A stretch of 64,000 nt of DNA. Origin: Antitrichia curtipendula (taxonomy: Eukaryota > Streptophyta > Bryopsida > Hypnales > Leucodontaceae). The notes beneath the pieces were generated by a model, which worked only from the letters and a program-made list of their open reading frames with translations, searched no databases and was not told the DNA's origin. A program made the position numbers and the translations under genes. The stretch lies in the NCBI GenBank assembly GCA_951230915.1, contig OX579636.1:40055912-40119911 (forward strand), in the 5' to 3' direction. This document shows positions 1 to 64,000 of the stretch, one piece after another; positions within the stretch are counted from its first letter, which is position 1, and each line of letters opens with the position of its first letter.

Positions 1-596
1 GCTTCCCAACGCCCAAAAAAGTAAACAAACACTGATAAACACATCATTTCCCCCGTCCTTGGGAACTCCCCTCGGCCCCGAGGGGAGACCCCAAGCAAAA
101 GAAATTTTTTTTAAAAAAATTAAAAAAAATTAAAAAAAAATAAAACAAAAAAAATAAAATAAAATAAAAAATATATATATATATATATATTTATTCTTGT
201 TTGCTTGAGGGCTGCCCTCGGGGGATGGGAGCCAAGCAACAAAATAAAAGTGATTATAAAAATTTTAATTTAAATAAAACAAATTTATTCGATTTTAAAT
301 AAATTCTAATTAATCACCACTTTTTTTCTTCAAATCTAAAAATGTCTAATAAATAGTACATCAAGGTTGTTCAAAGGACCATGGTAATAGGTCCACGGCA
401 ATAGATCTACGGTAATAGGTTCATGGTAAAAATTACTAAAGTTTACCAAGCATAATAAAATTTGATCAAATTTTTTTGATGAAAACTTATAAAATTTGTA
501 CGCTCACAGGCTCATAGGCTCACAGGCTCATGCTCGCACGCTCACAAAATAGCAACCCTAGTCATTCACCTTAGACATAAAACTAAGTTGTTCTAC
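1..596. other. AT-rich intergenic DNA with simple repeats
   Basis: No gene is visible. The stretch has A/T-homopolymer-rich sequence (about 100-170), a (TA)n run near 171-190, a degenerate 14-15-bp tandem repeat containing GGTAATAGGT around 381-430, and a short AGGCTCA-type tandem near 505-545. Confidence 0.7.
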
Positions 597-2505
597 TTAA
601 CCCCTAAAGCCCTAAACTGCATTTTTTGACAACATAGCAGTTTGGGGCAACTCATTACAAATGAAGTTTTTGTTTTTTTTCTTAAAAAATTTCACGCAAC
701 ATGTGCCCATGGAGTATCTTTTAGGCCCAACAATTTTCATAAATTTTGACTACGTAATTAAAAAGTTATTGTATTATATGTAGTTTTCATTAAAGTGCGG
801 GCAGTATAGGCATCAAAAAAAACTTCATTGAAATCATTTTTTTAACCCCTAAAGGACCAAATGTCCGTTCAACGTACGCAAGAAATCTCAGGTAGGTTCC
901 TACAAAGTCATTTTGGGTCGGATGTTCATGAAATTTGAATACAATGTGTAAACATGTTCCTCCTTCGTGAAAAACTAATTTTTTTTTCAATTGGGTGCCT
1001 AGATCAAAAGTTATGTTGCCCTAAACTTTTCGGGCAGCTTGGGCAATTTGAGAATCTTTGGAGAATCTTTTGCAAAAAAGATCATGAAGTTCTGAAATTT
1101 GGCATGTATGTAACTAATAAAATATGGCATACAATTGTCCCCAAAAAATCAAATTTTAGTTGTCAAATCACAATGTAAGAGGAGTCAAACTTTGTTAGCT
1201 ATGTTGAGGTAGTTTCAAGAAAAAATATTTTCTTCTAACTTCAAGCCCTATTATCTTGCAATCGGTGAAGTCAAAATTCTTGAAATTTTTTCCACATATT
1301 CCAAATGTTTGTCTCTAATTTTTCACTGTTTGGATTTCAAATAAAATATTTCCTCATTGCACAAAAAAAAGACTAGTGCATTGCCAATTTACTTAACCTC
1401 CTTGCATTGCAAGGTGATTTAGAATAAGCTAGATTCTATATTTTCTTCTAAATTTTTTTGTGAGTGAACCTAATTTCATATACTTATGAATGGTCAAAAA
1501 TCTCATGTTTGTGTAGAACAAAATTTTTACTCCAAATGAGCCCGAAGTCTGCTGACCCTGTTTTGCAGGATTGGAAAAAAGTTTTTTTTCTCACTTCAAA
1601 TGCTATAATCTTTCAATCCGCGCGGTGAAAAGGGCTGAATTTTTTTTTACACTTTGATAAAATACTTTACTTTAGTTTTGTACGGTTGAAGTTCCAATAA
1701 AGAGTTTTGCTTTTCTTTTTTGAATAACATATCCAAAAATCACAGTTTTTGGAATGTCTCTCTGGAAAAAACCCTTGGTCCTTTAGGGGTTAAAGAAATT
1801 AAAATTTGAAATTGGTTTTCTAGATTTACATATCTGTGGAAAGCTTTAAATCATTTCATTTTGATTAATGGGATGAAAATTATAGGAGTTTTAGTTTGTG
1901 GGATAGTTTGCAAGTAGTTATAGAATTTCTACTTTAAGATAAACTTTGAAGTCCTTTATTTAACTCAATTTTCAATTTTTTTGAAAAAAACAAAAACAGT
2001 AGGTGTAGATTGTCTATTACAAAATCACAAAAATTGGAATTGGCATTTTTCAATTTCATAAATAAATTGTTAACAATTTAATATTTTGAATCATTCTTTA
2101 CATCTTTCTTCTTACTATTTTTTTCCTATATGTTGTACAATTCCAAATGATCTAAATTTTTTAAGCATGTATTCAACAGTCCAATTTGCCATGAAGAATT
2201 AATCCAAAGAATCACTACCATTTTGAACATTTTTTCATACAAATGTGACCTTGTGAAGTATAGTTGCTTGATTTTTTTGTAGGCCCCCCCAAAGGATTTT
2301 TTCCACTTCAAACACTAATATCTTGCAATCTACACGGTGGAAATTTTTGAAATTTTTTCCACATCTTTTTGTACCAGCATACTACAAGATCATACGGTTA
2401 CATGTGTCCAAAAATGGTTTTTTTTCAAAAATTTGGTACTTTTATTAGAAATGGCAGTTTTGGAGCGTTTTGGTGAAAACATAGTCAAATATCTTTAGGG
2501 GTTAA
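597..2505. mobile_element. TTAA-flanked piggyBac-like MITE (outer, interrupted)
   Basis: The left end is TTAACCCCTAAAG and the right end is CTTTAGGGGTTAA, each including one TTAA. Removing the nested element 842-1793 leaves about 960 bp, the same size as the elements at 15231 and 19618. Read from its right end it matches the partial copy at 63542 closely (shared gttttcac...aaaacgctc...aactgcc and the 'cgtaggatcttgtagtatgctg'-type block). Its left part matches the left arm of the foldback at 14190. No coding capacity is seen. TTAA target sites with CCC/GGG terminal bases are the hallmark of the piggyBac superfamily; assignment to that superfamily is inference from the ends plus the transposase relic in this window. 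Confidence 0.8.
842..1793. mobile_element. Nested TTAA-flanked piggyBac-like non-autonomous element
   Basis: This 952-bp element begins TTAACCCCTAAAGGACCAAA and ends GGTCCTTTAGGGGTTAA, so the terminal inverted repeats are about 17 bp. It sits inside the 597-2505 element: the flanking halves rejoin to match the foldback left arm at 14436-14439, which holds a single uninterrupted TTAA. Its interior from about 1425 to 1700 is homologous to 22178-22455, just downstream of the piggyBac transposase relic. This suggests it is an internally deleted derivative of a transposase-bearing element. No ORF of note is present. Confidence 0.8.
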
Positions 2506-2986
2506 TTGAGAACTTCTATTCAATCAATGCTTTACTTGTAGGCTTTGAATGAGGTTAAAGTTTATAATTTAGCCTCTAAAAGACAATCGTTAGTAAAAGA
2601 AACAAATGGATGTTGATAAATATCTTTGAAATTTCACAAAAGTGATGATAAAATATCCCTTTTGTGAGAATGAAAGAATTATAACAATTGTACAAGGGTG
2701 TCCAAATTCTACACATCTAGGTTCTTCATGAATATCTGGTGATACAAGGATATCAGATTTATTTCTCCATGATAAAATAGTTGTTTGCCGTTGGTGCTTT
2801 CGCAATTTTGTAAGTGAATGATTCACACGGTAAGCAAAGGGATGATTTCCACGGTCACCAGTCCGTCCTTTCAGGGTTAAAAACACTGCTCAGGGAGCTC
2901 AATATTGGTAGTCTAGAATCTTCGACATATCTTCAGAACAGTTTGTTGCGCGAGGTAGACCGGGAAGCTGCCCACGGGTATGCACG
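2506..2986. other. Intergenic region upstream of the SF3B3 gene
   Basis: This joins the right end of the TTAA element to the SF3B3 promoter. Base composition becomes less AT-rich after about 2870. I see no gene or repeat here. Short open frames are unsupported by homology or codon pattern. Confidence 0.5.
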
Positions 2987-2987
2987 C

Positions 2988-2993
2988 TATAAA
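2988..2993 (+). promoter_or_regulatory. Candidate TATA box of the SF3B3 gene
   Basis: TATAAA lies in a GC-richer context (gctataaagcccgg) about 345 bp upstream of the SF3B3 start codon. It would place transcription initiation near 3020 and leave a 5' UTR of roughly 315 nt rich in pyrimidine runs (3130-3260). This is inferred from position and motif only. Confidence 0.5.
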
Positions 2994-3336
2994 GCCCGGC
3001 AAAGCCACGCAAGAAGGGGAGAGACGACCTCCAGCATGCTCTCAGCAAGATTTCGCCAGAGCTTTCAGCTCTCTTCGTCGCCGCTCCTGCTCGGCTATGG
3101 AGCATTGATCACTCCATTTCTAGGCTTCCATTTTTCATGTGCTCGGGCTTCCCTTCTTCCTTTTCTCTACATTTTCCCAGCGCAGTCCAAACTCTTCCAA
3201 CCCGTCTTCACCCCTTAGGGTTTATCACACGAACCTCCTTCTCAGGGTTTTGCACTTTGCGTTTTGCACGTCTTTTATATTTCGTTACATTTCATTCTCG
3301 GATCGGTGGAGGGCGAAGCTAGGTCGTTTTTGAGCC

Positions 3337-6300
3337 ATGTTCTTGTATAGTTTGACGTTGCAGCAGGCAACGGGGATTGTTTGCGCGACGTATGGGAACT
3401 TCACCGGGGGCAAGTCGCAGGAGATTGTGGTGGCGCGAGGGAAGGTGTTGGACCTGCTGCGTCCCGACGACAATGGGAAGCTGCAGACTCTGCTGTCGGT
3501 GGAGATTTTCGGCGCTATTCGGTCTTTGGCGCAGTTTCGGCTCACGGGCTCCCAGAAGGATTATATCGTTGTAGGTTCCGACTCGGGCCGAATAGTGATT
3601 CTTGAGTACAACAAAGAGAAGAACATCTTTGAAAAAATTCACCAGGAGACTTTCGGGAAATCTGGATGTCGGCGGATTGTTCCTGGTCAGTACTTGGCTG
3701 TGGACCCTAAGGGACGCGCGGTTATGATTGGCGCTAGCGAGAAGCAGAAGCTTGTGTATGTGCTTAATCGTGACAATGCGGCGCGGCTTACTATTTCTTC
3801 CCCATTGGAGGCTCATAAGTCGCATACTATCGTTTATTCGATTACGGGTGTCGATTGTGGCTTTGATAACCCTATTTTCGCGGCTATTGAGTTGGATTAC
3901 TCCGAGGCGGATCAAGACTCGACGGGACAAGCTGCTAATGAAGCGCAGAAGCATCTGACATTTTATGAGCTTGATTTAGGGCTTAATCATGTTGTGCGGA
4001 AGTGGACCGAGCCTATAGATAACGGTGCTAATATGTTAGTTACTGTACCTGGTGGAGGGGATGGACCAAGTGGTGTTCTCGTTTGTGCAGAGAATTTTGT
4101 TATATACAAGAATCAGAACCAGCCTGATGTTCGTGCTGTTATTCCACGACGACAGGACTTGCCGCCGAATAGAGGCGTGCTGATTGTTTCTGCTGCTACT
4201 CACAAGCAGAAAGCGCTCTTCTTCTTCTTGCTGCAAACGGAATACGGTGATATTTTCAAGGTCACTTTGGATTATGATAAGGACGATCAAGTGACTGAGT
4301 TGAAGATAAAGTATTTTGATACTATCCCCGTAACATCTGCGATGTGCGTTTTGAAGTCTGGCTTTCTTTTCGCTGCTTCGGAGTTCGGAAACCATTCATT
4401 GTATCAGTTTCAGAGTATTGGTGAAGGGCCGGAGGTGGAGTCGTCATCGGCCACTCTCGAGGAAACGGAAGAGGGTTACCAACCTGTTTTTTTCATGCCT
4501 AGGAAATTGAAGAATCTTGTACAAATTGATGACATTGAGAGTTTGATGCCGATCATGGACATGAAAGTGGCGAACCTTTTTGAAGCCGAGACTCCTCAAA
4601 TTTTCTCACTTTGTGGAAGGGGCCCGAGGTCGTCTCTTCGGATCTTACGTCCTGGTCTAGCAGTATCAGAGATGGCCGTGTCTCAGCTTCCGGGAGTACC
4701 AAGTGCTGTGTGGACCGTTAAGAAGCATGCAAACGATGAGTTTGATGCGTATATTGTGGTGTCCTTTGTGAACGCTACGCTGGTGCTCTCTATCGGAGAG
4801 ACTGTCGAGGAAGTAAGCGACAGTGGTTTTCTGGACACGACTCCCTCCTTAGCAGTTTCGCTACTGGGTGATGACTCTCTCATGCAGGTGCATCCAAGTG
4901 GGATTCGTCATATCAGGGCCGACGGACGTATCAATGAGTGGAAAACACCCGGAAGGAAGACCATTGTGAAAGTCGGATTTAATCGGATGCAGGTGGTTAT
5001 TGCCCTTAGTGGGGGGGAGCTTATATATTTTGAGATGGACATGTCAGGTCAACTGATGGAAATTGAGAAGCGGGATATGACTGGAGACGTTGCCTGTCTT
5101 GACATTGCACCTGTACCTGAAGGCCGTCAAAGGTCGCGGTTTTTAGCTGTTGGTTCTTACGACAGTACAATTCGAATCCTTTCGCTGGATCCGGACGACT
5201 GTATGCAAATTTTGAGTGTGCAAGCACTCACATCGCCGCCGGAGTCGCTTCTTCTCCTTGAAGTGGAGGCTTCGAAAGGTGGTGAGGATGGCGCAGATCA
5301 CCCGGCGAGTGTATTCCTTAATGCCGGCCTGCAAAACGGGGTATTGCTCAGGACAGAGGTAGATATGGTGACTGGACAGCTGTCGGACACTCGAACTCGG
5401 TTCTTAGGCCTGCGGGCCCCTAAGCTCTTCTCTGCGTTAGTCAGGGGCAGGAGGGCAATGTTATGTCTTTCCAGTAGGCCCTGGCTGGGATATATTCACC
5501 AAGGTCACTTCTTATTGACACCTTTATCGTATGAAACCTTGGAGTATGCTGCATCATTTTCTTCAGATCAGTGTGCAGAAGGTGTCGTGGCAGTGGCAAG
5601 GGATGCTCTTCGTGTCTTTACTATTGAGAGACTTGGTGAGACATTCAATCAAACAGTTGTGCCTCTCCGGTACACCCCTCGGAAGTTCATTCTTCATCCT
5701 AATCAGAAGTCTCTTATCATTCTTGAGAGTGATCAAGGTGCGTTTACTACTGAAGAGCGGGATGTGAACAAGAAGGAAGCAGTGGAGGCTGCAGGTGAGT
5801 GCTTTGTTACTTTTTTCGTCCCCTTTGACTGTCTATGGAAGTGAAGGCTGCTAAGTGGCGTGTACGCATCAATTATATCTCTTCCTATATATGGATGTTT
5901 GTATCTGTACATGCGCAAGTCGAACAGTTTTTGTGAAGAGAGTTCTGATTTTACCTTGCTCTGGTTGTAACAGTTCAATTTCATCCGCCATTTTATCATT
6001 GTGAATGTTTTCCTTCGTGTCCCTGATTCTTCGTTTGTGACTCATCTCAATGGTCGTAGTCCTTGAATAGGATCTCTACAAGTGCATGCATTGTATGCAG
6101 AAGGTTATCTGAGTATTTGAATGCTTCTGAAACCGACTGAATTTTGTTCTGTGATACAGGTGTTCATGAAAACGGGAAAACAGAGGGAGAAGATGAAGAA
6201 ATGGCCGATGGAGAGAACGAAGATCCTCTTCCTGATGAGCAATATGGCTATCCAAAAGCAGAGCCGAATAAGTGGGCTTCGTGCATTCGAGTATTGGATC

Positions 6301-7653
6301 CAAAGACTAGTCAGACCACATGTCTTCTGGAGTTGCAAAAAAACGAAGCTGCATTCAGCCTCTGCGCTGTTAATTTTCATGACAACAAGGAATTGGGAAC
6401 CCTTCTAGCTGTTGGAACATCCAAGGACTTGCAGTTTATGCCAAAAAAAGAGGCATCTGGTGGATTCATACACATTTATAGGTTTGCGGAAGAAGGGAAG
6501 GCCCTTGAACTTGTGCATAAGACTCCAGTTGATGGGGTTCCTACAGCTTTGTGTCAGTTCCAAGGTCGACTTCTGGTCGGGGTAGGTCAGGTGCTGAGAA
6601 TTTATGACCTCGGAAAAAAGAAGCTGCTGCGAAAGTGCGAGAATAAAAATTTCCCGAACACTATTATTGCTATCCATACTTATGGTGACAGAATATATGT
6701 GGGTGACATTCAAGAGGTACGGTTTGTCTTTTCAAATGTATTCTATGCTTGTTTACTGTACTATTTGAGTCCGTCAATCTAGGAGCTAGGATTGTAGAGC
6801 AAATTTCTCATTCAGTGACAGGCGGGTGCAAGTCGTACTGATCAGTATTTCCTTATTGCAGTCGTTTCATTATGTGAAGTACCGACGGGATGAGAACCAG
6901 TTGTATACTTTTGCGGACGATAGCTGCCCAAGGTGGTTAACTGCGTCGCTCCACATCGATTTCGACACTATGGCTGGTGCAGACAAGTTTGGCAACGTTT
7001 ATGTTATGCGGTTACCTCAAGATGTATCCGAAGAGATAGAAGATGATCCTACTGGTGGTAAAATTAAATGGGAACAAGGTCGATTGAATGGCGCACCAAA
7101 CAAGGTTGAGGAAATTATCCAGTTTCATGTTGGAGAGGTTGTTACAAGCTTGCAGAAAGCATCGCTCATTCCAGGGGGAGGAGAAAGTGTGCTTTATGGC
7201 ACGATTATGGGCAGCGTGGGAGCTCTGTTGCCATTTTCCTCACGTGAAGATGTGGACTTTTTCTCTCACCTTGAAATGCACCTGCGACAAGAAAATCCAC
7301 CTTTATGCGGCCGTGATCATATGGCATTCCGATCTGCTTACTTCCCTGTCAAGGTAGGTGTCACGCATCGTCTTCTTTCTAGTATCTTTTACATCTTTCT
7401 GAGAAAATTTTGAATTCACATCTTGTCTATAAATGTTTAACTGTAAAAGTTCTTCTGTTCTCTGCTAATAGATGTTGAAGTTGGGGGTAAGCGCTGAATT
7501 TTTGCATGGTTGCAGGATGTAATTGATGGAGATCTTTGTGAGCAGTATCCAACACTTACTTCAGAGTTGCAAAGGAAAATTGCCGATGATCTTGATCGAA
7601 CCCCGGGTGAGATATTGAAGAAGCTCGAAGACATCAGGAACCGGATAATTTAA
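3337..7653 (+). CDS. SF3B3: Splicing factor 3b subunit 3 (SF3b130/SAP130)
   Basis: Four exons join in phase: 3337-5794, 6160-6716, 6862-7353, 7516-7653, giving 1214 aa against about 1217 for the human protein. The first exon encodes two thirds of the protein. SF3B3 is the beta-propeller scaffold of the SF3b core of the U2 snRNP, which recognises the branch site. Full-length similarity is recognisable, from MFLYSLTLQQATGI, through the MMS1/DDB1-type N-terminal propellers, to the CPSF-A-type C-terminal domain (HVGEVVTSLQK; LYGTIMGSVGALLPF) and the terminal helix LKKLEDIRNRII. An acidic insert (EGEDEEMADGENEDP) opens exon 2. The start is the first ATG of the long frame and the protein begins as expected for the family. 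It is convergent with the GRWD1 gene. I see no lesion. Confidence 0.97.
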
Positions 7654-9915
7654 ATATTATACTATTGATAGTTTTGTATCGTAAAGTCGAGCATCATACT
7701 CACAGCATCCAACGTCATCATTCTTTCATGGTTGCCGGGGTAAATTTGTGTGCCTTGATAAGACCAGACCGAGTTAAGAATCTCTAAGAGCTTCTCTCAG
7801 AGACATGCGGTAATTTCTGATCACATTCTGCTTCTTGAGTGGTCACATCCCCTGCCACCTGAAAAATATGCGTGCAATTTTGAAGTGAGGGGTAGATGTT
7901 CCTTATCGCAGATGTGCACTACTCATCAGATTCAAAGGTACACATTCCCGTTTAGGTTTCCATCAATGTAATGTAAAGTGCGACTTATCCATCAGCGGAA
8001 AGGAGGGCAAATCTGAGATTTCAATAGTGATGAGCAGGGAGACAGGATGGGCATCGCACAACTAGGGCATTTGAACACAACCTGTGACGCAGTTTGTAAT
8101 TTTCTGTAGCTTCCCTCGATTCTTACTGTCCAAAAGGGGAATTAAGGTTTCTGTTCATTTACAGTTGGTGGTTCTACGCACTCTGAACTAGTGTTTTGAA
8201 TGTTCTAATGTGGTGTTTCTGTGCTACAGAATGAAAGGTTCTTTACTCATATGTGCACTGTAATTGGAGTATTTTTGCACTACTGTGGTGTAACTGATGT
8301 TTTAGGTTAGTGCCCTCACCTCAATTGAATGAATTGCAACGTGCAAGACGTAGCATTAGTTGGTTTGATCATTGTTTGCTTGATCAAAGCAGACGCTACT
8401 TTGGTGGGTGGGGCAACTACGGACGTATTCAACTTTTGCAACAATGTCGCGGTTCTGAAATTTTGAAAGTTCATATTTTCTTTTCTTGGCGTACATGATT
8501 TTTCAACCAATTTGTTGAAGATTCAATCGGTGACAGTTCAATGGTTTGTCTATTGTAGTATACTTGAAACTGAGTGAATATTCTTTAAAAATCACTTTTT
8601 CACCGTCACTTTTTTTTTATGTTTAGAGAGAATTAAGTTTTGGAATATAGTTTTAGACTTCTTTTCCCCTGAATAAAGAGCTACCCAACGAAGGGAGTGA
8701 CTTTGCTGTAAATACGAGTGCTTCAAAATACTATAGATTGAATTTGGATTCATATCGCAGTTTGAATTGCTGACTCATGTTGCATTTTTGTGAGTCCCCA
8801 AAAGATAAGGTACGACAACTGAATTTTGTTAATCATCCAATTTCGACATCTAGTGGCCCCTCCAATTTGTGTTCATCACCCATCCATTATCACAATCTTA
8901 GCAACTCTTTAGCATCATGACAATGCACTTGGGGGAGGAGACACATTTGTGGTTTAGCATCGGTCTAACCCACTCTTAACCTACTTAGTTCCAAAAAACT
9001 TTGAAAAATCACAAAGAATTCATTTATTGTCGGGATGTCTTGATTCTACTTGCAAATGACTTCCCTCAAACTTCTCAATCTCTGCAAAAAGCTTCTCCAA
9101 GATAAAAAAATTTACTTGTTAATAAGGTAGTAGGCCCATAAATCAACCACCTAACGGCTAGAGTTGAATTTGGGGGGGGTGAACTTTCAGTAAATTTTCC
9201 ATGAAAGAAGAGTAGAATTGGCATCTAACCCAAGTCATTTCGTATTTTTTTGGAGCTTTGTAAAATTAGTTATAAAATTTTGAAGTTGAACTAGCATAGG
9301 GCTCCAAAACCACCCACCCCTAAAACGTACACTATTTGTACATCAGTGAAGGGTATGAAAGAATATGATGTACAAATAGAGTACATTTTATGGGGTGGGC
9401 GGTTTTGGAGCCTGTGCGCTTTCAGAACCTCCTACAAACACATGTTATCCTTATCCACAAGAGTGCTGGGAACTCAAGGGTCTAAGCCAGCAATCCCAAA
9501 GTAATTGAACTGATTTCTTTAAAATATTAGTGGGCTGAATGAAAATGCAGGCAAGCCTAATGTGCCTTTGGCTCGCAACACGTCGTCACAAATCCAAATG
9601 AGTTCAAGTTATCGAGCAAATTTCAAACGATCAGATCAAACCATGCTTCGAATGGCACAGGCAAGATACTACATACAGTACTGAAAATGGCGAATTAATT
9701 TGAAAATTATAGGAACAAATTCGACATGGCTACCAACGACCACGTGTTACATTGTGATCTGATATTTTTGGCTTTCAAATGCAACAAATAACTGGTTCTC
9801 CTCCCCAAAACATGGTCATTTAAAATCGACGATGAAATCTGTGCAACTCCAGTAACAGCAAAGAAATCACATCTCTATAATTTGCAGTTTACATCGGCAA
9901 AACTGTGTGAATAAT
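7654..9915. other. Convergent intergenic region between SF3B3 and GRWD1
   Basis: It holds the 3' ends of both flanking genes. Apart from the hairpin at 9300-9412, I see no gene or recognisable repeat. The small open frames near 8310-8510 overlap on both strands and look like chance. Confidence 0.6.
9300..9412. repeat. Long imperfect hairpin (foldback), 46-nt arms
   Basis: The left arm 9300-9345 and the right arm 9366-9412 are inverse complements apart from about three mismatches and one bulge, around a 20-nt loop. The arms begin GGCTCCAAAACC. The pairing continues weakly outward (agcatagg against cctgtgcgct). This shape fits a small MITE or a young miRNA-like precursor. Strand and expression are unknown. 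Confidence 0.75.
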
Positions 9916-12900
9916 TCAAACGGCCATCGCATCAGGCTCGGCTGACAAATTGTCAAGATTAGCTGGCCTCAAGATGTTGAATCCATCTCCTGCTGTTGAC
10001 ATCAGCATCCCTTGTATTTGAGGATGCCAATGACACTCCTTCAGATCCTTCTGCCCCTGTAATAAAAAATCCAAAAAAAAGTTAGGGTTGAATAGCACCT
10101 TCCACTTCTTCAGAAGCACGCAGGAATTTCAATTAACAATTACATGTCCAAGAGTCAAAAGTAGCGAGTGAAAAGTGGAAAATGATTTCTCAGTATCACT
10201 CTGCATCTAAGGGAGAAAGAAACCAAAATTTCTGAAAGTTACATTGAATCATCACCGCTGTTCTCAGATGGGTTTCAGATGGGTTTCAGATGGGTTTAGG
10301 GTTTAGGGTTTAGGGCTAAACTGAAAAAAAAATCCTTGCTGACGCAATAGGTGATTACCTGATGGACAAAAAGCAGTTGAGGAGGTAAATCTTCAGGAAC
10401 CTCTGCTTGTTTTTGTTTCAATTGAGCTTGATACTGAGCTTCTTCTTCGGGATCCCTTTCTAATGCAAAGTCCCATATTCTGAAGTCACAAACACATTAA
10501 GTCATAAGCCACTAACGGAGTAAAATCCAAGAATTATAGAAAATAATAATAATAAAGCTCCAGAAGCACAAAGTTCTAAGAGCTGGTTTAGAAGAATACG
10601 TCAATTGGTGATCAGCCGAGGTAACAGCAAGTGTGGACGATTCGTGAGGGCTCCACTCAATAGACGTTATAGGAAGCGTGTGGTACTTGAAATGAGCCAC
10701 AAATGTATCCTCCTGCAATTGAGAGATTTAGTATGCACAATAGAGTAGAGGGATCCATTTTCTCAACACATTCCTAGGAACGAAGTCATGAACGTTAACT
10801 GAAGATCGTATAATCCTTGCAAAACAAAAACAGTACCTTTAGGTTTCTCAAATCCCAAATCCTGAAGGTGCCGTCATCACAACCTGAGGCAATAAAACAA
10901 CTCGCTAGCCTGTTACCAGAGGAAAGAGTTAGATGAAATCATTTCAATGATGCTATTTTCCTACTGCTACCTATTCTGTTGTGACTTTTCTTCACCTTGA
11001 AAGATTACATTCACATGAGCAAGATTTATAACATCGATACTAGAACGCGCATGGTTCTGTAAAACTGGCTTCCGAGGATGCTCACGAGCATCCTTTGCAG
11101 ATGTGAACAAAGGCATCCTCACAAACCCCAACTGGAGACCAAAAGAGGCAATCCAGATTCATACCGATTCCAAGAAATAACATTGATATCAGCATTGTGA
11201 GCTTTGATTGAGATTGCAGAGCCTTGACGACTACGTGTGTCCCAAATTCGCAAAGTACCGTCCACAGAACAAGACGCAAAAACGTCTGCTTCGGTTGGAC
11301 TCCACTGCAGAGCACCAAAGAACATAGCACACAAGTTACCTTCCAGCCTTGGTCCAAATACCATCACCAACAAAAGAACATCCCTTACAAATAGCCGCAG
11401 CATTTCTCAGCTAGAAAACCACTAGATGCACCTCTATTTACAACAGAGCGACAACTGGCACACCTTTCAGACAAACTTGCTACTTGCATCCATGACTTTT
11501 GGCATGCCCCATCAAGTCATGAAGTGAAATATAGACTTTTTAATGTACCTGTAGATCTTCGACACTAGCAGTGTGGCCCATGAAAGGGGCCTTTTCAACT
11601 ACCCACTTCCCTGCTGGTGTTGGCTCCCATAGATGGATAGCACTCTTACAATCGCCTTAAACAGCAAAAAAGAGGATCAACTTATTTAGTAGCCAGTGTG
11701 AAGTACGCCAGGAAGCTCGGAATCATTGACTGGCGTTAAACACAAAACAAAGCAAAACTTATACATAAACTTCCCTGAATAGGAATAACATGAAGTCGTT
11801 TGTGAAAATGCAAACAACGGGACAAATGTCCAAAAGATTAGTGACAAAAAATCCGACCTACCAGAAAGGAGACGACCAGCTGTAATCGGACTCCAATCAA
11901 GAGCATAGCCCTCATCTTTGTGCCCAGTAAAAATATGTAAAGGAGCTTGACGCACAGTATTGGCTACGCCAGGAGCATCAGGTCCACTAGTTGCCATCGA
12001 TCGAATGTGAGCTCCCATGTCCCATACCTGCAGAGTCAGAACACGTTAAAAAGACGGCATGTCATCCTACAGAAAACACAGACAAAAACAAAAACAATAC
12101 AAAACGTGGTATGCCTAAACCTCACATCACTTCACAATTTAGTCTCAACCCAAATGATAGGCATGTAAACTTCCCAAAATTAATCCATGATGAAAGGACC
12201 AGTACCTGAACGTAACCTGTGTCGGCCCAAGTGGCAACGATATGGGATTGTTGAGTCATAGCCCGGACTCTATTTACACAGCCTTGATGAGCCACTAAAC
12301 GTACCTACAAAATTCAAAAGTAAAACTCTGATAAGCTGAAAACAGGTAGGACCCTTTCTCCACTCAAGTGCCACTAACAAATATATGTTAACGCATTCAT
12401 ACAGAAGCCGTTCATATTCATCCAGGAGCCGTTCAAATTCATGCAGAACAAGGAATATCTGTCTCGGCGTAGAGTAGAGAGTGATGGTGAGAAAAGAACT
12501 ACACAAATTAGAAAAAATATTAACAAGCATAATCTAGATGTAATCAGCTTGAAAGAGTTTACAAAATCTCAAGGAAGTTAACTCGTTGCTGCATTCCCAC
12601 GTTATTAGGATCACAACAGCATCACCAATCTGACGTGCCATATTAGCTATAATTTCAACAATTACAAAAGAAAACCAATAATGCCACGGGGTATAATGAA
12701 CATTTAGGAGCATAAAAAACGAGGAAATTAGCCGTTCTAAGGAATTTGCAGACCTTGAGAATAGGTTTCTTAGACTGGGTTGGCTGATCAGGCGCCCCGG
12801 CCATATCCTCCTCCCCCTCTTCATCACTACTGCTCTCACTGTCACTAGCATCCCCATCGTCCATTTTAGACGGAGCTTTGGGAATTTTACCCGTCACATT

Positions 12901-13940
12901 CGTCATGCGCACAACAGCGATTGCATTGCTGCCTGCTTGATCAGCCTGGAGATGTCCACACATTAAAAATGCTTCAGAAGTTCATTCATTAAGTCATTCA
13001 AAGTGAAATGCTGAAATTGTTTCTGTGAAAGTACGGGTAAACATATGAGTAAAAGACACGAATCTACATCGGTACTAGCAAGCCGGTTTTAGGGAATTCA
13101 ATCACGAACTTTCAATACTGTTGCATTCAAGAATTGCCTAAATAAATGCAAACTAGGTCTGGAATGCAACAGTGTCCCAATTCAAAACCAATTGTTTCAA
13201 CAGTTGCATTCAAGAAGAGCAATCAATAAATTAGGTCTAAACCCTAGGAAAAAAAACAAAAAACGAAAGCCAAAGATCAACCTGCGTGCCGGCCACGCAC
13301 TGCAGAGAGTGCGGAAACTCTCGACGTAAAACTCCCAAGTCATCATGCATGACGTCAAAGCTACATATCGGCAGAAAAAAATGTCCAAGTCAGAATTTGT
13401 CTGGACAGAGCATCAGTCGTGAGACAAAACCTGCATAACCGATACCATCTCCCTCCACCCGGTATGTAACCTAAAAAAGCCCATAGAATTGGAATCCAAC
13501 CTCTGGAATTTCCGCAATGATCTTAGAACGAGACGACTTACCAGTCTCAAACCCTCAAACCCTAGAACCCTAAACCCTAAACCCTAAACCTATCATGCAA
13601 GAGTTATATGATTTCGCCATAAACCTAAGGCACGGCCACCCGAGCTTGAAAGAATGGAGACACTGATACGCCGTGGGGTCGAATTGCAACTCCTCGTCTT
13701 CGCCCATCTCGTCCACGCCTGGCTGCCACACCTTGGCCTTCGTCGGCTCCTGCGATGCACTGGCGCCTGCTTCCTCCATCTCCACTTCCTCGACATCTTC
13801 TCTGGCCTGCAACAAGAGCTCTTGAGAGTTTAACACCAAAAAGCTTTGGGGAATGGACCTTGGAATGGAAAGGAGGAGGGAATGGAAGGTACCTGCTTGG
13901 CCTTCTTGGCGCGCGCGCCTTTCTTTTTGGTGCGAGCCAT
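9916..13940 (-). CDS. GRWD1: Glutamate-rich WD40 repeat protein (GRWD1/Rrb1 family)
   Basis: Twelve exons on the complement join in phase: 13940-13893, 13806-13625, 13360-13282, 12945-12754, 12304-12206, 12027-11862, 11655-11549, 11304-11165, 10909-10837, 10712-10600, 10479-10359, 10056-9916. They give 486 aa. The family chaperones ribosomal protein L3 and acts in 60S assembly in the nucleolus. The N-terminus is basic ([12 protein letters not shown]), followed by an acidic linker and the CAF1C/RBBP4-like motif [21 protein letters not shown] Ser/Asp/Glu stretch ([15 protein letters not shown]) is also present. WD repeats follow, with [36 protein letters not shown] and HQLTIWDFAL. The C-terminal [23 protein letters not shown] end (here [19 protein letters not shown]) is typical. 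Exon 1 is only 16 codons. Introns carry telomere-like motifs. Confidence 0.95.
10269..10318. repeat. Short tandem array ending in TTTAGGG repeats
   Basis: Within the last intron of the GRWD1 gene, about three copies of GGGTTTCAGAT are followed directly by three TTTAGGG units. This suggests slippage between related heptamers. It is too short to be a telomere relic with confidence. Confidence 0.7.
13546..13590. repeat. Interstitial CCCTAAA repeats in a GRWD1 intron
   Basis: About five degenerate then perfect CCCTAAA units lie in the intron between exons 2 and 3 of the GRWD1 gene. CCCTAAA is the Arabidopsis-type plant telomere heptamer; telo-box motifs are also common near plant translation and ribosome genes. 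Confidence 0.75.
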
Positions 13941-14189
13941 AGGCAACAATCGTGTCGGGGAGCTTGGAAAGGAAACGGTGGCAAGTGCAAAAAGCTTAAA
14001 CCCCTGCAAGACCTCGACCTCTTTCTCCTGCTGCTCCTCTTTCTCCTCCGCCTTCTGTACTTCCTCCGTCAGAAGTGAAGGTGAGACTCTTGGGTGTGGC
14101 TCGCTGAGGTATTTAAAAAAATAAAAATAAAAATTGACCCCACCTTTTGAAAAGTTTTTCTTTAAAATAATAAAATATTCATCCATCCA
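13941..14189 (-). promoter_or_regulatory. Upstream region of the GRWD1 gene
   Basis: On the complement, this holds the purine-rich 5' leader and an A/T-rich TATA-like run at about 14108-14130. It is bounded by the TTAA foldback element at 14190, which therefore sits about 250 bp upstream of the start codon. Confidence 0.4.
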
Positions 14190-14940
14190 TTAACCCCTTT
14201 AGGAGAAAAAACTGCGTTTTTTGGCAACATAGCGATTTTGGGCAGCTTGCTATGAATGGAGTTCTTAATATTTTTTTTTGAAAATTTCACCAAACATGTG
14301 CCCCTAGGAGTAGCTTTAGGGTCCAACAATTTTCAAAACTTTTGACTACATTGTTAAAAAGTTATAACATGATATGTGATTTTCATTGCTCAGCGGGCAG
14401 CTTGGGCAGCTCAACAAACTTCCTGAAAAATCACTTTAAGAAAAAGTTTTAAATTTAAATTGGTTCTTTAGGTTTATCTAAGAGTGGGAAGCTTTGAATC
14501 ATTCCATTTGGATTAATGCGTCAAAAGTTATGAGGACTTTTAGTTTGCGAGTAGGTATGGTTTTCATGGACTCCATACCTACCCGCAAACTAAAAATCCT
14601 CATAACTTTTGACTCATTAATTCAAATGGAATGATTCAAAGCTTCCCACTCTTAAATAAACCTAAAGAACCAATTTCAAATTTTTATTTTTTTTAAAAGT
14701 GATTTTCAAAGAAGTTTTTTTTGCTGCCCGGGCTGCCCGCCGAGCATTGAAAATGACATACCATGCAATAACTTTTGAACCGTGTAGTCAAAAGTCATGA
14801 AAATTGTTGGGCCTTAAAGATACTCCTTGGGCACTTCTTCTGTGAAAATTTGAGAGAAAATAAATAAAAATTTCATTTGTAGTGAGCTGCCCAAAATCGC
14901 TATGTTGTCAAAAAACGGTGTTTGGTCCTTTAGGGGTTAA
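14190..14940. mobile_element. TTAA-flanked foldback element, 370-bp inverted arms
   Basis: The left arm 14190-14560 and the right arm 14573-14940 are near-complete reverse complements around a 12-bp centre. Each end begins TTAACCCC. The flanks catCCAT-TTAA and TTAA-GATAGG can be compared with a paralogous unoccupied site at 16378-16388, which has one TTAA, so TTAA is the duplicated target. The arms are homologous to the left part of the 597-2505 element. It is non-coding. It was probably formed by head-to-head duplication of one half of a piggyBac-like MITE. Confidence 0.9.
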
Positions 14941-15085
14941 GATAGGTTGTTTGTTTTGTTTTTATTTTGATTTGTTTGTTACCTTGAGATCTCCTGGTTG
15001 CGTGCTTGGTACCTTCAAAAGGCCCTCAGCGAGGAAGGGTGTATAGGCTTTGTTTTGTGGCATTTCAAACTCACAATGTGAAAGT
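14941..15085 (-). repeat. Inverted copy of a 145-bp repeat (see 16226 and 16480)
   Basis: Its reverse complement matches 16480-16620: shared features include AACAAAGCCT, GAGGGC, TACCAAGCAC, GAGATCTCAA and ACAAACAACCTA. A third copy lies at 16226-16391. The opposing orientation around 15231-16173 suggests the long terminal inverted repeats of an older, larger element into which the TTAA element inserted. Confidence 0.7.
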
Positions 15086-15230
15086 TATTGATTTTTGAAG
15101 TTTTTAGGAATTAGAAAAATTAATAAAATTACTTTAATTTTACCTATGACAACGACACAGGACACACTTGTAAATATTAGTGGACATTTGACCACTTGGC
15201 GCGTCTCCTTGTGGGACCGTGACTCTTCAA

Positions 15231-16173
15231 TTAACCCCTAAAGGCCAAAGGCCTTTTTCTGCCAAAAAACACCCAAAACTGCCACTTTTTTAGCAAAGAG
15301 TGAAAAAAAATTTAAAATGTTTTTTCTGCACATCTAACCGTAGGATCTTACACCTAACTAGTATGAAAATGTGTGGAAAAAATTTCAGAATTCTTGACCG
15401 CACAGATTGCAAGATATCTACGTTTAAAGTGAAAAAAACAAAATTTTCAGCACATTGTGGGACTGGATTTTTTGACTTTGAACATTTTTAACTTAAATTT
15501 TTTGCACTACAGAGTTTTGAGCTTTAAATCTTTGTAGTGGAGAATTGAGTTGAGAGTCTAATTAAAAAAAATCAAATCAAAAAAATATAATTTTCATTAT
15601 TAAAAAAATTGTTAAGGAGAAGTAGGTACAAGATAGAAGGAATATCTAAAGTATTCATATATTTTAGATGGAATTAAAATGCACTAATCCCTATGGTGAG
15701 ATTGTTCTATCAAGGTAAACTAAACCATGCAAAAAAAATAAAATTGAAAAACTTGAAAAATTGCATTTAGAAATGAATCCTACAAGTTGTTTTTTTCAAA
15801 AAGATGCTCTAACTGCCCAAAAAACAAGAATGTCCATAACTTTCTCATAACAAATTCAAATGAAATGAATCAAAGATTTCCAGATAGACAAAAATATAAT
15901 CTATGAGAAAAAAATACTAAAAAAAAATAAAAAAGTAAAAAGTAAAAAAAAAATTTGCTGCCCGCACTACCCCTCGTCCCCTGTTTTGAGCTTATTTGGT
16001 CATAACTTTTGTTACCGGGCACCGGTTGTGAAAAAAAAAATATTCCCACGTAGCTAATCAGCTTTTCTACCTCCAAAAAAAGTTTCAAAAAATCAGGAGA
16101 AAATTGCAGCCCGTAGGTACCTGCCCAAAAACGCATTTGTCCCCCGAAGGGACAATGGGCTTTTAGGGGTTAA
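15231..16173. mobile_element. TTAA-flanked piggyBac-like MITE
   Basis: This 943-bp non-coding element runs from TTAACCCCTAAAGGCC to CTTTTAGGGGTTAA. It is homologous over much of its length to 19618-20547: both contain the 'ccgtaggatctt' block, the 'gaccg.acagattg.gagatat' block, and a right end with GGGACAAT preceding the terminal repeat. It is AT-rich with many homopolymers and no coding frame. Confidence 0.85.
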
Positions 16174-17221
16174 AATGTTGGCATGCAAAACAAGCAAGAT
16201 TGTATGTTTGGCACCTTTGTTTCGCGAGCTAGTTGTAGGGATGCTCTTAGGGTTTTGATTCTTTTTTGTTTCTAATAGCTTCCTTTGCCGAGGGCTTTCT
16301 GATGGTACCAAGCACACTACTAGGAGATGCACAACCCAAGAGATCTCAACATATCAAACAAACAAACAAACAACATATCTTAATGGATGGACTAGTGCAC
16401 CCTGTACCATCGTCACAGTCAAAATAAAAGTGAAAGTAATTTTTTAAATTTCTAATTGATAAAAACTTTGAAATTCAATATCTTTTGTGAGTCCAAACAT
16501 CACAAAGCAAAGCCTGTGCATCCCTCATCATCGAGGGCTTTCCGATGATACCAAGCACGTGAGCGGGACGCATGGTCTAGGAGATCTCAATGTAACAAAC
16601 AAGACAAACAACCTAACTTAATTTCTGAGCGTTCAACGTATGTTTACTAAAATCCAAACACTTCAAAATTCATTCCAATCAAACTATCACCTAAAAAGAG
16701 ATCCACATAAACTAACTGTATTGATTGATAGTGAAGACAAGCTTGAAGCTCTAGAAAAAGGAATGTCTTTTGATCGTACTTTTTAAAATATTATAATAGT
16801 CAAACAAGAAAAAATTTCAATTTTGAGAGGCCAATTTTGAAGGTGCTCAGGGATTAATGGATGGATAGGATGGTTGAAAATCAAGTTACCTTTATTTCTT
16901 GCTTTGTTATAGCATTTAGAAAATGAAATGGACTAGGAAAAAAACCCGTGCATGATTAGGTTTAAGGTGAGATTTGTATTACAAATCATGGTGGTGGTTT
17001 TCAAAATTTTCATTGGGATTCACGGTTTAGTGTTTCATTGGGATTCACGGTTCATTTTCATATTGCAGGATATGATTGATCTCACAAATTTCTTTTTGAA
17101 AAATCCAATAAACTTTTGAACTTCTTCTTCAAAAAAGTGAATAATTTAGAAGAAGGAATGTTGAACATTTTAAACTTTGAATGCACTAGATACATATCAA
17201 AAGACATTTGAAGTTTACTTT
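16174..17221. other. Repeat-derived intergenic DNA
   Basis: It contains two direct copies of the 145-bp repeat (16226-16391 and 16480-16620), both with the poly(ACAA) tract and GAGATCTCAA, and a small tandem of CATTGGGATTCACGGTT at about 17021-17055. No gene is seen. Confidence 0.6.
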
Positions 17222-17514
17222 GGATTACGCTTTAACCACAATGAGAATAAAATATCTCTCATGGCCTCTCCTACCTGCTTTGCAAACAAACCTTCACGAC
17301 AAAGTTGCATCCTTCTAATATGAAAACCTACATAAAGATCATGCTAAAGCTATCATCAACAAGCATAGACACATATTACCTATTCATCTCACAATAGTTG
17401 TGTAGAATATAACATGCTAGGTTAACAAGAGCAGCCTTATTACCAAAAATATTGAATGCTTTTAGAATGCGCCAATAATTTTTCAAGGACCAAATGCTTA
17501 TTCAATAACTACTA
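17222..17514 (-). pseudogene. PIF/Harbinger transposase C-terminal relic
   Basis: On the complement, the translation across one frameshift and one stop reads IVVIE-stop-AFGP, then LKNYWRILKAFNIFGNK, then LVNLACYILHNYCEMN, and then REGLFAKQVGEAMRDILFSLW. The pattern (catalytic-Glu)xAFGxLKxxWRIL...LHNYC is the signature of the DDE_Tnp_4 (Harbinger/ALP1-like) nuclease. The catalytic Glu of this motif is retained, but the frame is broken directly after it. The rest of the transposase is not recognisable upstream. In its place the complement strand reads a captured piece of the RH58 gene (17838-17515). Confidence 0.7.
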
Positions 17515-17838
17515 TGCATCCATGTAGATATCCAATGCCTCTAGCTTGTTTCTAATAACCTAGATTCTGACAAAATTTGTAATCGCCCTACCTAATCATT
17601 TACAAAAACAATAGATGCCTTTAACATCAGGTTGCAACAATGACAACAAAGGTGGCAATTTGTAGTCTTTCTTGCAAATCTATCATCAGACACTTATTAC
17701 AATTTGTTATGCAAAAATGTCTTGATAATCACCACCTCTGAATCAAAACCAAAAATACTATATAAAACATACCACATAACAATGGTAAGGACAGGAGGGC
17801 ATCTTATCCTCTAGGTAAACATGTATGTGCGTCACATC
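17515..17838 (-). pseudogene. Captured RH58 gene fragment (exon 7 to intron 8)
   Basis: The complement of 17838-17515 aligns with 46222-46578 of the RH58 gene at roughly 80-85 percent by eye. It covers exon 7, intron 7 (with about 30 bp deleted), exon 8 and the start of intron 8. Intron sequence is included, so the copy was made from DNA rather than mRNA. Most differences read as C-to-T or G-to-A relative to RH58, for example gtgacgcac to gatgtgacgcac-flanking changes and agatctgcgag to agatttgcaag. Stops and base changes destroy the coding frame. The homology ends exactly where Harbinger-like sequence starts. Confidence 0.85.
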
Positions 17839-19617
17839 ATGTAATCTTACTATTGTTGTTGAAGATTCATGAGGAGTGTGTGTTTTTATTATCTATCAAC
17901 AATCATTTTCTGTCTACCATATATCATTTTTTTGTAGACTAATTTTGTTGGCATTGTTTTGCTGCTATTTTCTAGTGGCCAATAATTAATTAAGCAGATT
18001 ATCTTTTCACGTAATTCCATTATTGCTATCATAGGTGAGAAAACGTAGAATGAGATATAATATGCAGTGAATGTGCTTCTACAAGCAATTCCAAAAGTCA
18101 TCTAATGATGGCCAACCTTAAAAACTGAGGTTTCTACAAAGAGGCAAAACATTGCTCAAGGTGGTCTCCTTCACTATCAATATATAGAATTTAAAAAACT
18201 TAGAAACAGAGACAACACAAGATTCACACATAAATTGAAACCTTTGATATCAAATGGACTTCTTTAATGTTCAATGTTATATGATTACATGATGTCAAAT
18301 GACACTCTGGAAGAATTGGAGTAACAAAAATTGGCTAATTATGAACCTCTATTGTTCCAGATTTACACTGTTGGACAAATAAAGATTAACAAAGCATCTT
18401 CAGGTTCAATTTTATACTTGCATGATCAACATCAAGAACAAAGTTTAGAAGGACTATCCCTGCTTGGCTAGAATATCTTCTATATTTTAGGTCTACTCAA
18501 AGGGAGGCAATCTATTCCTAATCATCCTTCCATTCTAGCAACATAGGGTGGTATAATTATGGTACATTAATACGCGGTTCTAGCATATTATGATTGGCCA
18601 CAAGACTCTCAATATCCTTGGTGGATTTTGCAATTAGCCCTTGGTTGAAAATAGAAAGGTCTATATAACTAGTATGAGCGGAATATAATCTTTAGCTAAA
18701 ATATTCATATTAATTATATTTTAAAAAATAAAATCTAAAAAATTATAGAAACCTTATGAACCCTATTTTTGCACATAGAAAAATTTTCCTTCTATTGAAA
18801 CTTGCGTTGGAGATGTGTGTATTTGCTTACATGGTCAAAAATAGGTTGCCTCCCTTAGTTCTAGTTCTCAAAAGCTTTTAACCATGCTGTGATCGTGTAT
18901 TAGCAGGCACAAATGGTTGAATACCTTATAAATATGATTGTTTTTCATTGTTCATAACATTCAATTACAGTGGACTGCCTTTCCTTGGACAAAATGTTGT
19001 TGAAAATTCCACTTCCATTAGTAGCTAAGAGGACATATGTCAAGAATTGTCAGAACTGCAGTGATTGCGTTGTGTAAAGTTAGCATTACAAATGTTACAT
19101 TGGACGTTATTAATAACAAAAAAACACAAGTTGTTTTATTTGATGTCCACAAAAATTTGTCTTCTAAAATCATGAAAACATTACATAACAACACGGGGGG
19201 TTTATGGGGCTTGGAGGGGCTTGAGAAGGGGCTTTAGGGTGGATTTTCAAATGGCTACGCCGGGAAAGAACTTTGCATAGTTGAGCAAAAAGAGCTGTTG
19301 GGGGAGAAATCTCGATTTTTTGAAAAAAAATTGACAAACTTGAAGACATTGGTGTTGTTCATTTTACACACTGGAATTCAATGACATTGATTACAAGGCA
19401 ACTTACAAAACTTACATAAGTTTTGTAAGTTGCCATATAATGTACCCCACCCCTGCAAGTGGTGGCAGCCATTACTGTAAAATCCGACAACAAGAGCATA
19501 AACTATCAATGTAAATTGTCTTCTTGGAACTCAAAGTAGTAGCCAAAATTGCAATTTGTTGTAACTACACACACTTCAAGCTACAAACTCAATGCAAATA
19601 GGCAAAATTTACAACTA
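17839..19617. other. Decayed repeat-derived DNA, no clear gene
   Basis: It is AT-rich with scattered stops. One stretch near 18285-18470 reads with a single stop over about 60 codons on the plus strand (including LANYEPLLFQIYTVGQIKINK-like text and ASSGSILYLHDQHQEQS). This could be another captured coding scrap, but I do not recognise it. The open frames 17889-18101 (-) and 19037-19237 (+) match nothing I know. Confidence 0.4.
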
Positions 19618-20547
19618 TTAACTCCTAAAGGCCCAAGGTCATTTTTCTATCAAAAAACACTCAAAACTGCCATTTTTGTTGTGTTTACCAATGAAAAAAA
19701 TAGAATTTAACCATAGGATCTTGTACTATACTTGCTTGAGATCATGTGGTAAAAGTTTCATGGAGTTTGACCGTACAGATTGGGAGATATTAGCATTCAA
19801 AGTTGGAAACAAAAATAAATTTGAACACTAGCCTGCAATTTCAAGTGACTTTGACTGCCATTTGTAAAAAAATTGCACTATGGACTTTAAATTTAAAATT
19901 CAATGTGATGAAGAATTGAGTTGAAAATCTAGGAATTTATTTATTTTTAAACAAAAAAACACACTTGATTTTCATTCTTTAAAAAATTGTTAAGTAGAAT
20001 TAGGTTCAAGATTGAAAGAAAAACTAAATCATTAATAACTCTAAGATGAAACTGAAATACAATAATTCCAATGGTGAGATTGTCTTAACAAACAAATATA
20101 ACCTTATCAAACATTTTTTTTTGAAAAATTATGAATTGCATTTTGAAATTGCATTTTGAAATGAATTATGTAAGTTATTTTTTTAAGAAGATATTTAGAT
20201 TGCCCCCAAAACAAGATTGTTCATAATTTTCACATCACTATCCCAAATGGAATGAATCAAAGCTTCACATTTAGACAAAAATATGATCTATAAATGAAAA
20301 AAGTAAAAATAATTAAATTTCAAGTTTTTGTGGATTTCTTTTTCTGCCCAATGATTTGAAAATTATGTTTAGGATGACATAACTTTTGCTCCCAGGGACC
20401 AGTTGAAAAAAAATTATATTACTACAAAGCTAATAAATTTTTCTATCTTATAAGAAAGTTTTAAAAAGTTTCATTAAAAATTGAAGTCACAAGAACCTGC
20501 CTGAAATTTATTGTCCCTTGAGGGGACAATAGGCCTTTGGAGGTTAA
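19618..20547. mobile_element. TTAA-flanked piggyBac-like MITE next to transposase relic
   Basis: This 930-bp element runs from TTAACTCCTAAAGGCC to GGCCTTTGGAGGTTAA. The inverted ends are slightly diverged from the CCCC consensus at the fifth to seventh bases. It is homologous to 15231-16173 in order and spacing of blocks. It ends 283 bp before the piggyBac transposase relic begins and may have inserted into, or replaced, the 5' part of that larger element. Confidence 0.8.
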
Positions 20548-20829
20548 TAAAAATGTAGGAAGAAGGGTGCTCCTACTTTGAAGACCTTCACTTCCTGTGC
20601 ATAGTTTGTGAGGAAATACTACAACTTCGACACACTCTCTCATCATTATTTTGAAGCAAAAGGCCAAAGACGGGACGTCAAATGCTGACACCAACAAAGT
20701 CCACTCAATCCCAAGCTATGACAATAGACATTGTTGCAACTCTAAGAGAAATCATTAGAAACTATGATTCCAATTTTGTGAATAGTCAAGAAGCTATTAA
20801 GGAGAGGGGGAGGGAGTCTAGCTATGAAG

Positions 20830-21756
20830 ATCTCTATTTCAAAGTTTGTTTTGAATTTTGAATTTTATTGTGGGAAGTCTATAAGAGTAGAAGGAGCGCT
20901 TGCAACTCAGGATTCTAGATTAGTGCATAATGTGGTGTTGAATTTATTAGTGGACCATGAAAGAAAGGGGCATGTCAAAATTTTAGATAACTATTTTATT
21001 TTTATTGGGCTATTCAAGAGTTTATTGGAGAAAGGCACTTATGCCACAAGAACTTTACGCATGAATTGGATAGGAATACCATTGGTATTGAAGAATACTA
21101 AATCTTTTGCTTTGGAGTGCTCAAGAGACACTGGATTGGTGTATGCATGATTCAAGAACCATGAGCTATGTTGTTTGGAAGGATAAGTAGCTAGTGCTTT
21201 TACTTTCTACACATGGTCCACCTATTCAATTTCCAATGGAATTTCTTGTAGTCATTGTACTTTGAAGGAATGGTGCAACAAGGGAGCAGATCCAGACTTG
21301 GAATATACAACTTATATGTGTAGTGTCGACGTTGCAGACCAATTGCGTGCTTCACATTGCTTTCAAAACTGGTCCCACAAATGATGGCACAGTGTTTTTT
21401 TGTTTCTATTAGACATGACAGTGGTGAACATGTTTGTCATGTATGTTCATGAGTGCAACAATGGTGAAGAGTGGCGAAGGCCAATGAAGCATCTCCAATT
21501 TTGTGTTCAATTATGCAAAATTCTTTTACATGATTGGAGAGAACAAAATCATGAAGAACCAAGAAGTCGTAATAGATATTGTTACTCCTCAACCTCATGT
21601 TTGAGTGGAAATTGTGTAATACGGCCTTATACATTTTGCCAAAATTGCAATGACAAATATATGTGCAATTGTAAGGGATGTTTTGAAAGATATTATGATA
21701 ATCTTCATCCAAGAAGGGAAAAAAGTGTGAGTGATTTTTTATTTTTTCATGTTTAG
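20830..21756 (+). pseudogene. piggyBac transposase relic (DDE_Tnp_1_7)
   Basis: Reading across frameshifts and stops, the homology is continuous in the expected order. KFVLNFEFYCGKS corresponds to the YVxxxxxYxGK strand of piggyBac transposases. GKGHxxxxDN is represented by RKGHVKILDNYF, with the second catalytic Asp. LLEKGTYATRTLRMNWIGIP follows, then VVWKDK-stop-LVLLLSTHGPP. VDVADQLRA carries the third Asp region, NWSHK-stop-WHSVFLFLLD is next, and MTVVNMFVMYVHE ends the RNase-H fold. The C-terminus keeps a Cys-rich zinc-binding domain (CQNCNDKYMCNCKGCFERYYD). The N-terminal part with the first catalytic Asp is not found upstream. At least two in-frame stops and several frame changes show it is dead. 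piggyBac has been reported rarely in plants to my knowledge, so this relic is notable. Confidence 0.88.
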
Positions 21757-22809
21757 TATTTTTGGGAAGGTACGTGGTACTAGCCATTTATAGAGCATTG
21801 TGGATTTTTTTAACAACTAGCAATTTGCTTAAATCCTATCAACAAATAATATTGATTTAATATTATTGAAGTATGAGGCTTAAATAAGGTTTTTTAATTG
21901 AATAGGATGGCATTTAGGAAGTCGATCTTCCTTCCTACTTTGCCTTATTCATAAAGGAAAATAGAAGAAAATAGATTGTGGTAGAGGTTGAAGTAGCATA
22001 AGTTTATAAGTTTTAATATTTTTTTCTTTCAAAAAATCCTACTTGTAGAAAACATGGGATTATATCATTTTACTATTTGGAATTATAAAGTAATAAATTT
22101 CGACTATGCAAGAAATTTCTAAAAGTTGGCTAGTGAATAGTTGTTTTCATTTACCACTTTCTATTGCAGGCCCATTTAGAATAAGTTAGACATCTCAGTT
22201 GCATCTAAAATTTTGCATGATTGAAGCTAACATCATATACTTGTGAAAACCCAAAATCCTCATTGTTGTGTTGAGAAAAAAATTTCAGCCAAGGGGGCTC
22301 AAGGTCTATTGTCCCCTTCGGGCAGGCTGGCAGGGCCCCCAAATTTTTTTGGAGGAATTTCATATAATCATATGTTATAATCTTTCAAGCCACATGGTCA
22401 AATGGGCTGAATTTTTTTCACACATTGACTTACTTGTATATTACACTTTTGTATGGTTGGAATCTTTTTTTTAAAAACGATTTTTGATTTTGGACAAAGC
22501 ATCAAAAAGTGGCAATTTTTTACTTTCTCTCTTCTGTCAATATTCTTTCAAGCCATCAATTTTTTTTCATTAATTTGCTTGCCAATGTTATTTGTGGTGT
22601 AGTTGTTGAATTGTTGCCTAAATTTGTGTTTGAAAGACCTTTCTAAGATCATGTCAATTAATTGGAAGACACTTAATTGGTGTAATTGATTGGAAAGAAA
22701 ATTAGAAGGATCTGTGGATGTGAATCTTTTAGCCAAGAAATAAATTCCTTAAAAACATGTATGCTTCAATAATCTAAAAATCTCAATCAATTTTGACTTT
22801 TTATCCATA
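21757..22809. other. 3' flank of the piggyBac relic
   Basis: The interval 22178-22455 is homologous to 1425-1700 inside the TTAA element 842-1793: the shared order is ttagaataagct/tt, catatacttgtga/atga, ttataatctttcaa, gggctgaatttttttcac and gtatggttg. This fits the right non-coding part of the same transposon family. No clear GGGGTTAA right end is found, so the end is eroded. No gene is seen. Confidence 0.65.
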
Positions 22810-24732
22810 CACTACAATAAAATGGGTGTTTTATGACTACAATATGTGATTGCAATAAATCACAAAATTTCCAAATATGACTCCTCGGGGAGTTCACTTA
22901 GAGTATCCATTACAAACCACGTGCGAACAAAACTTTAGACCCCTATATACTTTTTGAATTTTGAATTTTTTGAATTTTTATATATGAATAGATTTTCCTA
23001 CTTTGAAAATTTATGTTTTGAATTATTGATATTTTTATTTGTTAATAATAATTAGTTACAAATTTTTGAACTAAAAAGATACACTATATAACTAAAAAAT
23101 AACTTTCACACTCCTATATTATATATGAAAAAATGAACAAAAAATTCCTAAAATAATTCTCTATTGAAAGCTCATTTTGAGTTGAATATTGATTCAATGG
23201 TCATCTAAATGTGTTCTCTATAATTATTTGAGTTGAAAAACATGCTATTTTAGTTCATTTTCAACTTCTTCTAGAAATCATTTCATATTTTATTTGAGTT
23301 GGAAAATTTGGCAATAGAAACCTATAGTCATCATTAAACAATGCTCAAATTTTTAGGTTGAAATTGTAGTTTATTAGAAACCACTTGTTCACACGTGGTT
23401 TGTTGTAGTAGAACTAAGTGTACCCCCGAGTATGACTCATGCAAGAATCACTATAGATGATGTGCAATATGTGTGCATTCAATCATTACCAAATAGTCGC
23501 TTTGAATATGAGTCATATTTATAATTACGATGGTTGGAGCCTATAAAAGGCCATATAGTTTGCCAATGAAGCTTATGTGTTGATTGGCTTTGGAGGTTTG
23601 ATTTTTTCTGCACGAGCAAAGAGAAAAAAGCCTACGTGGCATGTGACTTTGTGTAGTCATACTATTCAACTAACATGGAATATGACTACAATGAGTCACA
23701 TTTTTGGTCGACATGGCCATGCACGCAGAATGTTATTATAAGTTGATATGACATGTGACTTTGTACAATCATATTTTTTACTAGTATGGAATATGACTCT
23801 CGTGAGTCATATATTTGGTTTACATGCATGTCATTGGTGATTTTGTGATTGAATCAATCATGTTTTGGGAAGTGTAGACTCGTAGAGTCACATTTTGGAC
23901 AGGACTATGAATATTATATAACTACAACCAATTATATTTTGGCCTATGTATATTGTGAAATATAATTAAAGTAAGTGATATTCCAAATGATTGGGAACAC
24001 GTGTTTTAGATTTGTGTGCACAATTTGTTATTGACGTGATTGAGGTGATTGAGGTCCAAAATAGCTTCAATCATAAACTACACACATTTTCTATACATTT
24101 TAAATGGACATGCCGTATTGCATTCATGCATCAATATGGCTTAGCATTTGAATAAAAAGCTCAATGAAGTTAAAAATAAGTACATATGATTTTAGAAATG
24201 CATAAGAGACAATCATATTGGAGAAAAAACCTTGTGAGAGGGAATGTGACTCTCTTCAATAACATTTATTAGTCACTAGCACCAAACATATTATAATGAG
24301 TATATTTATATATGCTTGTAGGGCCTATATTCTTTACATTATTTTAAAGATGTTGGCTCTAGTGTGTTGCAAGTAGCCTCCAACGACTTCGTTCCAACTT
24401 TCAGTGTTTGCATGTACAATCAAGGAAGTTAATTTTTGGTGAATGAATAATATAGGTCAATCTTCAAAGATTTACAGCAACATGAAATCTGTAGCACAAG
24501 TTTAGGGTAAGAAAAAATGAAAACAACTATATTTTTAAAACTCATTAAAAAATATGATGAACGAATAACTAAAATTCAACTTCAAAATGGTTTTAAAATT
24601 AGCTATTTTATCCGGTATAACTTGTCCATAATGATTGAATTTTTCAAACTTAATATTAATTATTTGCATCCTCCTAAATGACAAAAAATATAGTCATAAA
24701 TATAGCCATTGATGGTCATTTTTCTACTAGTG
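22810..24732. mobile_element. CACTA (EnSpm)-like non-autonomous element
   Basis: The left end is CACTACAATAAAA and the right end is the inverse of CACTAGTAGAAAAA, the terminal signature of plant CACTA elements. The interior from about 22830 to 23960 carries many direct and inverted copies of a TATGACT/AGTCATA core, as expected for subterminal transposase-binding repeats. No transposase coding is seen. The 3-bp flanks do not match (ATA against TAT), so the boundaries are probable, not proven. It is interrupted by the MITE at 22884-23430; without it the element is about 1.37 kb. Confidence 0.7.
22884..23430. mobile_element. hAT-like MITE, 8-bp target duplication, copy 1
   Basis: This 547-bp element begins CTCGGGGAGTTCACTTAG and ends CTAAGTGTACCCCCGAG. 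Longer imperfect inverted repeats include the ACCACGTG core. It is flanked on both sides by TATGACTC, an exact 8-bp direct repeat. An 8-bp TSD is typical of hAT elements. Copy 2 is at 34906-35467. It lies within the CACTA-like element; because TATGACTC resembles the host's subterminal motif, chance identity of the flanks cannot be fully excluded. Confidence 0.75.
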
Positions 24733-26607
24733 TATAACTGAACTAGAACTTAACATTTGAGATTTAGGACTTAGAACATAACATGAAGTCACAAATCTTG
24801 ATTTTTAGCTCTTTGTGAATTAGATTTTGAGAATTTAGTAGGATTTGAATTTGGAGTTGGGATCTCGGTTGGAATGTTGTAAGAAGTAGCCCTTCAATTT
24901 CTATATGAAATGTCCAATGTCTATTTTGAATTCCTTAAACTGCAACCTAAAGAAGAAAAATAATCAAAGCTTTTAAATTTTTTAACAATTAATTCAAATT
25001 ATAGTCACTAGATCTAAAAATTATATTTATTATGGATCACATGAAAATGAAGCAAAATAATATCATGAATGGATTAATAAACTATAATGTTCAATCATTA
25101 GGGGGCAAAGCCAAAAAATTTGAAAAGTTTTCAAAGTCTTTTAATCGTTTGTCTAAATATATTTGTAAAATTGTTTTGTTTATACAAAAGATATTAGGTT
25201 AATGAAATTGATAGTTCTAAGTGTAATAAATTTATTCCATTCCAAAATCTACTCTAGCTACAAACATTTTGAATGAATTTGTAATGTGACTTTTTATTCA
25301 AATTTCATTATATTTTAAACTCATATTCCAAAAAATTTAATACTAGAAAACAAGGTTTAATTTGGAATGGCCCACTTGTACCAAAATTTGAATAGAAAAG
25401 TCATTATTTTTATTTCCAAAGATATCTTTTGACACTTACCCTCCAAAAGACTATTACAAAATTTTAGGGATAAAATAATCTTTTGCACTTTCAAAAAAAG
25501 ATTAAAAATAGATAGTTGGTACAATTTAATTATCTCTACTTAAAGTGAAAGATTTGACAATAGTCCACAATGGTTCAAAAGTTCAAAAGCTATATAGGTA
25601 AATGAAAATAAAACATGTGCTAAAAAGAATAGAGGCATGTTGGAGACCTTCATTTTTAAGAATCCATTTTAAACGGTCAATATAAATATGGCATGTAGAT
25701 ATCCAAGCAATAATATTTCCATATTTTTCATATTTTCAATCAACAAAAATCTAATACAAGATACTAGTAAAGATCATACAAAAAGAGACATTCAGAAGTA
25801 ACACATATGTATTTGGATTGAGATACTTGTAATTAAGCTTCTTGTTATCTCTACTCATAGGGAGGAATGAAGCAATGTGCATAGTAGTTTGAAAGTTCAA
25901 AAGCTATATATTAGTAAATGAAAGTAAAACATATGTTAAATCCAATAGATTATTATTGGAGCCTATCATTTTAAAGAATTCATTTGTTACGTCTAGTAAA
26001 ATTGCACCTTGTGAATGTTTACAGGTGGTAGCATTCTAAGATTATCACCTAGATAAAAATCTAATAGAGGATTGTACTAAAAAAACATATAAAAGAGACC
26101 TACGAAAATAAGATATATTTAACTACGTAGAAATACTTGTGATTAGCTTCTTTTTTAACTTCTAATTTTGGAAAACACAAAAATGTGGCACCCTCATTTT
26201 TGCAAACCATTCTATACAACTTTAAATCTAGTGCAAATAGTGTGAATTTGGTAAAATAGTGTCACGATGTAGCAAGCTTAACTTCGTATTATCACTCTAG
26301 TTTTACTCTGTGACATTACAGAGGGTCACGTATATTATTGCACCCACACTAATTGCACTTTTCGGTGCAGCTCTTCGTGCGCCTTGCTCCCATTCTCACC
26401 AGTCTGTGTATGAAATGACCTAAAGACGCAGAGCAGAGTCAGAGAGACGAAGCTCGGGAGCCCGCAATATCGGCGAAGCTTTCGTCGCCGCAGCACGAAC
26501 AGATTGACATTCAGATTGACCGAGGAAGGAAGCGAGCTACAGAAGGAGAAGGAGAAGAAGAAAGAGGAGCAGGAGGAGAAAGAGGTCGAGTTCTGGGCGC
26601 CATCACG
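24733..26607. other. Repeat-rich intergenic DNA and COPE upstream region
   Basis: A diverged direct duplication of about 320 bp lies at roughly 25545-25860 and 25870-26160: both copies share the ttcaaaagctatata block, the aaaatctaatag/caag block and the gaaatacttgt.attagcttctt block. From about 26330 the composition becomes balanced and purine-rich; 26440-26607 is the probable 5' UTR of the COPE gene, with GAGAAGGAGAAGAAG-type repeats. A 159-aa open frame on the complement here is antisense to this leader and exon 1, and is not a gene. Confidence 0.6.
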
Positions 26608-29195
26608 ATGAGCGGGCCCGATGTTTTGTTTCCGCTGCGGAACAACTTCTACTTGGGCGCCTTCCAGGCGGCCATCAACGAGAGCAGCGTGCTGCGCTCC
26701 TTGAGCGACGCCGATGCGGCAGAGAAGGACAGCTTCGTCTATCGCTCCTACATTGCGCTCGGCCAGCACCAGGTGAGCCATCTCTCGCCCTTCGTCTTCT
26801 GTACCTCCTAACAAACAAACATTGCAGATTCTTGTTTCGAGGTTCGTTCTCCCTTTCGGATCCAGTCCACTGTAAATCTCTTAGTTAAATTTTCTCTTCC
26901 GATCTCCTCTTTTCGATCTAGATCATCTACTGTATCCGGAAATCGAGAACCAGATCGTATTGCTCCTCGGATCTCGTGCTCTTGCCACAATGAGCTCATT
27001 TTTGACCTTGTATGCTGGAATGCTCTTTGCCTTCAATTGTTGTGAAAATTCTGCTAGCGTCAATCAGATTTTTGCAGAATTAGTGGCATTGGGGTACTAC
27101 GGACTTCCTGTTGACTGTGATCTGCATTAGGTTAGGGAATTTTTCAGTACTGCTATTTCGTGCAGTCCTAGGTAAATCCTGTGCTTCTATTGCGTTGATA
27201 GAGGCTCTTCTAAACCCTAGGGTTCGTTGATTGATATTCTTTTACATCTTCCGTACCATTTCGTTCTGATCGACCCTTGATAACCTGCTGACACACGTGA
27301 CACTGTCTGGTAAAAAACCAGCTGGTCATTGATGAAATCAACGATGCTGCTCCAACAGCGCTTCAAGCTGTGAAACTGCTCGCATTGTACCTGTCTGGGG
27401 GAGCTCAGAAGGTAATCACGCTTGACAAATCGCAGCACATTTGGTCCATTTGAGAAGTAGATTCATGTGTTGTTTGACCTCGTTTCTGTGTCGTGAAACT
27501 TGTCCTATATCCCCGTTGTCGACTGTGCGTGGCAAGAATCAGAAACTGATTTCCTTTCAGTGTTCTGCTGCTCACGACTTTCCATTTCCAGGACAAGGCT
27601 TTGTCTGGCTTGTCGGAGTGGTTATCTGACCCGGCTGTTTCCAGCAACCCTTCGCTGTTGCTCATCGCCGGCATGATCTACACGCACGAGCAGAACTATA
27701 ACGAAGCTCTTAAGCACACTCACGTCGGTGGCACTCTTGATTTGTAAGTGACCCTGCCAACCGTACCGCGATGTGATTGGGGTTTTGTCGGGCTATGCCT
27801 GTGCTCAGTCCAAGTGCTGTTTCTCATCTTTCTGGCATCATGCATCTAGATTGAGTTGCTCCCAGATTTTCTGCCTTTCTTCCTATTGTAGGTGCTCTGA
27901 TTGGCTATTTTTGACAAGCCCTGGCTCCCTAATGACAGCATTTCCCAGTAATGGTTTTTTCAATTCCATGACGAGAGAGAGTTCAGGGAATAGGATTCAG
28001 CTTTCTCCATGCGGAACTGATTAGAACAGCCGCCCACGCGAATTTCGATCCCAAGGGTACTTCTGTGCTGGTCTTATTGATCGGCAGGAGTCGTCGCATC
28101 TGTGTATCTCAGTCCAGGTGTTGTTCTATGTTTGCAGGTGCGCCCTGAATGTACAGATCTACTTGAAGATGCACCGAGCAGATTACGCCGAGAAGCAACT
28201 GAAGATTATGCAACAAATTGACGAAGACCATACTCTTACCCAGTTAGCCAATGCATGGGTGAACCTCTCATTGGTAAGATTCGTCAGTTGTATGTATTTT
28301 GCAAGGTACTTTTCTTTCGTGAGTTCAGTCTCATGAAAATTACCCTCAAATCTGTCTTGAATGTTAGTGAAGAGCACATTTACGCGAGAAAAACGTCTAT
28401 GAACTGGTATTAGATCCCTATTTGAGACTGCTCATTCACGGCTTGCTAAGATCTAACCTACTCCTCTCTTTTTGTTTAGGGTGGCGCTAAGGTGCAGGAA
28501 TCATTCTACATCTTCCAAGAGCTTTGTGAAAAGTACACGTGGACAGTCATGCTGATGAACGGAAGTGCGGTTTGTCAAATGCACATGGGTCAATTTGACG
28601 AGGCGGAATCCCGGCTTTTGGAGGCTCTGAACAAGGTACGTTTTGGCTAACTCCATCATCATTACTATTGCACCCACTTTCGACAGCATAGTTGGTTTCA
28701 CTTATAGGCTAGCACGATCGCTCTTAAGTAATTACAAATTCTGGGTTCATCTTCTCGGTGGTGTTTTGGTGTTTTGTTTCTTTTAATCACGGTTTAGCAT
28801 TTGGCGGTTGCAGTAGGGTTACTGATCCCCACATTCTTGGTTACCTTGGCTTTGACCTGTAGGATTCGAAGGACGCCAACACACTTGCTAATCTGATCGT
28901 GTGCAGTCTACACTTGAGCAAGCCAACAGGTCGATACCTGAGGTGAATAATTAACTCCAGAGCCCTTTGAACTTATGTTACACTGTTCGTCAATCTGTTC
29001 CTAGGTTTATCTCATGCATCAGATTTCAGAACGTGTACCAGCTTTCAGAGAGGAAAATGCTGTGGCATTTGTACTCATTTATGTTGTGATTTTGTGACCA
29101 GTCAGTTGAAGATTACACACCCAAACCATGTGCTTGTGGAGCGTGCTGGTGCTGGCGAAGCTGCTTTTGAGAGGGCGGTTCAAAGTGTTGCATAA
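26608..29195 (+). CDS. COPE: Coatomer subunit epsilon (epsilon-COP)
   Basis: Seven exons join in phase: 26608-26772, 27322-27411, 27592-27743, 28138-28273, 28480-28635, 28863-28942, 29102-29195. They give 290 aa, the usual plant length. Epsilon-COP is a TPR-like subunit of the COPI coat that binds alpha-COP and acts in retrograde Golgi-to-ER transport. Supporting segments are [18 protein letters not shown] at the N-terminus, [50 protein letters not shown] with LLNG-like [20 protein letters not shown], and the end [19 protein letters not shown]. The start is in a good context (ATCACGATGAGC). I see no lesion. The start of exon 5 is accurate to about one base. Confidence 0.96.
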
Positions 29196-32100
29196 GATGT
29201 ACTTAACTACCTTCATCTCTATCCTGTTATGCTTTGTAGTTTGAAATTGTTCTAAATTGGCCTTCGTGTCCTTCGATACTGCTATGCATCTGATATGGAA
29301 TTTTTCGTCAAACCTGGGGTGCCAATCAGTTCTACAACGATTGGTCTGTTGAACCTAATGATTAGTCTTTAAGCGTTGAGATTAATTATCAACTGACGCT
29401 TCTTCGTAGGTAACTCAGGTGCTAAGCTCGCGCTCTGATCAAGTAGTAATGAAGTTACACTCTTGTGGCTTACCTTTGTCGTTCTGAACTCATCTTTTGA
29501 ATTTGGCCTTTTGATTATTTTTTATGGAAATGACGTGAACCATGCAAATGATAGGCATTTGTCTTTTTACTCTCTTATGTTTGGGGAGTGGAGTTCTTTG
29601 TCAAGGAGAGCTTGGATTTTGTGCTATTAGCTTTCGCTCGTTTAGAAGCTGTACCTGTTGCTGAGACCTCTTTTGTTACTGGTCTGTTTCTCTATGCAGG
29701 ATGCTCGAGTTGACTGCATAATCGAGGAGCTTTTCCTTTTTTACCAGTATGGAGCATCATTTTAGCCCAAGTAGACATGAGTCGCACTCCAGACTGTGAC
29801 TGCCATGTAGCTTGCCGTATTCATTAACATACAATATAGTGATTTCTATCAGTTTCAATTTTGTGCCCATGCATCATTGATCATTGATTTGAGACTCAGA
29901 TTTTGATATTAGCCTAGTTTTTTTTAAATCTTTTTAGAAGGTTCTCATTGGTCACACACTGGACATCACCAAGTTTTGAATTTCTCTCAACAAGGCTTCT
30001 CATCTTTGCCGGGCAGACCTTTGGATTATACTGTGGTTATGGGCAACGGAATGCTTGTCTTTAGCCACAATGACCATGAGTGACCGACGATCTTCATAAT
30101 TGATTGCCTTTGTCTTCTTTTAAACGATTTGGCACGAGTCAATGGTTTGCAGGTCAATAGTTTGCAGGTCGAAAGTAATTGCACTCTGAATGGTTTGTAC
30201 GCCATGAAAGCCCTGTTCATTTTTATTTTTTTTCATTTATTTTGAGCAGTGCGGAAAGTGATCTTCACTGGAGTGATAAAGCTAATTTCATCCATGGGAA
30301 TGAGTGAAACTTGCAATGTATGGATGAGATTTCATTTACTCATGCAAAAGAGTGTGCATTCATCCAAAATAGAGTGTTACTGTGGCAAGATTTCATAGCA
30401 GTTTAGTGATTTCAATTGTCAAATATTCCTTATAAAAAAATTGCATCGCTTATTAGTGGAAATTTGCTCAAAAAATCTTGCGTTTGTTGTTTTCCCACTT
30501 TATGTGGGAACTGCTTCTACATCCCACAACATTCCTTTGCATCCTAACCCTAAGGGCAAAGGATTCATGATATTGAAACGACTATTTTTGATTGATTGTA
30601 TTATAAAAAGTTTAATTTGAATGGAGAAAATCTTTGTATCACTAGATTGCATAAAGAACATTGTTTGTGTTGGTCCAAAAATGTAATTATTCAATCAATT
30701 AATGTATCCGCATACAAATTCTTCAAAATTGCTAAAAACAAATATGAGGTCAAATATGTTATTTATCCTTAAAATAATTAATGGATGCAAATTCATAGGA
30801 TAGGGTGGCATGCTAAGGGAGTTGTAATGTATTGGAGTTAGAAATTTTATTAGGATTGGTAGGTTTCAAATACATTGTTCTTAGTCCTTATTTACAATTC
30901 CAATTATTTTCTATTTAAGAATAAGACTTTTAGTTCATCATAGTAGTGACATTAGGACTTAATTTATTCAAAATTAAGGGCAAGAATAAGTTCTCCAAAT
31001 GGTCAATAGTAGGAAGCTGCAAATTTTTGCTTTAACCTCTTATAATGTATTTTAGTATTTTTAATATTGGATTGACATAAACATTTGGAATCTATTATTT
31101 TATCTTGTTATTTTAAAATAAACATAATAAAAACTTGAAGAGGCTAGATTTATGTTGTCACAAAAGTCATGACAATTTATTAGTCTAACTTTATTGCTAA
31201 GGGAATAATACACTACAACTTTTGTAGTACATTTAATTATTATTTTTAAAGATAATGATAATATATTGGAAAATATTGAACAATTGATAACAAAATCAAA
31301 TGACTAATTCAAATATATGCAAAGTTAAAATCACATGTATTTCTTTGTAGGACATTTCAAACTATGACAAATTTGAGAAGCCGTCAATTTTTACCAATTG
31401 CCTAAAACCAAAAATTCAACCTCTTGATCCTTTACACTAGAAGGCAAAGTCCAAATGCCATCATCCACTAAAATGCGTACATGACAATACTTTTAAATCT
31501 TGATAATAGACTCTCGAAGGAAGTTTGGGTTGAACAAGAATGGAAATTCAAACTAAGTCAAGAGGTTGTTAAATTTTCTTCATAAAAGAGTTTAAAAAAA
31601 ACTAACAAGATCTAAATAGATTAGATTGTCTTTTTCTTGCAAAATTGGAAGTAGGATATATGCTCCTTCTTCTCTCTCTCATGTGTCTTGGTAGGAGATG
31701 CTCTTAGTTTTTGAAGATCTTTTTTGTGTGTTGACTCTTTCATTCTTTTCACAAGTATAGAAGATGGAAAGTTTTCCTCCAAACCCTTAATATTGCAGCA
31801 AATTGAATTGGATGGAGTGGAGTTCTTTTGGCTCTAATTTCTTATGGAGCATTTCAATTCTTTTCAATTCAAGCTAGAAAAAAAAGAATAGAAGAGACAA
31901 ACGTTCAAAGGATAGATAGAAGAGAGGGTTGTTAAGGGAGAAGGGGGTTGTGAGATTATAGGGTCCACCCCAAAAAGAGTTGCTCCCAAACAAAAAGGTT
32001 GTTCCAAAGAAAAAAAACTAGCTCTAAAAAACCAACATCAAAGGTAGTTGGTGAAAGTTGAAGAAGAAGAAGACTGAAGAGGCAAATGAATGTGTGAGGA

Positions 32101-33029
32101 TTTGGAGGTGCTTCAATTGATCAAGTTGAAGGGGGAAATGGAGCCTTAATTCAAGAGAAATGGCAAAACCAAAGTATGAATTTTCTACCCTAATTTGGAT
32201 TGAAAATTGGGACCAATTATAGTCCTAAAGACCTTGGCCCATGCCCAACTCCTTGGCCTTTTTTTTCCCTCCATTATACATGTAAATCCAAAGTCACCAT
32301 TATTTATAGTTTGAAATCTAGTCTCTAGACACCATTACAATGGAGAACCTTTGCATTCAATTAATGATGAGACCACAAATGTGATTGTTTTTCTAAGGTT
32401 GTTTTTTATTCCTTTCTCGTGTTTTGGGGATCTTTTGCTTGCAAGAACTGATACATGGGTGAGCCTTTATACTAGAGAGGAAATTCTACAATGCTCTACT
32501 CAAGTAGTATTACCAAGCAATAACCATAGAGAGGAAATCTTTAAGAAAGTGGCAGAAAGTTGCTCATGTTTGATGAAATTTCTTGAGAGAACAAATGAGT
32601 TGCTAGAAATATTAGACACCAATTTTAATGTTTTATCAATAAGTTACAGGGTACTATATTTTATTTTTCATCTAAGCTAAAATAATTGTCATTGTCATTG
32701 TATGTACAGTTTTGAAACTAGATGTTTGAATTTTAAGCCAAATGACTTTTGTAAGAAGTCTTAGCTAGTCAGCATAGATAGCCCTGGCTTCAATCAACAA
32801 CCATGTTCTTCTTTGTTTTTTCACACGCAAGATTTTCCTCATTCTCTATTTCTTCTTCTTCTCCTAATTTTTTAGATGAAAATTCTTTGCCTTGTAGATT
32901 TACCTTTTGTAGTTCTCTCATTTCCTTCAATTATGATTTTAGAGAGTGAAACATATTTGTTTGTTGCATTTTTCCTAGTTTCATATTGGCTTCAGTTTAC
33001 AATTCTTTCTTTGCTTCTTTAATCCAATC
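29196..33029. other. 3' region of COPE and AT-rich repeat-derived DNA
   Basis: The stretch 29196 to about 29850 is balanced in composition and may hold 3' UTR sequence; a small spliced-looking segment near 29690-29765 gives no recognisable protein. From 30400 on the sequence is AT-rich with many stops. A 109-aa open frame at 32351-32680 (+) has no recognisable domain. Confidence 0.5.
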
Positions 33030-33960
33030 ATCATTCTCTAGAATGCATATATTGTGGAAATAAAAAGATGTAACAATGTTAGGCACATTTCAAAGAGGCA
33101 TGTCAATTCTTTTCAATAATATGTGCCATCTTCCTTTTACAATTCCAAATGCTCTTTTCACATCCATACAAGTGCTGGGTTGAATAAAATTCTAATGTGA
33201 TTTTTTTCCTAAGCAATCATTCTTTTTTTTTTTTGAATGGTGAGTAAAACCAAGGTCTCATAGGATACATGACATCATCAATGAATTTGTAAGGTAAAAA
33301 TGTACTTCTCATAGTTTTTTTCGTAATTTTTGATTTCTAAAATAATGTCCAATTATGAATCCATTTAGCCTATTTAAAATCATAGTACCAAAATTTCAAA
33401 TCCGCATCTATAAACCCTTGCAGTAAACATGAATAATATCATTTTTGACAATAATATGTTACAAGGTCATGAGATGGTGCTATAATAGGAATTTGGCTAT
33501 GTCTATTGCCCCTAGAATAAGGAAATGCCATGTAGTGCTTCAAAATCCTTTGCTATTTGTTTCATTCAAACAAGAGTTGGTTTTAAAGAAAAATAATGGT
33601 CTCAAATGAATCCTTATAGCTTTGTAACATTCCCTCACAATGATAGATGTTGTATTCAATCCTATGCCAAATAAATCACCAACAATTTGCAATGATTTAC
33701 TAGTTGCTAATAAAAAAAAGTTAGTACAATCTTTGTTCTATACTAATATTTTCTTTGAGATATGTATTTTTTTTTTCAAAACAAATCCTAATAGAGTACA
33801 TAGATATTGAAATGTAGATGTACCCACCTTCATTTATTTCTAAAAATAACCATCTAAAAATGACCCCATTGATGTATGTTCCTTCAAAGCTCTATATCTT
33901 TGAAATTGCTAACATTTTGTTATAGAATTCATGTCTGTCTTTGTGAATAGAGATTGCCAT
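33030..33960 (-). pseudogene. PIF/Harbinger transposase relic
   Basis: On the complement, Harbinger DDE_Tnp_4 blocks appear in the right order, although frames shift. They are GDLFGIGLNTTSIIVRECYKA, GAIDIAKF (first Asp block), DLVTYYCQK (the YYNRK block), LQGFIDADLKFWYYDF, WIHNWTLF (block of the second Asp, changed to Asn), KFIDDVMYPMRPWFYSPF, and DVKRAFGIVKGRWHILLKRI followed by DMPL-stop-NVPNIV. In the last block the catalytic Glu of VERAFG-type motifs is Lys. Both catalytic losses read as G-to-A changes on the coding strand. Sequence from about 33720 to 33960 is probably the degraded N-terminal part. Terminal repeats were not identified. Confidence 0.82.
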
Positions 33961-34905
33961 CATCATCATTTGGGCACTTTGTTGAAAATTGCAAGTTTTT
34001 GCAATGTCCCAATACCCACAATGACATATTTTATGAACTTGAAAGTTGAATGTAGAACAAGAATGTGTTCCTCTCTAGAATTCATGGCTTGAGAAGGTGA
34101 GAGAAAAATTTAGAAATCGGATTGATTAATGTGGAGAGAGATGGATAGAAGCCTAACAAATGGTACAGGTTTGGATTTTAGGCTTGGCCTTTGAAGGCTA
34201 GCTTTACATTAGGGTTGTCTACATCTAGAGGCCATGGAACTTTATTGCTTAGGGTTTTAGACTTTGGGCTTGGCCTTGGAAAGCTTATAGTATGGGCAAT
34301 TAAAGTGAAGGCTCCAATTTCTATATTTGTTGCCTATTTTTAGCCTTTTTTTTGGACTCTCAAAAAAATTTGGCCACTCATTTCAACATAGACAACCATA
34401 GTGTGAAATGACCCTTATTTGCAATCATAAAGCTATAGATTGCTTGAAACAAAACAATATTCTTATTCCTATGAAGTGTAATATTTTTGTTCTCTCTAAA
34501 TTTAGATTATATTTGTGCTACAACTTTTCTTGGAGATGATGCCATGTAGCATTTTTGGATGATTTAATATAAGATAATCATTTTAAAAATGTAGACAAGA
34601 TGATAAAAATTATAAAATTTTAAGAAAATTACATGAGCATGGAAGATATGCACTAGGTATTATTTTCCGTCAACTTGAGTGACTGGTTTTTAAATCTATT
34701 TGAAGAAAATCCAAAAATTCTACCATTTGAAATCATAAGATTTCTACAAATCTTGACTTTTGAAATCCATGGAAATTATAAAAAATCTCCAAAAATGACA
34801 TTTAAAAAAAAATATGTATTTTATTTTCATTATCTTTAATTGATAAATACTTTATAATTGTAATTTTGATTCTATTGATGCGCATTGTAACTTCTCTCTT
34901 TGCCA
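33961..34905. other. AT-rich repeat-derived DNA
   Basis: No gene is seen. Two short similar phrases with GGCTTGGCC near 34182 and 34268 hint at a local duplication. Confidence 0.4.
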
Positions 34906-35467
34906 CACGGGGAGTTCACTTAGAGTGTCCATTAGAAACCACGTGCAAACAAAACTTTAGACTCCCTATGTACTTTTTCAATGTTAAATTAAATTAAATA
35001 AATCAAAATATGAACAAATTTTCCTACTTTGAATGTTTATGTTTTGAATTATTGATATTTTTATTTGCTAAATATTTAGTTACAAACTTTTGAAGTAAAA
35101 GATACACTGTAGAACTAAAAAATAACTTTCACACCCCTATATTATATAAAAAAAGATTGTCTAAAAAATTAACAAATTTTTTCTAAAAATAACTCTCTAT
35201 TGAAAGCTCATTTTGATTTGAATATTAATTCAATGGTCATCTAAATGTGTTCTCTATAATTATTTGAGTTGAAAAACATGCCATTTTAGTTCATTTTCAA
35301 CCTCTTCTAGAAACCATTTTATATTTTGTTTGAGTTGAAAAATTTGGCAATAGAAATCTATAGTCATCATTAAACAATGCTCAAAATTTTAAGTTGAAAT
35401 TTTAGTTTATTAGAAACCACTTATTTGCACGTGGTTTGTTGTAGTAGAACTAAGTGCCCTCCCTAAG
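34906..35467. mobile_element. hAT-like MITE, copy 2
   Basis: This 562-bp copy is homologous to 22884-23430 over its whole length, including CGGGGAGTTCACTTAGAGT at the left, the ACCACGTG inverted cores and TTGTAGTAGAACTAAGTG at the right. The flanks CTTTGCCA and CTTTGTCA form an 8-bp duplication with one mismatch, supporting an independent insertion with 8-bp TSD. It is non-coding. Confidence 0.78.
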
Positions 35468-36790
35468 CTTTGTCAGAAGGTTCCTATTACACACTAGAAA
35501 ATCCAAGTACCAAAGAAATGATGCAATGAGGTGGTTTAACTAGCATGACAATAAACTTATCCCATGAAGTGGCACCAACAGGGTGAAAACGTAGGAATTT
35601 TTTATTTTTCACATATGAAATTCATATTTGCAATCAAAGACCCCAAATTAGCTAGGAGAGGTTAAGAACTTATCCTAGACATGGCACACAATAAGAAGCA
35701 AGATTTTAATTTTAATTTTGAAAAACTTGCATTTTCACCTTTGTGAGATGGATTTAGCGTCTTGTGTTTACATGTATAAAGTCTTTGACTTATTACTAAG
35801 AATAATTTCTTTATGCTAGCCTTTATACTTAGATTTTCTATAATTTTTTGTGAATGCATGATCTATAGTTTATAAAGCTTGTGACTTGCTTTAATGAATG
35901 TTTCACCTATCTGAGATCCAATCCAATGCCTAAATTACTCTCTACAAAAAAAAATTATTTTTTGAGTACATTCCAAAGTATGAATGGTAAGAAGGTTGCC
36001 TACATAGTTAGACATTAGATCTTTTCCATCCATTGCTCATCTACACTTGTCTATTTCTCAATAGTATTTTACATAAAGCAATGTCTTTTTCATCAAGCAT
36101 TATAAAAAATAAGACAACCTACTCACTAGACATACTTTGTTCTCATGGTTTGGGACTCTTATTTTCCTTCATGTCCTCTTTTTACGGCATTGCCCTAAAA
36201 TAAAAAACACCCCAAATTGCCAATTTTTCTATTGAGAATAGTTTCTATTATCATATGGGTGACATTATTATACTTTATCACTGGCAAGTGATAGGAGATT
36301 TCAATGCATCAAAGAACACACCATTTGAATATTGTATGTCAAGTTATGAAAAATAATTTTTTTTTTTGTAGATGTTCTAAAACTATTTCTTCAAGAATAG
36401 ATACATGTTGATTTAGGAAATGTACGTAAAATGAACATCTCCTCAAGTAGTGCTTTCAAGCATTGTTCCTACCTTGTAACTTACTAAAACTCTTTCACTT
36501 AAATCACATGTTAGGAGACCAGGGAGGATTGCCCCGTGTTTTGCCCCGTGTTTTTTCTCTACAGAAAACGCTGAATTTTTTAAATTTACTGCATATGATA
36601 AAATTTTCAAATTCTAAATTCATATATGCAACCAGGGGCCCCCCAAAAGATAGGAGACATTAAGAAATACAAAATTTAAGCGGCACAAGATAGGGGGGCA
36701 ATTTTTACCCTTTGACTGGGCAACACAGTGGGTCCATCCTCCCTGGCCCGGCCCAGGTTAGGGTCGGTGACGCCACACAGAATAACCCGA
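35468..36790. other. AT-rich intergenic DNA upstream of the KASH gene
   Basis: No gene is seen. A phrase near 36190-36230 (aaaacaccccaaattgcc) resembles the internal left part of the TTAA elements and may be a fragment of one. A short direct repeat, TTGCCCCGTG, occurs near 36530-36550. The composition changes sharply to GC-rich near 36720. Confidence 0.45.
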
Positions 36791-36803
36791 GCTCTTGGAT
36801 GAA

Positions 36804-36809
36804 TATAAG
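36804..36809 (+). promoter_or_regulatory. Candidate TATA element of the KASH gene
   Basis: TATAAG lies in the context gaatataagtag, followed by a strongly pyrimidine-rich tract (36830-36930) that could be the initiator and leader. It predicts a 5' UTR of about 690 nt, possibly with a leader intron (ttcctcgcag at 36994-37003 would be an acceptor). Inferred only from motif and composition. Confidence 0.4.
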
Positions 36810-37526
36810 TAGATGGCCGTCTATCATCCATCCCTTCCAATCACCCCCCTCCATTTCCCATTCTCCCAACGGCTCTTCCTCCCGTCCCCCCTTCGTTCCG
36901 CTCTGCTTCCCTCTCGTTGCTGTCCTTGGATTGCGCTCCGTCCCAGCAGAGCTACTAATTACGGAGTGATGTATTCGCGATTCCCCGTTTTCTTCCTCGC
37001 AGGAGAGCTTGCTTTCGGGTGATTCTCAGCAGTGGCGCGGAGTTTAGTTGCGCTCAGACAGCCGTTGAGTACCCATCATTTCTAGTCTAAGCTGCCATTT
37101 TTGGGCGGAGCAAATGTATGTGCGAGTAGCCTTGTTTCTGAAACCGTCTGTTTCCAAGTATTTTTCAATGCTTCGTACTCGGTGCCGCCGTTTTGATCGA
37201 ATTGCATAATAGTCAAGTGAAGAGGTTTACAGTGGGTTTTGGGACGAGTTTTTTCCGAGGACTTCAAGGAATTTCGAATGTCCTCTGATACAGACTTCCG
37301 TCTCTAGGAAGCGGTCACATTTTATGCTCACATTAGCCGTGTAGTGTTGTTTTGAGTTCTCGTTCGTCTTTTCTTGGTGCCGCAACTCAGATCGCGACTT
37401 GAAAGTAGGCGAGAGGTGTACCTTTTGGGGTTTGGGACGCGTAGCCTTGAGGATATTGAAGTTTCGATTTCCTGATTCAGGGTTTAGAAACGACGGTGGC
37501 ATTGTGTTTTTCCACTAGTGGGCACG

Positions 37527-40500
37527 ATGAAGGAAGAGGAAGGAGCAGTGGTGTACATGAGTCCGCTGGTGAAGCAGGACCTTGCCAAGCTTGAAAAGGA
37601 TGGCGAGAGTCGCCGTGTGGCTCTGCATGCGCTCAAACAGTGTGTGGAGAATCTGCAGCCGAGTTCTGTTCCTCGGTTCCTGGCTCAGGTAAAGATTTAC
37701 TGGTGAACCTATGTTTCTTGTTGTGCCAGCTCACTGATTGGCGTTTAAACAGTCTCATCAGGCAGAGAGGTCACAGAGTTTTCTTTGAGCGAAGTCTTGA
37801 TCAGTTGGATGTCCCGTTTTTCCCGGCTTGGGAGCATCATTTTCAAAAAATAGTGTTAGTGACTCCACATACTCCATCGGTTTTGTTTTGGTATTTCAAG
37901 TGGAGTTTCTGATGCTTGGAACCGGTTGGCGTTTAAGCATTCTTACGTAGCTAGGTCACGAAGAATTTCTTTGAGGTAAGTCTTGATCGGTTGGATTGTC
38001 CGATTTTCCCGCCTTGGGAAAATCATTTTCAAAATTAGTGTTAGTGACTTTACTAATTGCTTCTGTATAATGTGGAGCTGATTGAGCTTGGAACTGGGGT
38101 ATGAAATTGACTGCAGTAGTGCCTCCTTACACCCAAGTTTTTAGTTCCTAAGTCCCACGTCAAGGTTAGGTTCCAGGTCCCTTGCTACGGTGGTATCAGA
38201 AGTGAGACCTGGAGCCTGAGTTAGGTTTTCATTGTAACTAAACCCGACTTGCTCCAAGTTTCACTTCCTTTGGCGCCAAAATTACAAAATAATGCTGTCG
38301 TACAAGCATTTTGAAGGAATGAGAACGTGGGGCGTGGGACTTAGTATTAAGCAGCACGACCTGGTACTGCCATACGGTTTTGATGCAACCGACATTTGAA
38401 ATCGTGGACATGTATTTAGGGGCACGAGTTGTAGGCTGCTTCTGAAAATGTTGAATTTGGTTCACAGGTGTCTGAGTCCAAGGATACTGGAGGCTCTCGC
38501 TCCTATGCCATATCTCTTTACGAAGAAGTTGCACGCGTTCATGGGAAGCTCATCATTCCGCAGATTGGCCGGGTCATGATAACCATGACTCGCTCCTTAT
38601 CTGGAAGTGGAAGTTCTCCACAATTGCATCAGGCCTGTGCTAAGGTTGCAGCGGCGGTGGTTCGATATTCGATAGACTCGGATTCCAGCGCAGCGGAGGC
38701 CGAGGAAATTTTGAAGGATGTCTCCCGACCGCTGATCGATCTCCTAACAGGTAATATCAGCAACCTGAGATGTACTGTGTGCTCGAGGGAGTGGGATGTG
38801 GGTATGAGATTGCAGTAGGCTATATGGAGAGTTTTGTATGCTACTTCATATGCTGTCCTTGACATTGGGAGTTGCTATGTTTCCTGTAGGCAAGATGGAG
38901 CATGTTGCAGCGGGGTCAGCAACATGCATGCAGGCATTGGTAGAGTCTGAGAAGTGGAAGTATGCTCCACCTGACTTGGTTAGCGAAGTTTGTCATCGCA
39001 CCACCACTGCCTTGGGTGACAAATCTACGCGGACCGTTGCTCACATGCAGCTTGCACGTTCATTAGCGACCATGAACCCTGGAACCCTAAATGTGTATGG
39101 GGCGTGTTTGATTCATGCCGCCGAAGAGGTCTTGAGCTCCAGTGTTTACTCTTGGCAACACCGCAAGTGTGCGGCGAAGATGGTCCAGGCTGTCTTAGCT
39201 ATTGTGGACAGGGAGACACTGGCCTTGGAGTTTCACGCAATAACGCAGGTTAGTGTAATGTTCAGCTAAACGATTTGAGATCCAGCTATTTTTACAAGGC
39301 CGTTCGTTGGTAACATCGTCAAGCAGAATTTTTAACATGTCGGTTATGCACAGTTCGATGTTTTACTTGGAATCCGATTTGTAAATTATATATCCTTGAA
39401 CCATAGCAATGCTCTCCCTTGTTCGACTTGTTCACTGCTTTCATCGATCCGATCAGGAGGTGCTCAGTCTTAAAGTTCTAGATGTTCTCTGCTGCTTCGA
39501 GTGTCTTCTCTGACAAGACAATCCAGTTAGATTTGATTCTGAAATGGAATTGTGATCTTTTGTTATGTTGGGTTATAGGTTCTAGAAAATTGCAAGCATG
39601 ACAGAATGCCTCATGTGCGCACTGCCGTTTGTGAAGCACTGCAAGCTGCTAGATTAGTTATGACCGGAGAGACGATCAACGAAGAAGATGATGGAGACCA
39701 CCTGGGTTCTATATCTTTTGATGATACGATAGGATCACCTCAGGAAAGAAATTGGAATTCAAGCATGTATAGCCCAAGCTCGCAAGACACGTACAATCTT
39801 TCATCTTATACCCCTCCCCCTGAAGCGTGCGACTCTGCTTCTTCTGATCCATTCTCGACCCCTCAAAATGACTCCACTGGCAGGATGAAGCGCTCTCTTC
39901 TGTTTCCATCAAAGACCGATAGCTATTCAGTCAGCTCAGTCCCGGTACCGACCTCAGGGCTCACCAATGGACACGATACAATCTGTAAGTATTATTACGT
40001 TTTCCTCCCTCTACTCGTTGTGTACTACTGTCATAGCAGTCGGAGAAGAGACTCATTTCTATCTTGAATGTGATTACAGCGGTCAAGGGGAATGTGCGCC
40101 CTTCGGTTAACGGAGGTAGTATTCCAGATTCCCGCGGACGTTTGCCAGGACACAATTTTTCTGCTCCAGCTTTCCACAAGAAATTTGGTGATAAAGATCT
40201 AGCAGGAGTGCAACGGAACGAAGAAGAATCGCTTGATGGGAGAGATTTCACTCCTACTGTAACCCAGGACCATCCGAAGGGGAAAGTGGAATCACGTTTT
40301 AGTCCCTTGGAGGCACAAATCACTCGATCGTTTGGAGAAGCCGAAGGAGATTTATTGGCAGAGGATGAAGAGATCTTGTCGAGAGGGGCAGCTGAGCTGG
40401 GTTATGGCCCCAATGGGGCCAGTACTCGAAGTCAATGGAGCTTGCCGAATGCGATTGGGCATTTTAGACAAGAATCTCAGACACCTGAGTCAATGGGGGA

Positions 40501-41930
40501 CAGTCACTGTGTTCAGAGCATCTCAATTTCACTCAGAGGCGGAGATAGCGGCCGTTCGGATGCCAATGATTCTGCGCTACCAGGCAAGATGGGCGACTGC
40601 AGGAACAGCGTGACTGAAAAGGTCGTTGATGTGTTGGAGAACAAACAGATATACAACTTGAGCTCACTGCAAGGATTACCTGTTGGAAAGCCCGATCTCC
40701 ATACCCTTAATGCAGGCATTTCACATGCTGAGTACATGAAACTCGCCAACTTGTCCAGCAATCCCGAAGACGGTTTCAGTGCCCTGGTAACAGATTCAAT
40801 GTTGTTCTAAATTTCGTTCGCAAGATAGCCAACATTGTGAATTGAATTTAGGTCGGAGTAATTCCCGATTATGGTTCCGAAACATGGTGTATCAGAATTA
40901 TACATGTTATAATTGATGGGATTTTAGTTGGGTATATTTTGACGATCTATTTTTTTTTACCTCGCAGAAGCCAAGAGTGCTGATTACTACAGCGGATTTT
41001 CTGCCTTACACTACTCCACGGAGACTGGTGTTGTCACTTCAGTCTCAACTTTCAAGTCCGGGTGATGAAGTGGGCAATGAAGAACAGGTCAGAAAGAGGA
41101 GTGGTGGTGGGGCAGGGTTGAGGACAGAGTTCAACAAGGATGCAGTAAGCAGGATCATCGATGGGACAGGGAAAAGGATCGAGTTCAATGAAGACGCAGA
41201 TATGGATGTTGAAAGCTCTAGTGACTCAGGTTGGAGTGTTCGAGACAATCCTATTGCTTCTGATGAGTCTGCGACCGAGGAATGCAGTAAAGAGGAAATG
41301 AAAGAAAGGCACACGGAGGTACATGAAACTTATACGCGTCCTAGAAAGGTCCAAGGCTCTGGTGTAGCTCCTGGAAAGAAAACAGTCTCGCCTCAAGTGA
41401 AGCTCCTGGACCGGGGTAATACCTCGGACCGCTCTGAATCTTCTGTGAACGAAGAACTGGGCAGCTTTACAGTAGAAGATACGACCCCTTGTTATCAGAG
41501 TCCGAAACCGCTTCGAACCCCGGACGCCGTTGTAACCTGCTCGTCATGTACAGAGTCGCAGCGTAGAAGGTCTGCTATGAAAGCCCAAGAGTGGGACTTG
41601 GGATTGGATGTCAATAGGGCCGCTGCTGATCAAGGAATAGGGGCAAGGAGGAGCATGTTTTTCGATCAATCAAGAACTTCATCAGACATCAGCCTCGGGA
41701 GTAGGGCCTATACGAACGATTCCATCGACGACACTGTCTCGGGTGACGAAGTTGAGCCAGGTTGGTGCACCTCGCTGGTGCGCTCTGTGCAGGACAGCTG
41801 CTCAAGATTATCGTCCATCAGTGAAACAGTCTTGCGGGGTTCCCTCTGCGTTGTTATTGCCGTCCCTCTCACGATGCTTCTTGCGAGGGTGTGGCTATCG
41901 CCACAGGATTCCTTTCTAATGCCCACCTAA
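37527..41930 (+). CDS. SINE1/SINE2-type armadillo KASH protein of nuclear envelope
   Basis: Six exons join in phase: 37527-37688, 38468-38750, 38890-39248, 39579-39984, 40080-40786, 40968-41930, giving 959 aa. The first 260 or so residues form the armadillo/TOG-like domain of plant SINE proteins: SPLVKQDLAKLEKDGESRR, VPRFLAQVSESK, ISLYEEVARVHGKLIIPQI, HQACAKVAAAVVRYSID. SINE1/2 bind actin through this domain and anchor to SUN proteins in the perinuclear space. A long Ser/Asp/Glu-rich disordered middle follows. The C-terminus has one membrane segment (about 932-949, LCVVIAVPLTMLLARVWL) and a ten-residue tail ending MPT, matching plant KASH tails that end in -PT. It is much longer than the roughly 570-aa Arabidopsis SINE1. 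The start used is the first ATG of the frame. Confidence 0.88.
37730..38095. repeat. Direct 180-bp duplication in KASH gene intron 1
   Basis: The two copies, about 37730-37915 and 37916-38095, share TTGGCGTTTAA, AGGTCAC, TTTCTTTGAG, AAGTCTTGATC, GGTTGGAT and AATTAGTGTTAGTGACT-type blocks. They are adjacent and diverged. They lie wholly within intron 1 and leave the splice sites intact. Confidence 0.8.
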
Positions 41931-43119
41931 CTGACTTATTTTGTTGCTGAACTTTTATTTTCCCCCTTCTAGAGAACGTTTGTAAAAAAATGCCAACTGT
42001 ATTAGCTTTCTCTAGTATTGTACTAGTAACTGTAGCTGAGTTTCAATTCAAGCTTGTTTGAAGAACCATACTTCGCAGCTCTGCGGCATGTAACTGATGC
42101 CCCAACTTTAGGCTTTAATATTATTACTGGGATTCTGTTCCCTATTTTGCTTCAAAGTCTTCTTTCCTTGAATCCCATTGGCTTCTCTATTTGATTCCTG
42201 CATCTCCGTTTCTATGCTGTTTTAAACTTCATTTAATCCAGAATTCTCTTATGCAGTGTTGTTCAAGAAGCACATTCTTGCTGAGCCTGGTTCTTAAGCT
42301 ATTGGTTATTCCAGACTTGTCTTTGCTCACGTATATGGCCTCTCTAGTTTCATGAACTTCGCCCATTCGGTCCACCAGGGCTTTTTTTTTTGGGCGAAAT
42401 TTCAAGGACTCCAAGGACTCCTCACCTATCTCACTTGCACCGAAAAAGATGACATCAATGACGAATCACCCTTGATTGATTTCATTAAGCATGTTGATAT
42501 GACCTGCACCCTCGTAAAATCCAGATTAATATTATGGAACTCAATGAGTCTCGCATTATAGAAATACACAGATCTGAGCCAAAGGCCTGACTTCAATCTA
42601 GAGAATCCTGAATTTTTGCATTCTCCGTAACATCTTTGAGCCTCCCATTGTCCTGTGTCAGAACCTTGACTGAACAGAGTTTCAATTCATAAATATATCA
42701 GAGAAAGATCAAAGGCTTTTTCCAAGCATGCGTAGGCTTGTGCAGAATCATAAATGTGTAAAACCATCCTCGTCAGATGAAATCATATGGAGGCTTGCGA
42801 AGAGCCTTAAAAGTGATGGGAGAGGATGGTGGAGAATTTGTATGAGACCAGAAAAATATCTTTAGAAGCAGGACAAAAGTATCTTCGCGGCAACACTGAA
42901 GACAGAAGTATCAGGGTTTTCAGGGCTTTAGGACCGCGGGTTTCTAGCTTTTCTTTTGTATTACCAATTGGGAATGCAGAGGTGGACATAGGGTTACATC
43001 GGGTTTAAGGTTTTAGATCTTGAAGCACAGGTTTCGGAAGAATTGATTGAAGAGGATTTCAGTCAAGGATTATGGGCTGCTGTGATTGCTCTGCCTAGTT
43101 GTTCTCGAATTCTCAGATT
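41931..43119. other. Intergenic region between KASH and RH58 genes
   Basis: It holds the 3' UTR of the KASH gene (to perhaps 42100) and the promoter/leader of the RH58 gene. Open frames of about 60 codons on both strands have no recognisable content. No repeat stands out. Confidence 0.5.
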
Positions 43120-46100
43120 ATGGCGGACATGATAGGACGTGCCGTCTGTAGAGCTTCAAGTCCGTCGTTAGGTTTCGTGGTCGCACCCTCCTTACGCTTT
43201 CCTCAAAGTTTCTCCTTAAAGAGCCAGTCATGTACGAGATTTCGTAACAATTTTGGGTTGCGTTCTGTGACGGTGGGAGGTGCGGGAGTTTCAGCTCGGC
43301 AGGTGCAAACTCTCGCGTCCGATTCCAGTAGCCCTGCTCTTGATGAGGAAGTTGGACAGAACAGAACCGGAATTGAGGCGCGGGAAAATGTAGAAGAGAT
43401 TGGAGACCGTCGTGAGAATGGCGTCAGTCAGTTGCGTGAGCTCTGTGCGGGCAAGGTGCCGGACTACTTGCTAAGAAGGTAGTGCTATTGTGCCTTCAAA
43501 ATCTAATTGCAAGTATCAGGGTTTAGACTGTCATCATGTCTCAAATTCTCTTTGCAAGTGCCACGGTTTAGGGTTTAGGATTGGTAATGCCATTGTGCCT
43601 CAAAATCTCCTTGCAAATATCAGGGTTTAGTGTTTAGGGTTTAGGGTTTGGTTGTGCTATTATGCCTCGAAAATCTCTTTGCAAGTATCAAGGTTTAGAG
43701 AGTCATTATGCCTCAAAATCTCTTTGCAAGTAAAGTATCAGGGTTTAGGGTTTAGGATTGGTAGTGCAATTATGCCTCTAAATCTCCTTGCAAGTATCAG
43801 GGTTTAGAGTTTAGTAGTGCTGTTATACATCAGAATTTCTTTGCAAGTATGTGCCTGTCTCAGGGTTTAGGGTTTAGCTAATTAGCGGTGAAACGCAATG
43901 CAGGGCTGAAGAGTTGGGATTCTCCGTGCCCACCCATGTACAAGAGGAGGCATTGCCAATCCTTCTGTCTGGTCGTGATTGCATTCTGCAAGCACAGGTA
44001 CTCAACCTTCCACAAGCCATCTTTGATGAGATCCTATGTTAAGCCTCAATTTTGCAGAAGTTATTTGGGAGAATGCATCACTTTTGAACCGAATAAAACT
44101 CAAATTTTAGGTCTTTTGGTTGGAGTTTTGACTTTCTTTCTCTAATCAATTCAATCTTCGTCTTTCGGGCCACGAATTGGATTGGTGAAGCCCCTAGGAA
44201 CTTCCGCAAAAGTCCAAAAGTTTTAATGTACATTTGTATCAGTTTATTTGAGCATGTTACACTTTGTTTTCTCAGTAACTTTAGAAAGGATTTGTCTCAT
44301 GTATCTCACGTTGTTCCTGGTCTCTCTATGGAACCGCAAGAGTTTTAGGTTGTTGAAAAGTGATCGACGTAGCTTCTGTTTGTATTCTCCACAGACTGGC
44401 TCTGGGAAGACCTTAGCATACCTCCTGCCAATCTTTGCAAAGGTGCTACCTGAACGGGCTGCCGTGCAAGCAATTGTGGTTGTTCCTACTCGAGAGTTGG
44501 GTATGCAGGTATGGTCTCTCTCCTAGACCCTAAACCCTAACCCCCCTAAACCCTAAACCCCTTAAACCCTTTGCAAATTTATTTTTTCTCTCTCTTGACA
44601 TGATTATCAGAAGCATTCGGAGCAACTTTGTTTTAAATTTATTTTTGGTCGCCTAGGTGGCCAAAGTTGCACGGAAGTTAGCGGGGAAGGGAAACTCTGA
44701 AGAGGATGGCAAAGCGGCCAAGGAGAAAGGAACAGTGATGGTGATGGCCTTATTGGAAGGTGGCACTTCCAGTCGCCAAAAAGCTTGGCTCAAGGTGTGA
44801 TCTTCTATCTTGTTTTATGGGGCTAATTTTATTTATCCCTTCAGTGTTTGTTTTGCTGCAAGTCCTGGAAATCAACTATTCCAAAGCGTGCAATTAGTTT
44901 AGGCCATACGTTCGAATTGCAACGATGATTTCCAAAATAAAGTACTTCAATATTATTTAGAGCAAAATGTGCTAGTATAAATTTGTGAACACAATTCGAA
45001 ATTTTGTTACGAGTGAAACATGACACCAATCTATAAAATAGGATGTAAAGTCCAGTAATTTCATTTCTTGGTGTATTCTGTACTGAGTTGCTGCTTTTCA
45101 CTCCTGACACTGAGGTTGCTATGTCAGGCGGAGCCTCCTCAAATTGTTGTTGGAACGTTGGAACGTATAGCGCGCATGATTGAAACCAAAAATCTTCGCA
45201 CCAATGCTGTCAGCACCATTGTCATTGATGAGGTACTCTCTCTGTCTCATAACATCTTCCTGCAACAGTATTTGTTCATGCGTATAATATTTTCTTGGAG
45301 GCTAGTGCACAATTTTTCACTTGATAGTGGAATTGCTGTTTTATTATTGCGAGATTCTCGGTCATTCGTTTCCGACTGAAGCCGTTGTTTATATAAAATG
45401 GTGTTATGGTGACAATATGAATTTTTTTAACTCGTGCTTCTGAATCGGCCTAATCCACACTACAGTTATTGGCGATTTCGATTACGAAAACTCATTGTAG
45501 GTGTTCTTAAGTTACGTGTGAGCTGGAATAATAAGCTTCTTGTTTTTTTTAAGAACTGTCGGGCACCAGTGGTTTGTTTACTTAAACAGGATGTGTGGTT
45601 TATGCAGAACAGGTGGATGCTATGATGGGAGCTGCAAAAGAAGGTGGTCATCTTCAGAAGTTGCTGAGTGACTACACCCGCCCTCAACAACGTCAAACCA
45701 TACTTGCGAGCGCAACTATTCCTCAACATCGACGTTTCCTCAATGACTGCATTCAGAACAAGTGGGTCAAGGTATTTCATTCTATTCACCATCTAAGCGC
45801 CTTTTCAATATTTTCAATAGTGGAAATTGATCAGATCTAAACTTTAGTTAGTTTATTCAGCCTATGTTCAAAATTTTGAGATAAGATTAGTGAAATTTTT
45901 GGGAGATTTACAGCTATGGAGAGTTCTTTCGGGACAAGAGCCAAATCTGTTGAGATCAAATTTTTGTTACTATGCCGTAAAATCTAATGCAATTCAAAAT
46001 GAGAGGTCTTAGACCACCATAAACGACAACAGCCATTCCTAGTTGTATTCAGAGATGAGTCACCACATATGTTCAGTCAAGTCATGCTTAGACCAATTGC

Positions 46101-47489
46101 TAGTACTAGAGGACGGTCAGTATAGGAGACGTGATCAGTTTCTAATGGTTTAGTATCCTCTACCTTACTGTGAGACTTGGTCTCGTGATTCGACCGCCGT
46201 ACTTGCAATGTTCTGCAGGAGGACGTGACGCACATACATGTTCGCCCCGAGGACAAGATGCCCTCCTATCTTCACCATCGTTATGTGGTATGTCTCACAT
46301 AGTATGATCAATCATGTATAATTTCCGAATTGCATTTTTGGTTTTGATTCGGAGGTGGTGATTATCAGGACATTTCTGCATAACATAATCGTAATATGTG
46401 TCTGGTAACAGATCTGCGAGAAGGACGATAGGTTGCCAGCTTTGTTGTCATTGTTGCAAGCAGATGCTCCAAAGGCAGCTATTGTCTTCGTAAACGATCA
46501 GGTGGGCAATCACGAATTTCGTCAGGATCTTGGTTATTAGAAACAAGGTTAGAGGCATTGGACATCTACATGGATGCAATGGACATGTATTTCATGCGAC
46601 TTTCTGATCCATGAGCTTTCTGACGTAGCATTCAAGATAACTCCTTGAGTATGTTGGAATGAGACTTAGCATTGAGCTGTGCGACATATATATAGAAATA
46701 ATTAATGAATTGTATCATGTAAGAGTGTTTTTCTGTTTTACTGTTCCGTACGTATCACTTTTCAAAGATCCTGGAATGACGTCTGCAGTCAGAAAAAGCA
46801 AAGCGAGCTGGAAACACACCAAGCACAGTAACAGTTGCAGAGTATCTCGCAAGAACGAAGGTTTCTGCTGATAGCGAGGACCTTTGGGAACCACTAGTTC
46901 TAGAAGAAGAATCACACGTCAATGCTCGTGCCGCTACACTCTCTGTGAGTGTCCATGACTTCCACCCACATGAGCAGAGAATCAAGGAAATCATGATTTT
47001 CAATATTTTTTTTGGGTTAAATCCGTTTTTTCGGTGCTCTACCAATATGGGGTGACCAACAAAGAAAAACTGATTGGTTTAACTGAAGGGTTTAGGGTCA
47101 TAGGTCATAGGGTTTACAGGGTTACAGAGTTTAGGGTTAGGTTTAGGGTTAAGGTCACAGGTTCTTTTAGGGTTTGGGGTATTCATTAAAGATGCCATTT
47201 TGTCGCTTTGGTTCAGGATTTCCGGGAGGGCAGATGCTTGCTGGTGGCCACAGAGCTGGCGGCGAGAGGGCTTGATTTACCGGAAGTTAGTCACGTCTAC
47301 AACTTTGAGTGGCCACCCACAGTGACCTCGTACGTCCACCGTGCTGGGCGCACTGGCCGTCGGCCCATTACCGAGGACCTGGGTACCGTGACAAGCTTCA
47401 TCACAGCGAAGGAGCTTTTCGTGTTACGGCGCCTGGAAAATGAGCTCTCGCTGAAATTTGCGAATTTGAAAGTCCAGGGCAGTGCCTGA
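43120..47489 (+). CDS. RH58: Plastid DEAD-box RNA helicase, RH58-like
   Basis: Ten exons join in phase: 43120-43478, 43904-43997, 44395-44508, 44657-44794, 45128-45232, 45613-45771, 46219-46287, 46412-46501, 46789-46944, 47217-47489. They give 518 aa. The N-terminal 60 or so residues are Ser/Arg-rich and acidic-poor, as in a chloroplast transit peptide. Helicase motifs in order are the Q motif ([13 protein letters not shown]), I AQTGSGKT (150-157), Ia [16 protein letters not shown] (269-272) in place of [35 protein letters not shown] and [10 protein letters not shown] (469-476). It probably remodels organellar RNA. Similarity to plant RH58 extends to the C-terminal [16 protein letters not shown]. 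Introns hold telomere-like repeats, and a piece of exons 7-8 was copied to 17515-17838. Confidence 0.93.
43490..43885. repeat. Degenerate 50-70-bp tandem array with TTTAGGG, RH58 intron 1
   Basis: Six to seven units repeat the order AATCTC(T/C)TTGCAAGTATC, AGGGTTTAG (one to three heptamers), then a GGTAGTGCxATTATGCCTC phrase. The array fills nearly all of intron 1. Each unit contains telomere heptamers, so it may have grown by recombination between them. Confidence 0.85.
44524..44572. repeat. Interstitial CCCTAAA repeats, RH58 intron 3
   Basis: Six degenerate CCCTAAA units with slipped C runs lie directly after the exon 3 donor site. Confidence 0.75.
47087..47180. repeat. Interstitial TTTAGGG-like repeats, RH58 intron 9
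   Basis: About eight GGGTTTA/GGGTCATA-type units lie shortly before the last acceptor site. The units are degenerate (GGGTTTAGGGTCATAGG). Confidence 0.75.
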
Positions 47490-48147
47490 AAGATGAGCGA
47501 TCATTCCCGATAGTAATCATCTGTGCCGCCCTGGTTTTGCATTGTATTTTTCTCAGGGTTGCAACAACGCTGGAGACGACAGAATTATTCTTTCATTTCA
47601 TGTAATCATGTGCGCATTTGTATTTGTCTATGTGCTGTTGTGGATTTCGTAACTGTTTGTATATACTTCCTTCTGCTCCGTTTCTACAGTGTCAAATTAT
47701 CAAGTTTCGACCTGATTATCTAGCTGTGTTTTGGGGTCTAAGATCTGTGAATGCAGTTGTACCTTGAGCATCTGCTTGGAATCAATGCGGTAGTGCCTCA
47801 ATTTTGGCCAAGCATTTGGTGTAAAGCTTGTCACACTTCATAAACTCTTACTATTGAGAAATAGTGTTTTAATTGCCATTGCCGTAAGACATTGACCGAC
47901 ATTAGAAAAAAATATTGGATTTTCAACCATCCCGAGGTGGCAAACCACTAATTTTGACCACAATTGGGCCTCCTAACTTTAACCAACGGCTGGAGGAAAA
48001 ACAAAACAATGCTTCGATCGAAGACAGCTTTTCTATTTCGTATGAAGCTTTTGCACTTGAGTAGTCGTCTGTGATCTCGTATTACCAGGCACAAATGGCC
48101 GAGTCGCCTCATAATCATTGATCTCATGAGAAAGCCGTGTGTTGGCT
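47490..48147. other. Convergent intergenic region RH58 / CMS1-like
   Basis: It holds both 3' UTRs. TTTGTAT-like U-rich motifs lie in 47600-47700. No additional gene or repeat is seen. Confidence 0.5.
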
Positions 48148-50497
48148 TCAATATAAAAACAGCTGCGCCTGCTTAGCAAGAAAAAGCTGAAGAAAATTTG
48201 TCCTATAGAGCTCCCAAAACTCTGACCTGCAACAGATAACCAACAACAAATACAAAGTTTTTGTAATTCCACCGAACAAGCCAAATAACGAATCAAAGTC
48301 CTTGATAAAGGTTGAATAAAGCAGAAGGTGAAAGAGGTCCTGTCCCCACATACGTGACTTGAGGAACACTCAAAATTGTTAAGCCTTTGGCGTCAGCATG
48401 CATGTCCAGGATTACAAGACGTAGGCGTCCTGTCCCCATGGCTCCTATGTCAATCAACTTTCGCACCCTGCAAACGCGGTTGAGTCAGTGACTTCACTCC
48501 AACCGAATACTTCGACAAACTTGATCAAATACTTCAGAGTCCAAAACAGTATACACCATTCTTCTTGTTCCCATAGGAACCGTAGAAGTATTACTAAAAA
48601 AAAGGGGGTGTCGTAAACAATTGTCATGAGAGTTAAGACCCAAACCACACGACCTTCAATTTAAGAGAAAACAAGAAAACTAACTGGTCGCTATATCACT
48701 TTAAGCATCAGATGAGAGGTAGATGAGCCAAAGGCAGAATGAGTCAAGTGTGCAGGCTTGGATTTAGGTATGAAAATCTATGTGACAATAATAGAAATGG
48801 CAAGGAGATACATGAACTAGAGAACACAGGAAACACATGAACTAGAGGCAAGGAAAGATTCACGACAGACCTGTTTGGAGTTCCAGCTGCTATATTCACA
48901 TGTTCCTTCAGTAGCGTTACCTGCAACAGTAACATCTGGCCGATTTATACACATTCTCCGTACAACAAATCAGAACATGTCACAAAAGGATTGTTCTACT
49001 ACACAAATAAGTGTCGAAGTAATAGACCCAGAAGGGAGAATAGACAAATCAATACCTGCTCCTCCACCTTAATATGTTTAGCGAAAAGCTTGGCCGGTTT
49101 CACCTTCCCTATGAATGCCTTCATTCCTCTAATCACACGACAGAACACAAGTTGGGACTTCCATAAACCAATCAGTTCCGAAATAGTGCAAGAATGAGGA
49201 ATCCACTAACTGAAAAGCAAAGACAATACAATTTAGTTGCAAAATGTGATCTAAGCAAGCAATTCATAGCTGACCTAAGAAGCTCCACACAACGAATGGC
49301 AGAGCTGCAGAGAACCAACACAACAGGGTTGCCTGCGTCCCGAGTTTTATCCACATTACAGAGCAACTCCTTCCAGATGGGGCCAATTACAGCTTTAACA
49401 CGCGTTCCTAGTTTTTCAGTGCTACGATCGGTTTCCTCGGCTACCTCGACAATCCTGTCATCTGCCTCACCACATAGACAATACACTTAATTTGTTAGAA
49501 GAGTACAAGGCCACCCAAACATTTTCAAACTTATTATCCCCTGCCTCAAATTCAATATCCAATACATTGTGCTTGCAACTTTGTAATGAAAGCTGTCTCA
49601 GCCATCCAACCCATTTCCAATGTCTTTGATGATCAATTGTGCAAATACCGGTTGTTAAGAAGGCACGCTCGATGAACTATTTTCACAAGTCATGTGCAGT
49701 TAAAACCAATTTAGTGAAGAAACTCTTTTGGACCGTAAACCCTAAAACCCTAAATCTGCTCTTGGAAGGCGCAAGCAAGTGAGGAAACCCGATCCACTTC
49801 AAAAATGCAATTGCAATGCACTCCTGCTAACATTTTTCTCTCCACATTATCATTATTAAATACATTGTGTTTCTAACATGGTAATTAAAACTGTCCAGCC
49901 GTCCAATCATTTCCAATATCTTTAAAGATCAATTTGTGCAAATACCGCTTGAAAAAAAATAAGGCTTCATGAAATACTTTCAAAAGTCATTTGCAGTTTA
50001 AACGAATTTAGAGAAGAAACTCTTCGGAATCTAAACCCTACACCTTAAATCTACTCTTGGAAGCACAATCAAGTTTGGAAACGCTGATCTCCATCAAAAT
50101 GCAATTGCAATGCACTTATGCTAACATTTTTTTCTCTGCTTGTAAGAATGTAGCAATCAGGCAGACCTGGAAGAGGCTCCTTCTCAGCCGGGGAGAGCAA
50201 AGAGCCGAACGCAGAGTGGAAAGAGGATGTGAACCACTCGGCCTGCTCCGCCCGTGTCCTCCATTGCACGGCGCTTCTGTCCACTACAGCTACTTCAGTT
50301 GCACCTGGCTTCCCCAAATCGGACGACTGGGCTTTCAGCTTCGCCTTCGCCTGCGCTTTCTTCTTCGTCAATGGCCGAGTTTTGAATTGCTTCTTCGTAG
50401 GACCCAGACTCTGCGGAGTCGCAGTAGCAGCATCGCGATTGTTCTTCTTTCGCTTCTCCATAACTACGGGCATCTTTTGCTTGAACACAATTTCCAA
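48148..50497 (-). CDS. CMS1-like 90S pre-ribosome (small subunit) factor
   Basis: Six exons on the complement join in phase: 50497-50167, 49461-49275, 49128-49056, 48920-48871, 48467-48354, 48226-48148. They give 277 aa, the usual family size. The family (Cms1/CMSS1, U3-containing 90S pre-ribosomal complex subunit) acts in early small-subunit assembly in the nucleolus. The N-terminus is Lys-rich (RPLTKKKAQAKAKLKAQ), followed by LLSPAEKEPLPDD, WKELLC, VVLVLCSSAIRCVELLR, AKLFAKHIKVEEQVTLLKEH, NIAAGTPNRVRKLID, LRLVILDMHADAKGLT and PQVTSEFWELYR. The domain resembles a DEAD-box helicase core lacking catalytic motifs. In exon 5, the GTATGT donor used here keeps the PQV-EFW junction in phase. The start could also be the in-frame Met 8 or 12 residues later. 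Confidence 0.9.
49560..50150. repeat. 300-bp tandem duplication in CMS1-like intron 1
   Basis: Copy A (about 49560-49850) and copy B (about 49855-50150) align end to end, sharing ATACATTGTG, CCATTTCCAAT, TCAATT-TGTGCAAATACCG, GAAGAAACTCTT, CTAAACCCTA and ATGCAATTGCAATGCAC. Each contains a short CCCTAAA motif. Copy B ends about 17 bp from the exon 1 donor, so duplication reached nearly to the splice site. Confidence 0.88.
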
Positions 50498-51114
50498 TGC
50501 CCAAACCCTAATTTCAACGGTACACCCTAAGAATCTCTAAAATAAAAATGCTCAATTCCACTACAAAACCTCCGAATCTCCACAACAGAAACCCTATTTT
50601 CAATCGTAAAACCTCCGAACCTCCAAAATAGAAATCCGAATTTCAACTGCAAAACCTTCGAAACTCCACAAGAAAAACTAAAATTTCAACCGTAATACCT
50701 CCAATTCTCCACAGCAAGATACCGTAACCGTAAAACCCTTGAAGCCACCCCTCGAGACCTTTACTTCAAGCGACCTTTACTTAGCAGAGACCGTGCACAC
50801 CTCTCCTCCCTCCACACAGACACGGCCTTGCAAGGTTCAGGGTTTAAGTCAGTGATTGTGGTCATGGGCTAAGACCACGGATTCACGGTCATAGGTTCCC
50901 TGCCCTAATCCACAATTCCTTCGCTGTGATTTTTTGGCTCCTTCGACTGTCTCGATCCAATTTTCTTTGGATTTGCTCGAAAATTGCTTCAAAACCGAGA
51001 GGACGTTAAGTTTGGTTCAAGGTTCTGGGTGGAGGATTTTTTTTCGCTTTTGCTTCGTTCGTTTTGGAGTAGATTTTGGGTTCTGAGGTCGAGTTCTCAG
51101 CGAAAGGGGAAGGT
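50498..51114. promoter_or_regulatory. Divergent promoter between CMS1-like and armadillo genes
   Basis: The two start codons are 617 bp apart, head to head. The side next to the CMS1-like gene carries a 44-bp tandem repeat (50505-50740), and GGGTTTAAGT-type sequence lies near 50840. No convincing TATA box was found. Shared regulation is an inference from the spacing. Confidence 0.55.
50505..50740. repeat. Degenerate 40-46-bp tandem repeat, about five units
   Basis: The units share the order CGTAAAACCTCCGAATCTCC, ACAA-AGAAA, then TTTCAAC. The array lies in the 5' leader or promoter of the CMS1-like gene. Confidence 0.78.
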
Positions 51115-54054
51115 ATGACAGCAGCAATGCCGGTTGCGCCAGTTTCTGCAGCACCTCGGCCACCCGCAGCGCCTTTTGCGCATGCTGCCCCTTCCACTGC
51201 GACGCCTGCTCCTCGTAAGTTGATTGCTGTTCCTGCTTTAAGCAAGTCTTTCTACGTTGAAAATTTGGTCTCCCAACTCTCAATTCATGACTGTAGAATG
51301 GCACTGTTAGATTCTCAGCTGCGGTCTTTCTTTTTGTTCAATCAAAGTCCTTGTGAGTTTTCACATCTACACTCTGAGAGAATGCGGATTGATAGGCTTT
51401 TCTGGGTTTTGTAATTTCAGGATTTTCTTGAAACATACTCTGAATTCCTTGTACATATCGAATTTAGTTTTGCAACTAATGTAAGACCTTGAGGAATTGA
51501 ATAAGAAGCCATCGTTACTGTGGAATGGTCTAGCAATGCATTGATCGTAGTCCAGGCCCCCTTTAAGTGCAGCACTGACAAGTAACCTCTATGCAGCGAA
51601 GGATGTTCGTCGAGAGGTTCAAAAGGAAATTGCAAATTTGGAGACTGGGGTATGTAGTAATGCGTCCTTGATCTTATACGGACTCCTATCGAATTTGATG
51701 TATTATATTTATATACCAAATGGTCTCTGTTATATATTTGAATACATCTCGAAGTTTTTCAATGTAGTATGGAAACATTTGATGCTTGGTCGCTGTATAA
51801 ATGTATCTTAGAAAGGAGTTCAATACCGTATCTTACTTGCAAAGACCGATTCTGTAGTGTGGATCAAATTTTGGCCATTTGGAGGTCGTGACCTCCCGTT
51901 TTAATTGTTAATTTGTTGTAACAGGACCAATTGGTAATGGCCAAAGCTGCAGCATCGATTGTGATGCTGGCTACCTTGCCTGATGCTGTTCCTTCGCTGG
52001 AAGCAGTTGTGAGCATTCTCACTTCTAGAATTCTAGTTGACCTATCTATGATAAAAAAATTCCTATTGTTGGTTATAATTTTGACTAGTTAGTTCACGTT
52101 ACTATCGATGCGCCTGAATATTGTTTCTTATCTGAGTTTGTTCTGGTGCAGATACCACGTCTAGTTCCGCTATTACAGGACAGAACCCTCTCTTTGCACG
52201 TGCAGGTGCGTTTTGAGATTGTATTGTCGTACACTGTTGACAGCTTCTTACAGTGCTCTTGAAGTTTTTGCATTAAATCTTTCCTCCTCTTCGCCTATAT
52301 TTCTCTTTTGTGGACACGGCTCGCCGTGAGCCTAAACCCATAGTGACTTTTGAGAATCTTCCGCCTTGGTGTTCTGCTATGTTGAGCCCAACTGTTGTAC
52401 AGTACAGTAATGACTTGGTACACGATACATAAGTTGTGGTATTTTTTCGCACAGCGGAATGCTTGTGCAGCATTGACTTCTATTATGACTGCCGATCATG
52501 CTCTTTATCTGGCAGCTGCAAGGACACCAATGCTGGTGAGTAATTTGGTTCTATGAAGCTACTTGTCCTCCCCTGTATGTACATGATTGGAAATTTTCAG
52601 GTGGACCTTCATCCAAAACATCTAATGGAAACCTCTGTGTGTGGGACAGGCGGAGGGACTGGTGCAATGTCTGAAAGGAGATGGCGAAAACCGCGTTGAC
52701 GAAGGTCTTCAACTCAATGCAGCAGCGAGCATTAGTGTACTAGCACAGAAGTATGCTCTATTCTTGTGTCTTGCATCCTTTTTAACGCTTGTTTTCTAGA
52801 TCCTTCATTCAGGAATTGCTGGCTCTGTGATGCCGAAACTAGTGATGGCAGGTGCGCTGAAATGCACTGGTTCATTAGGACTCCTTGACCCTCTAACATG
52901 ATCTGCATCCTCCACAATGACCTAATTGAAAGTTGTTAAATTATTGCAGTGTGGAAGGCTTACTACCTTTGCAAGAAGCTGGGGCTGAAACTGCTGTCAT
53001 CTCCAATTTGTGTAGCGTCAGTGATGGTGATCGTTTATCTGAAACCGATTGAGAATATTAGGTTGAATATGAAACAATTCTATTGGACTAGTTCCTCATT
53101 CGCCGTACCCTTTCCTCATTCATCATATCCTTTCTAATCCAAAATCTTGAATGCATTGGTACTCTCACTTGACCTATCCGTTGATTGTGCAATTATCCTG
53201 ATTTTGATGACGTTGTCGTGCAGTTAATATTCAAGAGGAAATTGTAGATGCACTATGCGCATTTGCTGCTCATGCTGAAAATCGTGCCAATCTTTTTCAG
53301 AAGGTATGACAAGTCCTATCTCACGCCATATGAAAACTTAGGGACTAAACGTATCAGAAGTTTGTCATTGCAAAGCTGTGACAATTTACAAGTGGAGAAT
53401 AATACTCATCTCAAATAATGGCACCTTAGCCTTTTCTAGTATTCCTTTCTTTCATCATTTGACGAAGTTGTGAACAGGGCGCAGTCGAGCAGTTAGCAAG
53501 GGTCATTCAGGGAGCCACGTCTGAGGTCTGTGTGCGCGGCTTGCTTGGTCTTGGCATGCTATGTGGATCGAGGTATGAAGCATTGCTGTGTTTTTTTTGT
53601 CATTTCCGATTACGCTGCATATGCTTGTGAATCAAACCAGTAAAATAAAATCATCGAATTCCTATACATTCTTGTCTTTATTCTACTCTGGAGCAGATAA
53701 GTGAAAGCCCCAGCTCCCTTATTCTTTGGTATTCCAACGTATTTCTTTTGGAAATTGTTTGCAGTTTTGAAGCTCAAGTACAGCTTGCATCAGTAGGAGG
53801 AGCTGTCGAGACGCTGATAAATCTTATGAAGTATGCTCACCTTGTAACCTCCTCCTTCATCCTTGATTTTATTTCTTGTGTGAGGTTCTACAAACACCCA
53901 TTTTTAACTGCTTTAATTCGTTTTCTGTTCTGGGTGCAGGTCAAGTGATCATGATATCAAGAGTATTTCACGAGATCTGTTCAGGGTTCTAACTCAGAAC
54001 CAAGAGGTGAAACCCATTTTAGAGCATCAGTTACGCAACGCAGCTCCCTTGTGA
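51115..54054 (+). CDS. Armadillo-repeat protein of unknown function
   Basis: Eleven exons join in phase: 51115-51214, 51597-51649, 51925-52008, 52152-52205, 52455-52535, 52650-52750, 52950-53026, 53224-53303, 53478-53572, 53765-53830, 53940-54054. They give 301 aa. A Pro/Ala-rich N-terminus of about 35 residues is followed by five to six armadillo-like helical repeats. Examples are AIPRLVPLLQD-type text (EAVIPRLVPLLQD), RNACAALTSIM, LNAAASISVLAQN, EEIVDALCAFAAHAENRANLF, AVEQLARVIQG and AVETLINLMKS. No catalytic or targeting motif is seen. The last exon reads straight to TGA after LTQNQE; if a donor at 54007 (GTGAAA) is used instead, more exons would follow, but none was found. I do not recognise a named family. 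It shares a promoter region with the CMS1-like gene. Confidence 0.78.
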
Positions 54055-56930
54055 TTACACAGACCTTACTAGTGTTCCAGGTGACAGTTCCGTTTCCTGG
54101 ATATTCTTTCTTCTTAGTTTGTTTTTTCATATTGGTAACAAAACATACAGTATAGAAGAATTCTGAATCATAGCTACAGCATTGATTATTGGTAGTAGAC
54201 AAACAATAGTTTTAAAGCACAACAATGTTTACCAATGAGGCAGGGATCTGTTTTGCATCCTTGGAAAGACAACCCTTACAGTGAACAAAATTGTCTTATA
54301 TGACTCCTCAGCCACCCCCAATCCTAGGTATCTAGCAAAGCATAACACCTTCCTGGCATAGGGAGAATCATTGGCTAGTTATACAATGTTATGAGCAATT
54401 GTACCATATTCTAAATCAAGGTATTCTTTGTCACGTTTGGTTGCGTGTCACTTTTCATCAAGTTTGGGGCATTTAGAGTTCATTAGGAGTGCATTTTCAA
54501 TTATAGCTTTTCATCAAGACTTCCTTCTAAAGAATTGGTTGAGAATTGTATGCAAAGAGTTAGTTTGAAATAGTGAGTGCAATTGCAATTATTATGATAT
54601 GTATCCAGACTTTTTTACCCACTCACCTATTCCAATTCTACCCTTAAACTTGGAATGCTGAGTTGGTCACCATGGAAATCATTCTTTTGTGCACTGTGTA
54701 AAAAATTTGCTTAAAAAAATCCAAGAGCACTCATTGGAGGTCAAACTATTGTGCAAGACTTCCCCTTTTCATACAAAATTCCAAGGATGAACATTTGCAC
54801 TTTCGTCTTACATAGACCAATTCTTTGTCATCCATTGGATTCCTAGTGTCTGCAACGACCTCACAAAATTAAGAGTATTTATTTAGATCAAAGTAGCTAT
54901 TTTTATAATTATCTATAAAACTTCAAACAAATCATTTAGGAGCTTCTAAAGAAATGATCTCTTAGTATATCAAAAGATCATTTCTTTAGTATAGAAAAAA
55001 ATTTGCTCTACAATATTGAATGGTATAAATGTATTTAGAGAAGTTTTTATTGGTGAATATTGAAGTCTAATTCTTAAGTGCCTATTACAAACAAAGCATA
55101 TACTTCCAATCTTTGAGGCTCAAAAGAATCATTGAGAAGTTTTTAAGAAAAAACATTCAATATACCAGTTGAAAGAAGAAAGTTTGCTCTACATTATTAA
55201 ATGTAGTAGATGTATTTTAAAATTTATATTATATTAAATATCAAGGTTTAACCTTGAAGTGCGTATTCATACCAAAATTTCCATTTTCAAATCAATATGA
55301 CTCCAATGACTTATTTGAAATCTATTGAATGGAAAAAAGAATGTTTATTTTTCTTTAAAAAATGTGGTTTTAAAATTTTCCAAATAAATCAATACTCACA
55401 ATATAAGTATACTTAAAAATTTCTATTAAGGTGACTCCATTGAATTCTGATAAATTTCTAAAACCAACTCCATGAATAGATTATTGCCTAATATATACAT
55501 TATCTATTCATGAGAGTTTCAAGTTCATTTTTTTGGGTTGGCAAGTACAAATGGCCACCAATAATAAGTGGTTATAAATAATAAATGTAATGATCTTATC
55601 CTAGTATTTCTTCCTCCCACGATATGCTTGATTGTGCAGATATTTTTAATTCCCCCATCAAATCAATGATTGTACCTAAGCTACAAATGTAAAAAAAACA
55701 CTAAATTGTAGAGTGCATGGGCCTACAAGAGCCTAACAAAATCTAGTATTTCTTGTCCTTGTACTTCCTCCTCTGACAATATGCTTGCTAGTGATAGGAT
55801 ATTTTTCTTTTCTCCATCAAATCGATGATTTAAACTAAGATAAGGATGTCAGGAAGAATCTACATTGTAGACCTCATGGGCCCAAACGAGTCTAACAAAC
55901 TCAACTGGTTTATTAGTTATTCTTTGAGTCTAGCCTAAAGATATCTAGTCTAGCTATTTTATTTTCACCTGTTTTCAGTGCTTTAAAAATTCAAAAAATG
56001 CATAACAAAAATACATAACAAAAGCTTAGATAGTTCAATAATAAAACCATACTCAATCATTTAATAGGTCAATTTTAGGTGCTAACAACACAATTTACCA
56101 CATAGCCTAGAATACTTAAGCATCTTCCAAATGGCTGATGAACAACTTTGAGAAAAACTATAAGAGCAAAGAATGCACCTATTCATCCATAAATTTAATA
56201 ATTTTGCGTTGAATACTTCAATAATAAGCCTCATTCTTCTAAGGTTAATCTTATAAAGAGAGAGCCTATAATTAAGGTAGATAGCTAAAAGTTACAAAAA
56301 ATTTATTCACAAAAATTTGGATGCATTCTTCATTTTTATAATTTTATTACTAATTATTCATCAAACATTTTCAATCCTTGACATTTTTGCCTTGTAAAGA
56401 TAGTGAGACTCATAAGTGGACAATGAAAAACTTTCAAGATTACTATAGAAATGAAGTATGCATTGGTCCAAAAATAAGATCATTTTTTAGTGACTACATC
56501 GATAATAGGTCTTGTTGTTTCAGGCTGAATGGATCAAAGTGCACTAATTTGTCTTGATACTATGTTGCGACACTCATTATTAACCAAAGTCACACTATTT
56601 TGAATTAGTGCATGTTGAAATAACATCGTATTCTACCAATGTATACATGAATAAAATTTTGTGATGACACTAATTTTCAAGGTGACACTAATTTTCAAGG
56701 TGACACTAATTCCCCCTCACTATTAAGAAAAAATCTAAAAAAATCTAAAAAATCTAACCACCGTGGATGCATTCAACTAGAATTGTGAGAGGGCCTTCAA
56801 TGCCTTCTTCGTCTCTCCCACTTCCTTTCTTTCTTTTTCCTCCCATTTCCAGTGTTGACGCAGCTGGTGCAGCTGCTCCTCTCTCATCTCTAAGCGGCGG
56901 CGGCTTACCATTACGCGCCTGCGGTCCACC
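54055..56930. other. Intergenic repeat-derived DNA and eRF3 leader
   Basis: It is AT-rich with no gene. Diverged tandem duplications are visible: about 160 bp at 54985-55260 (shared TTTGCTCTACA-ATT) and about 160 bp at 55598-55915 (shared GATATTTTT, CCATCAAATC-ATGATT, CATGGGCC). A perfect triple of AAGGTGACACTAATTTTC-type units lies at 56660-56712. From 56760 the sequence is the pyrimidine-rich eRF3 leader. Confidence 0.6.
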
Positions 56931-59900
56931 ATGTCGGACCTCACGCAAGTGCGCCACTTCTCTCACTCCCGTTTGAGCAAAATAAAACGATTTTCGGCTT
57001 GGAATTGGAGATTTGGATACGTTCTGTTGTGTTGCGTTCTTTCACTGGCGTCGTCTATTTTGTTTCGGATTTCTAAGAGTGTTGATCATTCCGCGTGTTT
57101 GTTGAAGCTGTTGCTCTTGATTGAGCAGGCCGTGTTTTTTGCTTCGTGCCTGGAAGGTGACGATTGCCCATGCGACTTCGATTTAGGTCTAATTTTTGAT
57201 GACCTAATTTTCGTTCGTGGAGGATTTCTGTCTTAAATGTGTTTTTGACGTTTGTTGATATGTTTTTACAATAGGCTGTAGCAAGCTCTGAATCGAGTTT
57301 TCGCTCCAATTGTGTGCTGGTGTTCGTCTTGGTACTCGTTATTATTTGTTTTGATACTTGGCTTATGAGGATTTTAGTCCTGTGGAATATAGAGTTTTTG
57401 AAAAATAATTCATATTTTGAATTGTTAGATTTTTGAGTTGTATTTGTTGGAGCTGTCGCTGTTTCTACGGGTTTTTTTTTTTTTTTTTTCTCGTTTCCAT
57501 GTGTTTGCGACTGCAATTTAGGGCTAATTTTTGGCGACCTAATTTTGATTCTTAAATGAATTTCGGTTTTTGACGCTTAGATGCGTAGGAAGGCCTGAAC
57601 AAGCACTGATTCGAGCTGTGACTTCAACTTGCTTGAAAGATGGTATTCATCTTGATGCTTGTTTGTGTTCGATACGGTATCTTGTGAGGATTTTTGTCAG
57701 TGGAATAGAGCGTTGTAAAAGTGAGATTTAGTGGTTCTTCCATGTAACATGTCTTGATACCCATCAAGGTGATAAGGTCGCCTGAATTCGGTAGCTCTGT
57801 TCTGTGTTTGGACAGGAGTCGTCTGTGGATCAGGACTGGGAACACGACGATAAGATACTGGAGCCTCCAAAATCTGCGTTTTCGTCACTTAATGCAGCGA
57901 GCGCCGAATTTGTTCCAGGGCAATTTTTGAATGTAAAGGCAGAGGAACCGAAAACGAAGCAGGTATCTATCATTTTGGCTTGGGCGGTTCTGATTTGATC
58001 GTCATTGGTGTGCTCACTACTTGTAATTTGAGTAGATTTTGTTTGCGTATTTATCTATTCATTGCATGATTGCAGGCTGATCCTGAACCTATTGCAACTG
58101 AACTCGAGGAAAAACTGAATTTGAGCGATGAAGAAAAGAAAACTAAGGAAGAGGAGGGAGAGGTGGGAGAGAAAGCAGCGCTTTCTGAGCATTCCCATCC
58201 CGAACCGCCGGCCGTCGTGGAGGTATCGTCGCACTCGTCGCGCGCTTCCCACCCTCCAGCACCTGTGGTAGAGGCTGACCCGGAGGATGCCGATCCTCGG
58301 CAGCATTTGAACGTAGTATTCATCGGACACGTGGGTACGGATTCTGTTATTCTCTTCAATTCTTTCTATCTGAAGGTTTCTTAGCGTGACTTGTTTCATT
58401 TACTTATGCTGAAATCTACAAACTTGCGCAGGGAACGATAAATGTCTACCAACACTTTCCTCTAGGGATTTGTGTTGTTATTTCTCTGTACCCCACGTTA
58501 TACTGGTAGCTTGTGTTTTTTCTTGCTCATGTATTTATGATGTGAAAGGTGATTTGTTTATACAGATGCGGGGAAATCAACCATAGGAGGTCAGATTTTA
58601 TACCTGAGTGGCATGGTGGATGAGCGTACAATCCAGAAGTTCGAACGAGAGGCCAAAGAGAAGAACAGAGATAGTTGGTTAGTCATCGTCTCGCAAATGC
58701 AATTCCGGTGATGAAATTTGAGTTCTGTTGAAATGGCCTGGAAGTGTCGGTAGTAGCTTGGACAGTTTACGACTGCTTCATGACCATATTGAAGGGTCTG
58801 TCATTATGAAGCGAAGTTTTGACTCAGGAAACATGGATGTGACATCTTGCAGGTACATGGCTTACATCATGGATACCAACGAGGAAGAGAGGGCAAAGGT
58901 TGTTTACCATCTTTGATTTGAAGCCGACTAATATGTCCTTACACTTTGAAAAGAGATTACATTTAATCAGTGAGACCTTTTTACGGTCAGAAAATGATGT
59001 ATAGTTTTTCTTACCAGGACCACGCGTAATTTTGAAAGGATTGCTGAATTTCTTTCTATACTCTAAATTTAACGCCTGTTGTATTGAAGTAATAAAATTG
59101 ACCATCTTCTTGTGAATCTCCCTTTCGGAGCAGATTGCCTTAGATTCCTGTTGTGCCGCTTGGAGTCTTCCTTTGCATCTCTGATGTATCTTGTGGGGAT
59201 GTAGGGCAAGACAGTTGAAGTTGGAAGAGCGCATTTTGAGACAGAGAAGTCGCGATTCACAGTTTTGGATGCGCCTGTAAGAATGCTATCACATTTTAGA
59301 GGCGACATGTTTCTGTTTGATGTGACTAGAGAGAAATGTCTCTTCCTTGGATGGTAATTATGGTCATTGAAGAAATGTATTCCCTGTTTTGATTGGCATT
59401 CCTTCTAGAGATTAATGTTGCCTAGCACATCAGAATTCTGGTCCGAATGACTGATCTCATCACGAATTGTCAGCTATTTTGAGTTATTTGTCGAGTGATA
59501 TTCTCTATTTAACCCCTTAGCGCCTTAATCCTTTCTTGAATTTTTGCTTCTTTTTTGCTTATATCTTTATAAATCTCATATTTTTTACCTCAAATTCATC
59601 AAATTCCATCACCCAAAAAGTCAAGCATTGATTTGGATGAATGAGGGGTTTTGGTCAAAGAAGCCCCTGGAACCTCTCTGTTCATCCTCCAGAATTGGGA
59701 CGTTGGAGCGCTAAGGGGTTAAGTAGCTAGAGAAGAAGCATAAAGGAAGCAGTCAATTTTCTCCCTGCAGATCACGTTTGTTTGTGTGCGACATTTGGCA
59801 AGTAAATTGAAGGATTCTTTCTGTTGATGTTGGAAATCTTAATTGACTTCTCAAAATGTTTATTTTGTAGGGCCATAAAAATTATGTACCCAATATGATT

Positions 59901-62238
59901 AGTGGTGCATCACAGGCTGACGTTGGGGTGCTGGTGAGTACAATCTGCATTTGTTGGTTCAGTGGTTGTTATGAATTGCTTAAGGATCTTAAATTTTTTT
60001 CTTAGCTTGATTTAATCATAGTGTTTTAGGTTTTTAAGCTAAATGTTTATTTCAGGTAATTTCAGCTCGAAAAGGAGAGTTTGAAACTGGATTTGAGCGA
60101 GGTGGTCAAACTCGAGAGCATGCACAGCTTGCCAAGACCTTGGGCGTTTCCAAGCTATTGGTGGTTGTGAACAAGATGGACGATCCATCTGTTGAGTGGT
60201 CCAAGGACAGGTAGTTTTTTTTTAACACAGGAATGAACTAGAGAAAGCGGTTGCCTTGTGAGTTATTACATACGTGGAAGAGTATTGGTTCATTTGGTTA
60301 ATACATGACGCATTTGCGCGAATGACGGTTTTTATGTTTTATGAAATATTTATTCACTTGATTTGGCAAATTTTCTAATCATTGGACTGCGATGTCTAGG
60401 TTTGACGAAATTGAGAAGAAGATTGTACCTTTCTTGAAATCATGTGGCTATAACACGAAGAAAGGTCTGCAAATACATTCCTCTTTTTTTGGTTTCGATG
60501 CTTCGTTGTTGTTGTTTTGGTAAGCAGAAATTGATGGGAGAATGACTTGAATGTAGCAATCTTAGTCCCTGTTACGATTATGTACTCTGCAGATGTGCAG
60601 TTTTTGCCTATTTCTGGGCTCTTTGGAAACAATATGAAGGATCGGATGCCGAAGAGTGTGTGTCCTTGGTGGGACGGTTCTTGCCTTTTTGAAGCTTTGG
60701 ATGCCGTTGAGCTGCCATTACGAGATCCGAAAGGTCCCTTCAGGTAAAGTTTCTTTTGCGTCTCTCAGATCTAGATCCTTGAGGAAGAATTTCCTACGGG
60801 CTTCCTTACTGTGATGTTATTTACGTGGTGTGCTCATAATTCGATGTACACATTATGTTTGCGCAGGATGCCTATTATTGATAAGTCTAAGGACATGGGT
60901 ACTGTTGTGATGGGCAAAATAGAGTCTGGGAGTGTGCGACGTGGAGACTCCTTAATTGTTATGCCCAATAAGGTGAGTGAGTTCTTTGAGATTGCAACTT
61001 TTGAGACTTGTGGGAAGTTGTATGCTTACGTTGGATCTGTTCTTCATTTGATGGATATGTTTTACTAGTAAATTTTCTAGCAGATAGCACAGCAACATGC
61101 GGATCATGGGTGAATTTCTATGCAGGCCTTGGTAAAAGTTGTAACAGTGTATCGAGACGACGATGAGGTAAATTATGCAAAGCCTGGTGAAAACCTACGA
61201 ATCAGGATATCAGGTGTTGAAGAAGAGGATATCATTCCCGGGTTTGTCCTCTCAGCCGTGAGTAAGTATCCTATATCTTACCTTAAAAATCATATCCTAC
61301 ATTTTAGGGGTTTCGAGAAATAAAATTCCACAGGAAGAGTCGTTGGCCATCCTCTAGTGACCTGAACCACGTTTGTTTTATTTGCAGACAAACCTATTCC
61401 TGCTGTGCTGGAGTTTGATGCCCAGCTCCAGATTCTTGAACTCCTTGATCATAAGGTGGGTTTCTGGCGCTTCTTCTTGTTGTCAAGTATTTCTTGAGTT
61501 TCTGGATACATACACACTCACACACACTAAACATTCCAATCAGGCGAGACTGGATTCATGGGCAGTTTTTTGCAATATCACGTGATATTTTCATTTCATC
61601 TGCTTATATCATTCATTCGCTTAAATCATGTCATCCTTGCAGGCAATCTTCACTGCTGGGTACAAAGCTGTGCTCCACATACACTCTATTGTGGAAGAGT
61701 GTGAGATTATGAGACTAATTCATCTGATAGATCCCAAAACAAAGAAGCCTATCAGGAAGAAGTTGCTGTATGTGAAGCGTGGAGCTGTTGTAGTTGTTCG
61801 CATCCTGGTCAGTTTTCAAATTATATAGGATTTTTTTCTCTGAAAGGAAAAAGCAATATTCTCTTCGTTCTGCAAAACTTCAAACCTTAATTTCTGACTT
61901 GGGTTTTTGTGAGTTTATGTGTTCTGTTTTGGTGCAATTTTAATTTCTAATTTAAGCTTCAATTTTGTGATTCAGGTCAGTCAAACCATTTGTGTGGAGA
62001 AATTTGAGGATTTCCCTCAGCTTGGACGATTTACACTACGAGATGAAGGTGTGTGTCTCTTACACGTTACGAATTAATTTTCCTCTGACCAGCAAGGTCG
62101 GCGGTGTGCTTTTGATCTTCTGAGTCGGGTCGATATATGACGCCATTCTGAATTTTCGACATGAGTGAATCAGGTAAAACCGTAGCAATTGGGAAGGTTG
62201 TGAAGTTCCCCTCTCTTGCTAGCGGCAGCCAGAACTGA
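56931..62238 (+). CDS. ERF3: Eukaryotic peptide chain release factor 3 (eRF3, GTPase)
   Basis: Sixteen exons join in phase: 56931-56948, 57816-57962, 58076-58334, 58566-58677, 58853-58898, 59205-59276, 59871-59933, 60056-60210, 60400-60464, 60593-60743, 60867-60972, 61126-61261, 61388-61455, 61643-61807, 61976-62048, 62174-62238. They give 566 aa. eRF3 binds eRF1 and uses GTP hydrolysis to drive translation termination. The N-terminus is short and acidic (residues 1-135), with a possible PAM2-like segment ([15 protein letters not shown], about 30-45) for poly(A)-binding protein contact. G motifs are GHVDAGKS (139-146), DAPGH (216-220) and NKMD (278-281). The EF1A-like domains follow, ending [12 protein letters not shown]. 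Exon 1 has six codons (context ccaccATGt) before an 867-bp intron. Intron 6 holds a TTAA MITE. No glutamine-rich prion-like region is present. Confidence 0.95.
59509..59722. mobile_element. Short TTAA-flanked MITE in eRF3 intron 6
   Basis: This 214-bp element runs from TTAACCCCTTAGCGCC to GGAGCGCTAAGGGGTTAA. The inverted ends are about 15 bp: CCCCTTAGCGC is shared perfectly inside the TTAAs. It differs from the longer elements after CCCCT, so it belongs to a different subfamily. It lies wholly within the intron and away from splice sites. Confidence 0.8.
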
Positions 62239-63541
62239 TGCCAGTACCGTTAGTCTGTCTCACCTTCAAGTTTTGGATTCTACTTCCTGTGGTAAATTTC
62301 TCTCGCCTACGCCAATACTTCCCCTACGCTCTTGAAAATTTTCATTCCCTCGACATCGAACGTGTTTCGAAACATCAACTTTTCTAATATCGATATTAGT
62401 GGCCTATGTCTGAAGCTTCCGTCAAAAATATATTACCGAATGAACTTAGTCTTTGGATGTCTGACTTAATATTGGTTTTCTGTGCAGGAATCATAAAAGT
62501 GAGGTGATTTTTGACAAGAATCTATCAAAATCATGGGTTATTACTTTACTGCCTACTTTACGGTCTTCTCATTTTCAAAGAGCAACCACAAGTTCTATTG
62601 TTTGAGTTGCTTGTTCCTTGAGCTTGAATGCCATCACGGTCGTCGACATGCTCCATTGAATAGTTTGGGTTCGATTATTCTACCCGAGAATTCATTCGGT
62701 TGTTCCCTCTGTAAATTTCGGAGGCGGAATAATGCCAATGGGAGAACTAGATGTTGGGCGTTTAGTGATTTTGTGCTAGTTTCACAAGGGAATCTCGTTT
62801 GACTGAGAAGTTATTCTGGGAGTACGCTGTTTGCACTTTTGATGCATATCATATATAGGAATGATGAATTTTCTCTAGGAAATTTACTTCTAGCGCACAG
62901 AAGGTAGATCACAGTTTTGAGGGATGAGTTTGCCGGTACACTCTGATTGTCTAATAAAAGCTCTGCAAGTTATTAGAGCCTGCATTTGTGTGCTTCGTTT
63001 GTGGTTTACAATGACTTCGAAAACTGAGTCTATGCTGCGTTGAGTTTCAATCCGTTGAAAATGAGTACACAAAATCCAAATGAGGAAACTTTTTGTGTCC
63101 TATATTCCTAAAAAAAAACTTAAACTAAAAAAGGACTTATGGTTTGGAAGTAAATGAATTCCAAAGCTAACCACCCCATACACTAAGGTGGTAGGTGGGT
63201 TTCATAATCACTCCCTTCTCTAGAGAAATAAGAGAAATAGATTTGAGAAGGGTTTGAGAATTTGTTCTTTTTTCTCCTCAAAAATGAAATAATTATGAAT
63301 TTTTTTGTAAAGACTTTGTTCAACCCATTCTTGATATGTACAGCATTGCATTTCCAACTATAGGATGATTACAAAATCAACCATGCTTCAAAGTAGGTGA
63401 TAATTGTGGCTGCCAGTGTGCATCTTATGATCATTGTATGCTTTCAATGTACACCTCCTTGGCATTGTGTTACAGCTTGAGTTGTCACGTAACCATGTAA
63501 GCTGTTACACCTAAACTACAATTGATTAGAAACAAAGCAGT
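62239..63541. other. 3' region downstream of eRF3
   Basis: It includes the probable eRF3 3' UTR with possible spliced non-coding sequence (a GTAG-like pair around 62490 is not convincing). An 89-codon open frame at 62533-62802 has no recognisable content. The rest is AT-rich. Confidence 0.5.
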
Positions 63542-64000
63542 TTAACCCCTAAAGTTCCGTGACTATGTTTTCACTGAAAACGCTCAAGAACTGCCGTTTT
63601 TAGTACAAGTACCAAATTTTTGAAAAAAACTTTTTTTTGACTCATGTAACCGTAGGATCTTGTAGTATGCTGACTTGAGAATATGTGGTAAAAATTTCAG
63701 AAATTTCCACCACGTGGATTGCAAGATATAACCATTCAAAATCACTGAAATCGTTTTTTGACCCCTGCAAAAAACCAGGCAGCTGCACTTCAAAAGCTCA
63801 CTTTTTTATGAAAAAATGTCCAAAATGGTGGTGCTTCTTTGGATTCTTTTTCCTAAACAAGTTGGCTACATGCTTGAAAAATTTCACATCATTTGGAATT
63901 GTACAACATATGAGAAAAAAATAGTAAGTAGAATGAAGTAGAGAATGATTCAAAATACTAAATTGTTAAAAATTTAGATACGAAATTGAAAAATGCCAAT
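63542..64000. mobile_element. Partial TTAA-flanked piggyBac-like MITE (cut by window end)
   Basis: It starts TTAACCCCTAAAG and matches the complement of 2505 down to about 2050 nearly block for block (gactatgttttcac, aaaactgcc, taccaaatttttgaaaaaaa, ccgtaggatcttgtagtatgctg-type block, attgcaagatat). It is the same subfamily as the outer element 597-2505. The other end lies outside the window. Confidence 0.88.

Follow-up and report, generated by a model that had tools for sequence, protein, structure and literature searches.

The window, the whole stretch of 64,000 nucleotides that was analysed, corresponds to bases 40,055,912-40,119,911 of contig C4 (46.9 Mb) in an assembly of 400 Mb and 303 contigs. 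It contains genes for SF3B3 (RSE1 propellers and CPSF_A), a CAF1C_H4-bd protein similar to RBBP4/GRWD1 and coatomer epsilon, as well as a TORTIFOLIA1-like gene in two exons that each fall below the Pfam cut-off alone. The window gave no hit in Rfam and tRNA scans. Several repeats are present. Two copies of a 0.54-kb element (22886-23420 and 34908-35456) are 88% alike, with inverted ends (CTCGGGG...CCCCGAG) that are imperfect; the first copy is surrounded by what appears to be a duplication of 8 bp, TATGACTC. The element is a MITE, possibly of the hAT type. Inverted copies that are 80% alike lie near both window ends (2039-2505 and 63542-64000). A self-inverted repeat of ~750 bp at 14190-14940 (82%) has pieces that recur at 596-841, and a tandem array rich in GGTTTAGGGTTTAG motifs (43478-43877) directly follows an open frame.

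A decayed, 5'-deleted piggyBac element occupies 20832..22560 on the + strand; its right limit is approximate because the TTAA and the terminal inverted repeat (TIR) are too mutated to fix it. All peptide blocks quoted in the initial annotation were found in the translation of the + strand at 20830-21756, and in the piggyBac order that had been described. The transposase remnant runs through three frame pieces. The first (20833..21117, from profile alignment) carries the second catalytic Asp, equivalent to D346 of piggyBac, in codon 20986-20988. The second frame covers 21122..21289, with approximate limits, and contains the stops TAG 21188 and TGA 21263. The first frame resumes at approximately 21292 and continues to 21726, with the third catalytic Asp (D447 equivalent, codon 21328-21330) and a further stop, TGA 21382. 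A remnant of the C-terminal Cys-rich domain was placed at 21613..21696 by profile alignment with homologues. An intron that is read through may account for the residues past the GTGAGT at 21727, because the homologues P0001-P0003 also read N-V-S at this point and then continue with unlike sequence. Similarity does not end at 21756 but extends through non-coding DNA of the element to ~22,510-22,560. This 3' non-coding part (21757..22560) matches L056, L057, L061, L062, L071, L072 and L073, among other copies in the same genome. In the own-genome search, matches start at 20832-20837 and run out to 22,403-22,533, and by-eye alignment with the intact right end of its family puts the right end of the relic at ~22,553-22,560. 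A score or so more short genome matches were found for 0.25 kb of the 3' region (22068-22315), perhaps a non-autonomous derivative.

Joining the three frame pieces gives a read-through of 302 amino acids, which matches the Pfam family DDE_Tnp_1_7 (PF13843) with E=6.6e-20 (positions 168-347 of the 349-position profile). A match to this family is also obtained with the unmodified frame, its stops written as X (2e-15), and with the ORF at 20782-21147 by itself (5.9e-11); a Pfam search with the C-terminal ORF at 21385-21753 by itself matched no family. The match of the read-through to the piggyBac structure (PDB 6x67) is weak (E=0.0048). A frameshift-aware alignment of the relic with a profile of 45 homologues scored 502.8 bits over columns 257-571 of 578, compared with at most 24.0 bits in 12 mononucleotide shuffles and 19.1 bits for the reverse complement. 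Both the family search and the frameshift-aware alignment agree with the piggyBac assignment in the initial annotation.

The relic is heavily damaged. In addition to the three stops, the frameshift-aware alignment located two frameshifts, near 21112 and near 21299. The alignment starts only at column 257 of 578, so that about half of the protein is lost, and the region of D268, the first catalytic Asp, is deleted. Profile columns 1-258, the N-terminal half, had no convincing match anywhere in the window: the best score, 26.1 bits, was far off on the other strand, and the DNA directly upstream of the relic scored 21.1 bits, against a background of up to 20.7 bits in 15 shuffles of a 2-kb stretch. 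The initial annotation had described a gene killed by stops and frameshifts, with the second and third catalytic Asp kept and the part with the first one absent, and each of these points was borne out. It had also listed a C-terminal Cys-rich domain. A remnant of this domain is indeed present; it is degenerate, however, and alignment with the homologues shows that it has lost the final His and, in the first CxxC, the second Cys. The relic cannot make a transposase.

From three stops in 302 codons, we estimate that ~0.08 substitutions per site (95% range 0.016-0.23) have accumulated since release from constraint. At a neutral substitution rate of 7e-9 per site and year, as applied to vascular plants, this corresponds to ~11 Myr (2-33); an alternative rate of 2e-9 gives 39 Myr (8-114). 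The relic has an observed/expected CpG ratio of 0.29, compared with 0.38 and 0.35 for the flanking DNA and 0.90 and 0.74 for two host genes. The low ratio fits decay in a CpG-methylating genome, and deamination may have contributed to the decay of the relic. Such deamination is not specific to the relic, because CpG is low in the flanks too.

The ends of the relic itself show no recognisable TTAA or TIR. The best local pair in a TIR search around the relic scored 30, below the maximum of 47 in 200 shuffles. A longer, A/T-rich alignment near the relic, which scored 90 where 60 shuffles reached at most 82, was not accepted as a TIR, and an inverted motif at 20.5/22.3 kb was also rejected. A direct dispersed repeat, 67% alike, lies at 15230-16173 and 19617-20547, its second copy ending just left of the relic; pieces of it occur near other copies of the relic's family in either orientation (L056 and L069).

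When 20500-22400 was used as a query against the genome, 40 of 321 candidates were scored and 49 matches were obtained, one of them the window itself. The matches that cover the transposase part are 67-82% alike to the relic, and 10 of the first 20 matches begin at the equivalent of 20832-20837, the point at which the relic is truncated. L060 has the N-terminal coding part that the relic lacks, between a match to 20688..20820 and the homologue of 20833. The match to 20688..20820 (+ strand; L060:74-209, 70.8%) was seen in this one copy only, and the interval is tentatively a remnant of the 5' region to the left of an internal deletion. The arrangement in L060 tentatively suggests that this deletion took place between 20820 and 20833. 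Two members of the relic's family, L071 on C7 and L073 on C8, share 99% identity across 3,245 bp and retain the N-terminal half; their family has 67-68% DNA identity to the coding part of the relic. L073 has TTAA-CCCCTAAAGGACCG at both ends and is ~6.08 kb long, and only the right end was recognised in L071. The coding part of both is in two overlapping frames. Because both switch frame at the same place, a common frameshift, the pair may have spread from an already broken parent or been mobilised by another copy. Of the 49 matches, 20 loci were read, and none of these was recognised as a fully open copy of this family.

The identity of the host was examined with a tree of SF3B3 proteins. In this tree of 28 rows, a 10-row clade (100/99) includes the window sequence and is separate from the rows of lycophytes, ferns and flowering plants. 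This clade joins Marchantia and Riccia at a node with 93/88 support, below the star level of this midpoint-rooted tree, in which named moss and hornwort rows are absent. The tree supports a bryophyte host near the liverworts. The host is probably a moss. A contaminating animal, fungus or protist as the source of the relic is exceedingly improbable. Such a source would agree with the databank origins of the relatives: the 45 homologues and the best 120 of 519 matches all come from jgi, ena or lgn, with no named plant protein among them. Against this, the protein databank includes many named land plants, and transposases are often omitted from gene sets. Plant-type genes flank the relic on both sides within the window, the contig is 46.9 Mb long and piggyBac matches occur on each of C1-C10. 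Because of the flanking genes and the size of the contig, contamination is excluded in practice, and the relic lies, as had been proposed, in a real plant genome.

A search of the genome with PF13843 gave 907 candidate places, 116 of which were scored. All 116 domains were above the cut-off (5.1e-80 to 1.1e-69) and nearly all were full-domain; the same profile matched none of 14 control genomes, whose nature is unstated. By our own count, 72 of the 116 have no in-domain stop, a share that is biased upward because these are the best of 907 candidates and that does not represent the intact share of all piggyBac copies. Thirty loci were read; all 30 retain the equivalents of D268 and D447, and 29 retain that of D346. 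The Asp of an 'LAD' motif had been taken for D268, which made several families seem to lack the first catalytic residue; this reading was dropped because residue counting on the alignment with 6x67 puts D268 in 'T.DE', present in all 30. Eight of nine representatives have the Cys-rich pattern; L019 lacks one Cys, and the sequence examined for L002 ends before the domain. Pfam searches yielded no strong match to a zinc domain.

Grouped at 70% protein identity, the 30 loci fall into ten families, with a lowest pairwise identity of 31%. In a midpoint-rooted tree, 21 of them make up one clade (100/100 support) and the other nine are on the relic's side. The best matches of the 21-locus clade are 34.6-39.6% identical among 132 proteins fetched; nearer kin may exist, because these proteins were chosen as kin of the relic. 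The GC content is 44-53% in 27 of the 30 loci and ~27-34% in AT-rich intergenic DNA of the window. Seven open frames that were scanned have ~150-500 codons upstream of the DDE domain, with no further Pfam match above cut-off.

The ends of several families could be read. F1 is represented by two 5,318-bp copies, on C1 and C3 (L021 and L023), that are 99.8% alike. Each has the structure TTAA-CCCCTCAAAGCCC...GGGCTTTGAGGGG-TTAA with different flanks; the likeness ends precisely at the TTAA on both sides, and the DNA outside is unlike. The 13-bp inverted repeats (CCCCTCAAAGCCC) are perfect. The 17-bp end of F1 occurs 52 times in the genome (25 forward and 27 reverse), and a reversed control pattern does not occur in either orientation. 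Six inverted end pairs are 5,222-5,360 bp apart, of which two were read, and the remaining 40 ends are unpaired under the exact 17-bp pattern. Several solitary ends lie within ~160 kb of the end of a large contig (C1, C2, C5 and C7) or belong to small contigs, a hint that some of them are subtelomeric or unplaced. Copies of three other families have TTAA and imperfect, CCC-type repeats on both sides at two places each: F2 (L005/L017; 5.5 kb, 99.3-99.5% alike), in which the likeness continues three bases beyond the right TTAA, F3 (L002/L010; 98.4-98.6%), in which it continues one base beyond the left TTAA, and F4 (L001/L009; 5.2 kb, 97.5-98.0%). For F5 (L019/L028; 99.2% alike), the DNA read covers the right end only. 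L008, L020 and L027 are alike through nearly all of the DNA fetched, in which no element ends turned up, and some near-identical pairs could therefore be larger duplications. At 7e-9, the copies would have separated roughly 0.12 Myr ago in F1 and 0.4-1.8 Myr ago in F2-F5. To judge from near-identity at different sites, several piggyBac families in this genome look to have moved recently. The initial annotation had pointed to a genome-wide search for intact copies flanked by TTAA, and F1-F4 include TTAA-flanked copies, with both ends in two copies each. Its description of a merely once-active lineage was too modest, given 116 scored domains, 72 of them stop-free, and near-identical TTAA-flanked copies.

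Taken together, the relic is almost certainly a dead, internally or 5'-deleted piggyBac copy that decayed in a bryophyte genome with many piggyBac families, some of them recently moved. It still has two open stretches, 122 and 123 codons long, as might be expected if a domesticated piggyBac-derived gene had left pieces still in use by the host. We consider domestication very unlikely in view of the stops, the frameshifts and the loss of the N-terminal half. Moreover, the relic is changed in 17 of 101 columns that homologues conserve at >=80%; the six homologues compared have changes in 2-8 of 91-101 columns, but the columns were defined partly from these homologues.

A larger, though still minor, probability attaches to the idea that the relic was not broken in place and belongs to a non-autonomous deletion family that spread already without the N-terminal half. 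L056, 74% alike, likewise begins at the equivalent of 20837 without that half and has the 20001-20556 repeat upstream. L071 and L073 indicate that broken copies can spread, because they are 99% alike at two sites despite their common frameshift. On the other hand, at least eight loci (L057, L058, L060, L062, L067, L068, L071 and L073) run on into N-terminal coding sequence, and the left repeat occurs without piggyBac at 15230-16173 and in the opposite orientation in L069. We favor an internally or 5'-deleted copy that decayed where it lies, in a bryophyte, probably moss, genome carrying diverse piggyBac families. The local feature is an ordinary transposon fossil, and its setting is the interesting part.

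The present data establish superfamily membership, decay, copy number, the TTAA/TIR structure and near-identical copies at different sites. By analogy with piggyBac, living relatives of the relic would use a DDD (RNase H-like) transposase, Cys-rich at its C-terminus, to bind the terminal inverted repeats, excise the element and insert it at TTAA. This mechanism is inferred, as are the ages, deamination as a cause of decay and the moss identity of the host.

Among the DNA transposons of plants, surveys concentrate on hAT, Mutator, CACTA, PIF/Harbinger and Tc1/mariner; piggyBac is a transposon used for gene delivery. This kind of element is already known; the unexpected point is its place, a land plant rich in varied, recently mobile piggyBac. 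No report of piggyBac in a moss was recognised in a search of the open literature; one moss paper dealt with 'expression piggybacking', and the main text of a study on Physcomitrium transposons (PMC7466625) does not contain the word. Plants are named in passing among piggyBac hosts in passages of PMC3902484 and PMC10813416. In a passage on the assembly of the fern Ceratopteris richardii (PMC6890710), 1,230 PiggyBac annotations covering 122,417 bp are reported; this is piggyBac-like sequence in a land plant, given in that passage as a repeat tally without elements, ends or ages.

It seems somewhat more likely than not that bryophytes, or at least this one, harbor long-lived and still mobile piggyBac elements, in at least ten families (down to 31% protein identity) and with a 21-locus clade among the 30 loci to which none of the proteins found is closely related. 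In that case, piggyBac persists as a component of a land-plant genome, and the dead copy is its fossil edge. At least 116 piggyBac domains and near-identical TTAA-bounded copies in a bryophyte would widen the known host range, and native plant piggyBac systems would become available for testing. Whether the elements were retained vertically or entered land plants by horizontal transfer could be answered with genomes of mosses, liverworts and streptophyte algae.

Relatives of the relic also occur among unnamed piggyBac proteins in the databank. Its sister clade contains P0001 (60% identity) and P0196 (53%), which, unlike the relic, are open over the aligned part. The grouping of the relic with P0001 and then P0196 has support of 98/95 and 99/96 in one tree and 97/75 and 100/96 in a second. 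Scans of viral contigs, with P0001 and with the homologue alignment A1, and of prokaryote genome contigs gave no relative. Within the same genome, the C8 copy L073 preserves both element ends, whereas those of the relic are unrecognisable. Among known systems, the DDD core of piggyBac from Trichoplusia ni (PDB 6x67/6x68) and of piggyBat (PDB 9c0f) aligns with the profile of the 45 kin (6.5e-41 for 6x67 and 1.1e-36 for 9c0f). The predicted fold of the homologue P0011 (mean pLDDT 76) has the same two best matches, with Foldseek E values of 6.9e-23 and 2.6e-23, respectively. On the 6x67 alignments, D268 is in 'TIDE', D346 in 'DN.F' and D447 in 'GVD'; D268G is used as a catalytic mutant in a passage of PMC9499001. 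The TTAA target and the CCC-type TIRs of the copies in this genome are further likenesses to piggyBac and piggyBat, and the Cys-rich pattern at the C-terminus, degenerate in the relic, may be another. The differences are an identity of 22-23% in the structural alignment of P0011, a plant host, elements of about 5.2-6.1 kb and, in the relic itself, a dead transposase gene without the first Asp.
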